From an uncultured Verrucomicrobiota bacterium (GTDB lineage Bacteria; Verrucomicrobiota; Verrucomicrobiia; Limisphaerales; UBA9464), in NCBI GenBank assembly GCA_903910585.1, contig CAIWAH010000230.1, positions 1 through 64,000 on the forward strand: a stretch of DNA of 64,000 nucleotides, in the 5' to 3' direction. The notes under the pieces are model-generated. The model was not told where the DNA came from. It was given only the letters and a program-made list of their open reading frames with translations, and searched no databases. Position 1 is the stretch's first letter. Every line of letters starts with the position of its first letter. Position numbers and translations under genes: made by a program. This document shows, one piece after another, positions 1 to 64,000 of this stretch.

Positions 1-1073
1 CCATAGACGAAGGCGCGGTCGGGATTGTGCGCGAAGGCCGGTTCATCGCGAAACACGGTGAAGTCATTCCACATGAAGCCGATGACGGTGGGCAGGGTGG
101 GAGCTTCGGGAACGAAGTCGCGGAACTGTTCCTTCGCCACGGCGGCCACATCGCGGTCGCTGCCCAGCCACTGGGGGTGGTCCCGCAGGAAGGCGGCCTG
201 ACGAAGCGGGCCCAGCAACTGACAGGCGTTGGTGCCCGGGCTGTTCAGCAGTGGCGCCGGGTTGAAGCCCGGTTCCATGCCCCCGTGGCAGAGCTGGAGG
301 AAGTTGGTGCCGCTGCCCAAGTAGAGTGCGCAGGGAAGGAAGTCGTAAGCCCGAAGGATCTTCGCGGCGTCAAACGAGCGACCGTATTTGCCGCGGCCCT
401 CGGCGAGAAAGCCGTAGCGGGCGATCAGGCTGAGGTCTTCGTGGTTGCCGCGCACAAGATGCACGCGTTCCGGGTTCGCCAGTTTGAGGCGCAGCAGCGT
501 GTAGAGCACTTCCGTGCCGAACATGCCTCGGTCCGTGTAGTCGCCGAGGAAGACGACGTGCAGATCGGGATCGCGGACCGTGAAGCCGTCGAGCACGCCG
601 GTCTGGTTCAGGCGGCCGAGCACCGCGAGCAGCGAATGGATGTCGCCATGCAGATCGCCCTGAAGATGCACCTTGGCGGTCGGGGGCAGGACGAGTTTCT
701 CCACGAAGGGCTCGAACGGAATCTCCGCCGGCGCGAACCAGTTCTTGGCGACGTTGAGGAAAGCGCCTGCCTTGGGGGCGCTGCCGACCCAGTTGGTCCG
801 GGCTGCCAAAGGGCCGTTGGTTGCCTGGGCGAAGAACGCGTCGAGCAACCGGCTGAGCGGATCAAACGTGGCGAGCGGCAGTTGCTCCTTGGGCGGCAGC
901 CGCCCGCCGAGGGCTCGGTTGGTCGGCAGCTTGGCGCAGGCCGATTGCCATTCGGCAAACGTCGGCTCAACAGCCGTCAACCTGAGCGCGGTCAGGCAGG
1001 CGAGCAGGACAAAGGGCCACGAAGGGCGGCCACGGCGAAACGGCGATGCGGGCACGGCAAGGGGATGGCACAC
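1..1073 (-). CDS. Secreted PPP-family metallophosphatase (Ser/Thr phosphatase-like), C-terminus off the window
   Basis: The minus strand has an open frame running off the left edge. It carries the three PPP/calcineurin metal-site motifs in order: GDLHGD, GDYTDRG and GNHE. These ligate a two-metal centre that hydrolyses phosphoesters. A hydrophobic stretch (WPFVLLACLTALRL) near the N-terminus looks like a signal peptide, so the enzyme is probably exported. No ATG lies near the start. A GTG at 1073-1071 is the best candidate because it places the hydrophobic segment about 20 residues in, but the frame stays open further upstream. Between the motifs and the left edge the frame contains LCHGGMEPG, the downstream PPP histidine motif. 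The substrate (protein, nucleotide or other phosphoester) cannot be told. The family call is firm; the start is not. Confidence 0.8.
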   Translation of the reverse strand, partial: MCHPLAVPASPFRRGRPSWPFVLLACLTALRLTAVEPTFAEWQSACAKLPTNRALGGRLPPKEQLPLATFDPLSRLLDAFFAQATNGPLAARTNWVGSAPKAGAFLNVAKNWFAPAEIPFEPFVEKLVLPPTAKVHLQGDLHGDIHSLLAVLGRLNQTGVLDGFTVRDPDLHVVFLGDYTDRGMFGTEVLYTLLRLKLANPERVHLVRGNHEDLSLIARYGFLAEGRGKYGRSFDAAKILRAYDFLPCALYLGSGTNFLQLCHGGMEPGFNPAPLLNSPGTNACQLLGPLRQAAFLRDHPQWLGSDRDVAAVAKEQFRDFVPEAPTLPTVIGFMWNDFTVFRDEPAFAHNPDRAFVY

Positions 1074-1190
1074 GGCGCGGCCTTTGGCCAGAGCCGGCGA
1101 CAACGGAAGGTGATTTAGCGGTTGGCCGGAGGCGGATAAAGATGCGATTCCAAGGGCGCGTTCAATGCGCGCACGAGCTCCGAAGATCCG

Positions 1191-3056
1191 ATGCTGATTG
1201 CGACCATCCATTGCGTTCTCCGGGGCGCCGTCCGGTCGTGTTGGCTTCGCTTGGCCCTGTTGGCGGGCTTTCTGTTTGCGGTGAGTCTGTTGGCTGACGG
1301 GGCGGTGATTCCGGTTCCGCCGACCTCGGCGGTGTTTCACCCGGGCAATCCACCCGGGGCGTCGAACCCGGATCTCGATGACCGTGCCTGGGTTCCAGTG
1401 GCCTTGGACCGGAGCTGGCATGCGCAGGCAGCCGGCATGACGTGGCGGGTGGGTGATGACGCCTGGTATCGGCTGCGGCTGGTGACACCGGACGATTTTT
1501 CCACGCACGCGTGGACCCTTTCCGCGGGCTTTGTGGGCAACATCAGCGAACTGTGGCTCAACGGCCGGCGGTTGGGCGGGTTTGGCTCGTTTGAAATCCA
1601 CGAGGTGACCGGCCAGCGGACGTTGCATGCGCTGCCGGTGCCGCCGGACTGGCTCCGGGCCGGGACGAACCTGTTTGCCCTCCGGGTGCGCACTGTGGGC
1701 GGGCAGGGCGGGCTGCTGGGCGGACCGGTCGGGCTGTATGAAACCGCGGAGTTTCTTCCGGTGGCCAAACGGCTCGAACTGCAACGGGAGGCCACCCGGG
1801 TGGCGCTGGCCGCCCTGTGCTTTGGCTGGGCGCTGGTTCCGCTGGGGTTCCGGATGGTCGGTGACCGGTCGGGGATCTTTGACGGGGCCGGCCTGCCCGC
1901 GTTCCTGATCGGAATCGGCGTCGCCCTGCACACACAATGGGCCGCTTCGCTGCCGCTTGGCCCCGCGCGGCCGCTGCTGGCGGCAGTGGCGTGGTTGATC
2001 GCGGGACTCACCGGGCCGGCGATCTTTGGATTCGCCCGCCGACTGGGTGCGCGTTCGCGGGGTTGGGACCTCTGGATCGGCGCCGGGGCAATCATGTTTT
2101 TCGGGGCCAGCCTCGCCGTGGCAAAGGATGTGCCCCGGGTGATGGAAATCTACGCGGGCTACGTGGTGTGGGTGCAGGTGGCAATTCTCGCGCAATGCCT
2201 GCGCGCAGCTCCGGCCAACCGGTTGCTGGCCCGCGCGGTCATCGCGGGGACGTCGGCGCTGACGTTGGGAGGACTGGGCGTCGCCGCGCTTGGGGTGTGG
2301 CCGCTCGCTCCGTTCGCGGCCCAATGGTGGGATTTTTCGGATGTGGGTATCCTCGTGTTCCTCGCGGTGCTCGGGGGCACGCTGTTGCGGGGGCACGTGC
2401 TGTCGCGCCGGCAGGAAGTCGCCCTCGGCAGCCGGCTGATTGCCGCCCACGCGGAGGAGCGCAGCCAACTGGGACGGCAAGTCCACGATACGGTGCTGCA
2501 GGACGTGCAATACCTGAAGCTGCAGGCGCAGATGGCGGAGGATGACCCGGCAACCGAGGCCGCAAAGTCCGCACTGACCGCCGTGGCGGGCGGCCTGGGC
2601 GCGGTGGCCCGCGATCTCCGGGAACTTTCGGCTGATTTGCAGCCGCTGGCCGGACGCCCGGGCGGACTCCCGGAGGCAATGGAACAGTTGGCGGAACGGC
2701 TGGAACGCCGGCACGGAGTTCCGGTGCGGGCGTCGGTTTCACTCCCGGAAGATATCCCGGGCGCAGTGCAGGAGACGCTTTACCGGTTGGCCCGCGAGGC
2801 GGCGGGCAATGCCTGCCGCCATTCCGGGGCGCCGGAGGTGCGGGTGACGATCACCGCATCAGCGGCAGCCGTCGAACTCACGGTCAGCGACCGCGGACGC
2901 GGTTTCGTGCCGGCCGAGGTTCCGGCGGGCCGATTGGGGCTCGGTTTCCTTCGGGACCACGCGGCGTGGATCGGGGCGAATCTGGAATTGAGCTCCGCGC
3001 CGGGAACCGGCACCACGGTCCGCGTGACCGTTTTCCGGCCCTTCACCCGCTCATGA
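1191..3056 (+). CDS. NarL-type sensor histidine kinase with 7TM sensor region
   Basis: The 621-residue protein has an N-terminal hydrophobic segment, an extracytoplasmic beta-rich domain (about residues 40-190) resembling the galactose-binding-like 7TMR-DISM extracellular domain, then a run of about seven hydrophobic helices (about 200-400). The cytoplasmic kinase follows. Its HisKA_3-type H-box RQVHDTVLQDVQ puts the phospho-accepting His near residue 432. The HATPase region shows an N-box (REAAGNACRHSG) and G-boxes (DRGRGF, GLGFLRDHA). It should autophosphorylate and pass phosphate to the response regulator encoded next: the stop codon overlaps that gene's start (ATGA), so the two are translationally coupled. 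The signal sensed is unknown, but a 7TM-DISM sensor usually detects a small carbohydrate-like ligand. Confidence 0.88.
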   Translation: MLIATIHCVLRGAVRSCWLRLALLAGFLFAVSLLADGAVIPVPPTSAVFHPGNPPGASNPDLDDRAWVPVALDRSWHAQAAGMTWRVGDDAWYRLRLVTPDDFSTHAWTLSAGFVGNISELWLNGRRLGGFGSFEIHEVTGQRTLHALPVPPDWLRAGTNLFALRVRTVGGQGGLLGGPVGLYETAEFLPVAKRLELQREATRVALAALCFGWALVPLGFRMVGDRSGIFDGAGLPAFLIGIGVALHTQWAASLPLGPARPLLAAVAWLIAGLTGPAIFGFARRLGARSRGWDLWIGAGAIMFFGASLAVAKDVPRVMEIYAGYVVWVQVAILAQCLRAAPANRLLARAVIAGTSALTLGGLGVAALGVWPLAPFAAQWWDFSDVGILVFLAVLGGTLLRGHVLSRRQEVALGSRLIAAHAEERSQLGRQVHDTVLQDVQYLKLQAQMAEDDPATEAAKSALTAVAGGLGAVARDLRELSADLQPLAGRPGGLPEAMEQLAERLERRHGVPVRASVSLPEDIPGAVQETLYRLAREAAGNACRHSGAPEVRVTITASAAAVELTVSDRGRGFVPAEVPAGRLGLGFLRDHAAWIGANLELSSAPGTGTTVRVTVFRPFTRS

Positions 3057-3685
3057 GCGCGCCGCGAATCTCCGTGCTGCTGGCGGACGACCACCCGCTT
3101 TTCCGCGAGGGACTCAAGGCACTCCTCCTGCGGGACGGCCGGTTTGACGTCGTGGCGGAGGCGGCCGATGGCGTTTCCGCCGGGGCGTTGCTCCGGGAAA
3201 TCCGGCCTGGTCTGGCGATGCTGGACCATTCGATGCCCCGGGCGTCTGGCCTGGAGACCATTCGTGCCGCACGGCCGGAACTGCCGGACACCCGGTTCGT
3301 GATCCTCAGTTCGTTCGGCAGCCCTTTGCTGATCGCCGAAGCGCTGAGGGCCGGAGCTGACGGCTACCTGCTGAAGGAGGATTCGCCGCGCGCCTTGGCC
3401 GATGGACTGGCCCGGGTGGCCGCCGGCGAATGTGTGATCAGCTCCGCAGTGGATCGGCGTGCCTTGCAGGAAGCGCGCAACTCACTCGGCGTCACCGGCC
3501 GCGAGCGCGACGTGTTGGCCGGCGTGGTGGAGGGGAAGTCGGCGGCGGAGCTGGCCACCTCGCTCGGGCTCAGCTCCCGGACCGTGGAAACCTACCGGAA
3601 TCAGCTCGTGGTTAAGTTCGGCGCCCGAAATGCCGTTGACCTGGTGAGACGTGCGGTGGTGGCCGGCTTCATCACGACTCCCTGA
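3053..3685 (+). CDS. LuxR/NarL-family response regulator
   Basis: 210 residues: a receiver domain (residues 5-120) with acidic pocket D12/D13, phospho-acceptor D58 in LAMLDHSMP and K near residue 108 (YLLKED), then a LuxR-type helix-turn-helix (about 145-205; TGRERDVLAGVVEGKSAAEL and SSRTVETYRNQL). The ATG overlaps the kinase stop by four bases. It is the cognate regulator of that kinase. An 18-bp perfect palindrome lies 9 bp after the stop codon and in front of a PEP-CTERM gene, a plausible operator for this protein; that link is inference. Confidence 0.9.
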   Translation: MSAPRISVLLADDHPLFREGLKALLLRDGRFDVVAEAADGVSAGALLREIRPGLAMLDHSMPRASGLETIRAARPELPDTRFVILSSFGSPLLIAEALRAGADGYLLKEDSPRALADGLARVAAGECVISSAVDRRALQEARNSLGVTGRERDVLAGVVEGKSAAELATSLGLSSRTVETYRNQLVVKFGARNAVDLVRRAVVAGFITTP

Positions 3686-3693
3686 CCCACCCT

Positions 3694-3711
3694 CTCCGTA
3701 AGTTTACGGAG
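3694..3711. promoter_or_regulatory. 18-bp perfect palindrome, candidate operator
   Basis: CTCCGTAA-GT-TTACGGAG reads identically on both strands (two 8-bp half-sites, 2-bp centre). It lies between the response regulator stop (3685) and the PEP-CTERM start (3759). Palindromes of this size are typical LuxR-family dimer sites. It is not followed by a T-run on either strand, so a terminator is less likely. Function is inferred. Confidence 0.45.
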
Positions 3712-3758
3712 GCGATTGCCCGTGAGAACGGCGTGCCAACCGCTCACCGTCATTCGCA

Positions 3759-4487
3759 ATGAAATCAATGCTAAGCCCAAGTGGCCGGCCTGGAGTCAGC
3801 CGGCTCAACTCCACCCTCGTCGCCGCGGTCGCCCTTTCGGTGGCCACTCACGCCGCCTCGTTTGACTTCACCGGGCTGCTGCAGGCCGCCAACCTGACTG
3901 CGATTCCGTGGGTGAACGGTTCGAATCCGCCAACTCCGGAGCTGCAATCCTACATGTGGGGCACCATTGAAACCGGAAGTGGCACCGGCACCTCTCAGTC
4001 GGGTTTCAGTTACCTGGTAGGCAAGAACCCGGCGCTGCTGACCTTCACCTTCGGTGATCTGGAGCTGGATACCTACCAGTCCCCGCTGATCGGCGCGATG
4101 GGCTTCGAGCGCTACACGGACACCGACAGCAGTTCGGTTCCCTTCACCATCAGCTACAACGGGGTGATGATCGCGGAGGGAACTTCCGAATACCTCTACG
4201 ACGAGGTGGACCACATCAGCGACTTGACGGCCGTCGGCACCGGCCGGGTCACGCTGCACACGCCGGGCAGTGATCCGACGTTCTTCAATGAGGTGTCGGC
4301 AATCACCGGCGGCACCCGTCAGCTCGACGTGACGCTCACGAACTTTGATCCGGTGAACAACGCCGGACTCTTTGCCACGGCTGGCAGCATCACGGCCACC
4401 CCGGTGCCGGAGCCCGAGGAATACGCGGCCTTGGCGGCGGCCGGCCTGGTCGGCTGGGCCGTGTGGCGTCGCCGTCAGCGCGGCTGA
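3759..4487 (+). CDS. PEP-CTERM sorting-signal surface protein
   Basis: 242 residues with an N-terminal signal peptide (hydrophobic core LVAAVALSVATHAAS) and a C-terminal tripartite PEP-CTERM signal: VPEPEEYA, a short hydrophobic helix (ALAAAGLVGWAVW), then a basic tail (RRRQRG). Such proteins are exported, processed by an exosortase and retained at or released from the cell surface; no exosortase gene is in the window. The middle is rich in Thr, Ser and Gly with predicted beta character and no recognisable enzyme motif. It stands alone behind the two-component pair and the palindrome at 3694-3711, which may control it. The ATG is the first codon after that palindrome that gives a proper signal peptide. 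Confidence 0.85.
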   Translation: MKSMLSPSGRPGVSRLNSTLVAAVALSVATHAASFDFTGLLQAANLTAIPWVNGSNPPTPELQSYMWGTIETGSGTGTSQSGFSYLVGKNPALLTFTFGDLELDTYQSPLIGAMGFERYTDTDSSSVPFTISYNGVMIAEGTSEYLYDEVDHISDLTAVGTGRVTLHTPGSDPTFFNEVSAITGGTRQLDVTLTNFDPVNNAGLFATAGSITATPVPEPEEYAALAAAGLVGWAVWRRRQRG

Positions 4488-4518
4488 AAGGGGGGGAGGG
4501 TCCCCGCTGGCAGGCCCT

Positions 4519-5943
4519 TCAGGCCGCGCGTTGCCAAGTCCAGACGAGCCGCCGCCGGGTGTTCGGCGTCACCTTGAACCGGTCACCCGGCGGCAGGCCT
4601 TCGACCCAAAAGATCTCTCCGGCATCGGTGGCGGCGAGCAGCAGGTGGCGACGTTTCCCGACCGGAACCTTCCGGTTCACCAGCAGGTCCTGAAGTTTGG
4701 TCGCCTTCGGGAGGCCCAGCGGCTGAAAGCGGTCGCCGGGCTGCCAGTGCCGGAGCCGTATGCGCCCGCCGACAGAGCGGGCATCAAATACCTCGTGGCC
4801 CGGCAGCTTGGACTTGGGTGACGGCGCGGCGGCTTCGCGGTCGATGGTCCAGGCGAGCTCCACGCCGGCAAACTTGGTTTGGCCTGATCGTCCCTTCAGG
4901 CTGAGGGAGGTTTCGTCCCCGGAGAAGGCGGCGGGCGCTGATGGTTCACGCACGACTTCCCCGCGGTAAAGCCGGCGCAGAGTCCCGGCAGAGTCTGCTG
5001 ACACCCGCGCCGTTCCGAGGCGGAGCCGTTCGATCAGCTCAAATTCGGCCTCCTCACCCAGGTCCCACAACTGTTCCCGGAGAATGGCCCGTTGCAGCGC
5101 CGGGTGCAGGAGTTCGAAACGCTTTCGCCGGCGGGCGGTGCGCCAACGCCGGGCTTCCGCCTGGACAAAGTCCGCGTCGGCGCCGGCCAGTTCGCCGGTT
5201 CGTAGCAGCAGGGAATCGATCGCCGGCGAATACTCCGCGCGGAGGAGCGGAAGAAGTTGGTGCCGCACGCGATTCCGGGGAATGCGAAGGTCCGCATTCG
5301 ACGAGTCCTCCCGATGGGCAAGCCCGAGCTCGGAAGCATAGTCCCGCAGCGACTGAGCCGAGATGCCCAGCAACGGACGCACGAGGCTGATGCGGCCATC
5401 AGCCGGTGAAGGAGTTAGGAGCCGCATGCCGCCCAAGCCGGAGCCGCCGGTGCCGCGCAGCAACCGGAGGAGGAACAGCTCTGCCTGGTCCCCGGCATGG
5501 TGGGCGAGGGCAACCCGCTGAGCATTGAGCTCCGTGGCCGCCCGCGCGAGAAACGCATGCCGCAAGCGCCGCGCGGTCATCTCGAGGGACTCATCCGAAA
5601 CCGCGAGCCTGGCCCGGACCGGCAGCCGTTCGGTCACCACCGGAATCTCGGCGGCGCGGGCGAGGGTGGCGACGAACTCAGAGTCACCGTCTGCTTCGGG
5701 GCGAAGGCCGTGATGGGCATGGGCGACACAAAGCGGCACGCCGGCCCGCGGTGCGAGTTGGCTCAGCAGATGGAGCAGGACCACGGAGTCGAGCCCGCCG
5801 GAAACCGCGACGAGCAGCGGTCCCGACGCCGGCCAGAGCCGGTGCCGATCGAGAGTGTCGCGGACCTGTTCGACGAGCGGATGCACCGCGGGCAAGCTAG
5901 GCGGAAGGACTTCGGTGCGCGATCCGGATTCTGCCGCGAACAC
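4519..5943 (-). CDS. tilS: tRNA(Ile)-lysidine synthase
   Basis: TilS attaches lysine to C34 of the tRNA-Ile CAU anticodon using ATP, so that the tRNA reads AUA. The 474-residue protein has the N-type ATP-pyrophosphatase P-loop SGGLDS (about residues 49-54), followed by typical TilS segments HAHHGLRPEADGDSEFV, TARRLRHAFL and LAHHAGDQAELFLLRLLRGTG. The C-terminus (RHWQPGDRFQPLGL...KLQDLLVNRKVP) is the TilS C-terminal substrate-binding domain. The longest frame begins with GTG at 5943; a start nearer HPLVEQVRD is possible. It is divergent from apt, with about 60 bp between the two starts. Confidence 0.93.
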   Translation of the reverse strand: MFAAESGSRTEVLPPSLPAVHPLVEQVRDTLDRHRLWPASGPLLVAVSGGLDSVVLLHLLSQLAPRAGVPLCVAHAHHGLRPEADGDSEFVATLARAAEIPVVTERLPVRARLAVSDESLEMTARRLRHAFLARAATELNAQRVALAHHAGDQAELFLLRLLRGTGGSGLGGMRLLTPSPADGRISLVRPLLGISAQSLRDYASELGLAHREDSSNADLRIPRNRVRHQLLPLLRAEYSPAIDSLLLRTGELAGADADFVQAEARRWRTARRRKRFELLHPALQRAILREQLWDLGEEAEFELIERLRLGTARVSADSAGTLRRLYRGEVVREPSAPAAFSGDETSLSLKGRSGQTKFAGVELAWTIDREAAAPSPKSKLPGHEVFDARSVGGRIRLRHWQPGDRFQPLGLPKATKLQDLLVNRKVPVGKRRHLLLAATDAGEIFWVEGLPPGDRFKVTPNTRRRLVWTWQRAA

Positions 5944-6004
5944 CGGTTTGCAGGCTTGCCGGAGGCGGAGGTCTTCCCCAAAACCACCGCGACATTTTCA
6001 CGCC

Positions 6005-6535
6005 ATGAACCCAGTCACCATCGCCGAGATTGCCGCCGCCATCCGCAATGTGCCGGATTTCCCGAAGCCAGGAATCCAGTTCAAGGACATCACGCCCGTC
6101 CTCGCCGATGGTCGGCTGTTCGACGGAGCCATGAACCTGCTGGTGGAGCCTTACCGGAACTCGCGGGTGGACAAAGTGGTCGGCATCGATGCCCGCGGAT
6201 TCATCTTCGGGGCGGTGGCCGCGACAAAGCTGGGCGCGGGTTTCGTCCCGGTGCGCAAGAAAGGCAAGCTGCCGTGGAACACCCATGAGCAGAGCTACGA
6301 TCTCGAATACGGTTCCGCGACGGTCGCCGTCCATGTCGATGCCGTGAAGCCGGGCGAGCGCGTCCTGCTGGTGGACGACCTCCTCGCGACGGGCGGCACG
6401 GCGGCCGCGGCGATGCGGCTGCTGGAAAAACTGGGCGCCCACGTCGTCGGCTTTGATTTTCTCATCGAGCTCAAGTTCCTCGAAGGCCGCAGCAAGTTGG
6501 CCGGTCATCCGGTCCGCGCACTCATCGGCTACTGA
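6005..6535 (+). CDS. apt: Adenine phosphoribosyltransferase
   Basis: 176 residues, normal length for Apt, which converts adenine and PRPP to AMP in purine salvage. The sequence shows IRNVPDFPKPGIQFKDITPVL at the N-terminus, the VVGIDARGFIFG segment, and the PRPP-binding loop VLLVDDLLATGGTA. The ATG at 6005 matches the usual Apt N-terminus; the frame is open further upstream but overlaps the tilS start region. It is divergent from tilS. Confidence 0.95.
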   Translation: MNPVTIAEIAAAIRNVPDFPKPGIQFKDITPVLADGRLFDGAMNLLVEPYRNSRVDKVVGIDARGFIFGAVAATKLGAGFVPVRKKGKLPWNTHEQSYDLEYGSATVAVHVDAVKPGERVLLVDDLLATGGTAAAAMRLLEKLGAHVVGFDFLIELKFLEGRSKLAGHPVRALIGY

Positions 6536-6617
6536 ACCGGACGGGCCGGCGGATTGACCGTTCGTTTCTAAAACGGGTGACTTGCCGTCGGCCGTTTCGG
6601 GGTTGCACCTTTCGCCC

Positions 6618-7499
6618 ATGAATTCCCGTCGTCAGTTTTTGGGCCGCCTTGTCGTCGCCACCGCCGCCGCGGGGCTGGCTTCCACCGGCACGTCGGCCGC
6701 ACCGGTTCGGGCGAGCGCAGACGAGTTGTTGGTGATGACCTACAACCTCCGTTACGCGAGCACGCAGAAACCGAACGCCTGGCCGGATCGCCGCCCCATC
6801 GTCAAGGCGCTGCTCGACGAGTATGCGCCCGACGTGATGGGCACGCAGGAGGGCGTCTATCACCAGCTCCGTGACATCGCCGCGGACCAGCCGGGCTACG
6901 ATTGGATCGGCACCGGACGCGACGGCGGCAGCCGCGGGGAGTTCATGGCGATCTTTTATCGCCGGGACCGGTTCGAACCGCTGGAGTTCGACCACTTCTG
7001 GCTCAGCGACACGCCGGAAGTCATCGGTTCCACGACGTGGGGCAACACCAACCGCCGGATGGTGACCTGGGTGCGCTTCAAGGACCGGCGGACCGGCCGG
7101 GAATTCTACTTCTGGAACACGCACCTCGATCATCAGATCCAGACCGCGCGCGAAAAGTCGGCGGTGCTGATCCGTGAACGCCTTGCCAAGGCCAAGGCGG
7201 ATTCGCCGCTATTCCTGGTCGGTGACTTCAATGCCTACGCGACCGAGAACCCCGCCTACGACCTGCTCGTGAAGGAGGGTGGCTTGAGCGATACGTGGTT
7301 CGCCGCGCAGGAACGCCACAACGAGGACGCCAATTCGTTCAACAATTTTGAACCGCTCCGCCGCCAGGGGAAGCGCATCGATTGGATTCTCAGCCGGGGA
7401 CCGGTCAGCACCCGGGCCGCTGAGATCGTGCTGTTCAAACAGGGCGACCAGTGGCCCAGCGACCACTTTCCGGTCGCCTGTTGGGTGACGCTCAAGTAG
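6618..7499 (+). CDS. Tat-exported endonuclease/exonuclease/phosphatase (EEP) family hydrolase
   Basis: 293 residues. The start at 6618 gives [19 protein letters not shown], a twin-arginine signal (SRRQFLG) with an alanine-rich hydrophobic core, so a folded protein is exported. The mature part is an EEP (DNase I/sphingomyelinase-like) fold: MTYNLRY, GTQEG (catalytic Glu), FWNTHLDH (His/Asp), LVGDFNA (Asp/Asn) and SDHFPV (terminal catalytic His). These proteins cut phosphodiester or phosphomonoester bonds with Mg2+. The substrate cannot be deduced. A second, unrelated-in-position EEP gene lies at 34531-35460. Confidence 0.88.
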
Positions 7500-9060
7500 C
7501 GACAGGAGCGTGCGGGGCGCCGGGGGCGAGGTGACGAGCCTGCCGCCTGGGGGCGCGGGAGTTGGCCGGGGCTGGTGCTTCGGCCATGGCGGTTTCCCGC
7601 AGCCAATTCGGAACGTCGCTCCGGCCGCCTCGTCGGTAGTCTGCGCCGAGGAAGGTCCGGACTTCTTCGGCGGCGAGGCCGGTGACGGTAGTGAAGTATT
7701 CCCACAGCAGCTCGAACTGGCGCACGAGGGCGATGCCGCTCGTCTTGACGCCCCGATCGTGCAGCCAATCGCTGAAGGCGAGAAGACTGGCGAACGGCGA
7801 TCCGGACGGGGAGCCGACTTTGGCCCGCCAGAGCAACGGCAAGGATTCTCGGAAGTTTCCGCTGTTGCCGTAGATGTCCCAGAAACTGGCCAGCCGCCGC
7901 ACCCGGGCCAACGACGCGAAATCGAGGTGCGACGTCCGCAGCACCTCGTAGGGAGGCAGGGGGGAGTAGGTCATGCCCCATTCCGCATCGTGCCGGATGA
8001 TCGGCGTGCCGCGCAGACGCTTGAGGATCCCCATCTGAATCTCCTGCGGGCCGAGGGCGAGCAGCCGGTCAAAGCCGACCCCGAAACTTTCCAGCGTTTC
8101 CCCCGGCAACCCCGCAATCAGGTCCGCGTGGATGTGGACGCCGCTGTGGGCCCGCAGCCAGCGGAAGTTCTCCTCCATCTTCGCCTGGTTCTGGCGGCGG
8201 CTGATGAGCTGTTCGACGTCGGGATTCAGCGTCTGCACGCCCACTTCGAACTGAAGCGCGCCCGCTGGAAATCGGGCGATCAGCTCCCGCAGCGCTTCCG
8301 GCAAGCGGTCCGGCACCATCTCGAAGTGGATGAACAGTCCCGGCCGCAGGCGTTCGAGGAAGAAGCGGAGGATCGCCGTGCTGGTGGGGAGATGCAGGTT
8401 GAAGGTGCGGTCCACGAACTTGAACTGGTTCACCCCGCGGTCGAGCAGCCGCTGCATCGCGCCGAGAAAGCGGTCGAGCGGGAACTGGCGCACGGGGATG
8501 TCCAGCGACGACAGGCAAAACTCGCAGGTGAAGGGGCAGCCCCGGGACGCCTCGACGTAAATCACCCGGTGCGCCACGTCGCGGGCGTCGTAGAGATCGT
8601 AGGGCAGTTCCAGCCGGTTCAGGTCCGGGAGTTCGGCGGCCACGATCTTCGGAGGTCGTGCAGTGCTGGATCCGTTCAGCAAATGGTGGCAGACTTCGGC
8701 GAACTTCAGGTCCGCTTCGCCGGTGATGACGTGGTCGGCCAAGGCGACAATCTCCTGCTCCTCGGTTTCATGGCTGACTTCCGGGCCACCGAGCACGATG
8801 ACAAGGTCCGGGCGCACCCGCTTCAGGATGCCGATGACTTCCGTGGTCGCCCGCACGTTCCAGATGTAAACCCCGAGGCCGACGATCCGCGGATCACGGG
8901 CGAGAATGACCTCGGCGATCTCCACGGGCTTCTGGTTGATGTCGAACTCGGCGATGGCCGCCCGGGGCTGCAATTCACCCAGATTCGCCAACAGATAGCG
9001 CAGCCCGAACGCCGCGTGGATGAACTTGGCGTTGAGCGTGGCGAGCAGGATGTCCGGCAT
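7492..9060 (-). CDS. B12-binding radical SAM protein (DUF4080-type)
   Basis: 522 residues. An N-terminal cobalamin-binding Rossmann domain (about residues 1-140; [29 protein letters not shown]) precedes a radical SAM barrel with the cluster motif CPFTCEFC (CxxxCxxC) near residue 175. The C-terminal region resembles DUF4080. Members of this class cleave SAM with a 4Fe-4S cluster and often act in methylation or other modification reactions; the substrate is not known. The ATG at 9060 is chosen because [19 protein letters not shown] is the natural start of the B12 domain; the longer frame upstream runs back towards the divergent gene at 9171. The end overlaps the EEP gene end by 8 bp, convergently. 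Confidence 0.85.
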
Positions 9061-9170
9061 GACGGCGCCGCCGAGCTTACCGAAAGCGCTACGGATCGCC
9101 AGACACCGTTCCGCCGGGCGGCCCGGTGCCGCGGGCTTCTCAAGCGGCTGAGTGAGGAGCAGAATTCGCC

Positions 9171-11531
9171 ATGCACTTCCCCGGTCGTTGCCTGATTGCC
9201 CTGCTGTGCCTTTCCGCTTCGTTGGTCGCCCAGACACCGCTGCCGGGCACCCAGCCACTCACCGGCACCAACGACCATGCCGCCGACATGGTGAGCGGGA
9301 TTGACCGTTATCTGGACCGGCATGCGGATCAGCTCCTGGCGCAACGCGAACGGTTCTGGTATCGCAACCCGGCAAATCCGGTTGAGGCCCTTGAGCGGGC
9401 CCAGACCGCGAACCGGCCTGCATTGGCCCGCCTCCTCGGAGTCATTGACGCCCGTGAACAGCCGGCAATGCGGACGGTCAGCTCGGCGGCCACGAATGGC
9501 ACCGGCATGATGGGGCCGCTCGCCGCCGGCCCAGGCTACCGCGTGTTTGCCGTCGAATGGGATGTGATCCGCGGAGTGAAGGGCGAAGGCCTGCTGCTCG
9601 TGCCCGAGGCTCCGCCCACCGCCGACGTGATTGCCGTGCCCGACTGTGACTGGACGCCTGAACAGGCCATCGGCCTGGTGCCAGGGGTGCCTGACGACCA
9701 ACAGTTTCCCCGGCGCTTCGCCGAAGCCGGCTGCCGGGTTCTGGTGCCGGCCCTCATCAGCCGAAGCAGCGAGTTCGCGGGCAATCCCGGCGTGCGGTCT
9801 GTGAAGCACAGTCAGCGCGAGACGCTCTGGCGTGCGGCCTACGAGGTGGGACGGCATCCGCTGGGCTACGAAATCCAGAAGCTGCTCGCGGCAGCGGACT
9901 GGATGTCGCCGCCAGAAACTCCCCGGCGGGGCCCGGATCTCATGCGGCTTCGTCACCGACTCGCCCTGGTTGGCCACGGGGAAGGCGGCTTGCTCGCCCT
10001 CTGCGCGGCGGCCTTGGACGATCGGTTCGATGTGTCGGTCGTGAGCGGCGCCTTCGGTTTGGGGGACCGGAATGCCGAGTTGCCCCTCTACCGGAATGTC
10101 TGGTCCCTGCTGGAGCGATTCGGCGACGCGGAGGTTGCCCGGCTTATCGCCCCGCGTTCCCTGATCGTGGAGGCGGGCGCCTATCCCGAATTGACCCACA
10201 CCGACCAACACGGCGGAGCTCCCGGGCGGCTCTGGCGCCCGGAAGAAGCCGCGGTCTTGGCGGAGATCGAGCGCGCCCGCGCCGGGTTGCCGGCGGTGGC
10301 GAAACCAAACATCGCCATCGTGAAGCCGGGAGCTTCGGCGGTGATCTCCGAACTGACCGCCGCCGTCACGTTGCAGCAACTGACAGGAGGAACCTTGGTT
10401 CGCCGCCCACTGAAGGAGGCTCCTCTCGCGGCCGGACCGGATGTTCCCAACACCTCTGCCCGGGAGCGGCGGCAATACCTGCAGATTCTGGAGGACACCC
10501 AGCATCTCATGCGCGAGAGCGAATACGTGCGCCGCGAGCTGTGGAAGCGGGCTGACGTCGGCAATCTGGCGAAGTTCACCAATTCCGCGGCGGCGTTCCG
10601 CGACCGCTTCCGGGACGAGGTCGTCGGCATGATTCCGCCTGCGTCGCTGCCACCCAACGCTCGCACCCGGCTCCTCTTCGAGACCAACGGCGTGCGCGGC
10701 TACGAAGTGGTCCTCGACGTGCATCCGGACGTGTTCGCCTTCGGCATCCTGTGCGTGCCCGGCGGACTGGGAAGTCCGCCCTCCCGGGAACGCGGGTTTG
10801 CCAACCCGCCGCGGCGTCCCGTCGTCGTCTGCCAGCACGGACTCGAAGGCCGGCCCCGCGACGTCTCCGATCCGGCGGTGAACAGCCACTTCTACCACCA
10901 ATACGGCCTGAAGCTGGCCGAGCAGGGCTACGTCACGTTTGCCCCGCAGAATCCCTACATCGGCAACACCGCGTTTCGCCAGGTGCTGCGCAAGGCACAA
11001 CCTCTGGGGCTCACCCTGTGGTCGTTCATCGTCCGGCAGCATGAGGTCATCACGGATTGGCTGGCCGCCCAGCCGTTCGTGGACCCGGCCCGGATCGCGT
11101 TCTACGGCCTGAGCTACGGCGGCAAGACGGCCATGCGGGTGCCGGTGCTGGTGGATCGCTACTGCCTGAGCATCTGTTCCGCCGACTACAACGAGTGGAT
11201 CTGGAAGAACATGTCCGCCCGGTCCCCCTACAGCTACCTTTGGACGTCGGAATACGACATGCCGGAATGGAACCTCGCGAACCAGTTCAACTACGCGGAG
11301 CTTTCGTGGCTCATCCTTCCACGTCCGTTCATGGTGGAACGGGGGCACGACGATGGCGTCGCCCCGGACGAATGGGTTGCCTACGAATACGCCAGGACCC
11401 GACGCCAATACGTGAAGCTGGGCCTCGCCGACCGGACGGAGATCGAGTTTTTCGACGGACCGCATTCGATCAATGGCCAGGGCACGTTCAAGTTCCTCGG
11501 CCGCCACCTGAACTGGCCGGAGAAGCGTTGA
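9171..11531 (+). CDS. Secreted two-module alpha/beta hydrolase (dienelactone hydrolase/acetyl xylan esterase-like)
   Basis: 786 residues with a signal peptide ([15 protein letters not shown]). The C-terminal half is a complete alpha/beta hydrolase: [10 protein letters not shown], nucleophile elbow GLSYGGK, a likely catalytic Asp in RGHDDGVAP and His in FDGPHSING. The N-terminal half contains a second, weaker hydrolase-like module with elbow-like GHGEGGLLA, where Glu replaces the serine nucleophile, so this half is probably non-catalytic. Similar large secreted esterases act on acetylated plant polysaccharides. An AGGAG ribosome binding site lies upstream of the ATG. Fold assignment is good; substrate unknown. 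Confidence 0.8.
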
Positions 11532-11619
11532 CGAGGCCGCCGGTTTGTTCATGGAACCGGACCCGCTCAGCGCGTTCGTTTTGCCGTTCGGACCCAATTT
11601 GGTAAGGGCTCCCCTCAGA

Positions 11620-12231
11620 TCAAGTGGAGGACGCCATTCGGTTTCTGTCTCCCTTCCCAAGCGGGACCAAGTCCGGCCACAGTTCACCGAAGTGCGCCTC
11701 GTATTTCCGGTAGTCGCGTTCCAGCGCGGACCGGGCAGCGGCCGGTTGAAACTCGGCGCGGGCACGTCCGGACAACCGCCGGGAAATTCGGGCCAGCGTC
11801 AGCTCGATGCCGGCCGGGCTGCCGTAGGACAGCAGCCAGCCCTCCGAATCCATCCGGCCCAACACGTCGCGCAGTTCAGCAGAAAGCGGTTCCGCGTGGG
11901 CCCGCAATCCCGCCAGGACCCGGGGCACGAACTCCGATACCGGTTCACCGGCGAGAACCCCGAAATTCCGGGTGAGAAAATGGTCCCAAAACACGTCGAG
12001 CACGATGCCCGAGAATCGTCGGGTGCCGGCAGGAAGCAGGGCCTTGGCCGCCGCCACGGCCGGATGGCGGTCGGTCGTTTCGTCGATGCGCTGATGCAAT
12101 CCGATGCCGATGCGGACGAAGGGATCGCTCACCGCCGCCAACTCGGACCGCGACATCACGTCCGGCAACCAGTTGCCGAGCCGGATTCGGTCGTCGTCCG
12201 GCGACAGGACGAAATGGGCCAGCCAGTTCAT
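11620..12231 (-). CDS. Acyl carrier protein phosphodiesterase (AcpH-like, DUF479)
   Basis: 203 residues beginning MNWLAHFVLSPDDDRIRLGNWLPDVM, the typical start of the AcpH/DUF479 family, followed by GLHQRIDETTDRHP and GIVLDVFWDHFLTRNF, the conserved His/Asp segments of this HD-related fold. AcpH removes the 4'-phosphopantetheine arm from holo-ACP. It is convergent with the hydrolase at 9171-11531. Whether it acts on ACP here is unproven. Confidence 0.85.
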   Translation of the reverse strand: MNWLAHFVLSPDDDRIRLGNWLPDVMSRSELAAVSDPFVRIGIGLHQRIDETTDRHPAVAAAKALLPAGTRRFSGIVLDVFWDHFLTRNFGVLAGEPVSEFVPRVLAGLRAHAEPLSAELRDVLGRMDSEGWLLSYGSPAGIELTLARISRRLSGRARAEFQPAAARSALERDYRKYEAHFGELWPDLVPLGKGDRNRMASST

Positions 12232-12590
12232 TCACGGAGGTGACCAGACGACGGGTTGAAGTGTCCAATCTGCCGTGACGAGGGGATCCATCTGCCTGCT
12301 GTCCCGTGAGGCCATCCTCCGACGATCTTGGTCCGGCAATGGCGCCCAGGGTCGGCGGCGAGCGACGACTCGAAACATTCGGTGCATCCAACCCGCTCCG
12401 GTGGACGGACATTGGGGTTGAGCATGCTCCGAAATCCTCAACCCAACCGGTGCGCCGCGATTCCAGTCGCCCGGCGGACGGGGATTCGCCGCCGGTCTCA
12501 GGCGGGTTGGATTTTTGCCATCCTGGGGGTGGCGCGAAACCGGCCGCCGGCTATGCTCGGGTTTGCATCTCCGTTTACCAAGGAACTGAC
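12232..12590. other. Intergenic stretch, nothing recognised
   Basis: 359 bases between the divergent ACP phosphodiesterase and the large Ig-like gene. It must hold promoters for both. I see no convincing small gene, RNA or repeat. An AAGGA ribosome binding site precedes the ATG at 12591. Confidence 0.4.
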
Positions 12591-15500
12591 ATGACCTCTT
12601 TACTGGCGCGTTTCGCCGTTTGGGTGACGGCCCTCGGCTTCGGCCTTGGCCTGTGGGCGCAGGGAACTTCGGTGGATCCGGACCCATCACGGGTTTCACT
12701 GACGATCATGCAGCCGACGGCGGGGGAATCCTTCGCGCTGGGCGCCGAGATCGCAATCCGGGCGACCGCGGTGGACTCGGGCGGGGCAATCACCCGGCTT
12801 GAATTCCTCGCGGACGGGCAGGTCATCGGCGTCTCGGAAATCTTCACGCTGGTGCCGATCGCACCGGGAACCCCGGTGCAGCACGAATGGGTCTGGAAGG
12901 AGGCTTCGTTGGGGATCCATGAACTGCGGGTGCGGGGCGTGGGCTCCGACAATTTGCCAGGCGTTTCCACGCCGGTCAGCATCCAGGTCGGGCAGATCAA
13001 GCCGGCCGCGTCGCTGCTGCTGGTTCGGCCCACCGCCGGCGAACGCCTGCGGGTGGAGCAGGTGGTGGAGTTGGTGGCCGATGCGACCGATCCGCGGGGC
13101 CTGATTGAAACGGTGGAATTCTTTGCCAATGGCGAGCGGGTCGGCACCTCGGTGGTGAGTTTCTGTCCGCCGTGCGACGCCGAGCCGTGCCCACTGAGGC
13201 CCTGTGCCCTGCCTGTGGCGGGAACGACCCTGACGCATCGGGTGCAATGGAAACCGGGCGCGGCCGGCGAGGTGACCCTGGTGGCGCGCACCGTGCTTGC
13301 CGATGGCACGGTCCTGAAGTCCGATTCTGTCAACGTGGTGGTGGCCCCGGCGCTGCCGACAGTGACTGCCACCACCATCCAGCCGTATGCCCTCGAAGGG
13401 GATCGGATGAACCGGGGTGAACTGCTGCTGGAACGCACCGGCGATCTCGGCGGCGACCTGACGGTCCATTTTGGCGTGAGCGGCGTGGCCGGCCGCGGTC
13501 CCGACTACCGGTTCGTGCTGAATCCCTGCGATGATTGCGCCCAACCGGACGTCGAGTTGACCGGCGATTCCATCACCTTTCCGGCGGGGCAGGCGAAACT
13601 GGTCGTCGGGGTGTTCGCGTCGTGGGACGGGCTGCTGGCCATGGCCGAGCCCCCAACGGAGTCGCTGCGGTTCGAAATCTACACGCCGCCGATTCCCGCC
13701 GTGGTCGGAGCGGAGCCGCCTTATCTCGCGGGCAATCCCGCCGCCGCCGACCTTTGGATCGTGGACCGCCGCTCTCCCGAACTGGCGGAAGTGATCCTGG
13801 TCGCGCCCGAAGCGCGGGCCGAACTTGCCATCGGATCGCCCCACCCGCTGCGCGCCCTCGCCGTGGACCCGGCCGGCTCGATTCGCCGCGTGGAATTTCT
13901 GGCCGGCGACGCGATGATTGGCGTGTCGCAGATCCTGACCCGCGACGCCGACATTCCGGGCCGGATGCGAGTCCATGAATTTGCGTGGACTCCAGGAGCC
14001 GATACCGCGCCGGGCGAGGTCGCACTCCGGGCCCGGGCGATGGATGCGGCGGGCAAGGCGCTCGAATCCTGGCCGGTGCCGGTCAAGCTCACGGACCCGA
14101 CGGCCAATCTGCCGGTGCTTACCCTCAGTCCTGGAAAATCGCCGGCCTACGAGACCGGCGACCTCAAAAGCAGAACCGGCAGCGTGATTCTGCGGCGGAG
14201 CGGCGGGGCAACCCCGGGGGCCGCCGTGGACTGCTGGCTGCAGGTGACCGGTTCCGCCGCGGTGGGCGCAGATTATGGCTGGACGGTTACCGGCGTTGAC
14301 ACGGTGGTAACCCCGATGTCCGCCGCCGTATTTCTGCCGGTGACCATTCCGGCCGGGGCAACGGAACGGGAACTGTCGTTCGAGGCGGTGGCCGATGCGC
14401 TTTCGGAAGGTGCCGAGACCGTCATCGTCCAGCTCATTGATTCGCCGCTCCAAACGGTCGGTGGCGGACTGCTGCCCGTGCCGCCGACTTACCGGATCGG
14501 CGAGCCCGCTGCCGCCACGGTGGAAATCTGGGACCGGGCCGTCGATCCCGCACAGGTGGTGCTGACCGTGGACGGCACGGAGTTTCCGGCAGGAGCCACG
14601 GTAAAACTGTCCGCCACCGCCACCGTGCCCGGGTTCGCCGTCGGCGGAATCATCTTCCTCGCGAACGGCCGGCCCATTGGCGAGGTGCCTTACTGCTGTG
14701 ATACCTGCCGCTGTCTGCCCCCGGTCGAGGGGGCGCCCTTGTCAGCGACCTTTGCATGGACGAATCCTCCGGCGGGAACTTATCGCCTCACCGCGCAGGC
14801 GCTCACGTTTGCCAACAACCTGTGGGAATCCGAGCCCGTGGTCATCCGCGTCGGTGACCTGAAGTCCCCGACCTTGGCCTTCGTGAGTCCGACCAACGGC
14901 GCGTCCTTCAAGCTCGGGGCGGCGATCCCCATCGACACGGTGGGCGTGGACCCGAACGGCTTCGTCAACACGGTCGAGTTTTTCGCCAACGGGCTGAAGA
15001 TCGGCGAAAGCTGCCTCGCCTGCGTCATTGATGCGATCCTCCCGCCCGGCGCCCCCCTGCACAACCAGATCAGCTGGACGCCGAACCGGGCCGGCAGCGT
15101 GGTGCTCACGGCGGTGGGCCGCTTCACGGACGGGCAGACCGCGGCAGCCGAGCCCGTGGTGATCCGCATCGGCGAGACCGCCGAGCCCACGCTGGTCCTC
15201 ACGTCACCGGTGAACGGCTCCATCGTGCGCCAGGGCGCGACGGTTTCAGTGGAAGCGGTGGGACAACATCCGGGGGGGTGGGTGACCGCGGTGGAGTTCT
15301 TCGCGAACGGCGAGAAGGTGGGCGAAAGCTGCGTGGCGTGCCTGATGGCCGGTTTCATTCCTCCGGGCCGCGACCTGGCCAACCGCATCGAATGGAAGCC
15401 CGCCAAACCGGGCGCCTATGTGCTCACGGCGGTGGGTCTTTTTTCGACGGGCGAGAAGGTGACCACCGTGCCGGTGAATGTGCGGGTGCTGGATGGCCAA

Positions 15501-17306
15501 GTCGGCACCCTCACAATCCAGTCGCCGGCGGATGGCGCGAAGGTGGAGGCCGGTGTGCCCATCCCGGTGAAGGTGGCGGGGACGGGGCGTTTCGGCGGAT
15601 TCACCGACGTGGCTCTGCTGGTGGACGGAGTTCCCGCTGCCGAATCGCACATCCGTTTCATCCGGGCACCCGGCGCGGACGAAACGGTGACTCACGACTT
15701 CTCGGTCCGACTGTCGCCCGGCACCCATGAATTGGTCGCCCAGGACCTCACCGACCGGGCCGTCAAATCGCCGGCAATCCAGGTCAACGCGCAAGGAGAG
15801 GTCGGCCGGATCGTCTGGAAATCGCCGGCCAACGGTGCCCGGTTCAATGCGGGGCAACCCATCGTTCTGGAAGTCACCGCCATCCAGCCCGGCGGAATCC
15901 TCGCCGAGGTCGAGTTCCTTGCCGACGGTGCGGTGATCGGCAAGTCGGTCTTCAGCTGCCCCAACTGCCTGCCGGTTCCGGGGGCTGAGATTGGACACCA
16001 GTTCCGCTGGGACAATGCCCCGGTCGGCGAACACCGGCTGATGGCCCGGGCGCTGCGGGCGGATGGCTCCGCCGTGACTTCGGACACCCTGGCGGTCACG
16101 GTGCAGGATGAGGGCACCGCCCGTTCGTTCGTGCGGCGCGATCTGCCGGAAACGTATCAGGCCGGCGCCGCGTTCACGGTCCAACTGACCGCGACTCCGG
16201 CAGCGGACGTCGCCGCGTGGGTCGTCGAGGAAGTTCCGCCGTTTGCTCTCGCAACGCCGGGCGCGCCCGGATCCGACACGCCGCATTGGTCGGTGGTCGC
16301 GGTGAGCGACGGGGGTTCTTTCGATCCTGCAACCGGCAAGGTGAAGTTCGGCCCCTTCTTTGACCGCAGCGTGCGGGAGCTCAGTTACCAGATCATTCCG
16401 AACCGGGCGGTGGAGCAGGCGGAGTTCTCGGGCGTCGGGTCCGCAGACGGCGTCAGCTCGCCCATCACGGGCGACCGCCTGCTGCAAGGCCATCGGCGGC
16501 ACCCGGCGGACGTTGACCCTGCGGACAATGCCATCAGCGCCAACGAACTCACGGCCTACGCGGCCGCGTGGAAACGCGAGCAGACCTGGCCGGTCGCCCC
16601 GAATCCCATTCCGATGGATTTCGTGACGAGGGCGGCGGCGCTGTGGAAGGCCGGTGAAAGCTACCGCGAAGTCGCGGCGGCGGGCTCGGCCCGCGACTGG
16701 GCGAATGGCCTGCCGACCGCTCCGGCCGAGGCCGACGCGAATATCCTTCCGCTCGCCGGCACCGCCCTGCGCAGTCGGGCCGCGCTCGCTTCCAAGCCCG
16801 GCGGCGTGACGGTGTCGTATCGCGTCTATCCCGCGCCGGGTTCGCGCGCATTTGCGCTCGAGGAAATCCTGCCGGAAGGAATCGAACCCTCCGACATTTC
16901 CGCCGGAGGCACTTGGTCGCCGGCCAGCCGGACACTGCGCTGGGGACCGTTTTTCTCAGGCAGCCGGCCGGAGATCAGTTTTGTCGCGTCTGCGGATCCC
17001 GGACGTTTGACCGGCCGGGTGTCGTTCGACGGGCTCGGGCTGCCGGTCCATGAGGATGCTGCCGCTTCTGCTACACCGGGCGGACGATTGATCGCAGTGG
17101 ATCCATTGCCGGACGGCACCGTGCAGATTTCGCTGGAAGCCGACGCCCTCCTGGAAGGCGGGGAATTCGACCTCGAAATCAGCGGCGACCTCAGCACTTG
17201 GTCGCCAGTGGGCGGCTTCGCGGGTGAGAGCACCGCGGGCTTTGTAAAGGACTCCGGGCCTACCGGTGCCGAGGTCCGCTTCTACCGCGCCGTCCGCCGG
17301 AACTAA
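12591..17306 (+). CDS. Large secreted Ig-like/Calx-beta repeat protein with dockerin-like module
   Basis: 1571 residues from the ATG at 12591, chosen because it follows AAGGA and gives a signal peptide (LLARFAVWVTALGFGLGLWAQ). About eight Ig-like repeats follow, each with a core such as VEFFANGxxVGxS. Two Calx-beta-like segments are interspersed (about residues 255-385 and 505-645; YALEGD, YETGDL starts). Five repeats carry a cysteine-rich insert (CPPC, CCDTCRC, CLAC, CVAC, CPNC) at the same loop. Near residue 1300 lies a dockerin-like calcium loop (DVDPADNAISANEL). The C-terminus ends in a beta domain finishing RFYRAVRRN, like other secreted proteins of this group. Probably a surface adhesin or matrix protein; no catalytic motif seen. 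Confidence 0.82.
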   Translation: MTSLLARFAVWVTALGFGLGLWAQGTSVDPDPSRVSLTIMQPTAGESFALGAEIAIRATAVDSGGAITRLEFLADGQVIGVSEIFTLVPIAPGTPVQHEWVWKEASLGIHELRVRGVGSDNLPGVSTPVSIQVGQIKPAASLLLVRPTAGERLRVEQVVELVADATDPRGLIETVEFFANGERVGTSVVSFCPPCDAEPCPLRPCALPVAGTTLTHRVQWKPGAAGEVTLVARTVLADGTVLKSDSVNVVVAPALPTVTATTIQPYALEGDRMNRGELLLERTGDLGGDLTVHFGVSGVAGRGPDYRFVLNPCDDCAQPDVELTGDSITFPAGQAKLVVGVFASWDGLLAMAEPPTESLRFEIYTPPIPAVVGAEPPYLAGNPAAADLWIVDRRSPELAEVILVAPEARAELAIGSPHPLRALAVDPAGSIRRVEFLAGDAMIGVSQILTRDADIPGRMRVHEFAWTPGADTAPGEVALRARAMDAAGKALESWPVPVKLTDPTANLPVLTLSPGKSPAYETGDLKSRTGSVILRRSGGATPGAAVDCWLQVTGSAAVGADYGWTVTGVDTVVTPMSAAVFLPVTIPAGATERELSFEAVADALSEGAETVIVQLIDSPLQTVGGGLLPVPPTYRIGEPAAATVEIWDRAVDPAQVVLTVDGTEFPAGATVKLSATATVPGFAVGGIIFLANGRPIGEVPYCCDTCRCLPPVEGAPLSATFAWTNPPAGTYRLTAQALTFANNLWESEPVVIRVGDLKSPTLAFVSPTNGASFKLGAAIPIDTVGVDPNGFVNTVEFFANGLKIGESCLACVIDAILPPGAPLHNQISWTPNRAGSVVLTAVGRFTDGQTAAAEPVVIRIGETAEPTLVLTSPVNGSIVRQGATVSVEAVGQHPGGWVTAVEFFANGEKVGESCVACLMAGFIPPGRDLANRIEWKPAKPGAYVLTAVGLFSTGEKVTTVPVNVRVLDGQVGTLTIQSPADGAKVEAGVPIPVKVAGTGRFGGFTDVALLVDGVPAAESHIRFIRAPGADETVTHDFSVRLSPGTHELVAQDLTDRAVKSPAIQVNAQGEVGRIVWKSPANGARFNAGQPIVLEVTAIQPGGILAEVEFLADGAVIGKSVFSCPNCLPVPGAEIGHQFRWDNAPVGEHRLMARALRADGSAVTSDTLAVTVQDEGTARSFVRRDLPETYQAGAAFTVQLTATPAADVAAWVVEEVPPFALATPGAPGSDTPHWSVVAVSDGGSFDPATGKVKFGPFFDRSVRELSYQIIPNRAVEQAEFSGVGSADGVSSPITGDRLLQGHRRHPADVDPADNAISANELTAYAAAWKREQTWPVAPNPIPMDFVTRAAALWKAGESYREVAAAGSARDWANGLPTAPAEADANILPLAGTALRSRAALASKPGGVTVSYRVYPAPGSRAFALEEILPEGIEPSDISAGGTWSPASRTLRWGPFFSGSRPEISFVASADPGRLTGRVSFDGLGLPVHEDAAASATPGGRLIAVDPLPDGTVQISLEADALLEGGEFDLEISGDLSTWSPVGGFAGESTAGFVKDSGPTGAEVRFYRAVRRN

Positions 17307-17408
17307 GCGACCTCGCGCGAATACGCCGCTGCTAGAACCGGGATGAAATTCACGCGGCTCTGAGAGCAGCGCTTCGGGCCGATGCGTTCTGCCTTTGGCG
17401 CGCTCCGC

Positions 17409-18221
17409 TCAGTCGCTCAGCAGCGCTTCCAGTCGGCCCAGGAATTCCAGTTCAGCCCGTTTCGCTGCGGTCGCGTCAGGCGGGGGATTGCGCTGGTCGC
17501 GTCCGCCGCCGTGCATATATCGGACCTGTTCGTTGAAGAACATTTTGGGCTGGCCTGCTTCGGCGATCTGCTGGCGCAAAGTTTCCGTCCAGGAGGGAAT
17601 TCGACTGAGGATGTCGGCGGCGTCCGCGGGTTCCGCCGTTTCCATCAGGCGCAGGAGCGCGAGCGCGTCCGCGGAGACCGTGGCGGCGTCATGGGGTGCG
17701 GCCAGTTGGCGGCGGAGAACCTCGTTGCGGGCGGTGCTGTTCCAGATCGCCCGGCGCGCCACCGCGAAGAGCAGGGGACGTTCAAGTTCCGTGAAGCCAT
17801 GCCGGATCAGGCCGGCGATCTCGACGGACACCGTCCCGTCCAGACGCAGGCGGTGGACGAACCGTTCCAGCGTCACCGGCTGCAAGGGGAAACGATGGCC
17901 TTCGCCGCCGTCGTCCACCAATTGACCCAGGGTTGGACGCACGTGCAGCCGTCGAATCCAGTCCGGCCATTCGGTGGCAGGCAGGGATTTTTCGCCGAGC
18001 ACTTCGGCGATGCGGGCCTGGTCTGTCAGCTTGGGCGTGAAGAGCGGCGACAGGAGGAGGTCGAGTTCCTCCTCCGCGAGCGACGGCAGGCGTTCGTCGA
18101 GAAACCGCGCGATGTCTTCCCGCGCCAAGTCGTAATGATCGGTCAGGTGCCGGATCACCTGCGCTCCCAGCGGACGTGGACGCTCCAGTTCTTCGACGAG
18201 ACGGACAAACAGCGCTTCCAT
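17409..18221 (-). CDS. Hypothetical protein, mostly helical, not recognised
   Basis: 270 residues with ATG start. No signal peptide or membrane segment. The sequence is rich in Leu, Glu and Arg, with amphipathic helices throughout (LFVRLVEELERP, ARFLDERLPSLAEEELDLLL, AELEFLGRLEALLSD) and one WPDWIRRLHVRPTLGQL segment. No family is recognised and there is no Cys cluster or P-loop. It sits between the Ig-like gene (convergent) and the GH16 gene on the same strand (39-bp gap), so it may be co-transcribed with the glucanase. Confidence 0.6.
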   Translation of the reverse strand: MEALFVRLVEELERPRPLGAQVIRHLTDHYDLAREDIARFLDERLPSLAEEELDLLLSPLFTPKLTDQARIAEVLGEKSLPATEWPDWIRRLHVRPTLGQLVDDGGEGHRFPLQPVTLERFVHRLRLDGTVSVEIAGLIRHGFTELERPLLFAVARRAIWNSTARNEVLRRQLAAPHDAATVSADALALLRLMETAEPADAADILSRIPSWTETLRQQIAEAGQPKMFFNEQVRYMHGGGRDQRNPPPDATAAKRAELEFLGRLEALLSD

Positions 18222-18260
18222 GAACCTCAGCCTAACCGATGAAGCGGCCCGGGGCGAACT

Positions 18261-19079
18261 TCACTCGGCGTTCCGGGCCGCCGGCGCGTAAACCCGCACG
18301 TAATCCACGAGCATCCGCTGCGGAAACGCCGTGGTGCCATCAGGTGCACCGGGCCAGTTGCCGCCGACTGCAAAGTTCAGCAGCAGGAAATGGGGCCGGT
18401 CAAAAACCCACTCCCTGCCCGGCGGCAGTTTGTCCGGCGTCAGCGTGAAGTAATTCGTCCCATCCACCGACCACGTCAGCGTATCGGGGCGCCAGTCCAC
18501 GGCGAACACATGGAAGTCGTCGCTGAAGCGGCGGCCAGCCGGAAGTCCAAAGGATCGGCCAACGCCTTCGCCGCCCGCATAGCCGGGACCGTGGACCGTG
18601 CCGTGAACGGTCGTCGGTTCGCGCCCGATGTTTTCCATGATGTCGATCTCGCCGCACTCCGGCCAACCGACGTCGTTGAAGCGGCTCCCCAAGGTCCAAA
18701 ACGCCGGCCAGATTCCCTGACCCTGCGGCACCTTGATCCGCGCCTCGATCCGGCCATAGGTCCATTCGGCCAAGCCCTGGGTCTTGAGGCGGGCGGAGGT
18801 AAACGTGCGGGGCTTGCCGTCCAAGCCGGTCCAAGGCTCGCGATGGGCCTCAATCACGAGGCAGCCGTGCTCCAGTCGGACATTGTTGGTGCGGTCCGTG
18901 TAGCTCTGGAGCTCATTGTTGCCCCAGCCGTGACCACCCAGATCGAACTTCCATTTGGCCGGGTCCGGTTGCGCGCCCCGGTCGAACTCATCGCTCCATA
19001 CCAGTCGTCCCGGCGGTTCCGCTGCCACCGCCATCATCGCCGCCCCTCCGGCCACGCATCCCAATACCCAAGGTCGCAT
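18261..19079 (-). CDS. Secreted glycoside hydrolase family 16 (beta-glucanase/laminarinase-like)
   Basis: 272 residues from the ATG at 19079, giving MRPWVLGCVAGGAAMMAVAAEPP as signal peptide. The GH16 catalytic motif GEIDIMENIG supplies the nucleophile and acid/base glutamates and has the extra residue typical of the laminarinase/agarase-like branch. Also present are WSDEFDRG, HGWGNNELQSYTDRTNNV, YGRIEARIKVPQGQGIWPAFWTLG and NFAVGGNWPG. The enzyme should hydrolyse beta-1,3 or mixed-linkage glucans outside the cytoplasm. An ATG at 19115 is in frame but would put 12 extra residues before the signal. Confidence 0.92.
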   Translation of the reverse strand: MRPWVLGCVAGGAAMMAVAAEPPGRLVWSDEFDRGAQPDPAKWKFDLGGHGWGNNELQSYTDRTNNVRLEHGCLVIEAHREPWTGLDGKPRTFTSARLKTQGLAEWTYGRIEARIKVPQGQGIWPAFWTLGSRFNDVGWPECGEIDIMENIGREPTTVHGTVHGPGYAGGEGVGRSFGLPAGRRFSDDFHVFAVDWRPDTLTWSVDGTNYFTLTPDKLPPGREWVFDRPHFLLLNFAVGGNWPGAPDGTTAFPQRMLVDYVRVYAPAARNAE

Positions 19080-19384
19080 GGCGCATCCTGCGCTCACCAG
19101 GCCATCCGCCGGCAAGCCCGCGACCGGGGGACAGGTCGGAGAGCAGGGGACTCCGTCTCGCAGCCGACGGCACCGCGGCGAGCGGTCCAGCGTGCTCCCA
19201 AGTCAGTGTCAGGCAACGTCCGACGAACCTCCTGGACCACCAAACCCCTTGGCACCGCTCCCTTTGCCCCGGTAACCTTCCGGAGTTGTTAGCCCATGCC
19301 TTCGGCCGCCACGAGTCCGGTGGCCAATACGATCGGTAAACCGGGACGGCCATGGTTCAATGATCGCAGCGCCACCGCCGCCAC
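19080..19384. other. Intergenic boundary of the restriction-modification locus
   Basis: 305 bases between the GH16 start and the hsdR start. This should hold promoters in both directions and the left edge of the acquired locus. I see no tRNA, attachment repeat or small gene. Confidence 0.35.
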
Positions 19385-21759
19385 ATGAACAAGAAACTCC
19401 TCACCGAGGCGGACATCCGCACCAAGTTCATCACGCCGGCCCTGGTCGGCGCGAACGGGGACAAGTGGAACCTGATGACGCAAATCCGGGAGGAGGCCTA
19501 TTTCACCAAGGGGCGGGTCATCGTGCGCGGCAAGATGGTGATGCGCGGCGAGGCGAAGAAGGCCGACTACCTCCTCTCCTACAAACCGAACCTGCCGCTC
19601 GCCGTCATCGAGGCCAAGGACAACAACCACTCGGTCGGCGCCGGCACGCAGCAGGCGCTGGAATACGCCGAAATCCTCGACGTCCCGTTCGCCTACAGCT
19701 GCAACGGCGACGCCTTCCTGGAGCACGACCGCACGGCGACGGGCGGCACCGTGACCCGCGCGATCCCGCTGGACCAGTTTCCCGGGCCGGAGGAGCTGTG
19801 GAACCGCTACCAGGCCCCAAGGGCTACACGGCCGCCCAGGCCGCGGTCGCCACCCAGGACTACTACGACGACGGTTCCCAGAAGTCCCCGCGTTACTACC
19901 AGCTCACCGCCATCAACCGCACGGTGGAGGCCATCGCCCGCGGGGAAAACCGCCTCCTGCTCGTGATGGCCACCGGCACGGGCAAGACCTACACCGCCTT
20001 CCAGATCATCTGGCGCCTGTGGAAGTCAGGCGCGAAGAAACGCATCCTATTCTTGGTTGATCGCAACATCCTCGCCGACCAGACCAAGACGAACGACTTC
20101 AAGCCGTTCGGCACGGCGATGACCAAGATTACGAACCGGACGGTGGACAAGTCGTTCGAGATCTACCTCTGCCTCTACCAGGCGGTCACTGGCACCGAGG
20201 AGGAGCGAAACATCTACAAGCAGTTCTCCCGCGAGTTCTTCGACCTCGTGATCGTGGACGAATGCCACCGGGGCAGCGCGGCCGACGACGCCGCGTGGCG
20301 TCAGGTGCTCGAATACTTCACCACCGCCACCCAGATCGGCCTCACCGCCACGCCCAAGGAGACCAAGGACGTCTCCAACATCGAATACTTCGGCGAGCCC
20401 ATATACACCTACTCCCTGCGCCAGGGGATCGCCGACGGCTTCCTGGCGCCCTACAAGGTTGTCCGCCTCGGCCTCGACAAGGACCTCGATGGCTGGCGGC
20501 CGGAAGACGGCCAGACCGACAAGTTCGGCCAGGTCATCGAGGACCGCGAATACAACGACCGCGACTTCGACCGGAACCTGATCCTCGAAAAACGCACCGC
20601 GGTCGTGGCCGCCAAGATCACCGAGTTTCTCCGGGCCACCGACCGCTTCGCCAAGACCATCGTCTTCTGCGAGAACATCGACCACGCGGAGCGGATGCGG
20701 CAGGCGCTCGTCAACGCCAACGCCGACCTCTCCGCCGCCAATCCGCGCTACGTGATGCGCATCACCGGCGACAATGACGAGGGCAAGAGGCAGCTCGACA
20801 ACTTCATTGATCCGGAATCCGCCTATCCGGTCATCGCCTGCACCTCGCAGCTCATGTCCACCGGCGTGGACGCGCAGACCTGCCGCCTCATCGTCCTCGA
20901 CAAGCGCATCGGCTCAATGACCGAGTTCAAGCAGATCATCGGGCGCGGCACCCGCATCAACGAGGACTACGACAAGCTGTTCTTCACCATCATGGACTTC
21001 AAACGGGCCACCGCCCTGTTTGCCGATCCCGCCTTCGACGGCGACCCGGTGCAGATCTACGAGCCTGGCGACGAAGAGTCGGTGGTGCCGCCGGACGAAC
21101 CGCCGGTCACCGACGACGGACTGCGCGACGACGGGCCGCCCTATCGGCTGGACGGCCCAGGCCCTGGTCCGGACGGCCCGGCGGGACCGCCCCCAACCCG
21201 CTACTACGTGGACAACGTCGAGGTCCGGGTCGCCACGGAACGCGTCCAATACCTCGACGAACACGGCAAGCTGATCACCGAATCGCTCAAGGACTACTCC
21301 CGCAAGACCGTCCGCAAGGCCTACGCGTCGCTCGACCAGTTCCTCACGGTCTGGCACGACGCCGACAAGAAGCAGGCCATCCTCACGGAGCTGGCCGTGC
21401 AGGGCGTCTTCTTCGACGAGCTCGCCGAGCAGGTCGGCCGCGACTACGACGCCTTCGACCTCGTCTGCCATGTCGCCTTCGATGCGCCGCCGCTCACCCG
21501 CCAGGAGCGGGCCGACCGGGTGAAAAAGCGCGACGTCTTCGCGAAGTATGGCGACAAGGCCCGCGCCGTTCTGGATGCCCTCCTCCAGAAATACGCCGAC
21601 AGCGGCCTCAAAAGCGTCGAGTCACTGGAAATCCTCAAGGTGGACCCGCTCACCGCCCACGGCACCCCGATGGAAATCGTGAAACTCTTCGGCGGACGCG
21701 ACGGCTATCTGGCAGCCGTCCGCGATCTCGAAACCGCCCTTTACCAGCACGCCGCCTGA
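19385..21759 (+). pseudogene. hsdR: Type I restriction enzyme R subunit, single-base frameshift near 19815
   Basis: HsdR is the ATP-dependent translocase and nuclease subunit of a type I restriction enzyme. The first frame (MNKKLLTEADIRTKFITPAL...) carries the nuclease domain with PLAVIEAKDNN, the PD-(D/E)xK signature. At the CCCC run 19815-19818 the frame breaks: WNRYQAP in the first frame must join PKGYTAAQA in the next, and adding one C would restore a continuous 791-residue protein. The second frame has Walker A MATGTGKT, DECH box (VIVDECHRGSA), helicase motifs ending GRGTRINEDY, and an EcoEI-type C-terminal domain. Either the restriction subunit is inactivated or the run is miscounted in the sequence. 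Confidence 0.88.
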
Positions 21760-21795
21760 TGGGTTGCCAACCTCTGTCCTCCGCGTAGCCTTCCC

Positions 21796-22587
21796 ATGTC
21801 CGACGATGCCGCCAACCTCCTCCAACGCGATGCCCGTGAAGCCGCTGCTCTCCGCCGAGCAGATGGCGCGGATCTTGTCGGCGCGGCGCTCGCTCACCTC
21901 CGAGGAAGCCCATCGCCAGATGGCGCAGCACCTGGGACGCCCGCTCTCGCCCGGCAGACGGAAGGCCTTCGTGAATGGGCGCGAGGTCTGGGTCTGCTGC
22001 TGAATCCCGCTGATCTTCCGGCCAAGGTCGTCCGCGGTGGCCAGGAGCACGACCTGTTTCACGACGAAACGACCGACCGCTATTTCAAGGTCACCCGCAA
22101 CGGCATCTTCGGCCTTGCCCCCGGCATCGACCTCGCCCTGGTGTCGTCCGGCCAGGACGCCCGCCGCTTCCACCTCTGGGAGGCCACGCCGCTCGAATAC
22201 CTCGAACGCCTCCACCTCCAGAACCAGCTCGTTCCCGGCCTGAACCAACTCGAAGGCATCCTCGACCTTGGCGACGACCTCGCCGTCGTCACCTCCCAGC
22301 CCCGGTTCGATCTCGTGGCGGTCACGCAGCCCGAGATTGACGTGTGGTTCGCCCGCTTGGGCTTCGAAAAGGTGACCGAATGCGGCTACTACCGCGCCGA
22401 GGACAACCTCGGCATCTTCGACGCGCACACGAAGAACCTCGTGCGTTTCCAGGACGACCTCATCCCCTTCGATGTGATTCCCTGCCGGCCCGCCGGCGGG
22501 TTCCTTCAGTTCATCGCCGACACCCTCGCCGCCGGCCATACTGTGCGCGCCGTGCGCACCGTCACCACCAGTCCGCGTCCCTCCTAG
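21796..22587 (+). CDS. Polyvalent-kinase-like protein inside the type I R-M operon
   Basis: 263 residues, 36 bp after hsdR and 3 bp before hsdM, so part of the operon. It is not a usual R-M subunit. Residues 81-105 (GGQEHDLFHDE...YFKVTRNGIFG) resemble a kinase nucleotide loop followed by the Lys strand (K98). Residues 207-229 (IFDAHTKNLV...PFDVIP) resemble a catalytic loop (D209, N214) and a metal-binding Asp (D226). This matches the 'putative polyvalent protein kinase' group known from mobile elements. Possible roles are control of restriction or a phage-defence accessory. The N-terminal 75 residues are low in recognisable features; a different frame is also open there but ends at 22003. The kinase call is moderate. 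Confidence 0.6.
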   Translation: MSDDAANLLQRDAREAAALRRADGADLVGAALAHLRGSPSPDGAAPGTPALARQTEGLREWARGLGLLLNPADLPAKVVRGGQEHDLFHDETTDRYFKVTRNGIFGLAPGIDLALVSSGQDARRFHLWEATPLEYLERLHLQNQLVPGLNQLEGILDLGDDLAVVTSQPRFDLVAVTQPEIDVWFARLGFEKVTECGYYRAEDNLGIFDAHTKNLVRFQDDLIPFDVIPCRPAGGFLQFIADTLAAGHTVRAVRTVTTSPRPS

Positions 22588-22590
22588 CCC

Positions 22591-24065
22591 ATGCCCAACG
22601 TCTCCAACCTCGTCAAAACCATCCAGGACATCATGCGCAAGGACGCCGGCACCTACGGCGACGCGCAGCGCCTCGAACAGCTCGGCTGGATGTTCTTCCT
22701 GAAGATCTTCGACGACCGCGAAAAGGAGATGGAGCTCCTCCGCGACAATTACCGCTCGCCGCTCCCCAAACACCTCCGCTGGTCCACCTGGGCCACTGAT
22801 GACGAAGGCATCACCGGCGACGCCTTGCTCGACTTCGTCAACAACACCCTCCTGCCGAAGCTCAAGGCCATGACCGGCGGCGGCGACAAGATCGCCGGCC
22901 TCATTCGCATGGCTTTCGAGGATGCCAACAACTACATGAAGAACGGCACGTTGATGCGCCAGGTCATCAACAAGATCAACGGCATCGACTTCAACGCCTC
23001 CGATGATCGCCACATGTTCGGCGATATCTACGAAAAGCTCCTCAAGGACCTCCAGTCCGCGGGCAACGCCGGCGAGTTCTACACCCCGCGCGCCGTCACC
23101 CAGTTCATCGTCGAGCAGGTCAACCCCCGCCTCGGCGAGACCATCCTCGACCCCGCCTGCGGCACCGGCGGCTTCCTCGTCTGCGCCATCGAGCATCTGC
23201 GCAAGCAGGCCAAGACCGAGGCCCACAACGCACCATCCAGGACTGCTTCGCCGGCATCGAGAAAAAGCACCTGCCGCACGTCCTGTGCATGACCAATCTT
23301 CTTCTTCACGGCATCGACGTCCCCTCCAACGTCCGGCACGACAACACCCTCGCCCGCCCCCTGCGCGACTGGGGTCCGAAGGAGCGCGTGGACGTCATCG
23401 TCACCAACCCGCCCTTCGGCGGCATGGAGGAAGACGGCATCGAGTCCAACTACCCCGCCGAGTTCCGCACCCGTGAGACCGCCGACCTCTTCCTCGTGCT
23501 GCTCATGAAGCTGCTCAAGCCCGGCGGCCGCGCCGGCCTCGTCTTGCCCGACGGCACGCTCTTCGGCGAAGGCGTCAAGACCCGCATCAAGGAAGCCCTC
23601 CTCACCGAGTGCAACCTTCACACCATCGTCCGCCTGCCCAACGGCGTCTTCAATCCCTACACCGCCATCCGCACCAACCTCCTCTTCTTCACCAAGGGCG
23701 CGCCCACCACCCACGTCTGGTATTACGAGCACCCCTATCCGCCCGGCGCCAAGAGCTACAACAAGGGCAAACCGATCCGCATCGAGGAGTTCGAGGCCGA
23801 ACGCGCCTGGTGGGGCGATGAAAAAGACGGTTTCAAATCCCGGGTGGAAAACGAGCAGGCCTGGCGCGTCTCCATTGATCAGATCAAGGCCGGCAACTTC
23901 AACCTCGACCTCAAGAACCCGCACCACCCCGACACCGGCCCCGGCGACGTGGACCACCTCCTGCCCGAATACGAAAAGCTCCTCGCTCAAATCGCCGCCA
24001 CCCGCGCCGCGCTGAAACAGGAACTCCACCACGCCCTCACCGCCACCGCCGGGACAGCCGAATGA
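22591..24065 (+). pseudogene. hsdM: Type I DNA methyltransferase M subunit, single-base frameshift near 23229
   Basis: HsdM makes N6-methyladenine at the HsdS-chosen site and is required for both modification and restriction. The first frame gives the N-terminal HsdM domain (MPNVSNLVKTIQDIMRKD, LGWMFFLKIFDDREKE) and AdoMet motif I DPACGTGGFLV. After KTEAHN the frame fails at 23227-23231. One extra C there would give HNRTIQDCFAGIEKKHLPHVL and join the second frame, which holds the catalytic motif NPPFGG and the C-terminal region. The restored protein would be 491 residues, normal for HsdM. The second frame has its own ATG at 23289, but that fragment lacks motif I. The end overlaps the hsdS start (ATGA). 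Confidence 0.88.
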
Positions 24066-24150
24066 AGCTGGAAACGTTTTTCGAGAAGTTCGACCAGTTC
24101 GCCGACGCGCCCGATGCGGTGGCGAAGATGCGCGAGTTGGTCCGGCCTTT
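24062..24150 (+). pseudogene. Duplicated 5' fragment of hsdS
   Basis: This starts at the ATG that overlaps the hsdM stop (ATGA), which is the expected original hsdS start. About 86 bp (MKLETFFEKFDQFADAPDAVAKMRELV) repeat, with three substitutions, the start of the full hsdS at 24385. The copy then runs into a palindromic element and loses all HsdS similarity. The insertion therefore lies between two copies of the same hsdS start. Confidence 0.85.
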
Positions 24151-24375
24151 GAGCGCCAACGGCGCGTCCCATGCCAGCCTGGGGCAACGCCCCAGGAAAA
24201 CCATTCCCCAAAGATCCCAAGCCCTGAAGGGGCGGGCCAACGGATGGCGATGCGTGGCGGTTCGATGCGTGCGAGGAGCGAATTGGGTCGCCCTTTCAGG
24301 GCTTTGTTCGTTTGTGGATGCCATACCCAGGGCGTTGCCCTGGGCTGGTATGGGACGCCGCGTTGCGGCTGGGGG
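24151..24375. repeat. Inverted pair of three-hairpin elements (R1 and R2) inserted at the hsdS start
   Basis: R1 (about 24151-24237) and R2 (about 24286-24375) are inverted relatives of each other. Each has a central 8-bp stem: CCTGGGGC-AAC-GCCCCAGG in R1 and CCCAGGGC-GTT-GCCCTGGG in R2. Each also has a smaller stem (GCGCC-AAC-GGCGC in R1, GCCGC-GTT-GCGGC in R2). Between them are about 50 bases with no coding sense. The pair is flanked by direct copies of the first 86 bp of hsdS. This looks like a non-autonomous (MITE/PATE-like) element related to the transposase unit at 26723-27361. Confidence 0.78.
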
Positions 24376-24384
24376 AACCGCCCA

Positions 24385-26019
24385 ATGAAGCTGGAAACGT
24401 TTTTCGAGAAGTTCGACCGGTTCGCCGACGCGCCCGATGCGGTGGCGAAAATGCGCGAGCTGGTGCTGGACTTGGCGGTGAAAGGAAAGCTGACCGACCG
24501 CGACTTGAAGAAAGAGTCAGTTGATTCGAAATACTCCGACGAACCATCTTCCGACGTTTTACCGGCAAACTGGCGTCTCCTTAACTTCGGGAAGTTCTGC
24601 GACATTCAAGGCGGGAACCAGCCGCCCAAAAGTCAGTTTCGCGATGAACCAAAGCCAGGCTACGTGCGAATGTTCCAAATCCGCGACCTCGGCGAGAGGC
24701 CGGTCCCTGTCTACATTTCCAAGGAATCAACAAATCGGTTTTGCCGTGAGGGCGAAATTCTCATCGGCCGCTACGGCGCTTCCGTTGGCAAAGTCTTCTG
24801 GGCGCAGGACGGCGCATACAATGTCGCGCTTGCGAAGTTCATATTTCCCGAAGATGCCCTGCTTCCGCCATTCGCCTTCTGGGTGCTGAAGTCAGATTTC
24901 TTTCAGGCCGAGATCGCCGGAGCGAGCCGCTCGGCCCAAGCCGGATTCAATAAAGGCGACTTGGCCGCGATTGATTTCCCCCTCCCACCCCTCGCCGAGC
25001 AGAAGCGGATCGTGGCGAAGGTGGATGAGTTGATGGCGTTGTGTGATCGGCTGGAGGCGCAGCAGCAGGAACGGGAGACGCGGCACACCGCGCTCGCCCG
25101 CGCGTCGCTGGCCCGCTTTGCCGACGCGCCCACCCCGGCCAACCTCCATTTCATTTTCCACCCGTCCTACGCCATCCCCCCCGCCGACCTCCGCAAATCC
25201 ATCCTCACCCTCGCCGTCCAAGGCAAACTCGTCCCCCAAGACCCCAACGACGAACCGGCGGAGGTTCCCGCATTGTCGCGCGTCACAAAGTCCAAGGGCG
25301 AGCGAGAGGCTCCCTTCGAGTTGCCCGCCAATTGGAAGTGGGTGCAGTTGGGCCAAATCAGCGAGCTAATCAACGGCGATAGAAGCAAGAACTACCCAAA
25401 CAAGGCTGAGTATGTTCCCGAAGGCGTCGCGTGGATTAACACAGGACACATTGAGCCCGATGGAACGCTTTCCACCGAATGGATGCATTTCATCTCTCGA
25501 AAGAAGTTCGATTCACTTCGGAGCGGCAAGGTGCGTCCGGGAGATTTGGTTTATTGCCTGCGGGGCGCGACGCTTGGAAAGACGGCCATCATCACGCAAT
25601 ACGAAGAAGGCGCAGTCGCTTCGTCTCTGGTAATCATCCGCCTCATTCCAGCAGTCGAACCACGATACGCATATCGTTTCCTGACCAGCCCACTCGGGCG
25701 CGCACAGATCTTCCAATTCGACAATGGCTCCGCGCAGCCAAACCTGTCGGCGAACAACGTCAAAAAGTATTGGGTTCCACTCCCACCCCTCGCCGAACAA
25801 CGCCGGATCGTGGCCAAAGTGGAGCAACTGATGGCCTTGGTGGACGCGTTGGAAACGCAGCTCGCCGCCTCCCGCGCCACCGCCGCGAACCTCCTCTCCG
25901 CCCTCGTGGCCGAACTCACGTCTGGCGTTGCGTCCGCCTCGCCCAGCGCCAACGGCGCGCCCCAAACCAGCCCAGGGCAACGCCCTGGGAAACCGGCCAA
26001 CAAATCCCACAAGGGCTGA
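24385..26019 (+). CDS. hsdS: Type I restriction specificity subunit
   Basis: 544 residues. HsdS holds two target recognition domains and sets the DNA sequence that the M and R subunits act on. TRD1 begins near LPANWRLLNFGKFCDIQGGNQ and ends with the conserved PLPPLAEQKRIVAKVDELMALCD helix. TRD2 begins near LPANWKWVQLGQISELINGDRS and ends with PLPPLAEQRRIVAKVEQLMALVD. These repeated helices form the coiled-coil spacers. The last about 25 codons (from SANGAPQT to the stop) are not HsdS sequence: they lie in a palindromic element, and the stop TGA is in its third hairpin. The frame has no disabling change. Without an intact hsdM its function is uncertain. Confidence 0.9.
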   Translation: MKLETFFEKFDRFADAPDAVAKMRELVLDLAVKGKLTDRDLKKESVDSKYSDEPSSDVLPANWRLLNFGKFCDIQGGNQPPKSQFRDEPKPGYVRMFQIRDLGERPVPVYISKESTNRFCREGEILIGRYGASVGKVFWAQDGAYNVALAKFIFPEDALLPPFAFWVLKSDFFQAEIAGASRSAQAGFNKGDLAAIDFPLPPLAEQKRIVAKVDELMALCDRLEAQQQERETRHTALARASLARFADAPTPANLHFIFHPSYAIPPADLRKSILTLAVQGKLVPQDPNDEPAEVPALSRVTKSKGEREAPFELPANWKWVQLGQISELINGDRSKNYPNKAEYVPEGVAWINTGHIEPDGTLSTEWMHFISRKKFDSLRSGKVRPGDLVYCLRGATLGKTAIITQYEEGAVASSLVIIRLIPAVEPRYAYRFLTSPLGRAQIFQFDNGSAQPNLSANNVKKYWVPLPPLAEQRRIVAKVEQLMALVDALETQLAASRATAANLLSALVAELTSGVASASPSANGAPQTSPGQRPGKPANKSHKG

Positions 26020-26176
26020 AAGCCCGGCCCATATCATGGCGACGATCAATCGAACAACGTGTGCGTGGAATCCGGCCGTCGGTGGTCCGCCCCTTCAGGG
26101 CTCGGTGGCAATTTGGTCCTCGAATCCTGGGGCGGTGCCCCAGGCTGGCATGGGCCGGGCCTTTGGCCCTCCGGCG
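25942..26176. repeat. Inverted pair of three-hairpin elements (R3 and R4)
   Basis: R3 (about 25942-26030) overlaps the end of hsdS and has, in order, GCGCC-AAC-GGCGC, CCCAGGGC-AAC-GCCCTGGG and GGGCT-GAA-AGCCC. R4 (about 26087-26176) is the inverted counterpart with CCTGGGGC-GGT-GCCCCAGG and GGGCC-TTT-GGCCC. The spacer is about 55 bases and non-coding. R3 supplies the final codons and stop of hsdS. Confidence 0.78.
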
Positions 26177-26189
26177 CCGCGCCTTCCAC

Positions 26190-26341
26190 GCCTCGCCGAA
26201 CAACGCCGGACCGTGGCCAAAGTGGAGCAACTGATGGCCTTGGTGGACGCGTTGGAAACGCAGCTCGCCGCCTCCCGCGCCACCGCCGCGAACCTCCTCT
26301 CCGCCCTCGTCGCCGAGCTTACCTCCACGCCCGGCCTTGTT
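26190..26341 (+). pseudogene. Second copy of the hsdS 3' coiled-coil segment
   Basis: This repeats the last HsdS segment (LAEQRRTVAKVEQLMALVDAL...NLLSALVAEL) with only a few changes, one turning the usual I of RRIV into T. The frame is open through the following element to a TGA in R5's third hairpin. It has no start codon of its own with a ribosome binding site, so it is probably untranslated, but it could serve as a donor for recombination with hsdS. Confidence 0.82.
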
Positions 26342-26555
26342 CCCAGCGCCAACGGCGCGCCCCAAACCAGCCCAGGGCAACGCCCTGGGAAACCGCCCGC
26401 AAAACCGAATAAGGGCTGAAAGCCCGGCCCAACCGTGAACCCGCCGCAATCCTTTCGCACCCTTGGAACGCGCCTTCAGCGCTCGGGGGATTTTTCAACG
26501 ACCATACCTGGGGCGTTGCCCCAGGCTGGCTTGGGCCGGGCCTTTGGCCCTCCGG
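26342..26555. repeat. Inverted pair of three-hairpin elements (R5 and R6)
   Basis: R5 (about 26342-26430) carries GCGCC-AAC-GGCGC, CCCAGGGC-AAC-GCCCTGGG and GGGCT-GAA-AGCCC; R6 (about 26470-26555) carries the inverted set with CCTGGGGC-GTT-GCCCCAGG and GGGCC-TTT-GGCCC. The spacer contains GCCGCAATC, as does the transposase start at 26819, so the pair may be a deletion product of a transposase-bearing copy. That last point is inference from nine bases. Confidence 0.72.
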
Positions 26556-26566
26556 CATTCGCGTCA

Positions 26567-26722
26567 CCACCCCTCGCCGAACAACGCCGGATCGTGGCGA
26601 AAGTGGACGAACGGATGGCCTTGGTGGACGCGCTGGAAACCCAGCTCGCCACCGCCCGCACCACCGCCGCGAACCTCCTCTCCGCCCTCGTCGCCGAACT
26701 CACCACCCCGCCGGGCCTTGTC
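26567..26722 (+). pseudogene. Third copy of the hsdS 3' coiled-coil segment
   Basis: This repeats PLAEQRRIVAKVDERMALVDALETQLATARTTAANLLSALVAEL. It is more diverged than the second copy (several amino-acid changes such as EQL to ERM), suggesting an older duplication or a different source allele. The frame is open into the next element, where a TAA ends it before the third hairpin. Confidence 0.8.
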
Positions 26723-27361
26723 CCCAGCGCCAACGGCGCGTCCTCATCCCAGCCTGGGGCAACGCCCCAGGTCAAAGGCCGGAGAACACCATAAGGGCTG
26801 AAAGCCCGTGCCATCGCCATGCCGCAATCATTGAGCCTCGTCATCGTCCACGTCATCTTCTCCACGAAAGAACGCATCCCATTCCTCGACTCCGAAACGC
26901 GACCGAAACTCCACGCCTACCTCGCAACCGTCGCGCGTAATGCTGACTGCGAGGCATATCGCGTCGGCGGCGCGGCCGACCATGTTCACCTCGCGATTCG
27001 ATTATCGCGCACCATCACCATCGCGAAATTGGTGGAGACATTGAAAACGGCATCATCGAAATGGCTGAAAGCGCAATCGCCCGACCTCGCAGCGTTTTCG
27101 TGGCAACGCGGCTACGGATGTTTTTCGGTCGGCCCGTCGGACTTGGATGCGCTGCTGGCCTACATTAATGACCAGGAAAACCACCACCGCACGCGCACAT
27201 TTCAGGATGAGTTTCGGGTGTTCCTTAAAAAATACGGGGTGGAATATGACGAGGCGTATGTTTGGGATTGAACGATGGGGGGGCTTGCAGCCCTTTTCGG
27301 TGTTGTGGGATATTCCTGGGGCGTCGCCCCAGGCTGGAATGAGGCCGGGGCTTTGCCCCTC
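26723..27361. mobile_element. IS200/RAYT-like transposable unit bounded by hairpin elements R7 and R8
   Basis: R7 (about 26723-26812; CCTGGGGC-AAC-GCCCCAGG and GGGCT-GAA-AGCCC) and R8 (about 27279-27361, inverted; CCTGGGGC-GTC-GCCCCAGG and GGGGC-TTT-GCCCC) enclose a Y1 transposase gene. Subterminal hairpins recognised by a Y1 transposase are the hallmark of the IS200/IS605 group and of REP/RAYT systems. The other element pairs here have the same ends but no gene, so this is probably the autonomous member. Confidence 0.8.
26819..27271 (+). CDS. IS200/IS605-like Y1 (HUH) transposase, RAYT-like
   Basis: 150 residues, full length for a Y1 transposase. The HUH pair is H55 and H57 in ADHVHLAI. The nucleophilic tyrosine is Y115 in YINDQ, with the glutamine four residues later, as in IS608 TnpA. 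The family C-terminus (TFQDEFRVFLKKYGVEYDEAYVWD) is intact. These enzymes cut and join single-stranded DNA at sites next to hairpins and leave no target duplication. The ATG lies about 7 bases after R7. All catalytic residues are present, so it may be active. Confidence 0.9.
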   Translation: MPQSLSLVIVHVIFSTKERIPFLDSETRPKLHAYLATVARNADCEAYRVGGAADHVHLAIRLSRTITIAKLVETLKTASSKWLKAQSPDLAAFSWQRGYGCFSVGPSDLDALLAYINDQENHHRTRTFQDEFRVFLKKYGVEYDEAYVWD

Positions 27362-27387
27362 GTGTTCCACACGACAAGTTTGCTCTC

Positions 27388-27470
27388 ACCCCTCGCCGAA
27401 CCACGCCGGATCGTGGCCAAAGTGGAGCAACTGATGACCTTGGTGGACGCGTTGGAAACGCAGCTAGCCC
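27388..27470 (+). pseudogene. Fourth, truncated copy of the hsdS 3' segment
   Basis: This encodes PLAEPRRIVAKVEQLMTLVDALETQLA, then the similarity stops abruptly at a hairpin element (R9). It is the right-hand end of the hsdS duplication array. Confidence 0.78.
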
Positions 27471-27477
27471 CCTGGGT

Positions 27478-27567
27478 CGCGCTTTCAGCGCTCCGGGATG
27501 TTATTTGCCCCGATTCTTCGGGCGTTGCCCCAAGCTGGCCTGGGCCGGGCCTTTGGCCCGTCGGCAC
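27478..27567. repeat. Solitary, degenerate three-hairpin element (R9)
   Basis: Same orientation as R2, R4, R6 and R8 (GCGCTTTCAGCGC, GGGCC-TTT-GGCCC), but the central stem is imperfect (CTTCGGGC against GCCCCAAG). It has no right-hand partner and marks the end of the array. The remaining 120 bases to the next gene hold nothing I recognise. Confidence 0.65.
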
Positions 27568-27687
27568 TGCGCGGCAGTCCCGGTGGCGATTTCCGCTTGG
27601 ATTGGCCGGGTTTGGCCGCACCGTGTCCGTCGTCCACGCTGACGGGAGGCGATTGTCGCCGGCCGGTTCGGGTGTGGACCTCGTTTC

Positions 27688-30600
27688 ATGAGTTCGTCCG
27701 CTTCACGTCGTGGTCCCGGGGCTGCCGGGATGGTTGCCGGCATCTTTGTGCTGGTGGGTCTGATCCTGGCCGGCGCCTGGTGGCTTGCCCGTGAGGCTGC
27801 CGGCGGACCGGCGAGCGCCGCGAACAGCAGCAAGGTCTTTGACCAGGCCATGGCGTCGGGGAAGACGTTCTACGACCAGAATGAGCCGGCCAAGGCGATC
27901 GGGGCGTTTCAGGCCGCGCTGGCGCTGAATCCCGCGAATCCGGACGCGCACCTCAATCTGGCGAACGCATTCCTGCTGGCCGGACAGGCGGACCAGGCGG
28001 CGGTGCATGCGCAGGAGACGCTGCATTTCGAGGCGGGCAACGCCGCCGCGGCCTTCGTGCTCGGCTGCGCGCAACTGCGCCAGAACCAGTTCTCGAACGC
28101 CGTGCAGTCGCTGCAGCGCGCCAAGGACGCCGATCCGACCCAGAACGCGGTGAGCTTCCAGCTCGGCCGGGCGTATCAGGGCTGGAACCAGTTCGACGAG
28201 GCGGCGACGCAGTTTCGCGAGGTGATCCAGTTCGAGACGAACCAGACCTCGGTCCATTTCGTCGCCAGCCATTACCTGCTCAGCCAGGCCCTGCTGCGGC
28301 TCGGCCAGCGGGACGAGGCCGCGGAACTGCTCCAGAAACATCAGCAACTCGCCGGCGGCAAGGTCGGCAACGCGGACAATCCGGCGCTGTTCGAGCGCTG
28401 CGCCTACACCCAGATCAAGGCGCCGTTCCCGCTGGAGCAGCCCGATCCGCAGGGGGTGGCGGTGAAGTTCGCCGACGATTCCGCCCGCGCCTTCGCCGGG
28501 CTGGCCGACAAACTCTCCGGACCGGTGGCGGTGCTGGACATCAATCGCCGCGGACTGAACGACCTGATGCTGCGCGGGCCGGAAGGTTATCAGGTGTTCT
28601 GGAACTCGAACGGCGTGTTTACCGCCCGTGGACAGGCGGTCACGGGGCCGGTGGTGAACTCCGCGACGGCCGTGGCGGTGGGCGATGTGCAGATTGACCG
28701 CTACGAGGACGTGGTCCTGAGCGGTCCCGACGGGACGATGCTGCTGAAGTTCGCGACGAACGGGCTGTTCATGGACGCGACCCGGATCGCCGGCCTCGGG
28801 GAGGTGAAGGGGACCGCGGTCGGACTGGGAGACCTGGACTTTACCGGCAAGCTGGGACTGCTCGCCGCGAATGCCGACGGCGGGCTCCGCTACCTGACGA
28901 ACCTGGGCACGGGCGTGTTCCGCGAGCGCAAGACCGCGCTGCCGTTGGTCGGCAATGCCAAGGTCACAGGCATCACCGTGGACGACTGGAACAATGACGA
29001 TCTGCCGGACCTGCTGCTCACCGTGGCGGGAGCCGCTCCCGTGGTGATTTCCAATGTCCGGGGCGAAGGGCTGGTGGGCACCAATCAGCCGCCGGACTGG
29101 CCGGTGGCGAATGCGCTGGCCACGGGCGACTTCAACAATGATCTCCGCATGGATGTCGCGCTGGCCACGGACAAGTCGCTCGAACTGCATTTCTCGGGCA
29201 TCAGCGATCACGTGAAGCTGCCGGCGCGCGGCAACCGGCTGCGCGGACTCCGCGCCGTGGATTACGACAATGACGGCTGGCTCGACTTGGTGGGCTGGGG
29301 CGGGGATGGCGTGCGGGTTTGGCGCAACCGCGGCAACGGCGGATTCCACGAGGCGACCGGCGAACTCGGGCTTCAGGCGCTTGCCACCGCGGACGTCCGC
29401 CAATTGGTGGCGGCGGACTTCGACGCCGACTGCGACACCGACTTCATCGTGGACGTGGCTGGAGCCGGACTTAAGTTCCTCCGCAACGACGGCGGCAATG
29501 CGAACGGCATGCTCAAGCTCCGCCTCCTCGGCAACCGCTCGAACACGAGTGGTCTGGGCGTGAAGACCGAATTGACGGCGGCGGGATGGCGGAGCCTGCG
29601 CACGGTGCAGTCGCTGCCGGTGGAGATCGGCGTGGGCAAACGCAGCCAACTCGACGCGGTGAGCACCCGGTGGTTCGACACGAAACTGGACACGACGGAG
29701 GTGCAGGTGGACTGCCAGCAGCCGCTGGTGGTGTTCGAGTTGGTGATGCCGACAGGATCATGTCCCTACCTCTACGCATGGGATGGCGAGCGCTACCGCT
29801 TCGTGACGGACCTGTTGGGGGCCGCTCCGCTCGGACTGCCGGTCGCTCCGGGGCGATATATCGAGGCGGACCCGGAGGAATTTGTCTGGGTGGGCAACGA
29901 ACGGAACTTCCGGCCGCGCCAGGGGCAGTTCGAACTCCAGATCACCGAGGAGCTCCGGGAGATCCTTTACCTCGATACCGCGCGGTTGTTCGCAGTGGAC
30001 CATCCGCCGGGAACCGAGGTGCATCCGACCAGCAAGCTGCTGCCCGGGAAGCCGTTTCTGCCGCATGAGCTGTGGCAATTGGGCGGGCGGGTTCCGCTGC
30101 GGGCCGCCCAATTGGATTTGGCGATGTCACCGGTGGAGGTCACCGCGGCCCTGCAGGAGGCTGACGGCCAGAAGGTGTCGCCGCCGGTCGTGCGCGGACC
30201 GCAGTATCGCGGGCTCGCGGAGCCGTTCCGGGTGACGCTGGACTTCGGCCCGCTGGATTCCGCGCGGCCGCTGGTGCTGGCGCTGACCGGTTGGCTGCGC
30301 TTTGGCGGCGGCATGGCGAACATCGCCGGGGCGCACAACCCGGAGTTCCCGTTCCCGTTCCCTACGCTGGAAGCGGAGACGGCGTCCGGCTGGCAACAGG
30401 TCGCGGCGACCATCGGCGCACCGGCGGGCAAGACGAAGACCGTCCTTGCCGACCTGACCGGCAAGCTGCCGTCCGGCACCCGTCGGCTGCGGCTGACGCA
30501 GGCGTTCGAGATCCACTGGGACCGGATCGCTCTCTTCACCGAACGTGAAGTGCTGGCTGGCGGGGCGCTGAAGTCCACGTTGCCCGCGGTCTCCGACCTG

Positions 30601-31053
30601 CACTGGCGTGGCTACAGCGAGTTCGCCGACCTGCCGTGGACGGAGCCGCTCACGCCGGTTTACGACCGGGTGAAGCCGTTTCCCGCGTGGCACATCACTC
30701 CGTCCGGCTGGGCGACCCGCTACGGGGCCGTGAACGAATTGCTTGCGGAGCGGGACAATGGCCTGGCCCTGATCGCCGGCGGCGACGAACTTACATTGAA
30801 GTTTCCCGCCGACCGCTTGCCGCCGAAGCCAGCAGGAATGCAGCGCGACTACTTCCTGTTCACCGTCGGGTGGGACAAGGATGCGGATTACCATGTTGCA
30901 CGCGGCACCGAGGTCGGTCCGTTGCCGTGGACCGGGATGGACGACCAGACCTACGGGAAGGCGGAGCGCCCGGCGTTCCCCAGCGATGAACTGCACCGCC
31001 GCCACAACACCCGCTGGGTGGGCGAGCGCACCTTCGTGCGCCGTAACCGGTGA
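27688..31053 (+). CDS. Membrane-anchored TPR plus VCBS/FG-GAP repeat protein
   Basis: 1121 residues. A single N-terminal membrane helix (GMVAGIFVLVGLILAGAWWLA) anchors it, followed by about five TPR units (about residues 50-215; EPAKAIGAFQAALALNPANPDAHLNLANAFLLAGQ split across two), then seven-bladed-type VCBS/FG-GAP beta-propeller repeats (about 260-600; DWNNDDLPDLLLTV, DYDNDGWLDLVGW, DFDADCDTDFIVD). The ASPIC/UnbV-like segment (NTSGLGVKTELTAAGWRSLRTVQ) follows. The last about 450 residues are beta-rich and not recognised. It lies right of the hsdS array and probably functions at the cell envelope in binding; no enzyme motif seen. Confidence 0.82.
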   Translation: MSSSASRRGPGAAGMVAGIFVLVGLILAGAWWLAREAAGGPASAANSSKVFDQAMASGKTFYDQNEPAKAIGAFQAALALNPANPDAHLNLANAFLLAGQADQAAVHAQETLHFEAGNAAAAFVLGCAQLRQNQFSNAVQSLQRAKDADPTQNAVSFQLGRAYQGWNQFDEAATQFREVIQFETNQTSVHFVASHYLLSQALLRLGQRDEAAELLQKHQQLAGGKVGNADNPALFERCAYTQIKAPFPLEQPDPQGVAVKFADDSARAFAGLADKLSGPVAVLDINRRGLNDLMLRGPEGYQVFWNSNGVFTARGQAVTGPVVNSATAVAVGDVQIDRYEDVVLSGPDGTMLLKFATNGLFMDATRIAGLGEVKGTAVGLGDLDFTGKLGLLAANADGGLRYLTNLGTGVFRERKTALPLVGNAKVTGITVDDWNNDDLPDLLLTVAGAAPVVISNVRGEGLVGTNQPPDWPVANALATGDFNNDLRMDVALATDKSLELHFSGISDHVKLPARGNRLRGLRAVDYDNDGWLDLVGWGGDGVRVWRNRGNGGFHEATGELGLQALATADVRQLVAADFDADCDTDFIVDVAGAGLKFLRNDGGNANGMLKLRLLGNRSNTSGLGVKTELTAAGWRSLRTVQSLPVEIGVGKRSQLDAVSTRWFDTKLDTTEVQVDCQQPLVVFELVMPTGSCPYLYAWDGERYRFVTDLLGAAPLGLPVAPGRYIEADPEEFVWVGNERNFRPRQGQFELQITEELREILYLDTARLFAVDHPPGTEVHPTSKLLPGKPFLPHELWQLGGRVPLRAAQLDLAMSPVEVTAALQEADGQKVSPPVVRGPQYRGLAEPFRVTLDFGPLDSARPLVLALTGWLRFGGGMANIAGAHNPEFPFPFPTLEAETASGWQQVAATIGAPAGKTKTVLADLTGKLPSGTRRLRLTQAFEIHWDRIALFTEREVLAGGALKSTLPAVSDLHWRGYSEFADLPWTEPLTPVYDRVKPFPAWHITPSGWATRYGAVNELLAERDNGLALIAGGDELTLKFPADRLPPKPAGMQRDYFLFTVGWDKDADYHVARGTEVGPLPWTGMDDQTYGKAERPAFPSDELHRRHNTRWVGERTFVRRNR

Positions 31054-31062
31054 CGGCTTTGG

Positions 31063-32727
31063 TCAGAGCAGGCCCGTGGAAATGACGTGGTGGAGCGTCT
31101 CCGTGAGGTAGGGCAGGAGCTGCTTCTTCCGGGAGACAATGCCGGCGAGTTCAAACACTCCGGGGGCGGCCTCGGGATATTTTACAGCCTCGATCAGCTT
31201 CTCGGGACCGGCCAAGAGCAGCAGGGAACTCTGCGCCCCAACGTCGGTGACGAAGAGCGCCGAGAACAGGTAGCCATTCGCGATCCGGTAGTCTTCGAGC
31301 GCCTGGCGAATCGCCGGCTGGGACTTCCAGAAGACGTCGAAGCCCAGTTCCTCGATCTGCGCGACGCTGAAGCGGCGGCCGTCCTCGAGGTATTCCTTGC
31401 AGTCCGTGGTGATGGCGCGTTCCGGCGGCTGCGAAACCAGCACCGAGCCGGAGTTGAAAAGCTTGGCGGTGAATTCCGCGGCGTTCACGCCGGCCTTTTC
31501 CTCCAGCCAGGACAGGACTTCCGCGTCCCGCTTCGTGGTGGTCGGCGACGTCAGGTTCAGCGTATCGCTGACGAGTCCGGCGAGCAACAGTCCCGCGATG
31601 CTCGGCGTGAGCGGCACGCCGTAGCGGCAGTAGCCGTCGGCGATGATGGTGCTGGTGGAGCCCACGGGTTCATTACGGAACAGAATGGGCTGGCTCGTGC
31701 TGAAGGCACCGATCCGGTGATGGTCGATGATCTCAAGGATCTCCACCTGATCCGCACCATGGACGGCCTGGGAAAGCTCATTGTGATCCACGAGGATGAG
31801 GCGCCGGTCCACTTTCTTGAGGAAGTCGGACTTGGAGAGCATCCCGACCACCCGGTCGTCATCGTCGAGCACCGGGAACGCCTGGAAGCTGGATTCCGCG
31901 GCGACCGCCTGGACCTCACGAAGCCGTTCGTCGGCGCGGAACGTCAGGAAGTCCTGCCGCAACACGTGGTCCACGGTGATGGCCGCGCGACACAGCATCG
32001 CGGTGGTGGCGGAATCATGCGGGCAAAGGAGCAGGGTGACCTCGTTTCGCTTCGCCAGTTCGCGGATCTCCGGGGAGATGTCCAGGCCGCCGGTCACGAC
32101 GATGGCGCGAACCCGGCCGTCCACCGCAAGGCGCTGGATGTCCTCACGGTCGCCGACAACGACCAGAATCTTTTCCGGGGCATAGTTGGGCAGCCGGCTG
32201 GCGAAGCTGGCCGCCTTCATCGCGCCGACCATCAGCACGAGATCCTCCTCCCGGTCCGGCTCGAACGCGCAGATCATCTTCGCGGTCAGGGTGCGCGCCA
32301 GCGAGCGCATTGAGGCCACGACGCGCCGGGAGTCAAAGATCCGGTTGGGCGAGGGAAAGAGGAACTTGCTGGCCTTGAACACGGACAGGAGGCCGAGGCA
32401 GCGGCGGTCGTGGTCGAGCACGGGCAGCACCCGGATGTTCCGCTCGTCCATCACGGCCAAGGCCTCCACCGCCGTCGTCCGCGGCGGCACGGAGATCACG
32501 TTGGACTGCATGACGTCCCGGACCTTCGGCGACACATCGGCCACGAACATCGGGGCGGGCACGTTGAACGAGCGCAGCACGAACTGGGTGCGTTCGTTGA
32601 CCTCGCCGCAGCGTGCGGCCACGACGTTCCGCAGGCCCGTCCGGTGCTTGAAGTCGGCGTAGGCGAGGGCGGCACAGATGGAATCGGTGTCCGGATTGCG
32701 GTGGCCGATGACCAGGATTTCGCTCAT
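31063..32727 (-). CDS. Putative Mn-dependent inorganic pyrophosphatase with CBS and DRTGG domains
   Basis: 554 residues. Family II pyrophosphatase (DHH) motifs are GHRNPDTDS (residues 8-16), a DHN motif in LVDHNE, and DHH in IIDHHRIG. Between the first motif and the rest lies a regulatory insert: CBS domain (about 72-128), a DRTGG domain (about 200-310), then a second CBS domain. Such CBS-PPases hydrolyse PPi to phosphate and are controlled by adenine nucleotides or diadenosine polyphosphates binding the CBS pair. All core motifs are present, so it is likely active. It converges with the VCBS gene and is divergent from the receiver gene at 32854. Confidence 0.9.
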   Translation of the reverse strand: MSEILVIGHRNPDTDSICAALAYADFKHRTGLRNVVAARCGEVNERTQFVLRSFNVPAPMFVADVSPKVRDVMQSNVISVPPRTTAVEALAVMDERNIRVLPVLDHDRRCLGLLSVFKASKFLFPSPNRIFDSRRVVASMRSLARTLTAKMICAFEPDREEDLVLMVGAMKAASFASRLPNYAPEKILVVVGDREDIQRLAVDGRVRAIVVTGGLDISPEIRELAKRNEVTLLLCPHDSATTAMLCRAAITVDHVLRQDFLTFRADERLREVQAVAAESSFQAFPVLDDDDRVVGMLSKSDFLKKVDRRLILVDHNELSQAVHGADQVEILEIIDHHRIGAFSTSQPILFRNEPVGSTSTIIADGYCRYGVPLTPSIAGLLLAGLVSDTLNLTSPTTTKRDAEVLSWLEEKAGVNAAEFTAKLFNSGSVLVSQPPERAITTDCKEYLEDGRRFSVAQIEELGFDVFWKSQPAIRQALEDYRIANGYLFSALFVTDVGAQSSLLLLAGPEKLIEAVKYPEAAPGVFELAGIVSRKKQLLPYLTETLHHVISTGLL

Positions 32728-32853
32728 TGGGCGGCCGCACTGTCCCGCTTGGGCCGGGGCGAGGCAAGCATCGGGAGGCCCCGCCAGGGACCGCTGCGCA
32801 ATCGGTCCGGAAATCTTTTGCCTTCCGCCGGCCCGGGCTCAACCTCCCGCGCC

Positions 32854-33228
32854 GTGACGAAACCGCTGGCCATCGTCTTCCATGAGTCGCTGCTGCCGGG
32901 CAGCCAGATTGTGAACCGTCTCACCGACCTCGGGTGGCGGGTGCAGGCGGTCAACATCGCCGCCAATGTTCTGGATCTCGTCCGCCGCGAAAAACCGATG
33001 ATTCTCCTCGCCGAACTGGCCCTGCGGCACGGTGATTTCTGCGGCGTCATCCGCGACCTGAAGCAGGATGCCGACATCGCGCATGTGCCGGTGATCGGCT
33101 ACACGGCCCTGAAGAACAAGAAGCTGCAGAACGACGCCGTGAAGGCAGGGGCGCGGCTCGTGGCCGCCGATTCAGCGGTGCTCGACCAGCTTCCCCAACT
33201 GCTGGAGCACGCGTTGGCGGTGGAGTGA
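32854..33228 (+). CDS. Stand-alone receiver-like protein
   Basis: 124 residues from a GTG start, placed just after the intergenic region with the divergent CBS-PPase. It has the receiver fold pattern (LAIVFHESLLPGSQIVNRL, MILLAELALRHGDFCGVIRDLK, IAHVPVIGYTALKNKKLQNDAVKAGARLVAADSAV). The usual phospho-acceptor Asp position reads LLAEL, i.e. Glu or Ala instead of Asp, and the acidic pocket is absent (FHES). It is therefore probably a pseudo-receiver acting by protein contact. Confidence 0.68.
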   Translation: MTKPLAIVFHESLLPGSQIVNRLTDLGWRVQAVNIAANVLDLVRREKPMILLAELALRHGDFCGVIRDLKQDADIAHVPVIGYTALKNKKLQNDAVKAGARLVAADSAVLDQLPQLLEHALAVE

Positions 33229-33245
33229 GCCGCCAGTTGTAGGCG

Positions 33246-33860
33246 TTACGCGTGTCGCTCGCTCCACCTGCGGCCCGACTTGAGCGCTGCCAGCGTTTGT
33301 TTCAGGCGGTCGGCGCGGGTTTCGGGGCGCTTCGCCGAGGAAAGCCAGACGAGATATTCCCGCTGGCAGGACGGCGAGAGCTGGGAAAACCCGTCGGCCG
33401 CCCGGCGATTTCCCCGCTGTTTCAGCGCGGCCGCGAAGAAGTCCGGCAGGGGCAATGGGTCCCGCTTGGCCTTGGGCGTGGGCGGAATGTCGGCGGCATC
33501 CAAGGCGACGGCGGCGTGGATCAGGCGTTGCAGCGCCGGTCGGTTGAGCGACTCAAGGCCGGTGATCCGCACGGTGCGGATGTTCGTGTTGCCGGCGTCC
33601 TGGGCTGAGAACAGTCCGGCCGGGTCGGCCAGTTCGGTGCCGCGGAAGAACGTGACGCCCAGATGCCGCTGGCACGCGCTGAGCCCGCAGACGAGTTTGC
33701 GGCCGCGGAAACAGAGCATGTGCCAGCGAATGCATTCGGCGAGGTCCGGTTCCCAGGTGAGAATCCAGTCGTGGACCTGTTCCGCGAGCGGCGCGGAAAA
33801 GTCCGGGCAGGTCTCCAGCCATTCATGGGGATCACGGGTGCGGGCGCGGGAGCAGTCCAT
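33246..33860 (-). CDS. DUF1801/YdeI (OmdA)-like protein
   Basis: 204 residues. The N-terminal part (FSAPLAEQVHDWILTWEPDLAECIRWHMLCFRGRKLVCGLSACQRHLGVTFFRG) matches DUF1801 and the C-terminal part (LPDFFAAALKQRGNRRAADGFSQLSPSCQREYLVWLSSAKRPETRADRLKQTLAAL) matches the YdeI/OmdA C-terminal domain. The biochemical role of this family is poorly known. The ATG at 33860 is clear. It ends 18 bp before the convergent receiver gene. Confidence 0.8.
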   Translation of the reverse strand: MDCSRARTRDPHEWLETCPDFSAPLAEQVHDWILTWEPDLAECIRWHMLCFRGRKLVCGLSACQRHLGVTFFRGTELADPAGLFSAQDAGNTNIRTVRITGLESLNRPALQRLIHAAVALDAADIPPTPKAKRDPLPLPDFFAAALKQRGNRRAADGFSQLSPSCQREYLVWLSSAKRPETRADRLKQTLAALKSGRRWSERHA

Positions 33861-33864
33861 GGTT

Positions 33865-34512
33865 TCAGGAGTTGGGACCTGCCAGGTAGTGGCGGCGGAT
33901 CAGGAATGCATCGACCAGCAACAAGGCCGTGAACACTGCCAGGGCGGGCGGCTGTGTTCCCACCGGTCCGCGGTGATCAACCAAGTGACCCACATATTCG
34001 TTGGGCGACCCGGCGCGACGGATGTCCTGCAAATCCAGCCGAGTCGGCCCCATCATTGAGCGGTGCTCGCATATGATCTCCCAGTCGGGCAGTCCGTGAA
34101 TGATCACCGGGCAGTCAACACTGGCAGGGTCTTCGGGAACTCCCGTGACACCTTCGGTAGAGCCCAACACGCTCAGGACCAACAGTTCTCCGCCGCGCTT
34201 GCGGACCTTGAAACTGCCACTGCTGCCAGCGGTATGGGCAAACGTGCCTGCGAACACGGGCCAAGCCCTGTGCTTTATTCCATCGACTTAAGCGCGTGCT
34301 TCCGCAGTCCATTCAAATGGCTGCCCGGCCAACTCCCCGCGGATATCCAGGTCCCAGGAGCGGCGATGCTGGATGGAGAAATGCGCTTCCAAGGCCTGTG
34401 TTCCGGCGACGAACCTTACCCTCAGCTTCCGTCCCCAGTCCGTTTCGCGCGCAAATGCCACCCAACGGGCACCTGCCTCTGGGAACCGATTGTCTGAAGC
34501 TGGGCCTGCCAC
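33865..34512 (-). pseudogene. Unrecognised membrane-anchored protein gene split by an in-frame TAA
   Basis: Two open stretches in the same frame are separated by a TAA at 34288-34290. The first (34288-34512, 74 residues from a GTG) is soluble (WVAFARETDWGRKLRVRFV). After the stop the frame remains open without interruption (VDGIKHRAWPVFAGTFAHT...) to 33865. The second ends in a hydrophobic segment (ALAVFTALLLVDAFLIRRHYL), a likely C-terminal membrane anchor. The second part could start at the GTG at 34257, making two genes, but with only 30 bases between them, all in frame, a nonsense mutation in one gene fits as well. No family recognised. Confidence 0.45.
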
Positions 34513-34530
34513 GGCAGAGAGAGGCGGGAA

Positions 34531-35460
34531 CTATTTGAGCTCAAACGTTCCCACCACCGCGCGGTGGTCGGATGGCCAGGGCGTGACCACGATGTCCGCT
34601 GCCGGGGCCGCTTCACCCACCACTTGGCATCGTCTCGCTGTCACCGCGCTGCCGGCGAAGAACACGAAGTCGATGCGGTCGTGATGGTCTTTGGGGTCGT
34701 CCGACTTCGTGAGCGGGGTCCAAGTAATGCCCGGATGGGCGACTTCATCCGCGTGAAGCAGCCGGTAAGCATCGCGCAGGCCCGCGCTGACGAACGCCCG
34801 TGTCGAAGGATAGGAAACCGCGAGCGGATGGCGCCCGGTCTGAGCAGCGCGGGCGGTCCAGTCGAGATGAGACGGTTCATTGAAATCACCGGTCAGAAAC
34901 ACCGGTGTTGCGGCCGCCAGCACCGGACGGAGTTCGGCCAACGCCGCCGCAACCTCGCCGCCGCGCGCCCTGTTGGCTTCATCAACCGCTTCGTCGGCCG
35001 TCTTCACAAAACGCCCGTCACCGTAGGGAATGCCAAGCAGCTGATACGGCTGATACGGCGTGTGCATGAGATGGACGTTGAAGTGGTGGATACGTTGTCC
35101 GGACGGCAACTGAACGACGATGCCGTGTTTGCCGGGAGTGTTGGTGACGATGGGAAATCGGCTGGCGATGCCCGGACTCTCACCCTGCGCGAAGTAGTGC
35201 CAGCCCAGCAGGTCGGCAATCGCGCGGCCGTGGTTTGGACGCCGGCCATCTTTCTCGAAGCCGCCGGTCTCCTGAAAACCCACCAGGTCAGCCTGGGCGG
35301 CACGGATCACCGCGGCGCTTTGGGACAGGGGCTGCTTGCCGGCGTCGCCACCATGCCAGAGGTTGAACGTCATCACACGCAGCTCTGACGCCGCGCCAAT
35401 TGCCGGCAGCAACACCAAGGTTAGGACGAGAGCCAGGCGAGCGAGGCAGTGCGGAAACAT
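34531..35460 (-). CDS. Secreted endonuclease/exonuclease/phosphatase (EEP) family hydrolase
   Basis: 309 residues from the ATG at 35460, which gives the signal peptide MFPHCLARLALVLTLVLLPA. The EEP motifs are MTFNLWH, GFQETGG (catalytic Glu), HHFNVHLMHTP, LTGDFNEPSHLDW (Asp/Asn), RIDFVF and SDHRAVVG (terminal His). Exported, metal-dependent phosphodiesterase; the target may be DNA, a nucleotide or a lipid headgroup. An ATG at 35523 is in frame but would add a non-signal leader. Confidence 0.87.
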   Translation of the reverse strand: MFPHCLARLALVLTLVLLPAIGAASELRVMTFNLWHGGDAGKQPLSQSAAVIRAAQADLVGFQETGGFEKDGRRPNHGRAIADLLGWHYFAQGESPGIASRFPIVTNTPGKHGIVVQLPSGQRIHHFNVHLMHTPYQPYQLLGIPYGDGRFVKTADEAVDEANRARGGEVAAALAELRPVLAAATPVFLTGDFNEPSHLDWTARAAQTGRHPLAVSYPSTRAFVSAGLRDAYRLLHADEVAHPGITWTPLTKSDDPKDHHDRIDFVFFAGSAVTARRCQVVGEAAPAADIVVTPWPSDHRAVVGTFELK

Positions 35461-35541
35461 TGGGCGTGTAATGACAGAAGCGGCGCATCCGGCCAAGGGG
35501 CGTTCCGCCGGCAGACCGTCCAAAACTGCCCGACCGCGAAG

Positions 35542-36633
35542 TCAGCAGCTCAGTTCAAACTCGGCCCGGGCCTTGACCTCGCCATTGATCAGCACTTCGA
35601 CCCGATGGGTTCCCGCGCGGTGCTTCCGGGTCGTGAAGTCCCGGATCATTTGGCTTCGCCGCAATGTCACCGGTTCACCGGCGGCAACTTCGGCGGTCTT
35701 CCACTTGAACACCTTGCGGGAGGTGGCGCCTGCCGATTTCACGTAGTGAATGGCGTAGTCGATCACCAGCTTCTGCGCTTTGGGGGCGGCGGAGCGAAAG
35801 CGGAGATTCAGCGTGAGCCGCTGACCGAGGTGAAGCCTTCGAGGGGAAAGGGCGAATCGGATGTCGGCGACTTCGGCGCGACGATCTGCGCCGATGACTC
35901 GCAGAGCCCTCGAATCGCCCTGCTTGATCAACGTCCGCAGGGCGTGGCGAACAATCCACGCGGTGCGTGGCTCGCCGAGATCCCACCGGCCGATGCGGTC
36001 GAAAACCCAGTCGGCATTGTCCTTGGAATGGTCGTTGAGATGGTTGGCGACGGACTTGCGAACATAAAGGCTGGAGTCGGCCCGCAGGCGGTCGAGGATC
36101 GGAGCGACCGGCTCCGGATTCGCGATCAGTTCGTCCAGGCGGAACGACCATGGCAAACGCGGCCGGCAGCCTTCGCTGGCCAGTCGCCGGACGTGTTCGT
36201 CGGGATCGCCAGCCCAACGCTTCATGTGCTCCAGGGTGCGTCGAAGGTCCCGGCGCAGGAACTCCCGCACGGCGAATTCAGCGGAGCCGAAACGGGTGAA
36301 TCGCCGGAGGGCCGCCATGGATTCCTCGAAATGTTCGTGCCCATATTGGCCGACGAAGTCCGAAAGAACGATGCCGACGAAACTGTGACCGAGGCGCGGG
36401 GCGAGATGATCCAGCACTTCCAGAGCTGCCGGAAACCTGCCGGGGAGCACCGCCCGCAATGCCTTGGTGGTTCGGCGCATTCGTTGCATCAGGCTCCGCT
36501 CAGACAAACCCGTGAGGGTGATCTCCAAGAAGCGCCCGACATCGGCCTTGGGAAAGACCCCTCCCAAGTCCGCTGCCAGCCGGCGATAGCGGGCCTCGTC
36601 GAACCATTCTTTCAGCTGGGATGAGTCGGACAC
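35542..36633 (-). CDS. AlkC-like HEAT-repeat DNA glycosylase with C-terminal Ig-like domain
   Basis: 363 residues. The N-terminal about 255 residues are HEAT-like repeats resembling AlkC/AlkD 3-methyladenine glycosylases (GHEHFEESMAALRRFTRFGSAEFAVREF, PWSFRLDELIANPEPVAPIL, SLYVRKSVANHLNDHSKDN). The last about 105 residues are a beta-sandwich (FALSPRRLHLGQRLTLNLRF...AGTHRVEVLINGEVKARAEFEL), as in the Ig-bearing branch of AlkC. These enzymes excise alkylated purines without base flipping. No ATG lies between the flavin reductase gene and the first helix; a GTG at 36633 gives VSDSSQLKEWFDEARYRRL. Catalysis is not shown by the sequence alone. Confidence 0.75.
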   Translation of the reverse strand: MSDSSQLKEWFDEARYRRLAADLGGVFPKADVGRFLEITLTGLSERSLMQRMRRTTKALRAVLPGRFPAALEVLDHLAPRLGHSFVGIVLSDFVGQYGHEHFEESMAALRRFTRFGSAEFAVREFLRRDLRRTLEHMKRWAGDPDEHVRRLASEGCRPRLPWSFRLDELIANPEPVAPILDRLRADSSLYVRKSVANHLNDHSKDNADWVFDRIGRWDLGEPRTAWIVRHALRTLIKQGDSRALRVIGADRRAEVADIRFALSPRRLHLGQRLTLNLRFRSAAPKAQKLVIDYAIHYVKSAGATSRKVFKWKTAEVAAGEPVTLRRSQMIRDFTTRKHRAGTHRVEVLINGEVKARAEFELSC

Positions 36634-36689
36634 AGGCGGTGAGCTTCCGGTCTTTGGGACGATGGGATTCGCCAACGATGTCTTCGATT

Positions 36690-37292
36690 TCAGGCCGGGC
36701 GGACCATTTCGAAGCGGTTGGTGGTCCGGCAATACCAGTGGGGTGCGGCCATGCGGCCGACGGTTTTCAGGCGGTCGCCGAGAATGCGCAGGGAATTGGA
36801 GTCGATGAATTCGTCCCGCACGTGGACCCGTTTCACAAGACCGATCACCAGCCGGTTGTCGCCGATCTGGAGCGTGCCCCACTCCTGGCATTCGAGACTC
36901 GCCGGCGCCTCGGCGATCCGGGGCGGTTTAACGACACTGGAGGGCAACGTCGAAAGGCCCAGACCGGCGAGTTCGCTGACGCCGTAGGGCAGGGAGGCGG
37001 CAGTTCGGTTCATCGCGTCCGCCACCGCTTCGTCCACGAGGTTCACAACGAACTCGTGATTCAGCCGGACGTTGCGGGCGGTGTCCTTCGGCGTGCCGTC
37101 GTCCCGGTCCGCCGGGCAGAAGCCGACGATGGGAGGCTCGGCGCCGAGCACGTTGAAGAAGCTAAACGGGGCGGCGTTGACCGTGCCGTCCGGTCCGACG
37201 GTGGTGACCCACGCGATCGGACGCGGGGTGACCAGCGAAGCGAGTATCTGGTAGGCGCGGTGTGCGTGGGCGCCGACAAGGTCAAGTTCCAT
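36690..37292 (-). CDS. Flavin reductase-like FMN-binding protein
   Basis: 200 residues from the ATG at 37292 (MELDLVGAHAHRAYQILASL). It has the flavin-reductase split-barrel pattern: TPRPIAWVTTVGPDGTVNAAPFSFFNVLGAEPPIVGFCP, then NHEFVVNLVD. Members bind FMN and use NAD(P)H, often supplying reduced flavin to a partner oxygenase. None is adjacent here. The longer frame starting at 37349 would add a non-conserved leader. It lies about 57 bp upstream of the AlkC-like gene on the same strand. Confidence 0.87.
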   Translation of the reverse strand: MELDLVGAHAHRAYQILASLVTPRPIAWVTTVGPDGTVNAAPFSFFNVLGAEPPIVGFCPADRDDGTPKDTARNVRLNHEFVVNLVDEAVADAMNRTAASLPYGVSELAGLGLSTLPSSVVKPPRIAEAPASLECQEWGTLQIGDNRLVIGLVKRVHVRDEFIDSNSLRILGDRLKTVGRMAAPHWYCRTTNRFEMVRPA

Positions 37293-37438
37293 GGCGACAG
37301 GGCATCGGTCGGACTGCCATTTGAAAAGCCGGAAATGCGGTGGATGCAAGTGATGGTGAACAGGTCAGGCGCCGTCGATTCAGGGCGCGGTTTTCCGTGA
37401 CCGGCGGCGCGTGCCTAGTTCAGGCTTCCGCCGTCGCC

Positions 37439-37963
37439 ATGAATCCATTTCTCCGCCTCCTGTTCTCCATGGTCGTTCTGGGCAGTCTGCTGTCCTCGGT
37501 CCGGGCCCAGACCAATGAGTTTTCCAGCGACACGATTTCCGTCGGGGTCGTCGTGGATGATCTGGAGAAGTCACTCAAGTTCTACACCGAGGTGATCGGC
37601 ATGAAGAAGGTGGGCGGATTTTCGGTGAATGCCGACATGGGCAAGAAGACGGGCCTGACCGGCGGCGTTCCGGTGGACATCACGATTCTCCGCCTGGGTG
37701 ACAGCAAGTCGGCGACCGACTGGAAACTGATGAGCTTCGGCAAGGCGGCGAACCCGGCCAAGAAGACCCGCATCCAGGACGGCCGGGGACCGCAATACAT
37801 CACGCTGAATGTGAAGGCGCTCAAACCGTTTTTGGACCGCCTGAAGGAACATCAGGTTCCGCTGCTCGGTGAAACCCCGATCCCGCTGGGCGGCAAGACC
37901 ATGTTCGCGGTGGTGCAGGATCCTGACGGCACGTTCGTGGAACTGATCGGACCGATGGAGTGA
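37439..37963 (+). CDS. Secreted VOC-family (glyoxalase/bleomycin-resistance fold) protein
   Basis: 174 residues from the ATG at 37439, giving a signal peptide (FLRLLFSMVVLGSLLSSVRAQ). The mature part is one VOC domain: ISVGVVVDDLEKSLKFYTEVIGM, then a metal-site-type ending FAVVQDPDGTFVELIGPME with the typical Glu. VOC proteins do isomerisation, dioxygenation or binding; an exported one is unusual and may bind a small molecule. Followed 28 bp later by the DUF3500 gene, perhaps as one transcript. Confidence 0.85.
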   Translation: MNPFLRLLFSMVVLGSLLSSVRAQTNEFSSDTISVGVVVDDLEKSLKFYTEVIGMKKVGGFSVNADMGKKTGLTGGVPVDITILRLGDSKSATDWKLMSFGKAANPAKKTRIQDGRGPQYITLNVKALKPFLDRLKEHQVPLLGETPIPLGGKTMFAVVQDPDGTFVELIGPME

Positions 37964-37991
37964 GCCGCCGAAACCCCAGACTTCACCGCAC

Positions 37992-39074
37992 ATGAATCTC
38001 CATTCCGCGTTTCTCGGGGCATTGCTGTTGGCCACCGGCCTGACATCAAGAGGCATTGCTGCCGATGCACCTTCCGCCACTGCGGAAACCGCATCCGTTC
38101 TGCGGGCGACCGCGGCCGCATTTCTGGAGTCGCTGACACCCGAGCAACGGCGCGTGGCGATATTCCCGTCGGGCGACCCGGAACGAAAGGACTGGAGCAA
38201 TCTGCCGCACACGATTCATCCGCGGAAAGGGATCTCCATCGGCGAGCTCACGCCGGCGCAACGGATCAAGGCGCACCAGTTGCTGCAAGCCGGCCTGAGC
38301 AGCCAGGGCTACCTCAAGGCCAGCGGCATCATGCAGCTCGACGAGGTGCTGCTGCATCTTTCCGGACAGGACAAACAGGAAAAGCCGATGTTCGGATTGC
38401 GCCACTACTGGCTGTCGTTTCTGGGCGAGCCGTCGGACGGAAAGCCCTGGGGCTGGCAGCTTGATGGCCATCACCTGGCTTTGAACTTCAGCTGCACCGG
38501 CGAACAGGTGGCGATGACCCCGCAGTTCATGGGATCCGATCCGCACGAGGTTCGCGACGGACTGCACGCGGGATGGCGGGTGCTGGGCGCGGAGGACGAC
38601 AAGGGCCTGGCCCTGATGCGTTCCCTTCGTCCGGAGCAACGGAAGCGGGCGCTGATCAACTCCCAGGCGCCGGCCGACGTGCTCACCGGTCCCGGAAAGG
38701 ACAAGGCACTGACCAAGCCCGAAGGTTTGCCGTTCAGCGAGCTGGATGACCGGCAGAAAACCCTGCTGCTGGCGCTGGTTGACGAATATGTCCGGAACTA
38801 CCGCCCTGACCTCGCGACACACCAGTTGGATCGCATCAACAAGTCCGGCTGGGACAAGGTCCACTTCGCCTGGGCGGGTCCAATTGGCCCAACCGATCCG
38901 TATTACTACCGCATCCACGGTCCGGCCGTGCTGATCGAGTTCGACAACAACCATGCTCCCGGGCGGAAGGATGGCCCGATCAATCACATCCATTCGGTGT
39001 TCCGCGATCCGCAGAACGACTACGGCGAGGATCTGCTCGGACGCCATTTGCGGGAAAGCCACGGAGCGAAGTAG
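37992..39074 (+). CDS. DUF3500 family secreted protein
   Basis: 360 residues with a signal peptide (FLGALLLATGLTSRGIAAD). The sequence matches DUF3500: FLESLTPEQRRVAIFPSGD, HPRKGISIGELTPAQRIKAHQLL, FGLRHYWLSFLGEPS, WGWQLDGHHLALNF, and near the end DPYYYRIHGPAVLIEFDNN followed by NHIHSVFRDPQNDYG. Conserved His residues suggest metal binding. The function of this family is unknown to me. The gene is the second in a short rightward pair with the VOC gene. Confidence 0.85.
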   Translation: MNLHSAFLGALLLATGLTSRGIAADAPSATAETASVLRATAAAFLESLTPEQRRVAIFPSGDPERKDWSNLPHTIHPRKGISIGELTPAQRIKAHQLLQAGLSSQGYLKASGIMQLDEVLLHLSGQDKQEKPMFGLRHYWLSFLGEPSDGKPWGWQLDGHHLALNFSCTGEQVAMTPQFMGSDPHEVRDGLHAGWRVLGAEDDKGLALMRSLRPEQRKRALINSQAPADVLTGPGKDKALTKPEGLPFSELDDRQKTLLLALVDEYVRNYRPDLATHQLDRINKSGWDKVHFAWAGPIGPTDPYYYRIHGPAVLIEFDNNHAPGRKDGPINHIHSVFRDPQNDYGEDLLGRHLRESHGAK

Positions 39075-39100
39075 CCGTTCCCGGGGCGATTGCAGAACTT

Positions 39101-39586
39101 CTACTGCGGTGGCGGCAGAATCTCGATGCCGAACTTGGGTGCGACCGCCAGCAGCTTCTCGATATCGGCCGGGGTCACCGGCACCGGTGGGGACGCGAAC
39201 GACTCCACCGGAGTTGCAAACTCCGCCATGAAGTGCTCGAAACCCGACGGGGAGACATGGACCAGCATCCGCGCCGGTGAACTGCTCTCGTTCTTGAAGG
39301 CGTGCGGAATCCCACGGGGGCCCTGGACGAACGAGCCGGCCTTGGCGACCACCTTCCGGACTCCCAACAGGAAGGTCACTTCGCCCTCCAGGATGAAGAA
39401 CGACTCGTCCTCCCGGTGATGGATGTGGGGCGGTGGTCCGCCGCCGGGCAGCACGCGGGCCTCGCAGAGCGCGTAGGCGCCGCCGGTCTGTTCGCCGGTG
39501 GCAAGAAAGCGGTAAACGTCGCCGACCGCCGAGTAGGCGGGGCCTTCGCCGGCGGTGAGGAAAATAGGATGAGCGGGAGCGGACAT
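39101..39586 (-). CDS. Cupin-domain protein
   Basis: 161 residues from the ATG at 39586. The cupin metal motif HIHHREDESFFILEGEVTFLLG matches the first cupin box (G-x5-HxH-x3,4-E-x6-G); the second box is weaker (HAFKNESSSPARMLVHVSPSG). Small single-cupin proteins are often dioxygenases or sugar/ligand-binding proteins; the substrate is not known. It is convergent with the DUF3500 gene. Confidence 0.85.
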   Translation of the reverse strand: MSAPAHPIFLTAGEGPAYSAVGDVYRFLATGEQTGGAYALCEARVLPGGGPPPHIHHREDESFFILEGEVTFLLGVRKVVAKAGSFVQGPRGIPHAFKNESSSPARMLVHVSPSGFEHFMAEFATPVESFASPPVPVTPADIEKLLAVAPKFGIEILPPPQ

Positions 39587-39691
39587 GCGCCGGAGACTGA
39601 GCGAGTCGGGAACCGGGAGCAATCTCGGGGAAGTTCCCCGGTGGATCCGGCCCACGCCCAAGGCTGACGAAGGCGGCCCTTTCGCAGGCGC

Positions 39692-40402
39692 TCAAGTCAG
39701 GTGGCCGCGGAACACCGGTTCCAGAAGGGCCAATTCCTCCTCCTCGATGCCCATGGAGCCGAAGACCGCGAAGCAGTCGAGGTGGATCAGCGCGTTGGAG
39801 TTGGCGTCGCGCATCTCGATGGTCGCGAGCCGGTCGCGAAAGCAGCGGTTCAGGGTGGCGACGTCGTCGTAAACGTCGGCAAACCGGGCCAGCGTCCAGT
39901 CCGGGTTGAGTCCGCGGCGCTGGCGGAAGAACTGGGCGAGCAGATAGGTGCTGAGGGAACGGAGCAACGTCTCCTCCAGCGTGGCAAAGGGCAGGTGAGT
40001 CGCGGCCATCGGACGAAGCCGGTCCATGATCGGACAGCCGCTGGTGACCATGACCAGGCCCATGAGCGAACTGAGGCCTGACTGCAACGCCACTTCCTTG
40101 CGGTATTCCCGGGCGCCGGTGCGGACGGTGACCTCGGCCCGCTCGTGGGAAAGGGAATCCCGGAAGATCTCGATCACGCCGGCCAGGTTCCGGGCTACCG
40201 GGCAGTGGGGGTGGTCCGGACTGCGGAGCGGGCAGTGCCGGCATTGGTGGTTTTCGAGCCGGGTCCAGGCCGGGGCGTCCGGCGCTGGGGCGGGAACCAG
40301 CTGAAAGTCCGGCAGACGCAGCAAGACCTCGAACGAACGCACCGAGCCGTCGGCGAACCGGAACTCGTAGTGCAGGGATTGGCTGGTGGGACGTTCCGAC
40401 AT
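39692..40402 (-). CDS. Conserved hypothetical protein with a Cys cluster
   Basis: 236 residues from an ATG at 40402. No signal peptide. An N-terminal beta region (LHYEFRFADGSVRSFEVLLRLPDF) is followed by a Cys cluster, C54-x2-C57-x9-C67 (CRHCPLRSPDHPHCP), which may bind zinc or an iron-sulphur cluster. The rest is helical (ETLLRSLSTYLLAQFFRQR, DVYDDVATLNRCFRDRLATIE) and ends with several Glu. I do not recognise the family. The gene lies downstream of the MamK-like gene, separated by a strong hairpin. Confidence 0.6.
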   Translation of the reverse strand: MSERPTSQSLHYEFRFADGSVRSFEVLLRLPDFQLVPAPAPDAPAWTRLENHQCRHCPLRSPDHPHCPVARNLAGVIEIFRDSLSHERAEVTVRTGAREYRKEVALQSGLSSLMGLVMVTSGCPIMDRLRPMAATHLPFATLEETLLRSLSTYLLAQFFRQRRGLNPDWTLARFADVYDDVATLNRCFRDRLATIEMRDANSNALIHLDCFAVFGSMGIEEEELALLEPVFRGHLT

Positions 40403-40460
40403 GCAGTGGCGCAAGCGGAAGAACGGGTGTTTCCGCGGCCGACTTGAGCGGAAAACGCAT

Positions 40461-40488
40461 TGAGCCAAGGCCGTGAGGCCTTGGCTCA
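40461..40488 (-). terminator. Perfect 12-bp-stem hairpin downstream of the actin-like gene
   Basis: Stem TGAGCCAAGGCC with loop GTGA and its exact complement. On the minus strand it follows the MamK-like gene (end 40539) and comes before the start of the gene at 40402. The sequence after it contains a short TTTT. Its position suits transcription termination of the actin-like operon. Confidence 0.6.
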
Positions 40489-40538
40489 GTGCTATGAAGG
40501 CCCCCGATCCACTCGAACCGGGGGAATTGGGAAGGGGA

Positions 40539-41717
40539 TTACTTGATCACCTGCTGCCACTGATTTTCGCGGGCCTGACGGGCGGCCTTGAGGGCACCCA
40601 GGGCGACGAACTCCTTGTAGCGGTCGCCCGCAAGCCGGACGCAGGGCTGTTCGTAGCCCTCTTCGGACAGCAGGCGCTGGAGTTCCACGTCGAGTCCGCG
40701 GATCCGGCTGCCGCCGCCGGTGAGCACGATGTTCTGGAGGAGTTCACCCACGCTGTCCGAGGAGGCGCGCGAGATGAGTTCCTTCACGGTGTTGAAGATG
40801 ACGTTCAGCAGTTCGCCGCAGGCAACCCCGAGCTGTTCGGTGATGTCGAGTTTGCGGGCTTTGCCGTTGACCATCACGGTCGCGACGATGGGGCCGGACG
40901 GTTTGCCGACGAACGAGAACTGCTCCTTCAGCTCGCGGACCTTGATGGGCGAGAGCTCGCAGTCGGGATAGGTCTTGCGGACGGCGTCGTAAAAGAGGCC
41001 GTCCACACGGTCACCGGCGAACGCCAAGGACACCTGGTCATCGGCGGTCGGGTAGTAGCCTTGGATCAGGCAGACGTCGGTGGTGCCGCCGCCGATGTCC
41101 ACGAAGAGGGAGTTGCGGACCGGGTCCACGTAGCTGGTATCGCTCAGGCGGGTTTCGTCACGGAATCCCAGCGCTGCGAGGAACGGCTCCGGCACCAGCA
41201 GCACGCGGTCAAAGAGGCCGGCGACGCACTGGCGGACGTTTTCGCGGGCCGGGGCATCGGCATTTGCCGGCACGCCGATCACGGCGCGGATCTCCGTGCC
41301 GGTCGGGGTGGCGATCAGGGAGCGGAGATGGCGGGCGAAGTCACGGGCGGCTGGCAGATCCTTCACCACGCCATCCACCATGGGCTGGACGAGGTTCAGA
41401 TGCAGCCGGTGCTGCAGCGCCTTCTGGCCGTAGAGCACGGTGGCGTTGTCCGGCAGCAGGCCGTCCACGATGCCTTCCTTCGCGTAGCCGACGATGGTCG
41501 GAACGATCTCCTCGATCGCCAACTCGGGTTTTCCGGCGTAGCCCGCCTTGAGGCAGGACTTGTTGGTTCCCCAGTCAAAGCCGAGGTAGAGGATCGCCTT
41601 TTCGGTCGTCTGCGGGGTGAGTTCGCCGGTGTCAAAACGGCCTTTGCCGTTGGTCACCGCGGTGGTGGAGTCGAGTTTGGTGAACCGGGGATTCCGGACG
41701 TTAAGCGTGGCATTCAT
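40539..41717 (-). CDS. MamK-like actin-family ATPase
   Basis: 392 residues with the actin/Hsp70 ATPase signature: phosphate-1 loop LGFDWGTNKS (about residues 45-54), phosphate-2 FVDIGGGTTDVCLI (about 209-222), LKEQFSFVG, and the adenosine motif VLTGGGSRIRGL (about 340). LKEQFSFVG and LQNIVLTGGGSRIRGL are very close to MamK, the magnetosome filament protein, rather than MreB or ParM. A 40-residue Thr/Asn-rich leader precedes the fold. It likely forms ATP-dependent filaments in the cytoplasm. No magnetosome genes are in the window, so the role could be organelle or DNA positioning. A small gene 48 bp upstream on the same strand may encode a partner. Confidence 0.82.
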   Translation of the reverse strand: MNATLNVRNPRFTKLDSTTAVTNGKGRFDTGELTPQTTEKAILYLGFDWGTNKSCLKAGYAGKPELAIEEIVPTIVGYAKEGIVDGLLPDNATVLYGQKALQHRLHLNLVQPMVDGVVKDLPAARDFARHLRSLIATPTGTEIRAVIGVPANADAPARENVRQCVAGLFDRVLLVPEPFLAALGFRDETRLSDTSYVDPVRNSLFVDIGGGTTDVCLIQGYYPTADDQVSLAFAGDRVDGLFYDAVRKTYPDCELSPIKVRELKEQFSFVGKPSGPIVATVMVNGKARKLDITEQLGVACGELLNVIFNTVKELISRASSDSVGELLQNIVLTGGGSRIRGLDVELQRLLSEEGYEQPCVRLAGDRYKEFVALGALKAARQARENQWQQVIK

Positions 41718-41765
41718 GGCACTTGGGAGATGAGGGACTGGGGAGATGAACAGGCGGCGAAAGGG

Positions 41766-42266
41766 TCAGGCGGCGAGCGCGGTGGTCGCCCGGCGCGGGG
41801 CGGAGAAACCGGTGCTCAGCAGGTGGTCGAGAACCGAGGGGATGTCGTCGAACGCGACGCGATTGCGGGAGGACGGCCGAGAGGCGGGGCGAGGCTCCCA
41901 CCGGGCGGAGGCATCGCCGCTGTCACGGCCTACCCCCGCCCGGCGGAGTTCTACACCCACTGTTTCACACACACTGGAACACACCACTGGCAGAAAGTCT
42001 TCGCGAAGGCGGGCGCTGAGCAGTTCGTTCATGACCCACAGGTCATCCATGCGCCGCTGCTCCTGCTGGAACATCGTGTCCAAACGGGCCCGCTTCGCGT
42101 CCGGGTCCGCCGCATCGTTCCGGGACCACTCGGAAATGCTGCTGGGCAACTGTTGCCGCATCATCGCCTCCGATTCCTCCTGCCGTTCCTGGCGGCGCAG
42201 CAGGCACAGTTGGCGGAAGTCGCGGACGACCTTTTCCCAACGGCTATCGAAGTGGTTCACGCTCAT
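41766..42266 (-). CDS. Small charged helical protein, possible actin partner
   Basis: 166 residues from the ATG at 42266. It is strongly charged and helical: SRWEKVVRDFRQLCLLRRQERQEESEAMMRQQ, KRARLDTMFQQEQRRMDDLWVMNELLSARLRED. The C-terminal part is low-complexity (RRAGVGRDSGDASARWEPRPASRPSSR) and ends VAFDDIPSVLDHLLSTGF. No family is recognised. It lies 48 bp upstream of the MamK-like gene and reads in the same direction, so the two are probably co-expressed; by analogy with other bacterial actin pairs it may be an adaptor or regulator. That role is inference. Confidence 0.55.
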   Translation of the reverse strand: MSVNHFDSRWEKVVRDFRQLCLLRRQERQEESEAMMRQQLPSSISEWSRNDAADPDAKRARLDTMFQQEQRRMDDLWVMNELLSARLREDFLPVVCSSVCETVGVELRRAGVGRDSGDASARWEPRPASRPSSRNRVAFDDIPSVLDHLLSTGFSAPRRATTALAA

Positions 42267-42504
42267 GGCAGCTTTGCGACGGGTTTCGCTTCGGTCGTCG
42301 GAGGCCAAAGCAACGGCCGTGCCGAGTTGAAAAACGGGCCTTTTCCGTGGCTGGCGAAGCCCAACCGGCAACTTCGTCCCGGTTTGCGGCGGTTCGCCGG
42401 GCAAAGCCTGCCGGATGATCGCCGCCTCAGCGCGGGTGCCGGGCAAATTGTGCTCGGCGTCGCCGCTGGCTGCCGGTGTCGGGCTGAACTAGCCTCGGAT
42501 CCGC

Positions 42505-43098
42505 ATGCCTGAACCGCTGCCTACCGCCTCGTCGTTCGCTGAAATCGCGCCGGGAATCTTCCGCTGGGCAGCCTTTTCCCCGTTCCACAAGGTTGAGCTG
42601 ACGTCGCACGCGGTGGCGTCGGCCGATGGGTTGCTGGTGTTTGATCCGATACCGCTGGCGGAATCCGAGGCCAGCCGTCTGCGGTCCGCCGCGGCTTGCC
42701 GTGGCATCGTGCTGACCAACGGCAACCACGCGCGGGCCAGCGCGGATTGGGCGGAGTTGTTGGACGTGGCGGTGCTGAGTGCGTCCCCGGAACCGTTTCC
42801 GGGCGAACACCAAATCCGGCCGTGGCGCGACCAGGATAGCTGGCAGGCGCGGGCGTTGCCGGGAGGAGCGCCGGGGGAAACGATGTTCCATCATGCCGGT
42901 CTGTCGCTGGCCGTGTTCGGTGACGCGGTCGTCAACCTGCCGGACCGGCAGCTGGAATTGCTCCCGGACAAATACTGCGCCGACGCGGGCGCCTTGCGGT
43001 CGTCGCTGAGGAATCTGCCGTCGTTTGAACGCGCCCTGTTCGCCCACGGTCAGCCGCTGCTGTCCGGGGCGTCGGCGAAGCTTGCCGCGCTCTTGTAA
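42505..43098 (+). CDS. MBL-fold-like protein with degenerate metal motif
   Basis: 197 residues. The start (IAPGIFRWAAF...HAVASADGLLVFDPIPLAESE) and the VFGDAVVNLP segment follow the metallo-beta-lactamase fold, but the key HxHxDH motif appears as TNGNHARA, lacking several ligands. It is therefore probably non-hydrolytic or altered. It precedes the LolCE-like gene by 33 bp on the same strand, possibly one transcript. Confidence 0.7.
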   Translation: MPEPLPTASSFAEIAPGIFRWAAFSPFHKVELTSHAVASADGLLVFDPIPLAESEASRLRSAAACRGIVLTNGNHARASADWAELLDVAVLSASPEPFPGEHQIRPWRDQDSWQARALPGGAPGETMFHHAGLSLAVFGDAVVNLPDRQLELLPDKYCADAGALRSSLRNLPSFERALFAHGQPLLSGASAKLAALL

Positions 43099-43131
43099 AC
43101 CGACCGCCGCTCCCTAACGTCCGCCGCACGC

Positions 43132-44409
43132 ATGTCGCCGTTGCCCTATGAGTTCGCCCTCGCGCTGCGATACTTGCGCCCCAAGCGGACGTTTTTCTCG
43201 ATCATCACCGTGATCTGCATCCTCGGCGTCACCCTCGGGGTGGCGGTGCTGATCATCGTGTTGTCGGTGATGACCGGCTTTGACCGTCAACTGCGCTCCC
43301 GGCTGGTGGGATTTCAAGCCCATGTCCAGGTCCTGGGCGCGGGCGAGGCGATCACGGACTGGCGCAAGCTGGTGGAGGAGATCTCCGCCCTGCCTGAAGT
43401 CACCGGGGTGGCCCCCTTCATCAACACCCAGGTCCTCTTCGAGACGCAGCCGGAACACGGCGAGCCGGTTCCTTTTGGCGCGATGGTCCGGGGCATCGAT
43501 CCGCGCTTGGAAGCCAAGGTCAGCAATCTCACCAATTCGATCGCGACCGGCGAATTCCGCCTCACCCCCAAGAGCCTGCTCGTCGGTTCCGAACTGGCCC
43601 GCGACTACAACCTCCGTCCTGGCGACCGGCTGGCGGTGTATTCGCTGCCCGCCCTCCGCCAGATGCACGAGGCGTATAAGCAGAAGCGCGAGGAGGCATC
43701 GCTGGCCGCCGATTACCTCGTCCGGGGCGTCCTTGATCTCGGCCTGAACGACCTCAACACCAGTCTGATCGTCACCTCGCTTTCCGACGCCCAGCAGCTC
43801 GGCGGCTTCGACGAAGGCGTGCAGGGGCTGAAGGTGATGCTGCGGAATCCGGATGAAGCCACCACGGAACGGGTTCGGGCCGATCTGGTGAAGCGATATT
43901 CCGGACGCTATCGGGTCACCACCTGGCTGCTCGACAACCGGGTCATGTTGGACGCCCTGCGGACCGAGCGGGCAATGATGTTCTACATCCTCTTCTTCAT
44001 CGTGATCGTCGCCGCGTTCGGCATCATGAGCGCCCTGATCACCTTTGTGGTCCAGAAGACCCGCGAGATCGGCGTGCTCAAGGCGCTCGGGAGTTCGCCC
44101 GCCTCGATCGCGACGCTGTTTTTGGGCCAGAGCCTCGTCGTCGGGGTTCTGGGTGTCCTGAGTGGCCTGGGCTTTGGGCTGGTGGCGCTGCGCTACCGCA
44201 ATGACTTCCTCCACTTCATGAGTGAAAAGGTGGGCTTCGACCTGTTTCCGGCCGCCGTTTACCAGTTCCGCGATCTGCCGGCGGAAACGGTGACCAGCGA
44301 TGTGGTCATCATCTGCGGCGGTTCGCTGATCATCTGCATTCTGGCGGGCGTCATCCCTGCCATCCGGGCGGCCCTGCTCCAACCCGTGGAGGCGTTGCGC
44401 AATGAATGA
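43132..44409 (+). CDS. Lipoprotein-releasing ABC transporter permease (LolC/LolE family)
   Basis: 425 residues. The N-terminal membrane helix (FFSIITVICILGVTLGVAVLIIVLSVMTGF), the following FDRQLRSRLVGFQAHV and a periplasmic domain are typical of LolC/LolE. Three C-terminal helices are at about residues 283-305, 330-350 and 385-410, with the family segment VQKTREIGVLKALGSSPASIATLFLGQS. With LolD it extracts outer-membrane lipoproteins from the inner membrane and hands them to LolA. Only one permease gene is present, so it may act as a homodimer (LolF-like). Its end overlaps the LolD start by 8 bp. Confidence 0.9.
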   Translation: MSPLPYEFALALRYLRPKRTFFSIITVICILGVTLGVAVLIIVLSVMTGFDRQLRSRLVGFQAHVQVLGAGEAITDWRKLVEEISALPEVTGVAPFINTQVLFETQPEHGEPVPFGAMVRGIDPRLEAKVSNLTNSIATGEFRLTPKSLLVGSELARDYNLRPGDRLAVYSLPALRQMHEAYKQKREEASLAADYLVRGVLDLGLNDLNTSLIVTSLSDAQQLGGFDEGVQGLKVMLRNPDEATTERVRADLVKRYSGRYRVTTWLLDNRVMLDALRTERAMMFYILFFIVIVAAFGIMSALITFVVQKTREIGVLKALGSSPASIATLFLGQSLVVGVLGVLSGLGFGLVALRYRNDFLHFMSEKVGFDLFPAAVYQFRDLPAETVTSDVVIICGGSLIICILAGVIPAIRAALLQPVEALRNE

Positions 44410-45082
44410 CCCCATCATCGTTGCCCACGGCCTGACCAAGGCCTATCAGATGGGGAAACGCCGCCTGGAGGTCCTCCGGGGCGTGGACCTGACCGTGAAA
44501 GCCGGCGAGTTCCTCGCGCTGCGCGGGGCGTCCGGAGCCGGCAAGAGCACGCTCCTGCATCTGCTGGGCGGATTGGACCGCCCCGAGGCCGGCTCAATCC
44601 GGGCGTGCGGCCAGGAGCTGGGCCGTTTGGGCGCCGGCGAACTCACGTCGTTCCGCAACACCGCGGTCGGCTTCATCTTTCAGGCGTATCACCTGCTTCC
44701 CGAGTTGGACGCGACCGAAAACGTCATGCTGCCGGCGAGAATGGCCCGTCGGCCTTGGGCCGAAGCCCGCGAGCGCGCGCGTGACCTGCTGGGCAAAGTA
44801 GGCTTGGGCGAGCGTCTGGAACACCGGCCGGCTGAACTGTCCGGCGGCGAGCAACAACGGGTCGCCATCGCCCGGTGCCTGATCAACCGCCCCCAGCTCA
44901 TCCTCGCGGATGAACCGACGGGCAACCTCGATTCCCGCACGGGCGACGAGATCCTGGAATTGCTGCTGCGGTTGCGGGCAGAGGCCGGGACCACTCTCGT
45001 GATCTGCACGCATGACTCCCGGGTGGCCGGTCGTGCGGAACGGTCCATCGAATTGGCCGACGGCCGGATTGTCGGCGGGTAG
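44402..45082 (+). CDS. lolD: Lipoprotein-releasing ABC transporter ATPase
   Basis: 226 residues. Walker A is GASGAGKST, the signature is LSGGEQQRVAIARCL, Walker B LILADEPTGNLD, with H-loop in TLVICTHDSRVA. The sequence matches LolD (YQMGKRRLEVLRGVDLTVKAGEFLALRG; FRNTAVGFIFQAYHLLPELDATENVMLP). It powers the permease encoded immediately upstream; the coding regions overlap by 8 bp. About 200 bases follow without a gene I recognise. Confidence 0.92.
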   Translation: MNDPIIVAHGLTKAYQMGKRRLEVLRGVDLTVKAGEFLALRGASGAGKSTLLHLLGGLDRPEAGSIRACGQELGRLGAGELTSFRNTAVGFIFQAYHLLPELDATENVMLPARMARRPWAEARERARDLLGKVGLGERLEHRPAELSGGEQQRVAIARCLINRPQLILADEPTGNLDSRTGDEILELLLRLRAEAGTTLVICTHDSRVAGRAERSIELADGRIVGG

Positions 45083-45286
45083 CAGCCCGGGAAAAAGGCG
45101 TATCCGTGGTCGTAAGGTAAGGCGCGCCGTCTCCGGCACTGTCAGGGCAACGAACCGATGTTCTCGCCGAATGGCAGACCACTGACTGCCGCGGGACGAA
45201 GGTTGTTCCCCGCTGACGTTCGTCACGTCGGGTAGGCGACGGTCGAAGGGGAGGCACCTCGAATTCCGTCGGATCGGAGATTCGGT

Positions 45287-45679
45287 CTACGCGTTGAGCA
45301 CCTTCAGCGCCTTCTTGCAGTCGCTGGCGCGGAGCACGAGCAGGCCCGTCTTCGCGTTGGGGGCGGTGGCGCAGTAGGCGTATTCGATGTTCACCTTCGC
45401 GGCGGCCAGCTTCTGCGCGATGTTGGCGAGCGAACCGGGCTTGTTGTTGCCGGGCACCAGCAGCACGTCGCTTTCGACGACGAGCGCGCCGCGTTTCTCG
45501 AAGACATCGACCGCCCGGTGCGGATCACTGACGACCATGCGGACCACGGAATGGTCCACGGTGTCGCTGGTGGAGAACGCGAGGATGTTGACCCCGGCCT
45601 CCGCCAGCGCCTCGCAGACGCGGGCCAGGGTGCCGGGCTTGTTGTCGAGGAACAGGGCGAGCTGGGTGGCCAGTTGCAT
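45287..45679 (-). CDS. Tandem ACT-domain regulatory protein
   Basis: 130 residues from the ATG at 45679. It contains two ACT domains: residues 1-65 (LALFLDNKPGTLARVCEALAEAGVNILAFSTSD) and 70-130 (LLVPGNNKPGSLANIAQKLAAAKVNIEYAYCA). ACT domains bind amino acids and regulate metabolic enzymes. The stand-alone two-ACT form occurs often in Verrucomicrobia and related bacteria; the ligand is unknown. The longer frame upstream is not conserved. Confidence 0.9.
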   Translation of the reverse strand: MQLATQLALFLDNKPGTLARVCEALAEAGVNILAFSTSDTVDHSVVRMVVSDPHRAVDVFEKRGALVVESDVLLVPGNNKPGSLANIAQKLAAAKVNIEYAYCATAPNAKTGLLVLRASDCKKALKVLNA

Positions 45680-45737
45680 GGGCCGTTTGTGAACCGGCCC
45701 CGACCCCAAGACCAGTGTGGAGTTCTTCGCGGGGGCG

Positions 45738-46162
45738 TCAGCGCGCCGCGATCCGGTAGGCGATGATGGCGCCGGCGCCGTGAAGGAGCAGAATTGTAAG
45801 CAAAGCCCGGGCGGCATTCCAGCGACGGGCACACATCAAGAAAACGGCTACCAGCGCAGGGAACTGGAGGAGCCCCGCGAACAGGAAAGCGAGATCAGGC
45901 GAACGCAGAAGGCGTGCCCACAGAACCGCAAACGGATACCAAAGCGCAATTTGCAGGGGTGGCGACCACTTCCTCAGCAAAACCTGCCACGCGCCAACGA
46001 CCATCAGCGAGACGACAACGATAATCGTCACGATGAAAAGCCGCCGTCCCGAGCACCCAGACTGGGTGGAGGCTTGGTCTGCGGGGGCCTCAGATTGCGG
46101 GACGGGATTCAAGCGTGCGGGTAGTTCAGGCGGCCCGCGCAAAATTGGCAACCCAGCGTCCA

Positions 46163-46163
<1 letters not shown>
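45738..46163 (-). CDS. Small integral membrane protein, coupled to smc
   Basis: 141 residues with about four hydrophobic helices (FIVTIIVVVSLMVVGAW, LQIALWYPFAVLW, LAFLFAGLLQFPALVAVFLM, ALLTILLLHGAGAIIAY) after a 40-residue polar leader. The start is a GTG that overlaps the smc TAG by one base (TAGTG), suggesting translational coupling. No family recognised. Confidence 0.6.
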
Positions 46164-49954
<3,791 letters not shown>

Positions 49955-50174
49955 CGCGGACTCGATTGAAGGAGCCGGCCCCCGGATGGGCAAGGTCAAA
50001 CCCACAACTAATGGGGGTGAGTTATTCACAACGCCACAAGATGCAGACCTCGGTGTGCCGAACTGGCCCGAGTTTGGGGCGGGGTTTCGGCGAGAGTGTG
50101 GCGGCGACGATGAGCGCCGCTCCGGTCGGATGGGTCCCGGCGTCAGTGGACGGGGCAGCCGGCGATGGCGGATC

Positions 50175-52481
50175 TCAGAAGGGCGCTTCCCAAGCTTCCA
50201 AAGCGTGTCCGGGGGCGCTGTGGAAGAAGGCCGTGCCGTCGGCGGTGAAGCGCATCCAATTGCGGGGAGCGGAGACTCCCACGCGGAGTCGTTCCCGGCG
50301 GGCCTCTCCATTTCCGGGAATGGCATCCCAAAAAATCATCGTCCGATCACCGGACGTCGCGATCAACTGGCCATCACCCGAAATGGCCAACGCGGTCACC
50401 GGGCCGGCCTGGGCTCGCCAGCTTTCGGATGCAAGCTCAGTGCGGCCGCCATGGTCAAATACCCGGACCCAGCCATCCTCGTTGCCGACGAACAACCGGC
50501 GGCCATCCGGGTGGAAGGCTACCGCCGTGTCGTAGTCGGCGGCACTGCCGACGGGAACGAAGGGCGCCTTCAGGTCGTCCACCTGATAGAGCCGCGCCCG
50601 ACGGCCGATAAAGCCCGTGACCACGAGCGTTCGGCCATCCGGCGAAAGATCCACGCAGTTCACCGCGCTGGGGCCATACAGCATCCGCTGGTCGCGGGTG
50701 CCGGCGGCCGTCCGGTTGGCCAGGTCCACCGTCAGCAGTTTGCCGGGAATCAGCCCGACCAGCTTCTGCTCGTCGGCGGAGAGAGCTCCCCGCACGGTGT
50801 AGGGGAAGCCCGGATGCGAGCGGATGCCCTGGACCTTCCAAGTGGGCTGGGGCGGTTTGCCGGCCGCTCCGGGAGCCGACCACGAAACGATTTCACCGCT
50901 CTGGCCGTCGCGGGTCACCGCGCTCCCGTCCCGGCGAACGGCCAGCGGATAGTGCCATTTCAGCCAGGCCGTGTTGGTGTCGGCGCGATAAAGTGCAAAG
51001 CGTCCGTCAGCGGAGATGCAGGGATGCTCCCAGCGATTCCACGTCCACACGCCACCGATCCGGTGCGATGAGGTTTCCGCAGGAGGCGCCCACAGGCGCA
51101 GGGTTCGGTCATCGGAAAGGGTCGCCAACGGCCCGTTGCCCGGCAGTTGCACCAGATCCCGGATTCGTTCGCCGTGCCCGAGGCGGAACTGGACTTGCCC
51201 GCCGAGCGCGGATCGGCTCAACAAATTGTCCGGCGGAAACCGGGGGCCGGTTCCCGGGACTGTCTGCGCCAGCCCCGGAAAGGCGTCGTCATCATAGGTC
51301 GGGCTTTCGGAGGCTGGCTGCCGGAAGCGAAACTGCCGCAGGGCGGTGTCGGAAGTGCCCACCGAGAGCAGGTCGCCATCCGGGGAGAACGCGATGCGGT
51401 TGATCTGCGCCTGGGCGTCGTGGGCGAACAGCAGCCGTTGGTCCCGGAGGTCCACCACGGCCAGGACGCGAGGGTTGCCGACCTCGGTCGCCGTGGCCAT
51501 GGCGAGGCAGGTGGCGTCGGGACCAAACGCCAGCAGCGCTGGCGAGCCGGTTGATCGGCTTACGTCGTGCGTCGGCGGCGAATCGTCCGCAAGCCGGGCG
51601 GTTACCTCGCCGGTGGGCAGGACTTCGATATGCAGGCGATTGTCCCGTTCGCGTATCCAGGCGATTTGGGCGCGGTCCGAAGTTTGGGCCAATGGTGCAT
51701 AGATGCCGCGGGGCAGGGCAGTCAGCTGGCCGGTCCGCAAGTCCAGGATTCCTCCGGGCTGGCCGTTGGCTGCCGCCCACACGGTGTTGCCGGAGAAAAG
51801 CAGGCGGTCGGCATCCAGCCAAACCGCCCCGATATGGCGGCGTCCGGCGGCGTGAATCAGCTTGCCGGACTCGGACTCGACCACCAGCAACATGTCCCCG
51901 TCGGAACAGGCGAAATGACGTCCGTTCGGAGCAAACGTCAGCGCGTGAAATCCATGGCCGAGAATCTCCCGGTCTTCGATCGCCGGCGTGGGCGGAACGG
52001 CCGGGCCAAGCTCCTGGACGCCGGTGGCGGGATCCACCCAGCGCAGCCGGCGGTCGGCGCCCAACACGGCGAGGCGGCCACGGACCGGTTCCCACGCCAG
52101 GCAACGGGGATCGGAATCGAGCAGGTCCGCGCGGCGGGCATCATCGCTGCGGGCAAGCCAGCGCAGCAGCCGCCACTCGAATCCCCGGCGCGCCGGATCC
52201 AGTCCATCCAGCAGGCGCCGGGCGTTTCCGAGATCACCTTGCTGCCGGAGGGAGAGCGCCTGGGCCAGGGTGGCGAAGTAGGCGCCTGAACGGGCCCGCT
52301 CTTCGGCCTGGCTGGCCTCCGTTGCCCGGATTTCGGCGAGCTGACGGGCCGCCTCGGCGAGCCGCCATTGCCAGAACACGCCGGTGACGCCCAGTCCGGC
52401 CGCGGTGACGGCCAGCAAGGCCAGGGCGACCACCAACGGACGCCGTTTGGTCCAACGCCAGAGCCGCGCGGGTGCCGACAT
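50175..52481 (-). CDS. WD40-repeat membrane protein (detached sensor part of a kinase)
   Basis: 768 residues. It opens with a short basic segment and one membrane helix (RRPLVVALALLAVTAAGLGVTGVFWQW), a short coiled coil (RLAEAARQLAEIRATEASQAEERARSG), then a WD40 beta-propeller region (about residues 125-768; repeats with FAPNGRHFACSDGD, FSPDGDLLSVGTSD, SPDGRTLVVTGF, HPDGRRLFVGNEDGWVRVFD, SGDGQLIATSGDRT). This is the C-terminal half of the Ser/Thr kinase-WD40 fusions common in this phylum. Here the kinase frame ends about 5 bases after this ATG begins, so the protein may be translated alone by coupling. Without a kinase it can only bind partners. Confidence 0.7.
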   Translation of the reverse strand: MSAPARLWRWTKRRPLVVALALLAVTAAGLGVTGVFWQWRLAEAARQLAEIRATEASQAEERARSGAYFATLAQALSLRQQGDLGNARRLLDGLDPARRGFEWRLLRWLARSDDARRADLLDSDPRCLAWEPVRGRLAVLGADRRLRWVDPATGVQELGPAVPPTPAIEDREILGHGFHALTFAPNGRHFACSDGDMLLVVESESGKLIHAAGRRHIGAVWLDADRLLFSGNTVWAAANGQPGGILDLRTGQLTALPRGIYAPLAQTSDRAQIAWIRERDNRLHIEVLPTGEVTARLADDSPPTHDVSRSTGSPALLAFGPDATCLAMATATEVGNPRVLAVVDLRDQRLLFAHDAQAQINRIAFSPDGDLLSVGTSDTALRQFRFRQPASESPTYDDDAFPGLAQTVPGTGPRFPPDNLLSRSALGGQVQFRLGHGERIRDLVQLPGNGPLATLSDDRTLRLWAPPAETSSHRIGGVWTWNRWEHPCISADGRFALYRADTNTAWLKWHYPLAVRRDGSAVTRDGQSGEIVSWSAPGAAGKPPQPTWKVQGIRSHPGFPYTVRGALSADEQKLVGLIPGKLLTVDLANRTAAGTRDQRMLYGPSAVNCVDLSPDGRTLVVTGFIGRRARLYQVDDLKAPFVPVGSAADYDTAVAFHPDGRRLFVGNEDGWVRVFDHGGRTELASESWRAQAGPVTALAISGDGQLIATSGDRTMIFWDAIPGNGEARRERLRVGVSAPRNWMRFTADGTAFFHSAPGHALEAWEAPF

Positions 52482-52821
52482 CGTAAACCGGCACGATGTG
52501 GGGATGCTCCAGCGTCGCGGAAAGTTCGGCCTCCGTTTTCAGACGGTCCACGCCGCCTCCGGGCGTGCCGGCGGAAGCATGGACGATCTTGAGCGCCACC
52601 AAACGGTTCAGCCCCCGGTGACGGGCGCGATACACGATGCCCATTCCGCCCCGGGCAATTTCCTCCAACAGTTCGTAGGCGGCGAGGCCGGCCGGGCGGT
52701 AGTCCTCCGAATGCGGCGTTTCCAGGGCTCCGAACAGGCTGTCCGCCATGCAGGCTCCGCACATCCCATGGGTGTCATCCGGCGCGAGCGGGCGCTGGCA
52801 ACGGACACAGGTGGCGGACAT
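52476..52821 (-). pseudogene. Remnant of Ser/Thr protein kinase: N-lobe only
   Basis: From ATG 52821 the frame gives a zinc-ribbon-like CVRCQRPL...CGAC segment, then a kinase N-lobe: Gly-loop ARGGMGIVYRAR (about residues 56-67), Lys in VALKIV (K78), helix C and HPHIVPVYDVG, about where the hinge to the C-lobe begins. The next expected 180 or so residues, including the HRD catalytic loop and DFG, are missing. The other frame then continues straight into the membrane helix and WD40 part. So about 0.6 kb was deleted and the reading frame changed. The kinase cannot be active. Confidence 0.78.
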
Positions 52822-53013
52822 GCAGGGAGACTTGGCGGAACCGGGGAGCCGGCGACAGGAACCTCCGCGTGGTCGGCGTTTCGGGCCGGGCTGGGGCCGG
52901 AAGCTTCCGGGCGGTCGAGCGCCGTTGCCCCAGTGGGAACGCCGAGGGCGTCGCCAAACCGTGCACGCACCCAGACCCAGGATGGCGCGGGGACTGGAAT
53001 TGATGGGGGTGGT

Positions 53014-53769
53014 CTATCCAATCGAGGAGCGGCGCGCTTTCAGTCGGGTCCACGCCAGCGTTGTGCCGGCAAAAATGAGGGCACCCCAGGTGGAGGCTTC
53101 GGGCACCGCCACATTGTCGAACGTGATGGCCCCGATGCCGTTGGAATTCTGCGGAACGCTGCCATTGCGGGCATTGGTGCCGGAGATCACAAACTCGTCG
53201 CCCGGCTGCGCGCCGGTCACGTCGAAGAAATACCAGTCGGAATCCAGATTGGCCTCGACGAAGGAGAAGATCAGCCCGCTGTTGCCCGATCCCCCCGCCG
53301 TCTGGCGCACCCTGAGATCGTTCGGCGAGATATCGGTGAAGTCCGTCTCGTCCACCAGCACCCCGAGCCGGAAGCTTGATGCCTGGCTCACGGTGATCCG
53401 GGCGAAGTCCTGTTCCTGCAACGTGACACCACCCGAGGCATACCAGATGCCGGTCTTGACCGAGCCGCCGAGCGGGTTGTCCACGGTGGTGTAGTTGGGG
53501 CTGGTGACGTGCCCGCTGTAGAACGTGCTTACCAGATTGATCACCGAGGCGTAGGCCGGGTTGCTGAGCTGGGCGCCGCCAGGGCTGGTGGTCAGCAGGT
53601 GACCCGCGCTGCCGTAGATGTTGTTGCCATCGGCATCCAGTGGCTTGGAGACGCCGGCCGTGCGCCAGGCACCGCTGGTGGTGAGGTCGTAGCCGACGTA
53701 GGTGACGGTGGCTCCGAAAGCGGGCAGCGCCGCGGTCAACAGGACGGAAGAGAGGGCAACTCGGCTCAT
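53014..53769 (-). CDS. PEP-CTERM sorting-signal protein
   Basis: 251 residues with signal peptide (VALSSVLLTAALPAFGA) and the C-terminal PEP-CTERM signal VPEASTWGALIFAGTTLAWTRLKARR. The middle is beta-rich with Thr, Ser, Gly and Asn and no catalytic motif; a stretch with DSDWYFFDVTGAQPGDEFVISGTNARNG resembles extracellular beta-sandwich domains. A bipartite motif 22 to 53 bp upstream (at 53791-53822 on the minus strand) matches one before the FG-GAP gene at 57697, suggesting common control. Confidence 0.85.
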   Translation of the reverse strand: MSRVALSSVLLTAALPAFGATVTYVGYDLTTSGAWRTAGVSKPLDADGNNIYGSAGHLLTTSPGGAQLSNPAYASVINLVSTFYSGHVTSPNYTTVDNPLGGSVKTGIWYASGGVTLQEQDFARITVSQASSFRLGVLVDETDFTDISPNDLRVRQTAGGSGNSGLIFSFVEANLDSDWYFFDVTGAQPGDEFVISGTNARNGSVPQNSNGIGAITFDNVAVPEASTWGALIFAGTTLAWTRLKARRSSIG

Positions 53770-54327
53770 CGCGAAGGTTGGTTCTACTGACTGCTACAAC
53801 GACCGGACGAAAAAGTAACACGGTGGAATTGGTTTCGCTCAGCAGGGGCGGCCGCGGGTGGGCCGAACGATCCGAAGCCGGAACGAGCCAAGTGAAGGGG
53901 CGCGGACGGTCACGACCGCGTGGGCGCATCAGGACACTGCTCCCATCTCCCTCTCCTGCACGCGGAGTAGAGCAGAGGTCCGGGGAGAGGAGTTGGCCCG
54001 AAAAGCCCGCGACCTCTGGTTGTGCGCCCCTACCCATGAACCGGGTCGGGGAGCGCCGGAGTTACGACGGCACCCGGGGGCGAAAGCGGCCGGCGCGCCG
54101 CCGGTGCTCCCGGGGTTTTCGCCCGGGTTCAGGGGCACAGCTCGCGAGCCTTCGCAGCTCGTGAATTCTCTCCCCGATCGAGGCAGAGGGGAGAAGGCCG
54201 GGGAGAGGGGTGCGTCCGAAATTGTGATTCCGGCGACGGACGCCCAGAACCATCACGGTCCTGACGCCAAAAGACACGCGGACGTGACCGTCCGCGTTCC
54301 GACTGCGCGGGAGGCGGAGTCCGCCGT
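53770..54327. other. Intergenic stretch with a probable inverted-repeat element (about 53897-54300)
   Basis: 558 bases without a convincing gene. The two ends carry an inverted repeat of about 22 bp: GCGGACGGTCACG-A-CCGCGTG on the left, and its near-complement at 54276-54297 (ACGCGGAC-GTGACC-GTCCGCGT, itself a hairpin). Inside are pyrimidine- and purine-rich strings (CTCCCTCTCCTGC, CTCTCCCCGATCGAGGC and GGGGAGAGG). The pattern suggests a MITE-like or other small repeat. The right-hand hairpin may also act as a terminator for the gene at 54328-55053. Confidence 0.5.
53791..53822 (-). promoter_or_regulatory. Bipartite upstream motif (copy A) before PEP-CTERM gene
   Basis: Read on the minus strand: CGTGTTAC, 13 bases, CGTTGTAGCAG; the motif ends 21 bp before the ATG. 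The same two blocks with exactly 13 bases between them occur at 57790-57821 upstream of the FG-GAP gene, although the 13-base spacers differ. This suits a shared promoter (for example for the ECF sigma factor at 58011) or a common operator. Confidence 0.6.
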
Positions 54328-55053
54328 TCAGACCGAACGCCGGGAACGTCGCCAGACGCCGGCCGCCGCGGCCGCCAGCCCGACACCGGCTGCCCAGGTG
54401 CCGGCTTCGGGGACGGCGGAGACGGTGTCGTTGCCGGTGAGGGTGAAGCTCCAGCTCACCAGTTCCATGGTTCCGCCAGCGGCGAGGTCGCCGAGGTTGA
54501 AGCGCCAGTCGCCGTTGCCAGTGCCGCCGTTGAACGCCGACAGCAGCGCCGTGCGCGCCGGGTCCAGCGTGGCGTCCCCCACCCGGCCGTCGGGTTGGAA
54601 GGTGCCGTTGAGCACTCCGCTGATGAGGGACACGGCATGGATGTCGGTGAGGGGCGGATCGCCGACCGGCGCCTGGTCCCGGAGGGTGATTTGCCAGCCG
54701 TCGTAGCCGAAACCGAGCGGGTCGCTGCCGGTGATGCCGACGCGGTTCAGTAGCACGGCGGAGGGATCGCTCACGGTGGGAGCGACGCCCACGGGGCTCT
54801 TGAGCAGCGAGGCAAACATGTCGCTGGCCCAGCCGGTATCAGAAGCGGTGCCGCGGAGCTCGAAGCTGATGGTCAGTTCGCTCAGCGACAGGATCGCGGA
54901 ACTGGTGACGCTGTGCAGGAACGAGGTGAGCACCGGCTGGTTGTCGGCAATCGCCGTGGTGACGACCGTCGGTGTGTAGGTCTCAGTGACCAGCGCGGCC
55001 GAGGCGGTGCCGGCGGCCAGGAGGGCGGCGGCGGTGGTGCGGATCAGTTTCAT
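54328..55053 (-). CDS. PEP-CTERM protein with P-domain-like fold
   Basis: 241 residues, signal peptide (TTAAALLAAGTASAALV) and C-terminal PEP-CTERM signal VPEAGTWAAGVGLAAAAAGVWRRSRR. The mature part resembles the proprotein convertase P-domain: SELTISFELRGT, LLSAFNGGTGNGDWRFNLGDLAAGGTMELVSWSFTLTG. Such domains stabilise or anchor extracellular proteins. It lies 41 bp downstream of the FG-GAP gene on the same strand and is probably co-transcribed with it. Confidence 0.82.
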   Translation of the reverse strand: MKLIRTTAAALLAAGTASAALVTETYTPTVVTTAIADNQPVLTSFLHSVTSSAILSLSELTISFELRGTASDTGWASDMFASLLKSPVGVAPTVSDPSAVLLNRVGITGSDPLGFGYDGWQITLRDQAPVGDPPLTDIHAVSLISGVLNGTFQPDGRVGDATLDPARTALLSAFNGGTGNGDWRFNLGDLAAGGTMELVSWSFTLTGNDTVSAVPEAGTWAAGVGLAAAAAGVWRRSRRSV

Positions 55054-56059
55054 AGGCGGGAAGTTTTCAGTGGTCAGTAATCAGTGTTCAGGGCTCACGG
55101 ATTGCTCACGGCGCGGTAGAAGCGCACGGGGTCGGGCGGGTTGACGTCGGTGTGGGTGAAGACGCCGTTGGGAGCAGCGGTGTAGATGGCCTGGGGCGCG
55201 AACTCCTGCCAGTCGTAGTTGGGTGGGCCGGCGGTGCTGTATTGCACGCGGAAGCTGCCGCCCGGGACGCCGAGGAAAGTGACCACGAAGTCATCGCCGC
55301 TCGGCACGAGGGTCAGGTCGTTGGGCGTGCCGCTGCCACCGCCCGAGGTGCTGGTCTCGGTGACCGTGACGGTGCCGGTGACGGTGTTGCCGCCGGGGCC
55401 GTCGCTGAGGGTGTATTCGAAGCTGCCGTTGCCGGCGTTGTTCGCCGGGGCGGTGTAGACCACGAAGTTGCCCGTGATCGTCACCGTCGCGCCGGCGGGC
55501 AGGGCGTTGCCCACGGCGCTGAGCGTCAGCGGGTCACTGTCCGCATCGGTGTCGTTGGCCAGCAGCGTGGCCTTGAGCACCTTCGCCACCGTCGTCGTGT
55601 TCGGGCGGTTCAAGCCGTCCCCGGCCGCCACCGGCGCGGCGTTGAGGCCGGTGCCCTGGACCGCGAAGTCGAACGGGTTCTCGTCGCTGTCGTCATTGGC
55701 CAGGCTCAACGTCGCGGTGCGAAGGCCGTCGGCGCTGGGATTGAAGGCGACCTGGAACGTCGTGGTTCCGCCGCTGTCTGCCACCGGCGAGGATGGCTGG
55801 ACGGTGACGGTGAAGTCCGCGGCGTGAGTGCCGCCGACCACGACCCGGGGCGTGCCGGTCAGGTTCAGCGCGGCGGAGCCGGTGTTCCGCACGGTGAAGG
55901 TGCGGGTCACGGTGCCTCCCACGGTCAGGGCGCTGCCGAAGTCGGTGTGGTCGGCCAAAGCCGGGGTAGGGTCGCCATCGGTGAGGTCGGTGGCGTTGCC
56001 TTCCACCGCGATTTCCGGCGTCGCGGCGAGGGTGAAAATGTAGGCCGCCCCCGGATTGC

Positions 56060-56800
56060 TGGCGAGTTCGTTGGGCGTGCTGTTGATGCCCGTCGTGCCG
56101 CTGTCCTCCCCGGTCGCCCCGACGACCACCGTGTCGCCCGACACCGCCACCGACCTGCCGAACTCGTCACTCGCAGTGACCTGGCTGGCCTTCAGATACG
56201 CCTGCTGGCTCCACGTCGTGCCGCTGCGCACGAAGACGTAGGCCGGCTGGCGCTCTCGTTGGGCGTGCTGTTGATGCCCGTCGTGCTGCTGTCCTCCAAG
56301 TTCGCCCCGACGACCACCGTGTCGCCCGACACCGCCACCGAGACGCCGAACTGGTCGCTCGCGGTGACTTGGCTGGCCTTCAGATACGCCTGCTGGCTCC
56401 ACGTCGTGCCGCTGCGCACGAAGACGTAGGCCGCGCCGGCACCGCTGGCGCTCTCGTTGGGCGTGCTGTTGATGCCCGTCGTGCTGCTGTCCTCCCCGGT
56501 CGCCCCGACGACCACCGTGTCGCCCGACACCGCCACCGAGACGCCGAAGTTGTCACCCGCGGTGACTTGGCTGGCCTTGAGATACGCCTGCTGGCTCCAT
56601 GTCGTGCCGCTGCGCACGAAGACGTAGGCCGCGCCGGCACCGCTGGCGCTCTCGTTGGGCGTGCTGTTGATGCCCGTCGTGCTGCTGGCCTCAAAGTAAG
56701 CCCCGACGACCACCGTGTCGCCCGACACTGCCACCGAGTAGCCGAACTGGTCACCCGAGCCGAGAGTGCCCGGATTGTTCATCTTTACATACGCCTGCTG
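56060..56800 (-). repeat. Tandem 198-bp repeats within the FG-GAP gene
   Basis: At least three nearly identical units of 198 bp in tandem, with one neighbour of 188 bp (distances 188 and 198 bp between the same motif copies at 56185, 56373 and 56571). A weaker, older unit follows near 56760. Near-identity at the DNA level indicates recent duplication or gene conversion. Confidence 0.88.
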
Positions 56801-57060
56801 GGCGATGGGATCAATGGTGAGGGGATACCGCGCCCCCGCCTCCTCCACGAGCAGCCGCACCGTGTCGCCGCCCGCCGCCTCGAAGCGTGAGGGCAGCACC
56901 TTGCCGTCCGCGTCCCAGACCTTCAGGCCGGCGTAGTTCACCACCGTCGCGCCGCCCGCGTCCTGGAAGAGCACGCCGAGGGCGTCGGCGCTGACGACGG
57001 GCTTGAGGCCGCCGCGGGTGGAGAGGAGGAAGGAGAGGGGTTTGGAAGGCGCGCCAGCGT

Positions 57061-57131
57061 CTTGGAGTGCGCCAGTCCCCTGGCGCTTTTCCCCCGCCTC
57101 CGAAAGCGGCAGAGGACTGCCGCAGTCCAAG
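57061..57131 (-). repeat. Three-stem palindromic element inside the FG-GAP gene
   Basis: Outer stem CTTGGAGTGC with GCAGTCCAAG (9 of 10 pairs). Inside are two perfect 7-bp hairpins: GCGCCAG-TCCC-CTGGCGC at 57069-57086 and GCGGCAG-AGGA-CTGCCGC at 57106-57123. The element lies in frame in the protein, encoding CGSPLPLSEAGEKRQGTGALQ. It looks like an inserted REP-like unit that happens to be translated. Confidence 0.7.
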
Positions 57132-57697
57132 ACCTCGCGGAGTCCGGGCCGTTCCTTCACGGTGAAGCCGTGTTCCAGCCCGCGTTTGTCGTTCACCCAC
57201 CACTCCTGCACGTTCGCGTCCCACTGGTAAGTCAGCCGCTGGCCGTCGGCCTTCACGGCAGGCGTGCCGCCCACGGGCTGCTGGCCCGCGCCGAAACCGT
57301 AGCTCTTCAGCTCCAGGCCCCACGTCCAACTCCCTTCGCGCGGGGTGGAGAGGAAGCCGCGCCCGTCGAAGCGCGTGGTCCACTGCTGGCCCGGATTGCG
57401 CGCCTGCCAGCCCGTCGCCGTGGGCATGAAGGCGTGCCGCCCCGCCTCGTAGGCGGCGCGGATGCTGGCCCAGTCGGACTTGGCCAGGCCCTGTGGGGTC
57501 TGGTCGGGGGAAGTGAGGTGCTGGGTCTTGCCGCCGCTCGCCGCGCCCAGCGCGAGGTTGGCCGGGGCGGGGGAGTCCGCGTGGACCAGGGCGGCCGGAA
57601 GCGCGCACCACGACAGGAGGGCGAGACAGGCGGCCCGGAAGCCGGCGGCACGGGGCCGACGGGAAACCACGACCGGGCGCAAGGTAGGCAGATTCAT

Positions 57698-58010
57698 GGC
57701 AATAGACTGGAAATCCTCAAAGAGGGTGACGTATCCCGGCCACCGCCTCCTCCACAGATTGGGTGATCCGGAAAATGTCCCTCCAGTCGCTGCTACAACG
57801 TCGGCCGCCGGCGGTAACACGATTTGTGAAATCTGTTTTCGGGCGGGGCGCCGGGGAGGCTGGGGGGAGGAAGGGCGAATCCGTGCCCCACTGGCGCTGC
57901 GGCCGTGGGGTTAATCAGGGGAATGGGTGGGCGGGTCCCCCGGGGGCGTATTCCGGCAGCGCGGCCGCGCCGCCCCAGCGGGATTACTTGGCCGCGAAGA
58001 CGACCGGTGG
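57698..58010. other. Intergenic region between ECF sigma gene and FG-GAP gene
   Basis: 313 bases. It holds the bipartite motif at 57790-57821 and is otherwise without a gene I recognise. The stretch 57840-57960 is rich in G-runs. Confidence 0.5.
57790..57821 (-). promoter_or_regulatory. Bipartite upstream motif (copy B) before FG-GAP gene
   Basis: Read on the minus strand: CGTGTTAC, 13 bases, CGTTGTAGCAG, identical in both blocks and in spacing to the copy at 53791-53822. It ends 92 bp before the ATG at 57697, leaving a leader if it is a promoter. Confidence 0.6.
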
Positions 58011-58769
58011 TCAGCCCCGGAGCATGGCGAGGACGTGCCGGATTTCCTCGTCCACTTCGCGCAGGTCGCTGACCTGGCTGGCGATTTCCTCGCGGAACAG
58101 GTCGCGGTAGCGCCCGCGGAATCGCTGAAGCGCCATCTTGAAGGCGCCTTCCGTCAGCCCGAGTGGCTGTGCCAACTGGGCATAAGCCGCGTCTGCCTGG
58201 GGGCCGTCGGCCAGAACCAGCTTGAAGACGGCGAAGCGGGCGGCCTGGCCGGCGGCTTCGCATTCGGCCTTCAGCCGATCCAGCACGCGGTTGACCACGG
58301 CCCGGGCCCATTTCCGCTCAAACTCCCGTTCGGGCGTCTCGTCATGGCGCAGGGAATCGAACTCGGCGTCGGTGAGTTCATCGAACGAAACGGGCGCCTC
58401 GCCGGGGCTCCGCTTGAGGCGGTGGGCGTGCTTGTGCTGGTTGTGCAGGTGGTTGTGCAGGCTGGTCAGCAGGAACGTGCGGAAGCGGCCCTTTTCCCGG
58501 TGGGCAGCGGCCAGCGCGCCCTTTTCCAGCAGGTGTGCAAAGAAGCCCTGGGTCAGATCCTCGGCCCGGTCCGGCGAGCCGGTGAGGCTGGTGACGTAGG
58601 CGTGCACGGGGGACCAGTGGGCGCGGCAAAGCGATTCCAAGGCCTCGAACTGGGCGGGCGGACGGGTGTCCGCCGCGTCGCCTAGCAGGGTCCAATGGGT
58701 CGTGGGAAAATAGCCTCCGCCGCTCACGTCAGGGCGCGGACAATGCGTGGATGAACGCGTGGCCGGCAA
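58011..58769 (-). CDS. ECF-family RNA polymerase sigma factor
   Basis: About 240 residues. Region 2 is LCRAHWSPVHAYVTSLTGSPDRAEDLTQGFFAHLLEKG and region 4 is LAQPLGLTEGAFKMALQRFRGRYRDLFREEI. The opening FPTTHWTLL is typical of ECF sigmas in Planctomycetes/Verrucomicrobia that accompany Ser/Thr kinase-WD40 proteins. The upstream frame starts with TTG at 58769; a GTG at 58727 gives a shorter, more usual N-terminus (VSGGGYFPTTHW), and neither has a good ribosome site. The kinase it would normally pair with is truncated at 52476-52821. The shared motif before nearby genes could be its target. Confidence 0.87.
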   Translation of the reverse strand: MPATRSSTHCPRPDVSGGGYFPTTHWTLLGDAADTRPPAQFEALESLCRAHWSPVHAYVTSLTGSPDRAEDLTQGFFAHLLEKGALAAAHREKGRFRTFLLTSLHNHLHNQHKHAHRLKRSPGEAPVSFDELTDAEFDSLRHDETPEREFERKWARAVVNRVLDRLKAECEAAGQAARFAVFKLVLADGPQADAAYAQLAQPLGLTEGAFKMALQRFRGRYRDLFREEIASQVSDLREVDEEIRHVLAMLRG

Positions 58770-58861
58770 CTGCGGACTGTGCGGCAGGATGATGCGGGGC
58801 GGGGATCCCTTTCAGGCTCGCTCCCGGACGGTGGCGGCGGCCAAACTGAGGTCACCGATTC

Positions 58862-60670
58862 ATGGCGCAATTCCTCCGGCAACTCTGGCAGTTCGTCCGT
58901 CCCCATCAGCGGCGGCTGTGGCTGGGCGTGGTGGCGGGGCTCGCCTATGCGCTGGGCAGCGGCCTGCTGTTGCTGGCGGTGAAACTGGTGATTGACGCGG
59001 TCTTCCCGACCGAAGGCACCGAAACCCTCAAGCAGTTGGAGCGCTGGCCGGAACTTCGTGAGCCGCTGCTGCGGGCCTTCACGGCCATCCGACTGGATGC
59101 GAAATCCCCCTACCTCCTCTGGATCATCGGCCTGCTGCCGGTGGCGATGCTGCTGCGGGGGCTGGGCCTTTTTCTCAACCAATACTTTCTGCAATGGGTC
59201 GCGACCTACGTGGTGCACGACCTGCGGGTGAAGCTGTTTGCCCACCTCCAGACCCTGTCGCTGCGGTATTTCGGGAAGACGCAGACGGGTGACCTGGTAT
59301 CGCGGCTCACTTTGGACACTCAGGCGATCACCAACGCCATCATCTGGTCGTTTGCCACGCTCAGCCGCGAACCGTTCACCGTCGCGGGCATCGTGACCTA
59401 CCTGATCCTGCTGCAGCCGCGCCTCACCTTGATTTCGCTGGCAGTCTTTCCGCTCATCGCGCTGCCCATCGTCATCTTTGGGCGCAAGGCGCGGAAGTCC
59501 TGGAAAGCGGCCCAGACCGCGACGGCCGAACTCGCTTCCCAGATGCAGGAAAGCTTCACCGGCATCCGCGTGGTGAAGGCGTTCAATCTGGAAGCCGCCC
59601 TGTCCGAGCGTTTCGGAAAGACCTCGCAAAGGATTGCCAGCCAGCTGATGCGCCTTTTCCGGGCGGTGGAGTTGCCGGGGCCGCTGATCGAGGCGTTTGG
59701 CGCGTGCGGTGTGTGCCTGCTGCTGGCCTATGTGGCGAGGTTGCCGGAGAGCCAAAAGCCGTCCGCGGGCGATTTTTCGTCGTTCTTGGGGGCGCTGTTC
59801 TCCCTGTATGCGCCCGTGAAGGGTCTCAGCCGCTTCTGGGGCTTTCTCGAACAGGGGCGCGCCGCCGGCGAACGGCTGTTTTCCCTGCTCGAGGAGCGGC
59901 CGGAGATTGCGGAACCGGCGGATGCCCGGCCGCTGAACGCCCGCGGTGCTGCCATCGAGTTTCAACGCGTGAACTTCGCCTACGAGGGCAAGCCGGCGCT
60001 CACGGATTTCTCACTGACGATCCAACCGGGGACGATGGTGGCCCTCGTGGGAGCCAGCGGTTCCGGCAAGACCACGGTGACGAGCCTGCTGCTGCGCTTC
60101 TACGATCCTGATTCGGGCGGCATCCGCATCGGCGGCATCGACCTGCGGCAGGTGCGGTCCGGTGACCTGCGCGACCAGATCGCGGTGGTCACCCAGGAGA
60201 CCGTGCTGTTCAACGACACCATCCGGAACAACCTGCGATACGGGCGGCTGTCGGCGACCGATGCCGAAATCGAGGCGGCGGCCGGCCACGCGTATGCGGA
60301 TGCCTTCATCCGCAGGAAACCCGGCGGCTACGACGAAAACATCGGCGAGCGGGGCAGCGAACTTTCGGGCGGTGAACGCCAGCGACTGGCAATTGGCCGG
60401 GCGATCCTCCGGGATGCCCCCATCCTGATCCTCGACGAGGCCACGAGCGCGCTCGACACCGAATCGGAGCGGGCCGTGCAGTCGGCGCTGGAACGGCTGA
60501 TGCAGGGCCGCACCACCCTGTGCATCGCGCACCGTCTGTCCACCATCCAGAAGGCCGACCTGATTGTCGTGATGAGCGGCGGCCGGATCGTGGAAACGGG
60601 CCGGCACGACGAGCTCCTCGCACGGGACGGCGCTTACCGTCGTCTGCATGAGCTTCAGTTCCAGAGCTGA
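58862..60670 (+). CDS. MsbA-like ABC exporter (permease fused to ATPase)
   Basis: 602 residues, a half-transporter forming homodimers. The N-terminal about 340 residues contain six membrane helices (type I exporter: LRYFGKTQTGDLVSRLTLDTQAI, TAELASQMQESFTGIRVVKAFNLE). The ATPase has Walker A GASGSGKTT, Q-loop VVTQETVLF, signature LSGGERQRLAIGRAIL, Walker B ILILDEATSALD and His in CIAHRLST. MsbA-like transporters flip lipid A or other lipids. It is 6 bp upstream of the SGNH hydrolase gene, so probably one operon. Confidence 0.92.
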   Translation: MAQFLRQLWQFVRPHQRRLWLGVVAGLAYALGSGLLLLAVKLVIDAVFPTEGTETLKQLERWPELREPLLRAFTAIRLDAKSPYLLWIIGLLPVAMLLRGLGLFLNQYFLQWVATYVVHDLRVKLFAHLQTLSLRYFGKTQTGDLVSRLTLDTQAITNAIIWSFATLSREPFTVAGIVTYLILLQPRLTLISLAVFPLIALPIVIFGRKARKSWKAAQTATAELASQMQESFTGIRVVKAFNLEAALSERFGKTSQRIASQLMRLFRAVELPGPLIEAFGACGVCLLLAYVARLPESQKPSAGDFSSFLGALFSLYAPVKGLSRFWGFLEQGRAAGERLFSLLEERPEIAEPADARPLNARGAAIEFQRVNFAYEGKPALTDFSLTIQPGTMVALVGASGSGKTTVTSLLLRFYDPDSGGIRIGGIDLRQVRSGDLRDQIAVVTQETVLFNDTIRNNLRYGRLSATDAEIEAAAGHAYADAFIRRKPGGYDENIGERGSELSGGERQRLAIGRAILRDAPILILDEATSALDTESERAVQSALERLMQGRTTLCIAHRLSTIQKADLIVVMSGGRIVETGRHDELLARDGAYRRLHELQFQS

Positions 60671-60676
60671 AATTTC

Positions 60677-62401
60677 ATGGTTTCCCGTGCCGGCAAAGCG
60701 TTGTGGTTGGGAATCGTCTGGTTGACGTGTGCGATCGCGAACTTTGGCAACGCAGCAGTGCTGCCCCATGCTCCGCTGGTCCCCACGGAGGCGGAATTGG
60801 CCCGCCTCAGCCGGGTGCGCTCGCTGCTCAATTCGGCCACCGCCACGCACCGTCAGCCCGTGCACATCGTCTTCTACGGACAGAGCATCACTCTCGGGAC
60901 CTGGTGGCGGACCGTGGCGGATGAGCTGCGCCGGCTGTATCCGCACGTGGATTTCCGGATCGAGAACCGGGCCATCTCGGGATTCCAGGATTGGGCGCTG
61001 GCCCGCACGGTCGTTGCCGATCTCATCCCGCTGCAGCCCGATCTCGTGATCTTCCACGCCTACGGCACCGACAACGGCACCGATCTGTTTCTCCGGCAGC
61101 TCCGGCAGCACACGGTGGCGGACGTGTTGGTCCAGTCGGACCACCTGCACCTCGACATCTCGATGGATGAGGAAGTTGACCCGGCCAAGCTGGTGCCGCG
61201 TGATGTCATTCCCTACCGAAACTACGTCCGCTTGCCGGCGGACTGCGACCGCCATGGTGCGTGCGTTGCCCGGGTGCGCGATGCGTGGAAGGCATACTGC
61301 CGAACCAATGGGGTCTCCCCGTCGGCGCTGCTGGCGGATGGCATTCATCCCAACGCGGACGGCAACCTTCTGATGGCCGAATTCGTGTTGGCCTACCTGC
61401 ACCCCGGCCCCTTGACGGAGGACCCGGATCGGAGTCCGCGGGTGAAAACCGCGACCCTGGGGCAGGATGCCTACTGGCGGTCCGGCGTGCTGGAATGCGA
61501 TTTCACCGGCAGCAGCATCATGGCGAAGTGGACCGGGCCGCTGAATGGAGAGGTCGAGGTGTGGGTGGACGGCAAGCGCGCCGGGGAACGGCCGGAACTC
61601 CTTGGGTTCAGCCGGGTCTCGCCGGGCCATTTCTCGGGCTGGCCTGCGCTCTCGCAGGTAAGCTTCGTTTCGCCGTTGCAGGAGGAAACCTGGACCTTCA
61701 CGCCGTTCAACGTGACGGCCGGCGGACTGAACTTTTCCTTTCGGGTCAGCGGTTCGATCACCGGTCCGGACGGCGAGGGCACCAACACGGCACGCTTCGT
61801 GTCCCGGTCCGGACGGGTGGTGATTGAGAGCGGTGATCATTGGATTCCTTTGGCCGTTCATTTTTCCGGTCAAAAGCCGTTGCCGGAGGGTTTTTCGGCG
61901 GTCTGGAGCACCGAACGCCATTACCACGATCCGCTGCTGCCGGGGCAACAACCGCCGGCAGACCTGCGGACGCGCGTCCGGCTGGTGCAGGGGTTGTCAG
62001 ATGGTCCTCATCGTCTCCGCTTGGTGCAGCGAGGTGCCCAAACACCCAGCCTTCTGGCGTTGCAGGCCTACAGTCCGTCCGGCCAGGCGATGATGCAGGA
62101 TGCGATTTCAACGCCTCCGATTTCGGAGCGACTCAGCTGGTCGGTCGACGGGGATGCCACCGTCCTCCGCTGGTCGGCAGAGCTGCAGGATTGGACGTTG
62201 GAATTCACGCGGGAGCCTTCACTTCCGCGCCAATGGTCGGCGATTTCGCCGGCGGCGTTTCAGCGGGTGGAGAACCAGTTCCAGTTCCGATTCTCGCTGC
62301 CATTTGGGGTTTCCGCACAGTGGTTTCGCCTTCGGGCGCCCGAAGCCAATCATCCGGAATCGGCTGGCGCCTTGTGGAATTCCACGCCTAACAGCCCGTG
62401 A
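60677..62401 (+). CDS. Secreted SGNH/GDSL-like hydrolase
   Basis: 574 residues with signal peptide (LWLGIVWLTCAIANFGNAA). The SGNH blocks are FYGQSIT (block I, with Ser in GQSIT), ENRAISGF (Gly), FHAYGTDNGT (Asn), and DGIHPNADG (catalytic Asp/His). The C-terminal part (about residues 250-560) is beta-rich and may bind carbohydrate. Such enzymes are often acetyl-xylan or other carbohydrate esterases. It starts six bases after the MsbA-like gene, which suggests shared transcription. Confidence 0.82.
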   Translation: MVSRAGKALWLGIVWLTCAIANFGNAAVLPHAPLVPTEAELARLSRVRSLLNSATATHRQPVHIVFYGQSITLGTWWRTVADELRRLYPHVDFRIENRAISGFQDWALARTVVADLIPLQPDLVIFHAYGTDNGTDLFLRQLRQHTVADVLVQSDHLHLDISMDEEVDPAKLVPRDVIPYRNYVRLPADCDRHGACVARVRDAWKAYCRTNGVSPSALLADGIHPNADGNLLMAEFVLAYLHPGPLTEDPDRSPRVKTATLGQDAYWRSGVLECDFTGSSIMAKWTGPLNGEVEVWVDGKRAGERPELLGFSRVSPGHFSGWPALSQVSFVSPLQEETWTFTPFNVTAGGLNFSFRVSGSITGPDGEGTNTARFVSRSGRVVIESGDHWIPLAVHFSGQKPLPEGFSAVWSTERHYHDPLLPGQQPPADLRTRVRLVQGLSDGPHRLRLVQRGAQTPSLLALQAYSPSGQAMMQDAISTPPISERLSWSVDGDATVLRWSAELQDWTLEFTREPSLPRQWSAISPAAFQRVENQFQFRFSLPFGVSAQWFRLRAPEANHPESAGALWNSTPNSP

Positions 62402-62465
62402 GTGAACCCGAAATGTTTACCGTGCAGTCCTGACCTAGCTCCCTATGCCGCAGGGACAGTCCTCA

Positions 62466-64000
62466 ATGCCCGCATCCGATCACATCCGCAACAAGCTGTC
62501 GCAGGTGCCGCACCGGCCCGGGGTTTACCTGCACAAGGACCGGTTCGGTTCGGTGATCTACGTGGGCAAGGCCCGGGATCTGCGCAAGCGGGTGTCACAA
62601 TACTTCCATCCCTCCCGGCGGCTGGGCTGGGATCTGAAGTTCAATGCCCTCGTCGAGGCCATCCACGACTTCGACTGGCACGTGGTGAAGTCCGAGCCGG
62701 AATCCCTCCTGCTCGAAGGCAAGCTCATCAAGGAGTTCACCCCGCGCTTCAACATCGATTTCCGCGACGACAAGCGGTTCCTGCTGCTCAAGGTCAACCT
62801 CAACGACCCCATCCCGCGCTTCACCCTCACCCGCCTGCGCAAGGACGACGGCTGCGTGTATTTCGGCCCCTTCGCCCACAGCGGTTCGGTGCGCCGGGCG
62901 CTCACGTTGATGCGCCGGAAATTCCATCTCCGCGGCTGCCGTCCGCTCACGCCCACCGAGAGCGACTACCGGCACTGCCTGTTCGGCAACCTCAAGCACT
63001 GCACCGCGCCCTGCATCGGCAATGTCACCCGCGAGCAGTATCTGGAGCAGGTCAGGGCCGGCATTGAATTCCTCCAGGGACAGACCGACGAGCTCCGGGC
63101 GGAACTCGAATCGGAAATGAAGAAGGCGGCCGGGGCGCTGGAATTCGAGCGTGCGGCACAGCTCCGCGACGCGATCGAGGACATGAAGCGCACGGTCCAG
63201 AAGACGGAGAAGTTCGAGCGTATCCCCTACAAGCTGCCCGTGGCGATCAATCCCGAGTCGGACCTCCGGGAGCTGGCCCGGGTGCTCGGCCTGCCGGCGC
63301 CACCCGCGCGGATCGAGGGGTTCGACATCTCGAACATCAGCGGCACGTTCATGGTGGCGTCGATGGTGAGCTTCTGGCACGCGCGTCCGGACCGCGCCAA
63401 TTACCGCCGCTTCCGGATGAAGTCGGTCACTGAGCAGAACGACTTCGCCTGCATGGCGGAAACCATCCGGCGACGCTATTCGCGGCTGCTGCGGGAAGTG
63501 CGGAGCGGGCGTCCTGGCGGTGATGGTGATGAAGGAGGCGAGGCGAGTCCCGCGGAGTTGCAACGGACGGTCAACGACGTGACCCAAGTGCTGCGGGGAG
63601 GAAATGTCTGCCCGCTGACAGATGCCGCGGCGGCTCCGCTGGCCTTGGGCAAACGGTCTTCTGTGACCCAAGACCCCGACGACGAGGCGGGGCAGGCCAC
63701 GTTTTCGGCGAGCAACACGGAACTGGAAGCACCGTGGGTTCCGCGGGCCTCAACCAAGCCGAAGTTTCCGGACCTGATCCTGATTGACGGTGGCAAGGGC
63801 CAGCTGAACGCGGCCTGCGAGGAGCTCGGGAAGCTCGGACTCGGGCACATTCCCATCATCGGACTCGCCAAGGAGAACGAGGAGATCTACCGGCCGGGGC
63901 GGAGTGAGCCGCTCGTGCTCGGACTGGACCATCAGGCGGTGAAGCTGCTGCAGCGGGTGCGTGATGAATCGCACCGTTTTGCCAACACCTACAACGCCCA
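62466..64000 (+). CDS. uvrC: UvrABC system subunit C, C-terminus off the window
   Basis: UvrC makes both incisions in nucleotide excision repair. Seen here: the GIY-YIG nuclease domain (GVYLHKDRFGSVIYVGKARDLRKR, residues about 17-95), the UVR UvrB-binding motif (about 195-230; GALEFERAAQLRDAIEDMKR), and the start of the RNase H-like C-terminal nuclease (EGFDISNISG, LILIDGGKGQL). Between RRRYSRLL and LILIDGGKGQL lies an insert of about 85 residues absent from E. coli UvrC. The ATG at 62466 has an AGGGA site upstream; an in-frame ATG at 62445 would add 7 residues. The frame runs past the right edge. Confidence 0.93.
   Translation, partial: MPASDHIRNKLSQVPHRPGVYLHKDRFGSVIYVGKARDLRKRVSQYFHPSRRLGWDLKFNALVEAIHDFDWHVVKSEPESLLLEGKLIKEFTPRFNIDFRDDKRFLLLKVNLNDPIPRFTLTRLRKDDGCVYFGPFAHSGSVRRALTLMRRKFHLRGCRPLTPTESDYRHCLFGNLKHCTAPCIGNVTREQYLEQVRAGIEFLQGQTDELRAELESEMKKAAGALEFERAAQLRDAIEDMKRTVQKTEKFERIPYKLPVAINPESDLRELARVLGLPAPPARIEGFDISNISGTFMVASMVSFWHARPDRANYRRFRMKSVTEQNDFACMAETIRRRYSRLLREVRSGRPGGDGDEGGEASPAELQRTVNDVTQVLRGGNVCPLTDAAAAPLALGKRSSVTQDPDDEAGQATFSASNTELEAPWVPRASTKPKFPDLILIDGGKGQLNAACEELGKLGLGHIPIIGLAKENEEIYRPGRSEPLVLGLDHQAVKLLQRVRDESHRFANTYNA

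Follow-up and report, generated by a model that had tools for sequence, protein, structure and literature searches.

What keeps the hairpin stems of a short bacterial repeat paired when both arms of the stem change from copy to copy, and is the molecule that folds DNA or RNA? The question is raised by positions 24150-27564 of the window, by which we mean the whole 64,000-nucleotide stretch of DNA analysed here, part of a 5.33-Mb assembly of 411 contigs. A first-pass annotation had counted nine copies of an element in this region; these are half-units (R1-R9) of about 90 bp each, not whole elements, and carry three hairpins, H1, H2 and H3. Read from the outside to the inside, a half-unit is made of H1 (5 bp, loop AAC, AAA or GAA), a tag, in most cases CCAT or CTAT, the conserved trinucleotide CAG, H2 (8 bp, with AAC as its usual loop), a spacer that varies, H3 (5 bp, loop GAA) and a second tag. 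Since the half-units within R1/R2, R3/R4 and R5/R6 are inverted with respect to each other, each of these pairs constitutes a palindromic element, while R7 and R8 enclose a transposase gene and R9 is a lone half. The features are listed below; model matches for R1-R7 are to a sequence-only model, and R8 and R9 were matched by nhmmer.

24051-24141, + strand: second copy of the beginning of hsdS; 93% identity to 24374-24464, with R1/R2 lying between the two
24150-24239, + strand: R1, left half-unit (H1-H2-H3); model match E 4.5e-20; H2 CCTGGGGC; H3 of the GCCC type
24284-24372, - strand: R2, right half-unit of the R1/R2 palindromic element; model match E 1.1e-16; H2 CCCAGGGC
24388-26019, + strand: hsdS (Type I specificity subunit), which hosts the elements; PF01420 E 1.6e-28
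25780-25941, + strand: the first of the direct copies, four in all, of the 3' end of hsdS
25943-26031, + strand: R3, left half-unit; model match E 6e-20; H2 CCCAGGGC
26083-26172, - strand: R4, right half-unit of R3/R4; model match E 5.2e-18; H2 CCTGGGGC
26343-26431, + strand: R5, left half-unit; model match E 5.4e-19; H2 CCCAGGGC
26464-26553, - strand: R6, right half-unit of R5/R6; model match E 3.9e-19; H2 CCTGGGGC
26724-26813, + strand: R7, left end of the gene-carrying (autonomous) copy; model match E 2.2e-19; H2 CCTGGGGC, H3 GGGC
26819-27271, + strand: gene for a Y1 (HUH) transposase of 150 aa, enclosed by R7 and R8; PF01797 E 9.6e-26
27274-27364, - strand: R8, right end of the gene-carrying copy; nhmmer E 2.3e-7; H2 CCTGGGGC
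27472-27564, - strand: R9, lone degenerate half-unit; nhmmer E 2e-11; one of eight H2 pairs broken

The stem variants that the first-pass annotation had described were all recovered. By exact search, the central stem reads CCTGGGGC/GCCCCAGG in R1 (24178), R4 (26126), R6 (26507), R7 (26753) and R8 (27315), and CCCAGGGC/GCCCTGGG in R2 (24326), R3 (25971) and R5 (26371); the two forms differ by two compensated pairs, that is, by matching changes in both arms, and their loops, described as AAC, GTT or a near variant, are AAC, GTT, GGT and GTC. CCNNGGGCNNNGCCCNNGG has eight exact matches in the window, against 0.07 expected in shuffles. The second stem likewise varies in both arms, being GGGCC-TTT-GGCCC in R4, R6 and R9 and GGGGC-TTT-GCCCC in R8, with the further forms GCGCC-AAC-GGCGC in R1, R3, R5 and R7 and GCCGC-GTT-GCGGC in R2. 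The only broken stem is indeed that of R9, where a single C.C mismatch falls within H2 (27516-27534); the same H2 also has one extra compensated pair, C-G to T-A. A third covarying hairpin, overlooked in the first reading, is present in every half-unit as GGGCT-GAA-AGCCC or GCCCT-GAA-AGGGC. Inside the window, however, the two adjacent H2 pair changes always occur together and therefore count as one event; the window taken alone is weak evidence of constraint, because its H2 alleles amount to one linked difference between two subfamilies.

We therefore turn to copies across genomes, gathered with a profile that knew sequence only, because copies should not be picked for being paired; this yielded 231 unique halves from 83 loci. 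The covariation check that had been suggested was run in a form equivalent to R-scape, with a null in which substitutions were re-placed along a tree of 224 halves in 40 simulated alignments. Seven of the 18 stem pairs beat all 40 null alignments, the same seven rank at the top of the 3,828 column pairs, and every pair that beats all the nulls is a stem pair. Watson-Crick pairing at the variable stem pairs (columns 7/15 and 6/16 in H1; 36/42, 33/45 and 32/46 in H2; 73/81 and 72/82 in H3) reaches 88-99%, where column composition by itself would give 49-61%. In an 80-sequence alignment, 98.6% of cells are paired and 207 are compensated, where shuffles give 83.7% (sd 0.6) and 71, respectively; a shift of the partner column by one to three positions reduces pairing to 23-55%. 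RNAalifold, unprompted, recovers H1, H2 and H3.

A tree built from the hairpins themselves is weak, and for this reason stem changes were traced on a transposase protein tree as well. Mismatches as frequent as compensated changes, the pattern named beforehand as contrary to folding, are not what this tree gives: it carries 104 compensated double changes and 80 breaks confined to one arm. Of the events at true pairs, 57% are joint changes; the figure for unpaired control columns is 9%. Another 127 half-units, taken from 70 additional stretches, form a second set that is partly dependent on the first, in that some genomes are shared and at least two stretches (L181 and L184) repeat first-set loci. 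Pairing in this set is 96.8% in H1 and 97.5% in H2, against 83% when shuffled; H3 is mostly cut off in these stretches. Taken together, the seven stem pairs above the nulls, the counts on the transposase tree and the agreement of the second set support the conclusion that the hairpin fold is maintained while the stem letters change, in hundreds of copies from several bacterial phyla, as had been proposed from the window.

The gene between R7 and R8 suggests what may read this fold. Its product scores 67 bits with NF033573 (cutoff 55), carries the motifs DHVH, WQ and YIxxQxxHH, and has an AlphaFold2 model of mean pLDDT 89, whose best PDB matches are the IS608 and ISDra2 transposases, both solved with hairpin DNA (Foldseek, 2vih, E 4.7e-8); 4ER8, the E. 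coli TnpAREP with a REP hairpin, also matches, more weakly. Three such genes are present in this genome, those outside the window being 40-46% identical to the window's, and hairpins flank all three, in a divergent version at C398. Of 80 loci of transposase relatives, 70 have half-units, the groups represented being Verrucomicrobiota, Acidobacteriota, Planctomycetota, Armatimonadota and others; Y---Q--HH is present in 78 of 82 transposase proteins, and 15 of the 82 genes have in-frame stops. When this genome and its relatives were searched, 46 of 58 genomes had half-units, with up to at least 74 per genome, and 31 had the transposase gene; many genomes have half-units with no gene detected, a point against the explanation proposed below, although these assemblies are incomplete. 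In this genome gene-less copies predominate, with 37 half-units to three transposase genes. A plasmid search returned two distant relatives and nothing closer.

These properties are those of a REP-like family that resembles known REP repeats, and not of a new kind of element. The REP/REPIN/BIME repeats and their RAYT (TnpAREP) proteins, together called REPtrons (PMC2817692, PMC3116915, PMC3733652, PMC8266576), share with the present elements short palindromes whose stems are variable yet paired, inverted pairs, many extragenic copies, a low-copy Y1 HUH transposase gene flanked by inverted palindromes, and a separate repeat type for each transposase lineage; dispersed copies in inverted pairs are likewise numerous in this genome and its relatives. 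Unlike REPtrons, a half-unit here has three hairpins, the tyrosine motif is Y---Q--HH instead of the class 2 Y---NP of RAYT, and the hairpin's 5' foot lacks a consensus GT[AG]G tetranucleotide. The tags beside H1 and H3 are CCAT-, CTAT- or ACAA-like (ATGG-like on the other strand); the canonical GTAG guide is absent from the element ends, in which no guide or cleavage site was recognised, and this speaks against the REP-like reading. From the IS200/IS605 elements IS608 and ISDra2, which have the same Y1 transposase fold and ends recognised as single-stranded hairpins, the present family differs in having three hairpins per end in place of one imperfect hairpin, and in its diverged gene copies and many gene-less palindromes, where IS200/IS605 (subclass 1.1) has near-identical copies. 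TIRYT elements of Acidobacteria (PMC3733652) were considered and dropped: published TIRYTs belong to subclasses 2.1, 2.2 and 2.5 (PMC6006769), and subclass 2.1 proteins have a median of 238 aa with an HTH tail, whereas PF01797 is the sole match of the 150-aa protein here.

By motifs alone, the window's transposase fits TnpAY1 subclass 1.2, defined by DH[IV]H, WQ, Y---Q--HH and a length of about 148 aa (PMC6006769, Table 1); all of these motifs, the length of about 150 aa, the low copy number and the diverged copies within a genome are shared. Quentin et al. (2018, PMC6006769) reported that this subclass lacks the end structures of REP or IS200 elements and comes mostly from Cyanobacteria and Bacteroidetes. 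Here, in contrast, covarying hairpins flank the genes at most loci, and the genes are common in Verrucomicrobiota and Acidobacteriota. The link between such repeats and a transposase class previously reported without them is new, and the data above are strong quantitative evidence that REP-like DNA repeats keep their hairpin shape across phyla while the stem letters turn over.

Hairpin type also follows transposase lineage. Halves flanking WQRG transposases have H3 GGGC in 72 of 76 cases and H2 beginning CCT in 69 of 76, whereas those flanking WQAG transposases have H3 GCCC together with H2 beginning CCC in 10 of 10; genes of both types are present in this genome (C230 and C390), and R1-R6 are mosaics with features of both subfamilies. 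The tags after H1 and H3 are identical in 45 of 109 cases, against a mean of 21 and a maximum of 33 when shuffled. Tag identity and this tracking would fit recognition of shape, loop and tag by the cognate protein, and common descent could yield part of the co-segregation. Because hairpin type tracks transposase lineage within one genome, nature offers pairs with which the reading of hairpin and tag can be tested, and such pairs bear on how a single-strand transposase reads its hairpins and tags.

We consider it probable, with good confidence, that R1-R9 are the ends of a REP/REPIN-like element recognised as folded single-stranded DNA by its own Y1 transposase. Let us suppose that the single-stranded DNA of each element end forms three short hairpins with short conserved tags between them, and that the transposase reads hairpin shape, loop and neighbouring tag, and not the stem letters. 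The stem letters would then be free to drift as long as both arms pair. Full copies would carry the transposase gene, and the gene-less palindromes could be mobilised only in trans; the two forms of H2 seen in the window would represent subfamilies matched to the two transposase lineages of this genome, and the window's elements mosaics of the two. Covariation, gene linkage, lineage matching and the predicted transposase fold are the demonstrated parts of this explanation, from which we infer that single-stranded DNA is the folded molecule, that this transposase recognises it and that movement is in trans. It is established that the known TnpAREP enzymes recognise both folded single strands and a guide tetranucleotide, and that they tolerate swapped upper-stem letters (PMC8266576).

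Could the hairpins instead be kept as RNA, at the 3' ends of transcripts, where they might act as stabilisers, attenuators or terminators and RNA folding would be selected? The elements do lie at gene ends, some of them between convergent genes, and in the second set, leaving aside the closing pair, one-sided G.T states outnumber A.C by 25 to 8. H2 in the first set, however, has no G.T excess, and since these counts are inconsistent between the sets we did not use them to infer the folded strand. Rfam gives no matches at gathering score in the window, the hairpins lack the following T-run that a terminator needs, and the elements are symmetrical, so that both strands would have to serve. An RNA role also leaves the tracking of transposase lineage by hairpin type unaccounted for; it is this co-segregation, with the transposase linkage, by which the context appears to favour single-stranded DNA, and we regard selection for RNA as quite unlikely.

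Two further scenarios dispense with selection for pairing. Mutation alone might suffice if, during replication, one arm of a quasi-palindrome serves as the template for its partner, which is thereby changed without selection. The stems have what such repair requires, being short, rich in GC and near one another, and double changes (109 on the half-unit tree) are frequent compared with one-sided states. Frequent G-C to C-G flips for which G.G or C.C intermediates are scarce at H1 and H3 speak against templating as the whole account, as does its failure to predict the tracking of the transposase by both tags and hairpin type; it can contribute to paired changes alongside selection, but as a full explanation it is very improbable. 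Alternatively, recombination between subfamilies might shuffle a few fixed hairpin cassettes with no continuing pairing constraint, as the fully linked double differences of the window's two H2 types and the mosaic structure of R1-R6 would suggest. Across genomes, however, there are 19 distinct perfect stems for H1, 15 for H2 and 9 for H3, and the H2 pairs vary independently: CCTGGGGC occurs as a perfect stem in 68 copies, CCCAGGGC in 42, CCTAGGGC in 10 and CCCGGGGC in 7, and the perfect pairing of all four combinations implies independent compensated change. The cassette scenario is thus mostly refuted, and we give it hardly any credence.

Lastly, the surroundings of the elements deserve attention. 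The start of R3 is read as a C-terminal extension of hsdS, and the remaining copies of the hsdS 3' end (26183-26341, 26564-26725 and 27383-27473) alternate with the elements. Other sites in this genome are at hsdM or hsdS (C126, C265) and inside hsdR (C96), and elements of the closest clade lie at gene ends, often those of Type I restriction-modification genes; Methylase_S (11) and N6_Mtase (7) are the two most frequent families among 150 reading frames flanking 80 transposase loci. Of 80 clusters tested, about 11 are bracketed by direct duplications of the host gene end; random flank pairs gave 5 in 200. One might imagine that this three-hairpin REP-like system, with a transposase class of its own, prefers to enter Type I restriction-modification genes, copies about 85-215 bp of the host gene's end so that duplicates surround it, and in this way remodels hsdS and hsdM, which we think unlikely. 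In a same-genus genome (G001), gene order around the elements was too poorly conserved for empty sites to be compared. Orphan hsdS tails accompanied by no element occur at two loci (L218 and L221), and the duplication may therefore not be made by the element. Native, element-free hsdS genes stop no more than a few codons from where the elements are inserted.

The elements at window positions 25780-27473 and at eleven collected loci (L061, L062, L063, L066, L067, L068, L072, L075, L077, L115 and L130) lie between direct duplicates of their host gene's 3' end, with aligned stretches of ~36-190 bp at 80-99% identity. In most cases the duplicated 3' end is that of hsdS or hsdM, and glycyl-tRNA-synthetase-like and Vsr-like gene ends are also found. 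Since orphan copies of the hsdS 3' end occur at L218 and L221 without any hairpin element, the tail duplication may also have an origin independent of the element.

Further Type I restriction genes of the same genome hold elements, on contigs C96 (L005/L193), C126 (L009) and C265 (L022), at positions within the hsdR C-terminal domain and adjoining hsdM and hsdS. In the window, the start of hsdS and the reading frames of hsdM are arranged as follows:

24051-24141 and 24374-24464, hsdS start, duplicate pair bracketing the inverted pair R1/R2
22591-24065, hsdM, two reading frames (233 aa and 258 aa), both with an N6_Mtase match

The duplication of the hsdS start left a short truncated hsdS start upstream of R1/R2. 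The apparent frameshift that divides hsdM (~23,230-23,290) is either a sequencing error or a real break.

The subfamily of intergenic elements at L052, L054, L055 and L057, own-genome loci on C217, C379 and C48, has in common an outer flank beyond the outermost hairpin, H1, resembling CCGAACTCCGGA...TTTCGCACC, which suggests a longer element. In the more distant transposase relatives L128 and L140, the hairpins resembling H2, the middle one, are longer with larger loops, and fall outside the half-unit profile used to gather copies.

Follow-up and report, generated by a model that had tools for sequence, protein, structure and literature searches.

A small gene linked to BeeR actins in Verrucomicrobiota and the BeeR-dependent tail of its product

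Introduction

What does an actin-like protein do in a bacterium in which its gene lies directly behind a small gene without a named family? This question is raised by a locus in DNA of an uncultured Verrucomicrobiota bacterium (positions 1 to 64,000 of contig CAIWAH010000230.1, the whole stretch being referred to here as the window). An initial annotation made from the sequence alone described the locus as a MamK-like actin with a small unrecognised partner and proposed a two-gene filament system. In 2025, BeeR was published as an actin-like protein of Verrucomicrobiota which forms a three-stranded, ATP-dependent tube (PDB 8R2N) and carries a disordered N-terminal extension; the paper assigns no cell function to BeeR and names no partner gene (PMC11929497). 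The features of the locus are as follows.

41766..42266, minus strand: small partner gene, 166 residues, ATG start, without named family
41940..42257, minus strand: residues 4-109 of the small protein, forming its helical N-domain (helices 4-25, 29-50 and 55-109)
41859..41936, minus strand: variable Pro/Ala-rich linker, residues 111-136, low conservation and low pLDDT
41811..41858, minus strand: residues 137-152, the C-terminal motif and proposed docking helix for BeeR
41718..41765, minus strand: intergenic gap of 48 nt between the small gene and BeeR
40539..41717, minus strand: BeeR actin-like gene, 392 residues
41595..41717, minus strand: BeeR N-terminal extension, residues 1-41, predicted disordered, family hallmark
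40501..40524, minus strand: second hairpin, directly after the BeeR stop, z -1.35
40461..40488, minus strand: candidate terminator 3' of BeeR, a 12-bp hairpin followed by a T-rich tail

The actin-like protein is a member of the BeeR family

According to the initial annotation, the actin carries the segments LKEQFSFVG and LQNIVLTGGGSRIRGL and is more like MamK than MreB or ParM. Both segments are present and MamK is indeed the nearer of these actins, but the protein is not an unassigned MamK relative; it belongs to the named and structurally solved BeeR family. With NCBIfam BeeR model NF053558.1 it scores 540.3 bits and passes the cut-off of 530, which rules out an unassigned MamK relative, while it remains below the cut-offs of both the curated MamK model (231 vs. 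400 bits) and the ParM model (12.8 vs. 27.4 bits). In a phmmer search against solved structures, 8r2n_A from Opitutus terrae ranked first (E 5.3e-133), ahead of MamK (5e-40) and MreB (1e-13), MamK being the next nearest actin with about 31% identity to solved MamK and a common KEQFSFVG segment. The same entry, 8r2n_A, is the best PDB fold match of the modelled actin as taken from the fused-pair model discussed below (TMt 0.96, rmsd 1.6, 56% identity). A placement inside ParM on a plasmid-like cluster had been named in the initial annotation as an outcome that would speak against the system. In a tree with MreB and MamK-like outgroups, the window actin groups within BeeR, in a clade of seven rows (99/94) that all have the small gene. 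In the plasmid and phage collections, the best matches are actins of 24-28% identity, those with an annotation being MreB, and BeeR is absent from the plasmid collection; a plasmid or phage origin is thus ruled out as far as these two collections show. The initial annotation also stated that the window has no magnetosome genes; for MamK-like actins this was checked, and a search of the window's own genome for a second MamK or BeeR found none.

The N-terminal extension, in which the window protein resembles O. terrae BeeR, is a hallmark of 30-50 residues; in window BeeR, 45 residues precede GFDWGT, and the extension is modelled with pLDDT below 50 (residues 156-216 of the fused chain). Members of genus g72 (L026, L027, L091-L093), several of which have a broken BeeR, carry a conserved FLGYPxSxxLISTADPDFEE-like segment in this extension. 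The BeeR paper names 12 residues in cross-strand contacts, 10 of which are found at the given numbers in the O. terrae sequence; R252 and N380 are not and were left out. Among these 10 usable contacts, two are identical in window BeeR (E153, L284), four are similar (R242K, N246D, I277V, L385I) and four differ (R157Q, T307E, Q310S, E149A), so that, in contrast to the shared fold, several polar cross-strand contacts of O. terrae BeeR are not kept. Because only 2/10 contacts are identical and 4/10 similar, a three-stranded filament is no more than expected for window BeeR.

Organisation of the locus

As the initial annotation had it, the 166-residue gene lies 48 bp upstream of the actin gene in the same direction; both are on the minus strand and even in the same reading frame, with one stop separating them. 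A hairpin was also said to end the unit, and the 12-bp hairpin at 40488-40461 does lie downstream of BeeR with a fold z of -7.96 vs. shuffles, terminator-like sites of hairpin plus tail numbering 2 vs. 1.7 expected from shuffling. The hairpin at 40501..40524 is ordinary, with no clear advantage over shuffles. No sigma-70 promoter was found over 40300-42700, and no curated RNA family in the window. Within the gap, immediately 5' of the BeeR start codon, a 16-nt tandem duplication (88% identical) occupies 41718-41749. Beyond the pair, the next same-strand gene has a DUF6901 match, and a divergent metallo-beta-lactamase-type gene lies upstream.

The small protein: fold, tail and family

AlphaFold prediction with 51 sequences gave a mean pLDDT of 85.8 for the small protein. 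It bears out the helical character claimed earlier, with three predicted N-terminal helices (pLDDT 95-98 for residues 11-110), a disordered linker (pLDDT 62-67) and a final helix at 139-151. Conserved residues of the N-domain, which has a median charge of -2, are W10, R18, C21, L40, I44, F66 and E69. The linker has a median Pro+Ala content of 0.38 and is poorly conserved compared to the motif following it (mean BLOSUM62 0.18 vs. 1.24). This tail motif, I-x-x-Phi-Phi-D, lies in an amphipathic consensus helix D-D-[IV]-[PA]-x-Phi-[IL]-D-x-Phi-L, where position 142 is I/V/L and position 147 is D/E, each in 51/51 members.

The small gene is real and under purifying selection: the ORF is more than chance because homologues occupy the same place in 37/40 actin loci and Nei-Gojobori dN/dS is 0.05-0.37 in 10/10 small-gene pairs. 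Its product is shorter and faster-evolving than BeeR. Searches of the window protein against Pfam, NCBIfam and PHROGs gave 0 matches at E 0.01. Scanning 51 members with Pfam and NCBIfam, and five with PHROGs, did not assign a family either; the only matches were stray ones of single members. Foldseek returned nothing at E 0.001 or better, and a profile search of PDB sequences nothing under E 0.14. VIA-align listed middling Z scores up to 6.3, a range that means little for helical bundles, as by the tool's own note any Z under 13 does. Hence, no solved fold clearly resembles the predicted structure.

Linkage of the small gene to BeeR across genomes

In a first set of 40 actin loci, 38 of them BeeR, 37 have the small gene immediately upstream in the same orientation; some of these loci come in pairs from the same genomes (L004/L028, L005/L029, L006/L030, L007/L042). 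The loci lacking it are L008 and two MamK-like actins, L009 and L010, which are closer to MamK (386 bits for L009, cut-off 400). The BeeR of L014 is identical to 8R2N over 386/386 residues and is thus that of O. terrae; its own small partner, encoded 47 nt upstream, has 153 residues. In 20/20 loci with flanks, the small gene and BeeR are the only recurring genes, shadow frames apart. Loci L096, L106 and L109 lie beside pseudopilin-like genes. Four loci labelled Klebsiella, Proteobacteria or Akkermansia (L032, L033, L034, L037) nevertheless carry, and group with, the Verrucomicrobiota pair and are probably mislabelled metagenome bins.

Three wider surveys followed the two genes genome by genome. 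Among 387 Verrucomicrobiota genomes, BeeR occurs in 18. These 18 and G367 are also the genomes in which the small gene is matched strongly (E below 1e-10); weak matches with E 6e-4 to 5e-3 in G078, G305, G193, G225 and G251, as well as a second weak match in G148, were counted as chance. Among 200 genomes of the O. terrae family, 71 have BeeR, 67 the small gene, 65 both, and 63 both adjacent. The exceptions were checked: the small genes of G466 and G501 are divergent, G593 has a contig break, and in G555 a deletion fuses the small gene and BeeR. Hence, 67/71 BeeR genomes of this family retain the small gene at least as a remnant, and 4/71 lack it (G451, G499, G516, G590). At 12 distinct loci of the family, L014 among them, a third gene lies directly upstream of the pair (in L014 about 700-1300 bp before BeeR), in several cases after rplU-rpmA. 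Its product has a coiled coil, a membrane helix at the C-terminus and the segment DRLxELxRQRxLVQEHLxWLDREIA; the gene was not seen in the window's lineage.

In the window's own order (245 genomes), the actin is present in 32, the small gene in 24 and both in 19. The universal linkage apparent from the first 38 BeeR loci is therefore ruled out by the order-wide count of 19/32, and of the two-gene system proposed initially the linkage stands (37/40 loci, 67/71 genomes), but not as a rule without exception. Twelve of the 13 actin genomes without the small gene belong to one family, f15, whose BeeRs (L130-L142, L008) have a common N-terminus, MRTT[YF]V-x-P-x-T; these BeeRs perhaps use another partner. 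Since 13/32 genomes of the order and 4/71 of the O. terrae family do without the small gene, BeeR can function, or at least persist, alone. The hypergeometric p of 8e-43 for co-occurrence ignores shared ancestry, and duplicated copies and the tail motif provide better tests.

Duplicated pairs, decay and the tail motif

Three genomes (G449, G480, G520) contain two BeeR loci each, and in a comparison of BeeR and small-gene trees each BeeR copy is paired with a small gene from the matching clade (6/6). Decay often affects the genes together as well: G367 has five stops in the small gene and only an N-terminal remnant of BeeR, in G560 both are broken, and the deletion in G555 runs across both, while in G528 and G544 BeeR is broken and the small gene open.

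The tail motif is found in 54/57 small proteins encoded beside BeeR vs. 1/5 from BeeR-less genomes (Fisher p 3e-4; shuffled tails 2%), where some of the 57 are close relatives and the five BeeR-less proteins amount to about four independent cases, G620 and G662 being of one genus. The set of 57 leaves out L091-L093, which lie beside broken BeeRs and all have the motif. Misses of the strict pattern are L027 and L135, each one position off, and L072, whose tail was located by eye in another frame. Among the BeeR-less genomes, G627 keeps the motif, and G620, G662, G003 and G728 have small genes with an intact N-domain; in all five, other actin-like matches are weak (best E 2.5e-8) and MreB-like by appearance. 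The intact small proteins of G620 and G662 (L146, L148) have the N-domain and lack the tail motif. Even the small protein encoded upstream of the 30%-identity actin of G610 has the motif. From the counts and from G610 it follows that the motif follows the actin and that the N-domain can outlast it, and the intact N-domain in four genomes without BeeR argues for another use of this domain.

Predicted contact and related systems

A contact between the proteins was modelled as one AlphaFold chain, the natural read-through of both genes, and compared with the small protein alone, a covalent link of this kind favouring contact. Upon fusion, pLDDT rises in the motif (66 to 74 for residues 131-140, 81 to 91 for 141-150) and residue 138 makes a bridge, while it falls in the linker (62 to 39 for 121-130), in the tail (59 to 29-55) and at the end of helix 3 (98 to 78 for 91-100). 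The predicted contact that the initial annotation had asked for is thus supported indirectly, in the motif block, and the model of one linked chain, a set-up favouring contact, suggests that the tail motif may dock on BeeR.

Docking of a linker-borne C-terminal peptide on an actin homologue would have a counterpart in FtsZ and FtsA. The FtsZ peptide has the motif D-[IV]-P-x-Phi-[IL], to which the tail of the small protein is similar in kind; unlike FtsZ, which has R at the corresponding place, it has D/E (51/51), and the small protein is not an FtsZ. Binding of the FtsZ C-terminal peptide to the actin homologue FtsA is described in the relevant section of PMC5508204. FtsZ tails in these bacteria read KGRFEHTE (L113, G000) or RGHFEKTD (L111, O. 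terrae), and in the window's clade NGKGRFDTG occurs in the N-terminal extension of BeeR; judged by these letters, the two may possibly have a short binding motif in common.

Proposed role and alternative explanations

The preferred reading, which we consider moderately probable, is that the small protein serves BeeR as an adaptor or regulator: docked by its tail, it would tether or position the filaments or nucleate them. It draws on the anatomy of a folded N-domain, a flexible linker and a short actin-dependent tail helix. BeeR and the small protein would form a two-gene filament module in which BeeR is expected to polymerise with ATP, as others showed for the O. terrae protein, and the short C-terminal amphipathic helix of the small protein would dock on it. 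The helical N-domain would supply a second function, either associating with itself or holding on to a cargo or a site in the cell, and the pair could thereby nucleate, tether or position the filaments. Direct binding and its site, like the adaptor role and the kind of cargo, are what we infer here from the observations above. Held more tentatively, and rather doubtful as a whole, is the wider proposal of a Verrucomicrobiota positioning or scaffolding system in which the tail helix joins a self-associating N-domain and its cargo to rigid three-stranded tubes, i.e. a partner-driven cytoskeleton that would have evolved separately from ParM-ParR, MamK-MamJ and FtsA-FtsZ.

The main rival would have the small protein bind BeeR monomers or cap filament ends, limiting or timing assembly with no cargo, the N-domain merely dimerising or stabilising it. 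Linkage, small size, faster evolution and the BeeR-tied tail motif fit such a pure assembly regulator equally; in G620 and G662, however, the N-domain is kept without BeeR and without the motif, which points to a separate function, and we regard this rival as unlikely. Mere co-inheritance of neighbours, in which the small protein would have a separate task and never contact BeeR, would account for the small genes without BeeR (5/24) and BeeRs without the small gene (13/32) in the window's order, but it would leave unexplained the loss of the motif where BeeR is absent, the cognate pairing of duplicated copies, the joint decay of both genes and the lack of anything else conserved around the pair; it appears improbable.

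A chromosomal, ParMRC-like DNA segregation module with the small protein as DNA-binding adaptor is suggested by the layout of ParR, whose N-domain binds DNA and whose C-terminal stretch binds ParM, according to the sections of PMC5016525 and PMC4911067 on these interactions. As a working analogy only, the small protein shares the arrangement of a folded N-domain adaptor with a short actin-binding C-terminal stretch; in contrast, the window actin is not a ParM, and the small protein is unrelated to ParR and encoded upstream. A ribbon-helix-helix strand was sought in the predicted N-domain and a parC-type iteron array in the window and O. terrae stretches, and neither was found; homology to ParR is ruled out by the strandless helical prediction and the lack of iterons. 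With an all-helical N-domain of median charge -2 and no BeeR in the plasmid collection besides, this module is very improbable. Least plausible of all, a folding or secretion chaperone of BeeR resembling the flagellar chaperone FliT can be drawn from a weak fold match (FliT, Z 4.7), but Z under 13 means little for helical bundles, and O. terrae BeeR expressed in E. coli was soluble and assembled by itself (PMC11929497).

Significance

No other work on BeeR, nor any paper citing the BeeR study, was found in the open-licence papers searched. Hence, the actin itself is already known, but the small family linked to it appears to be new, together with the dependence of its tail on BeeR and the existence of a lineage in which BeeR does without the small gene. 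For BeeR, the filament structure has been solved, with neither a function nor a partner given in its paper (PMC11929497). The small gene, a conserved neighbour in the operon whose product has a short tail tied to BeeR, offers a concrete handle on the role of this filament and makes the question directly testable.
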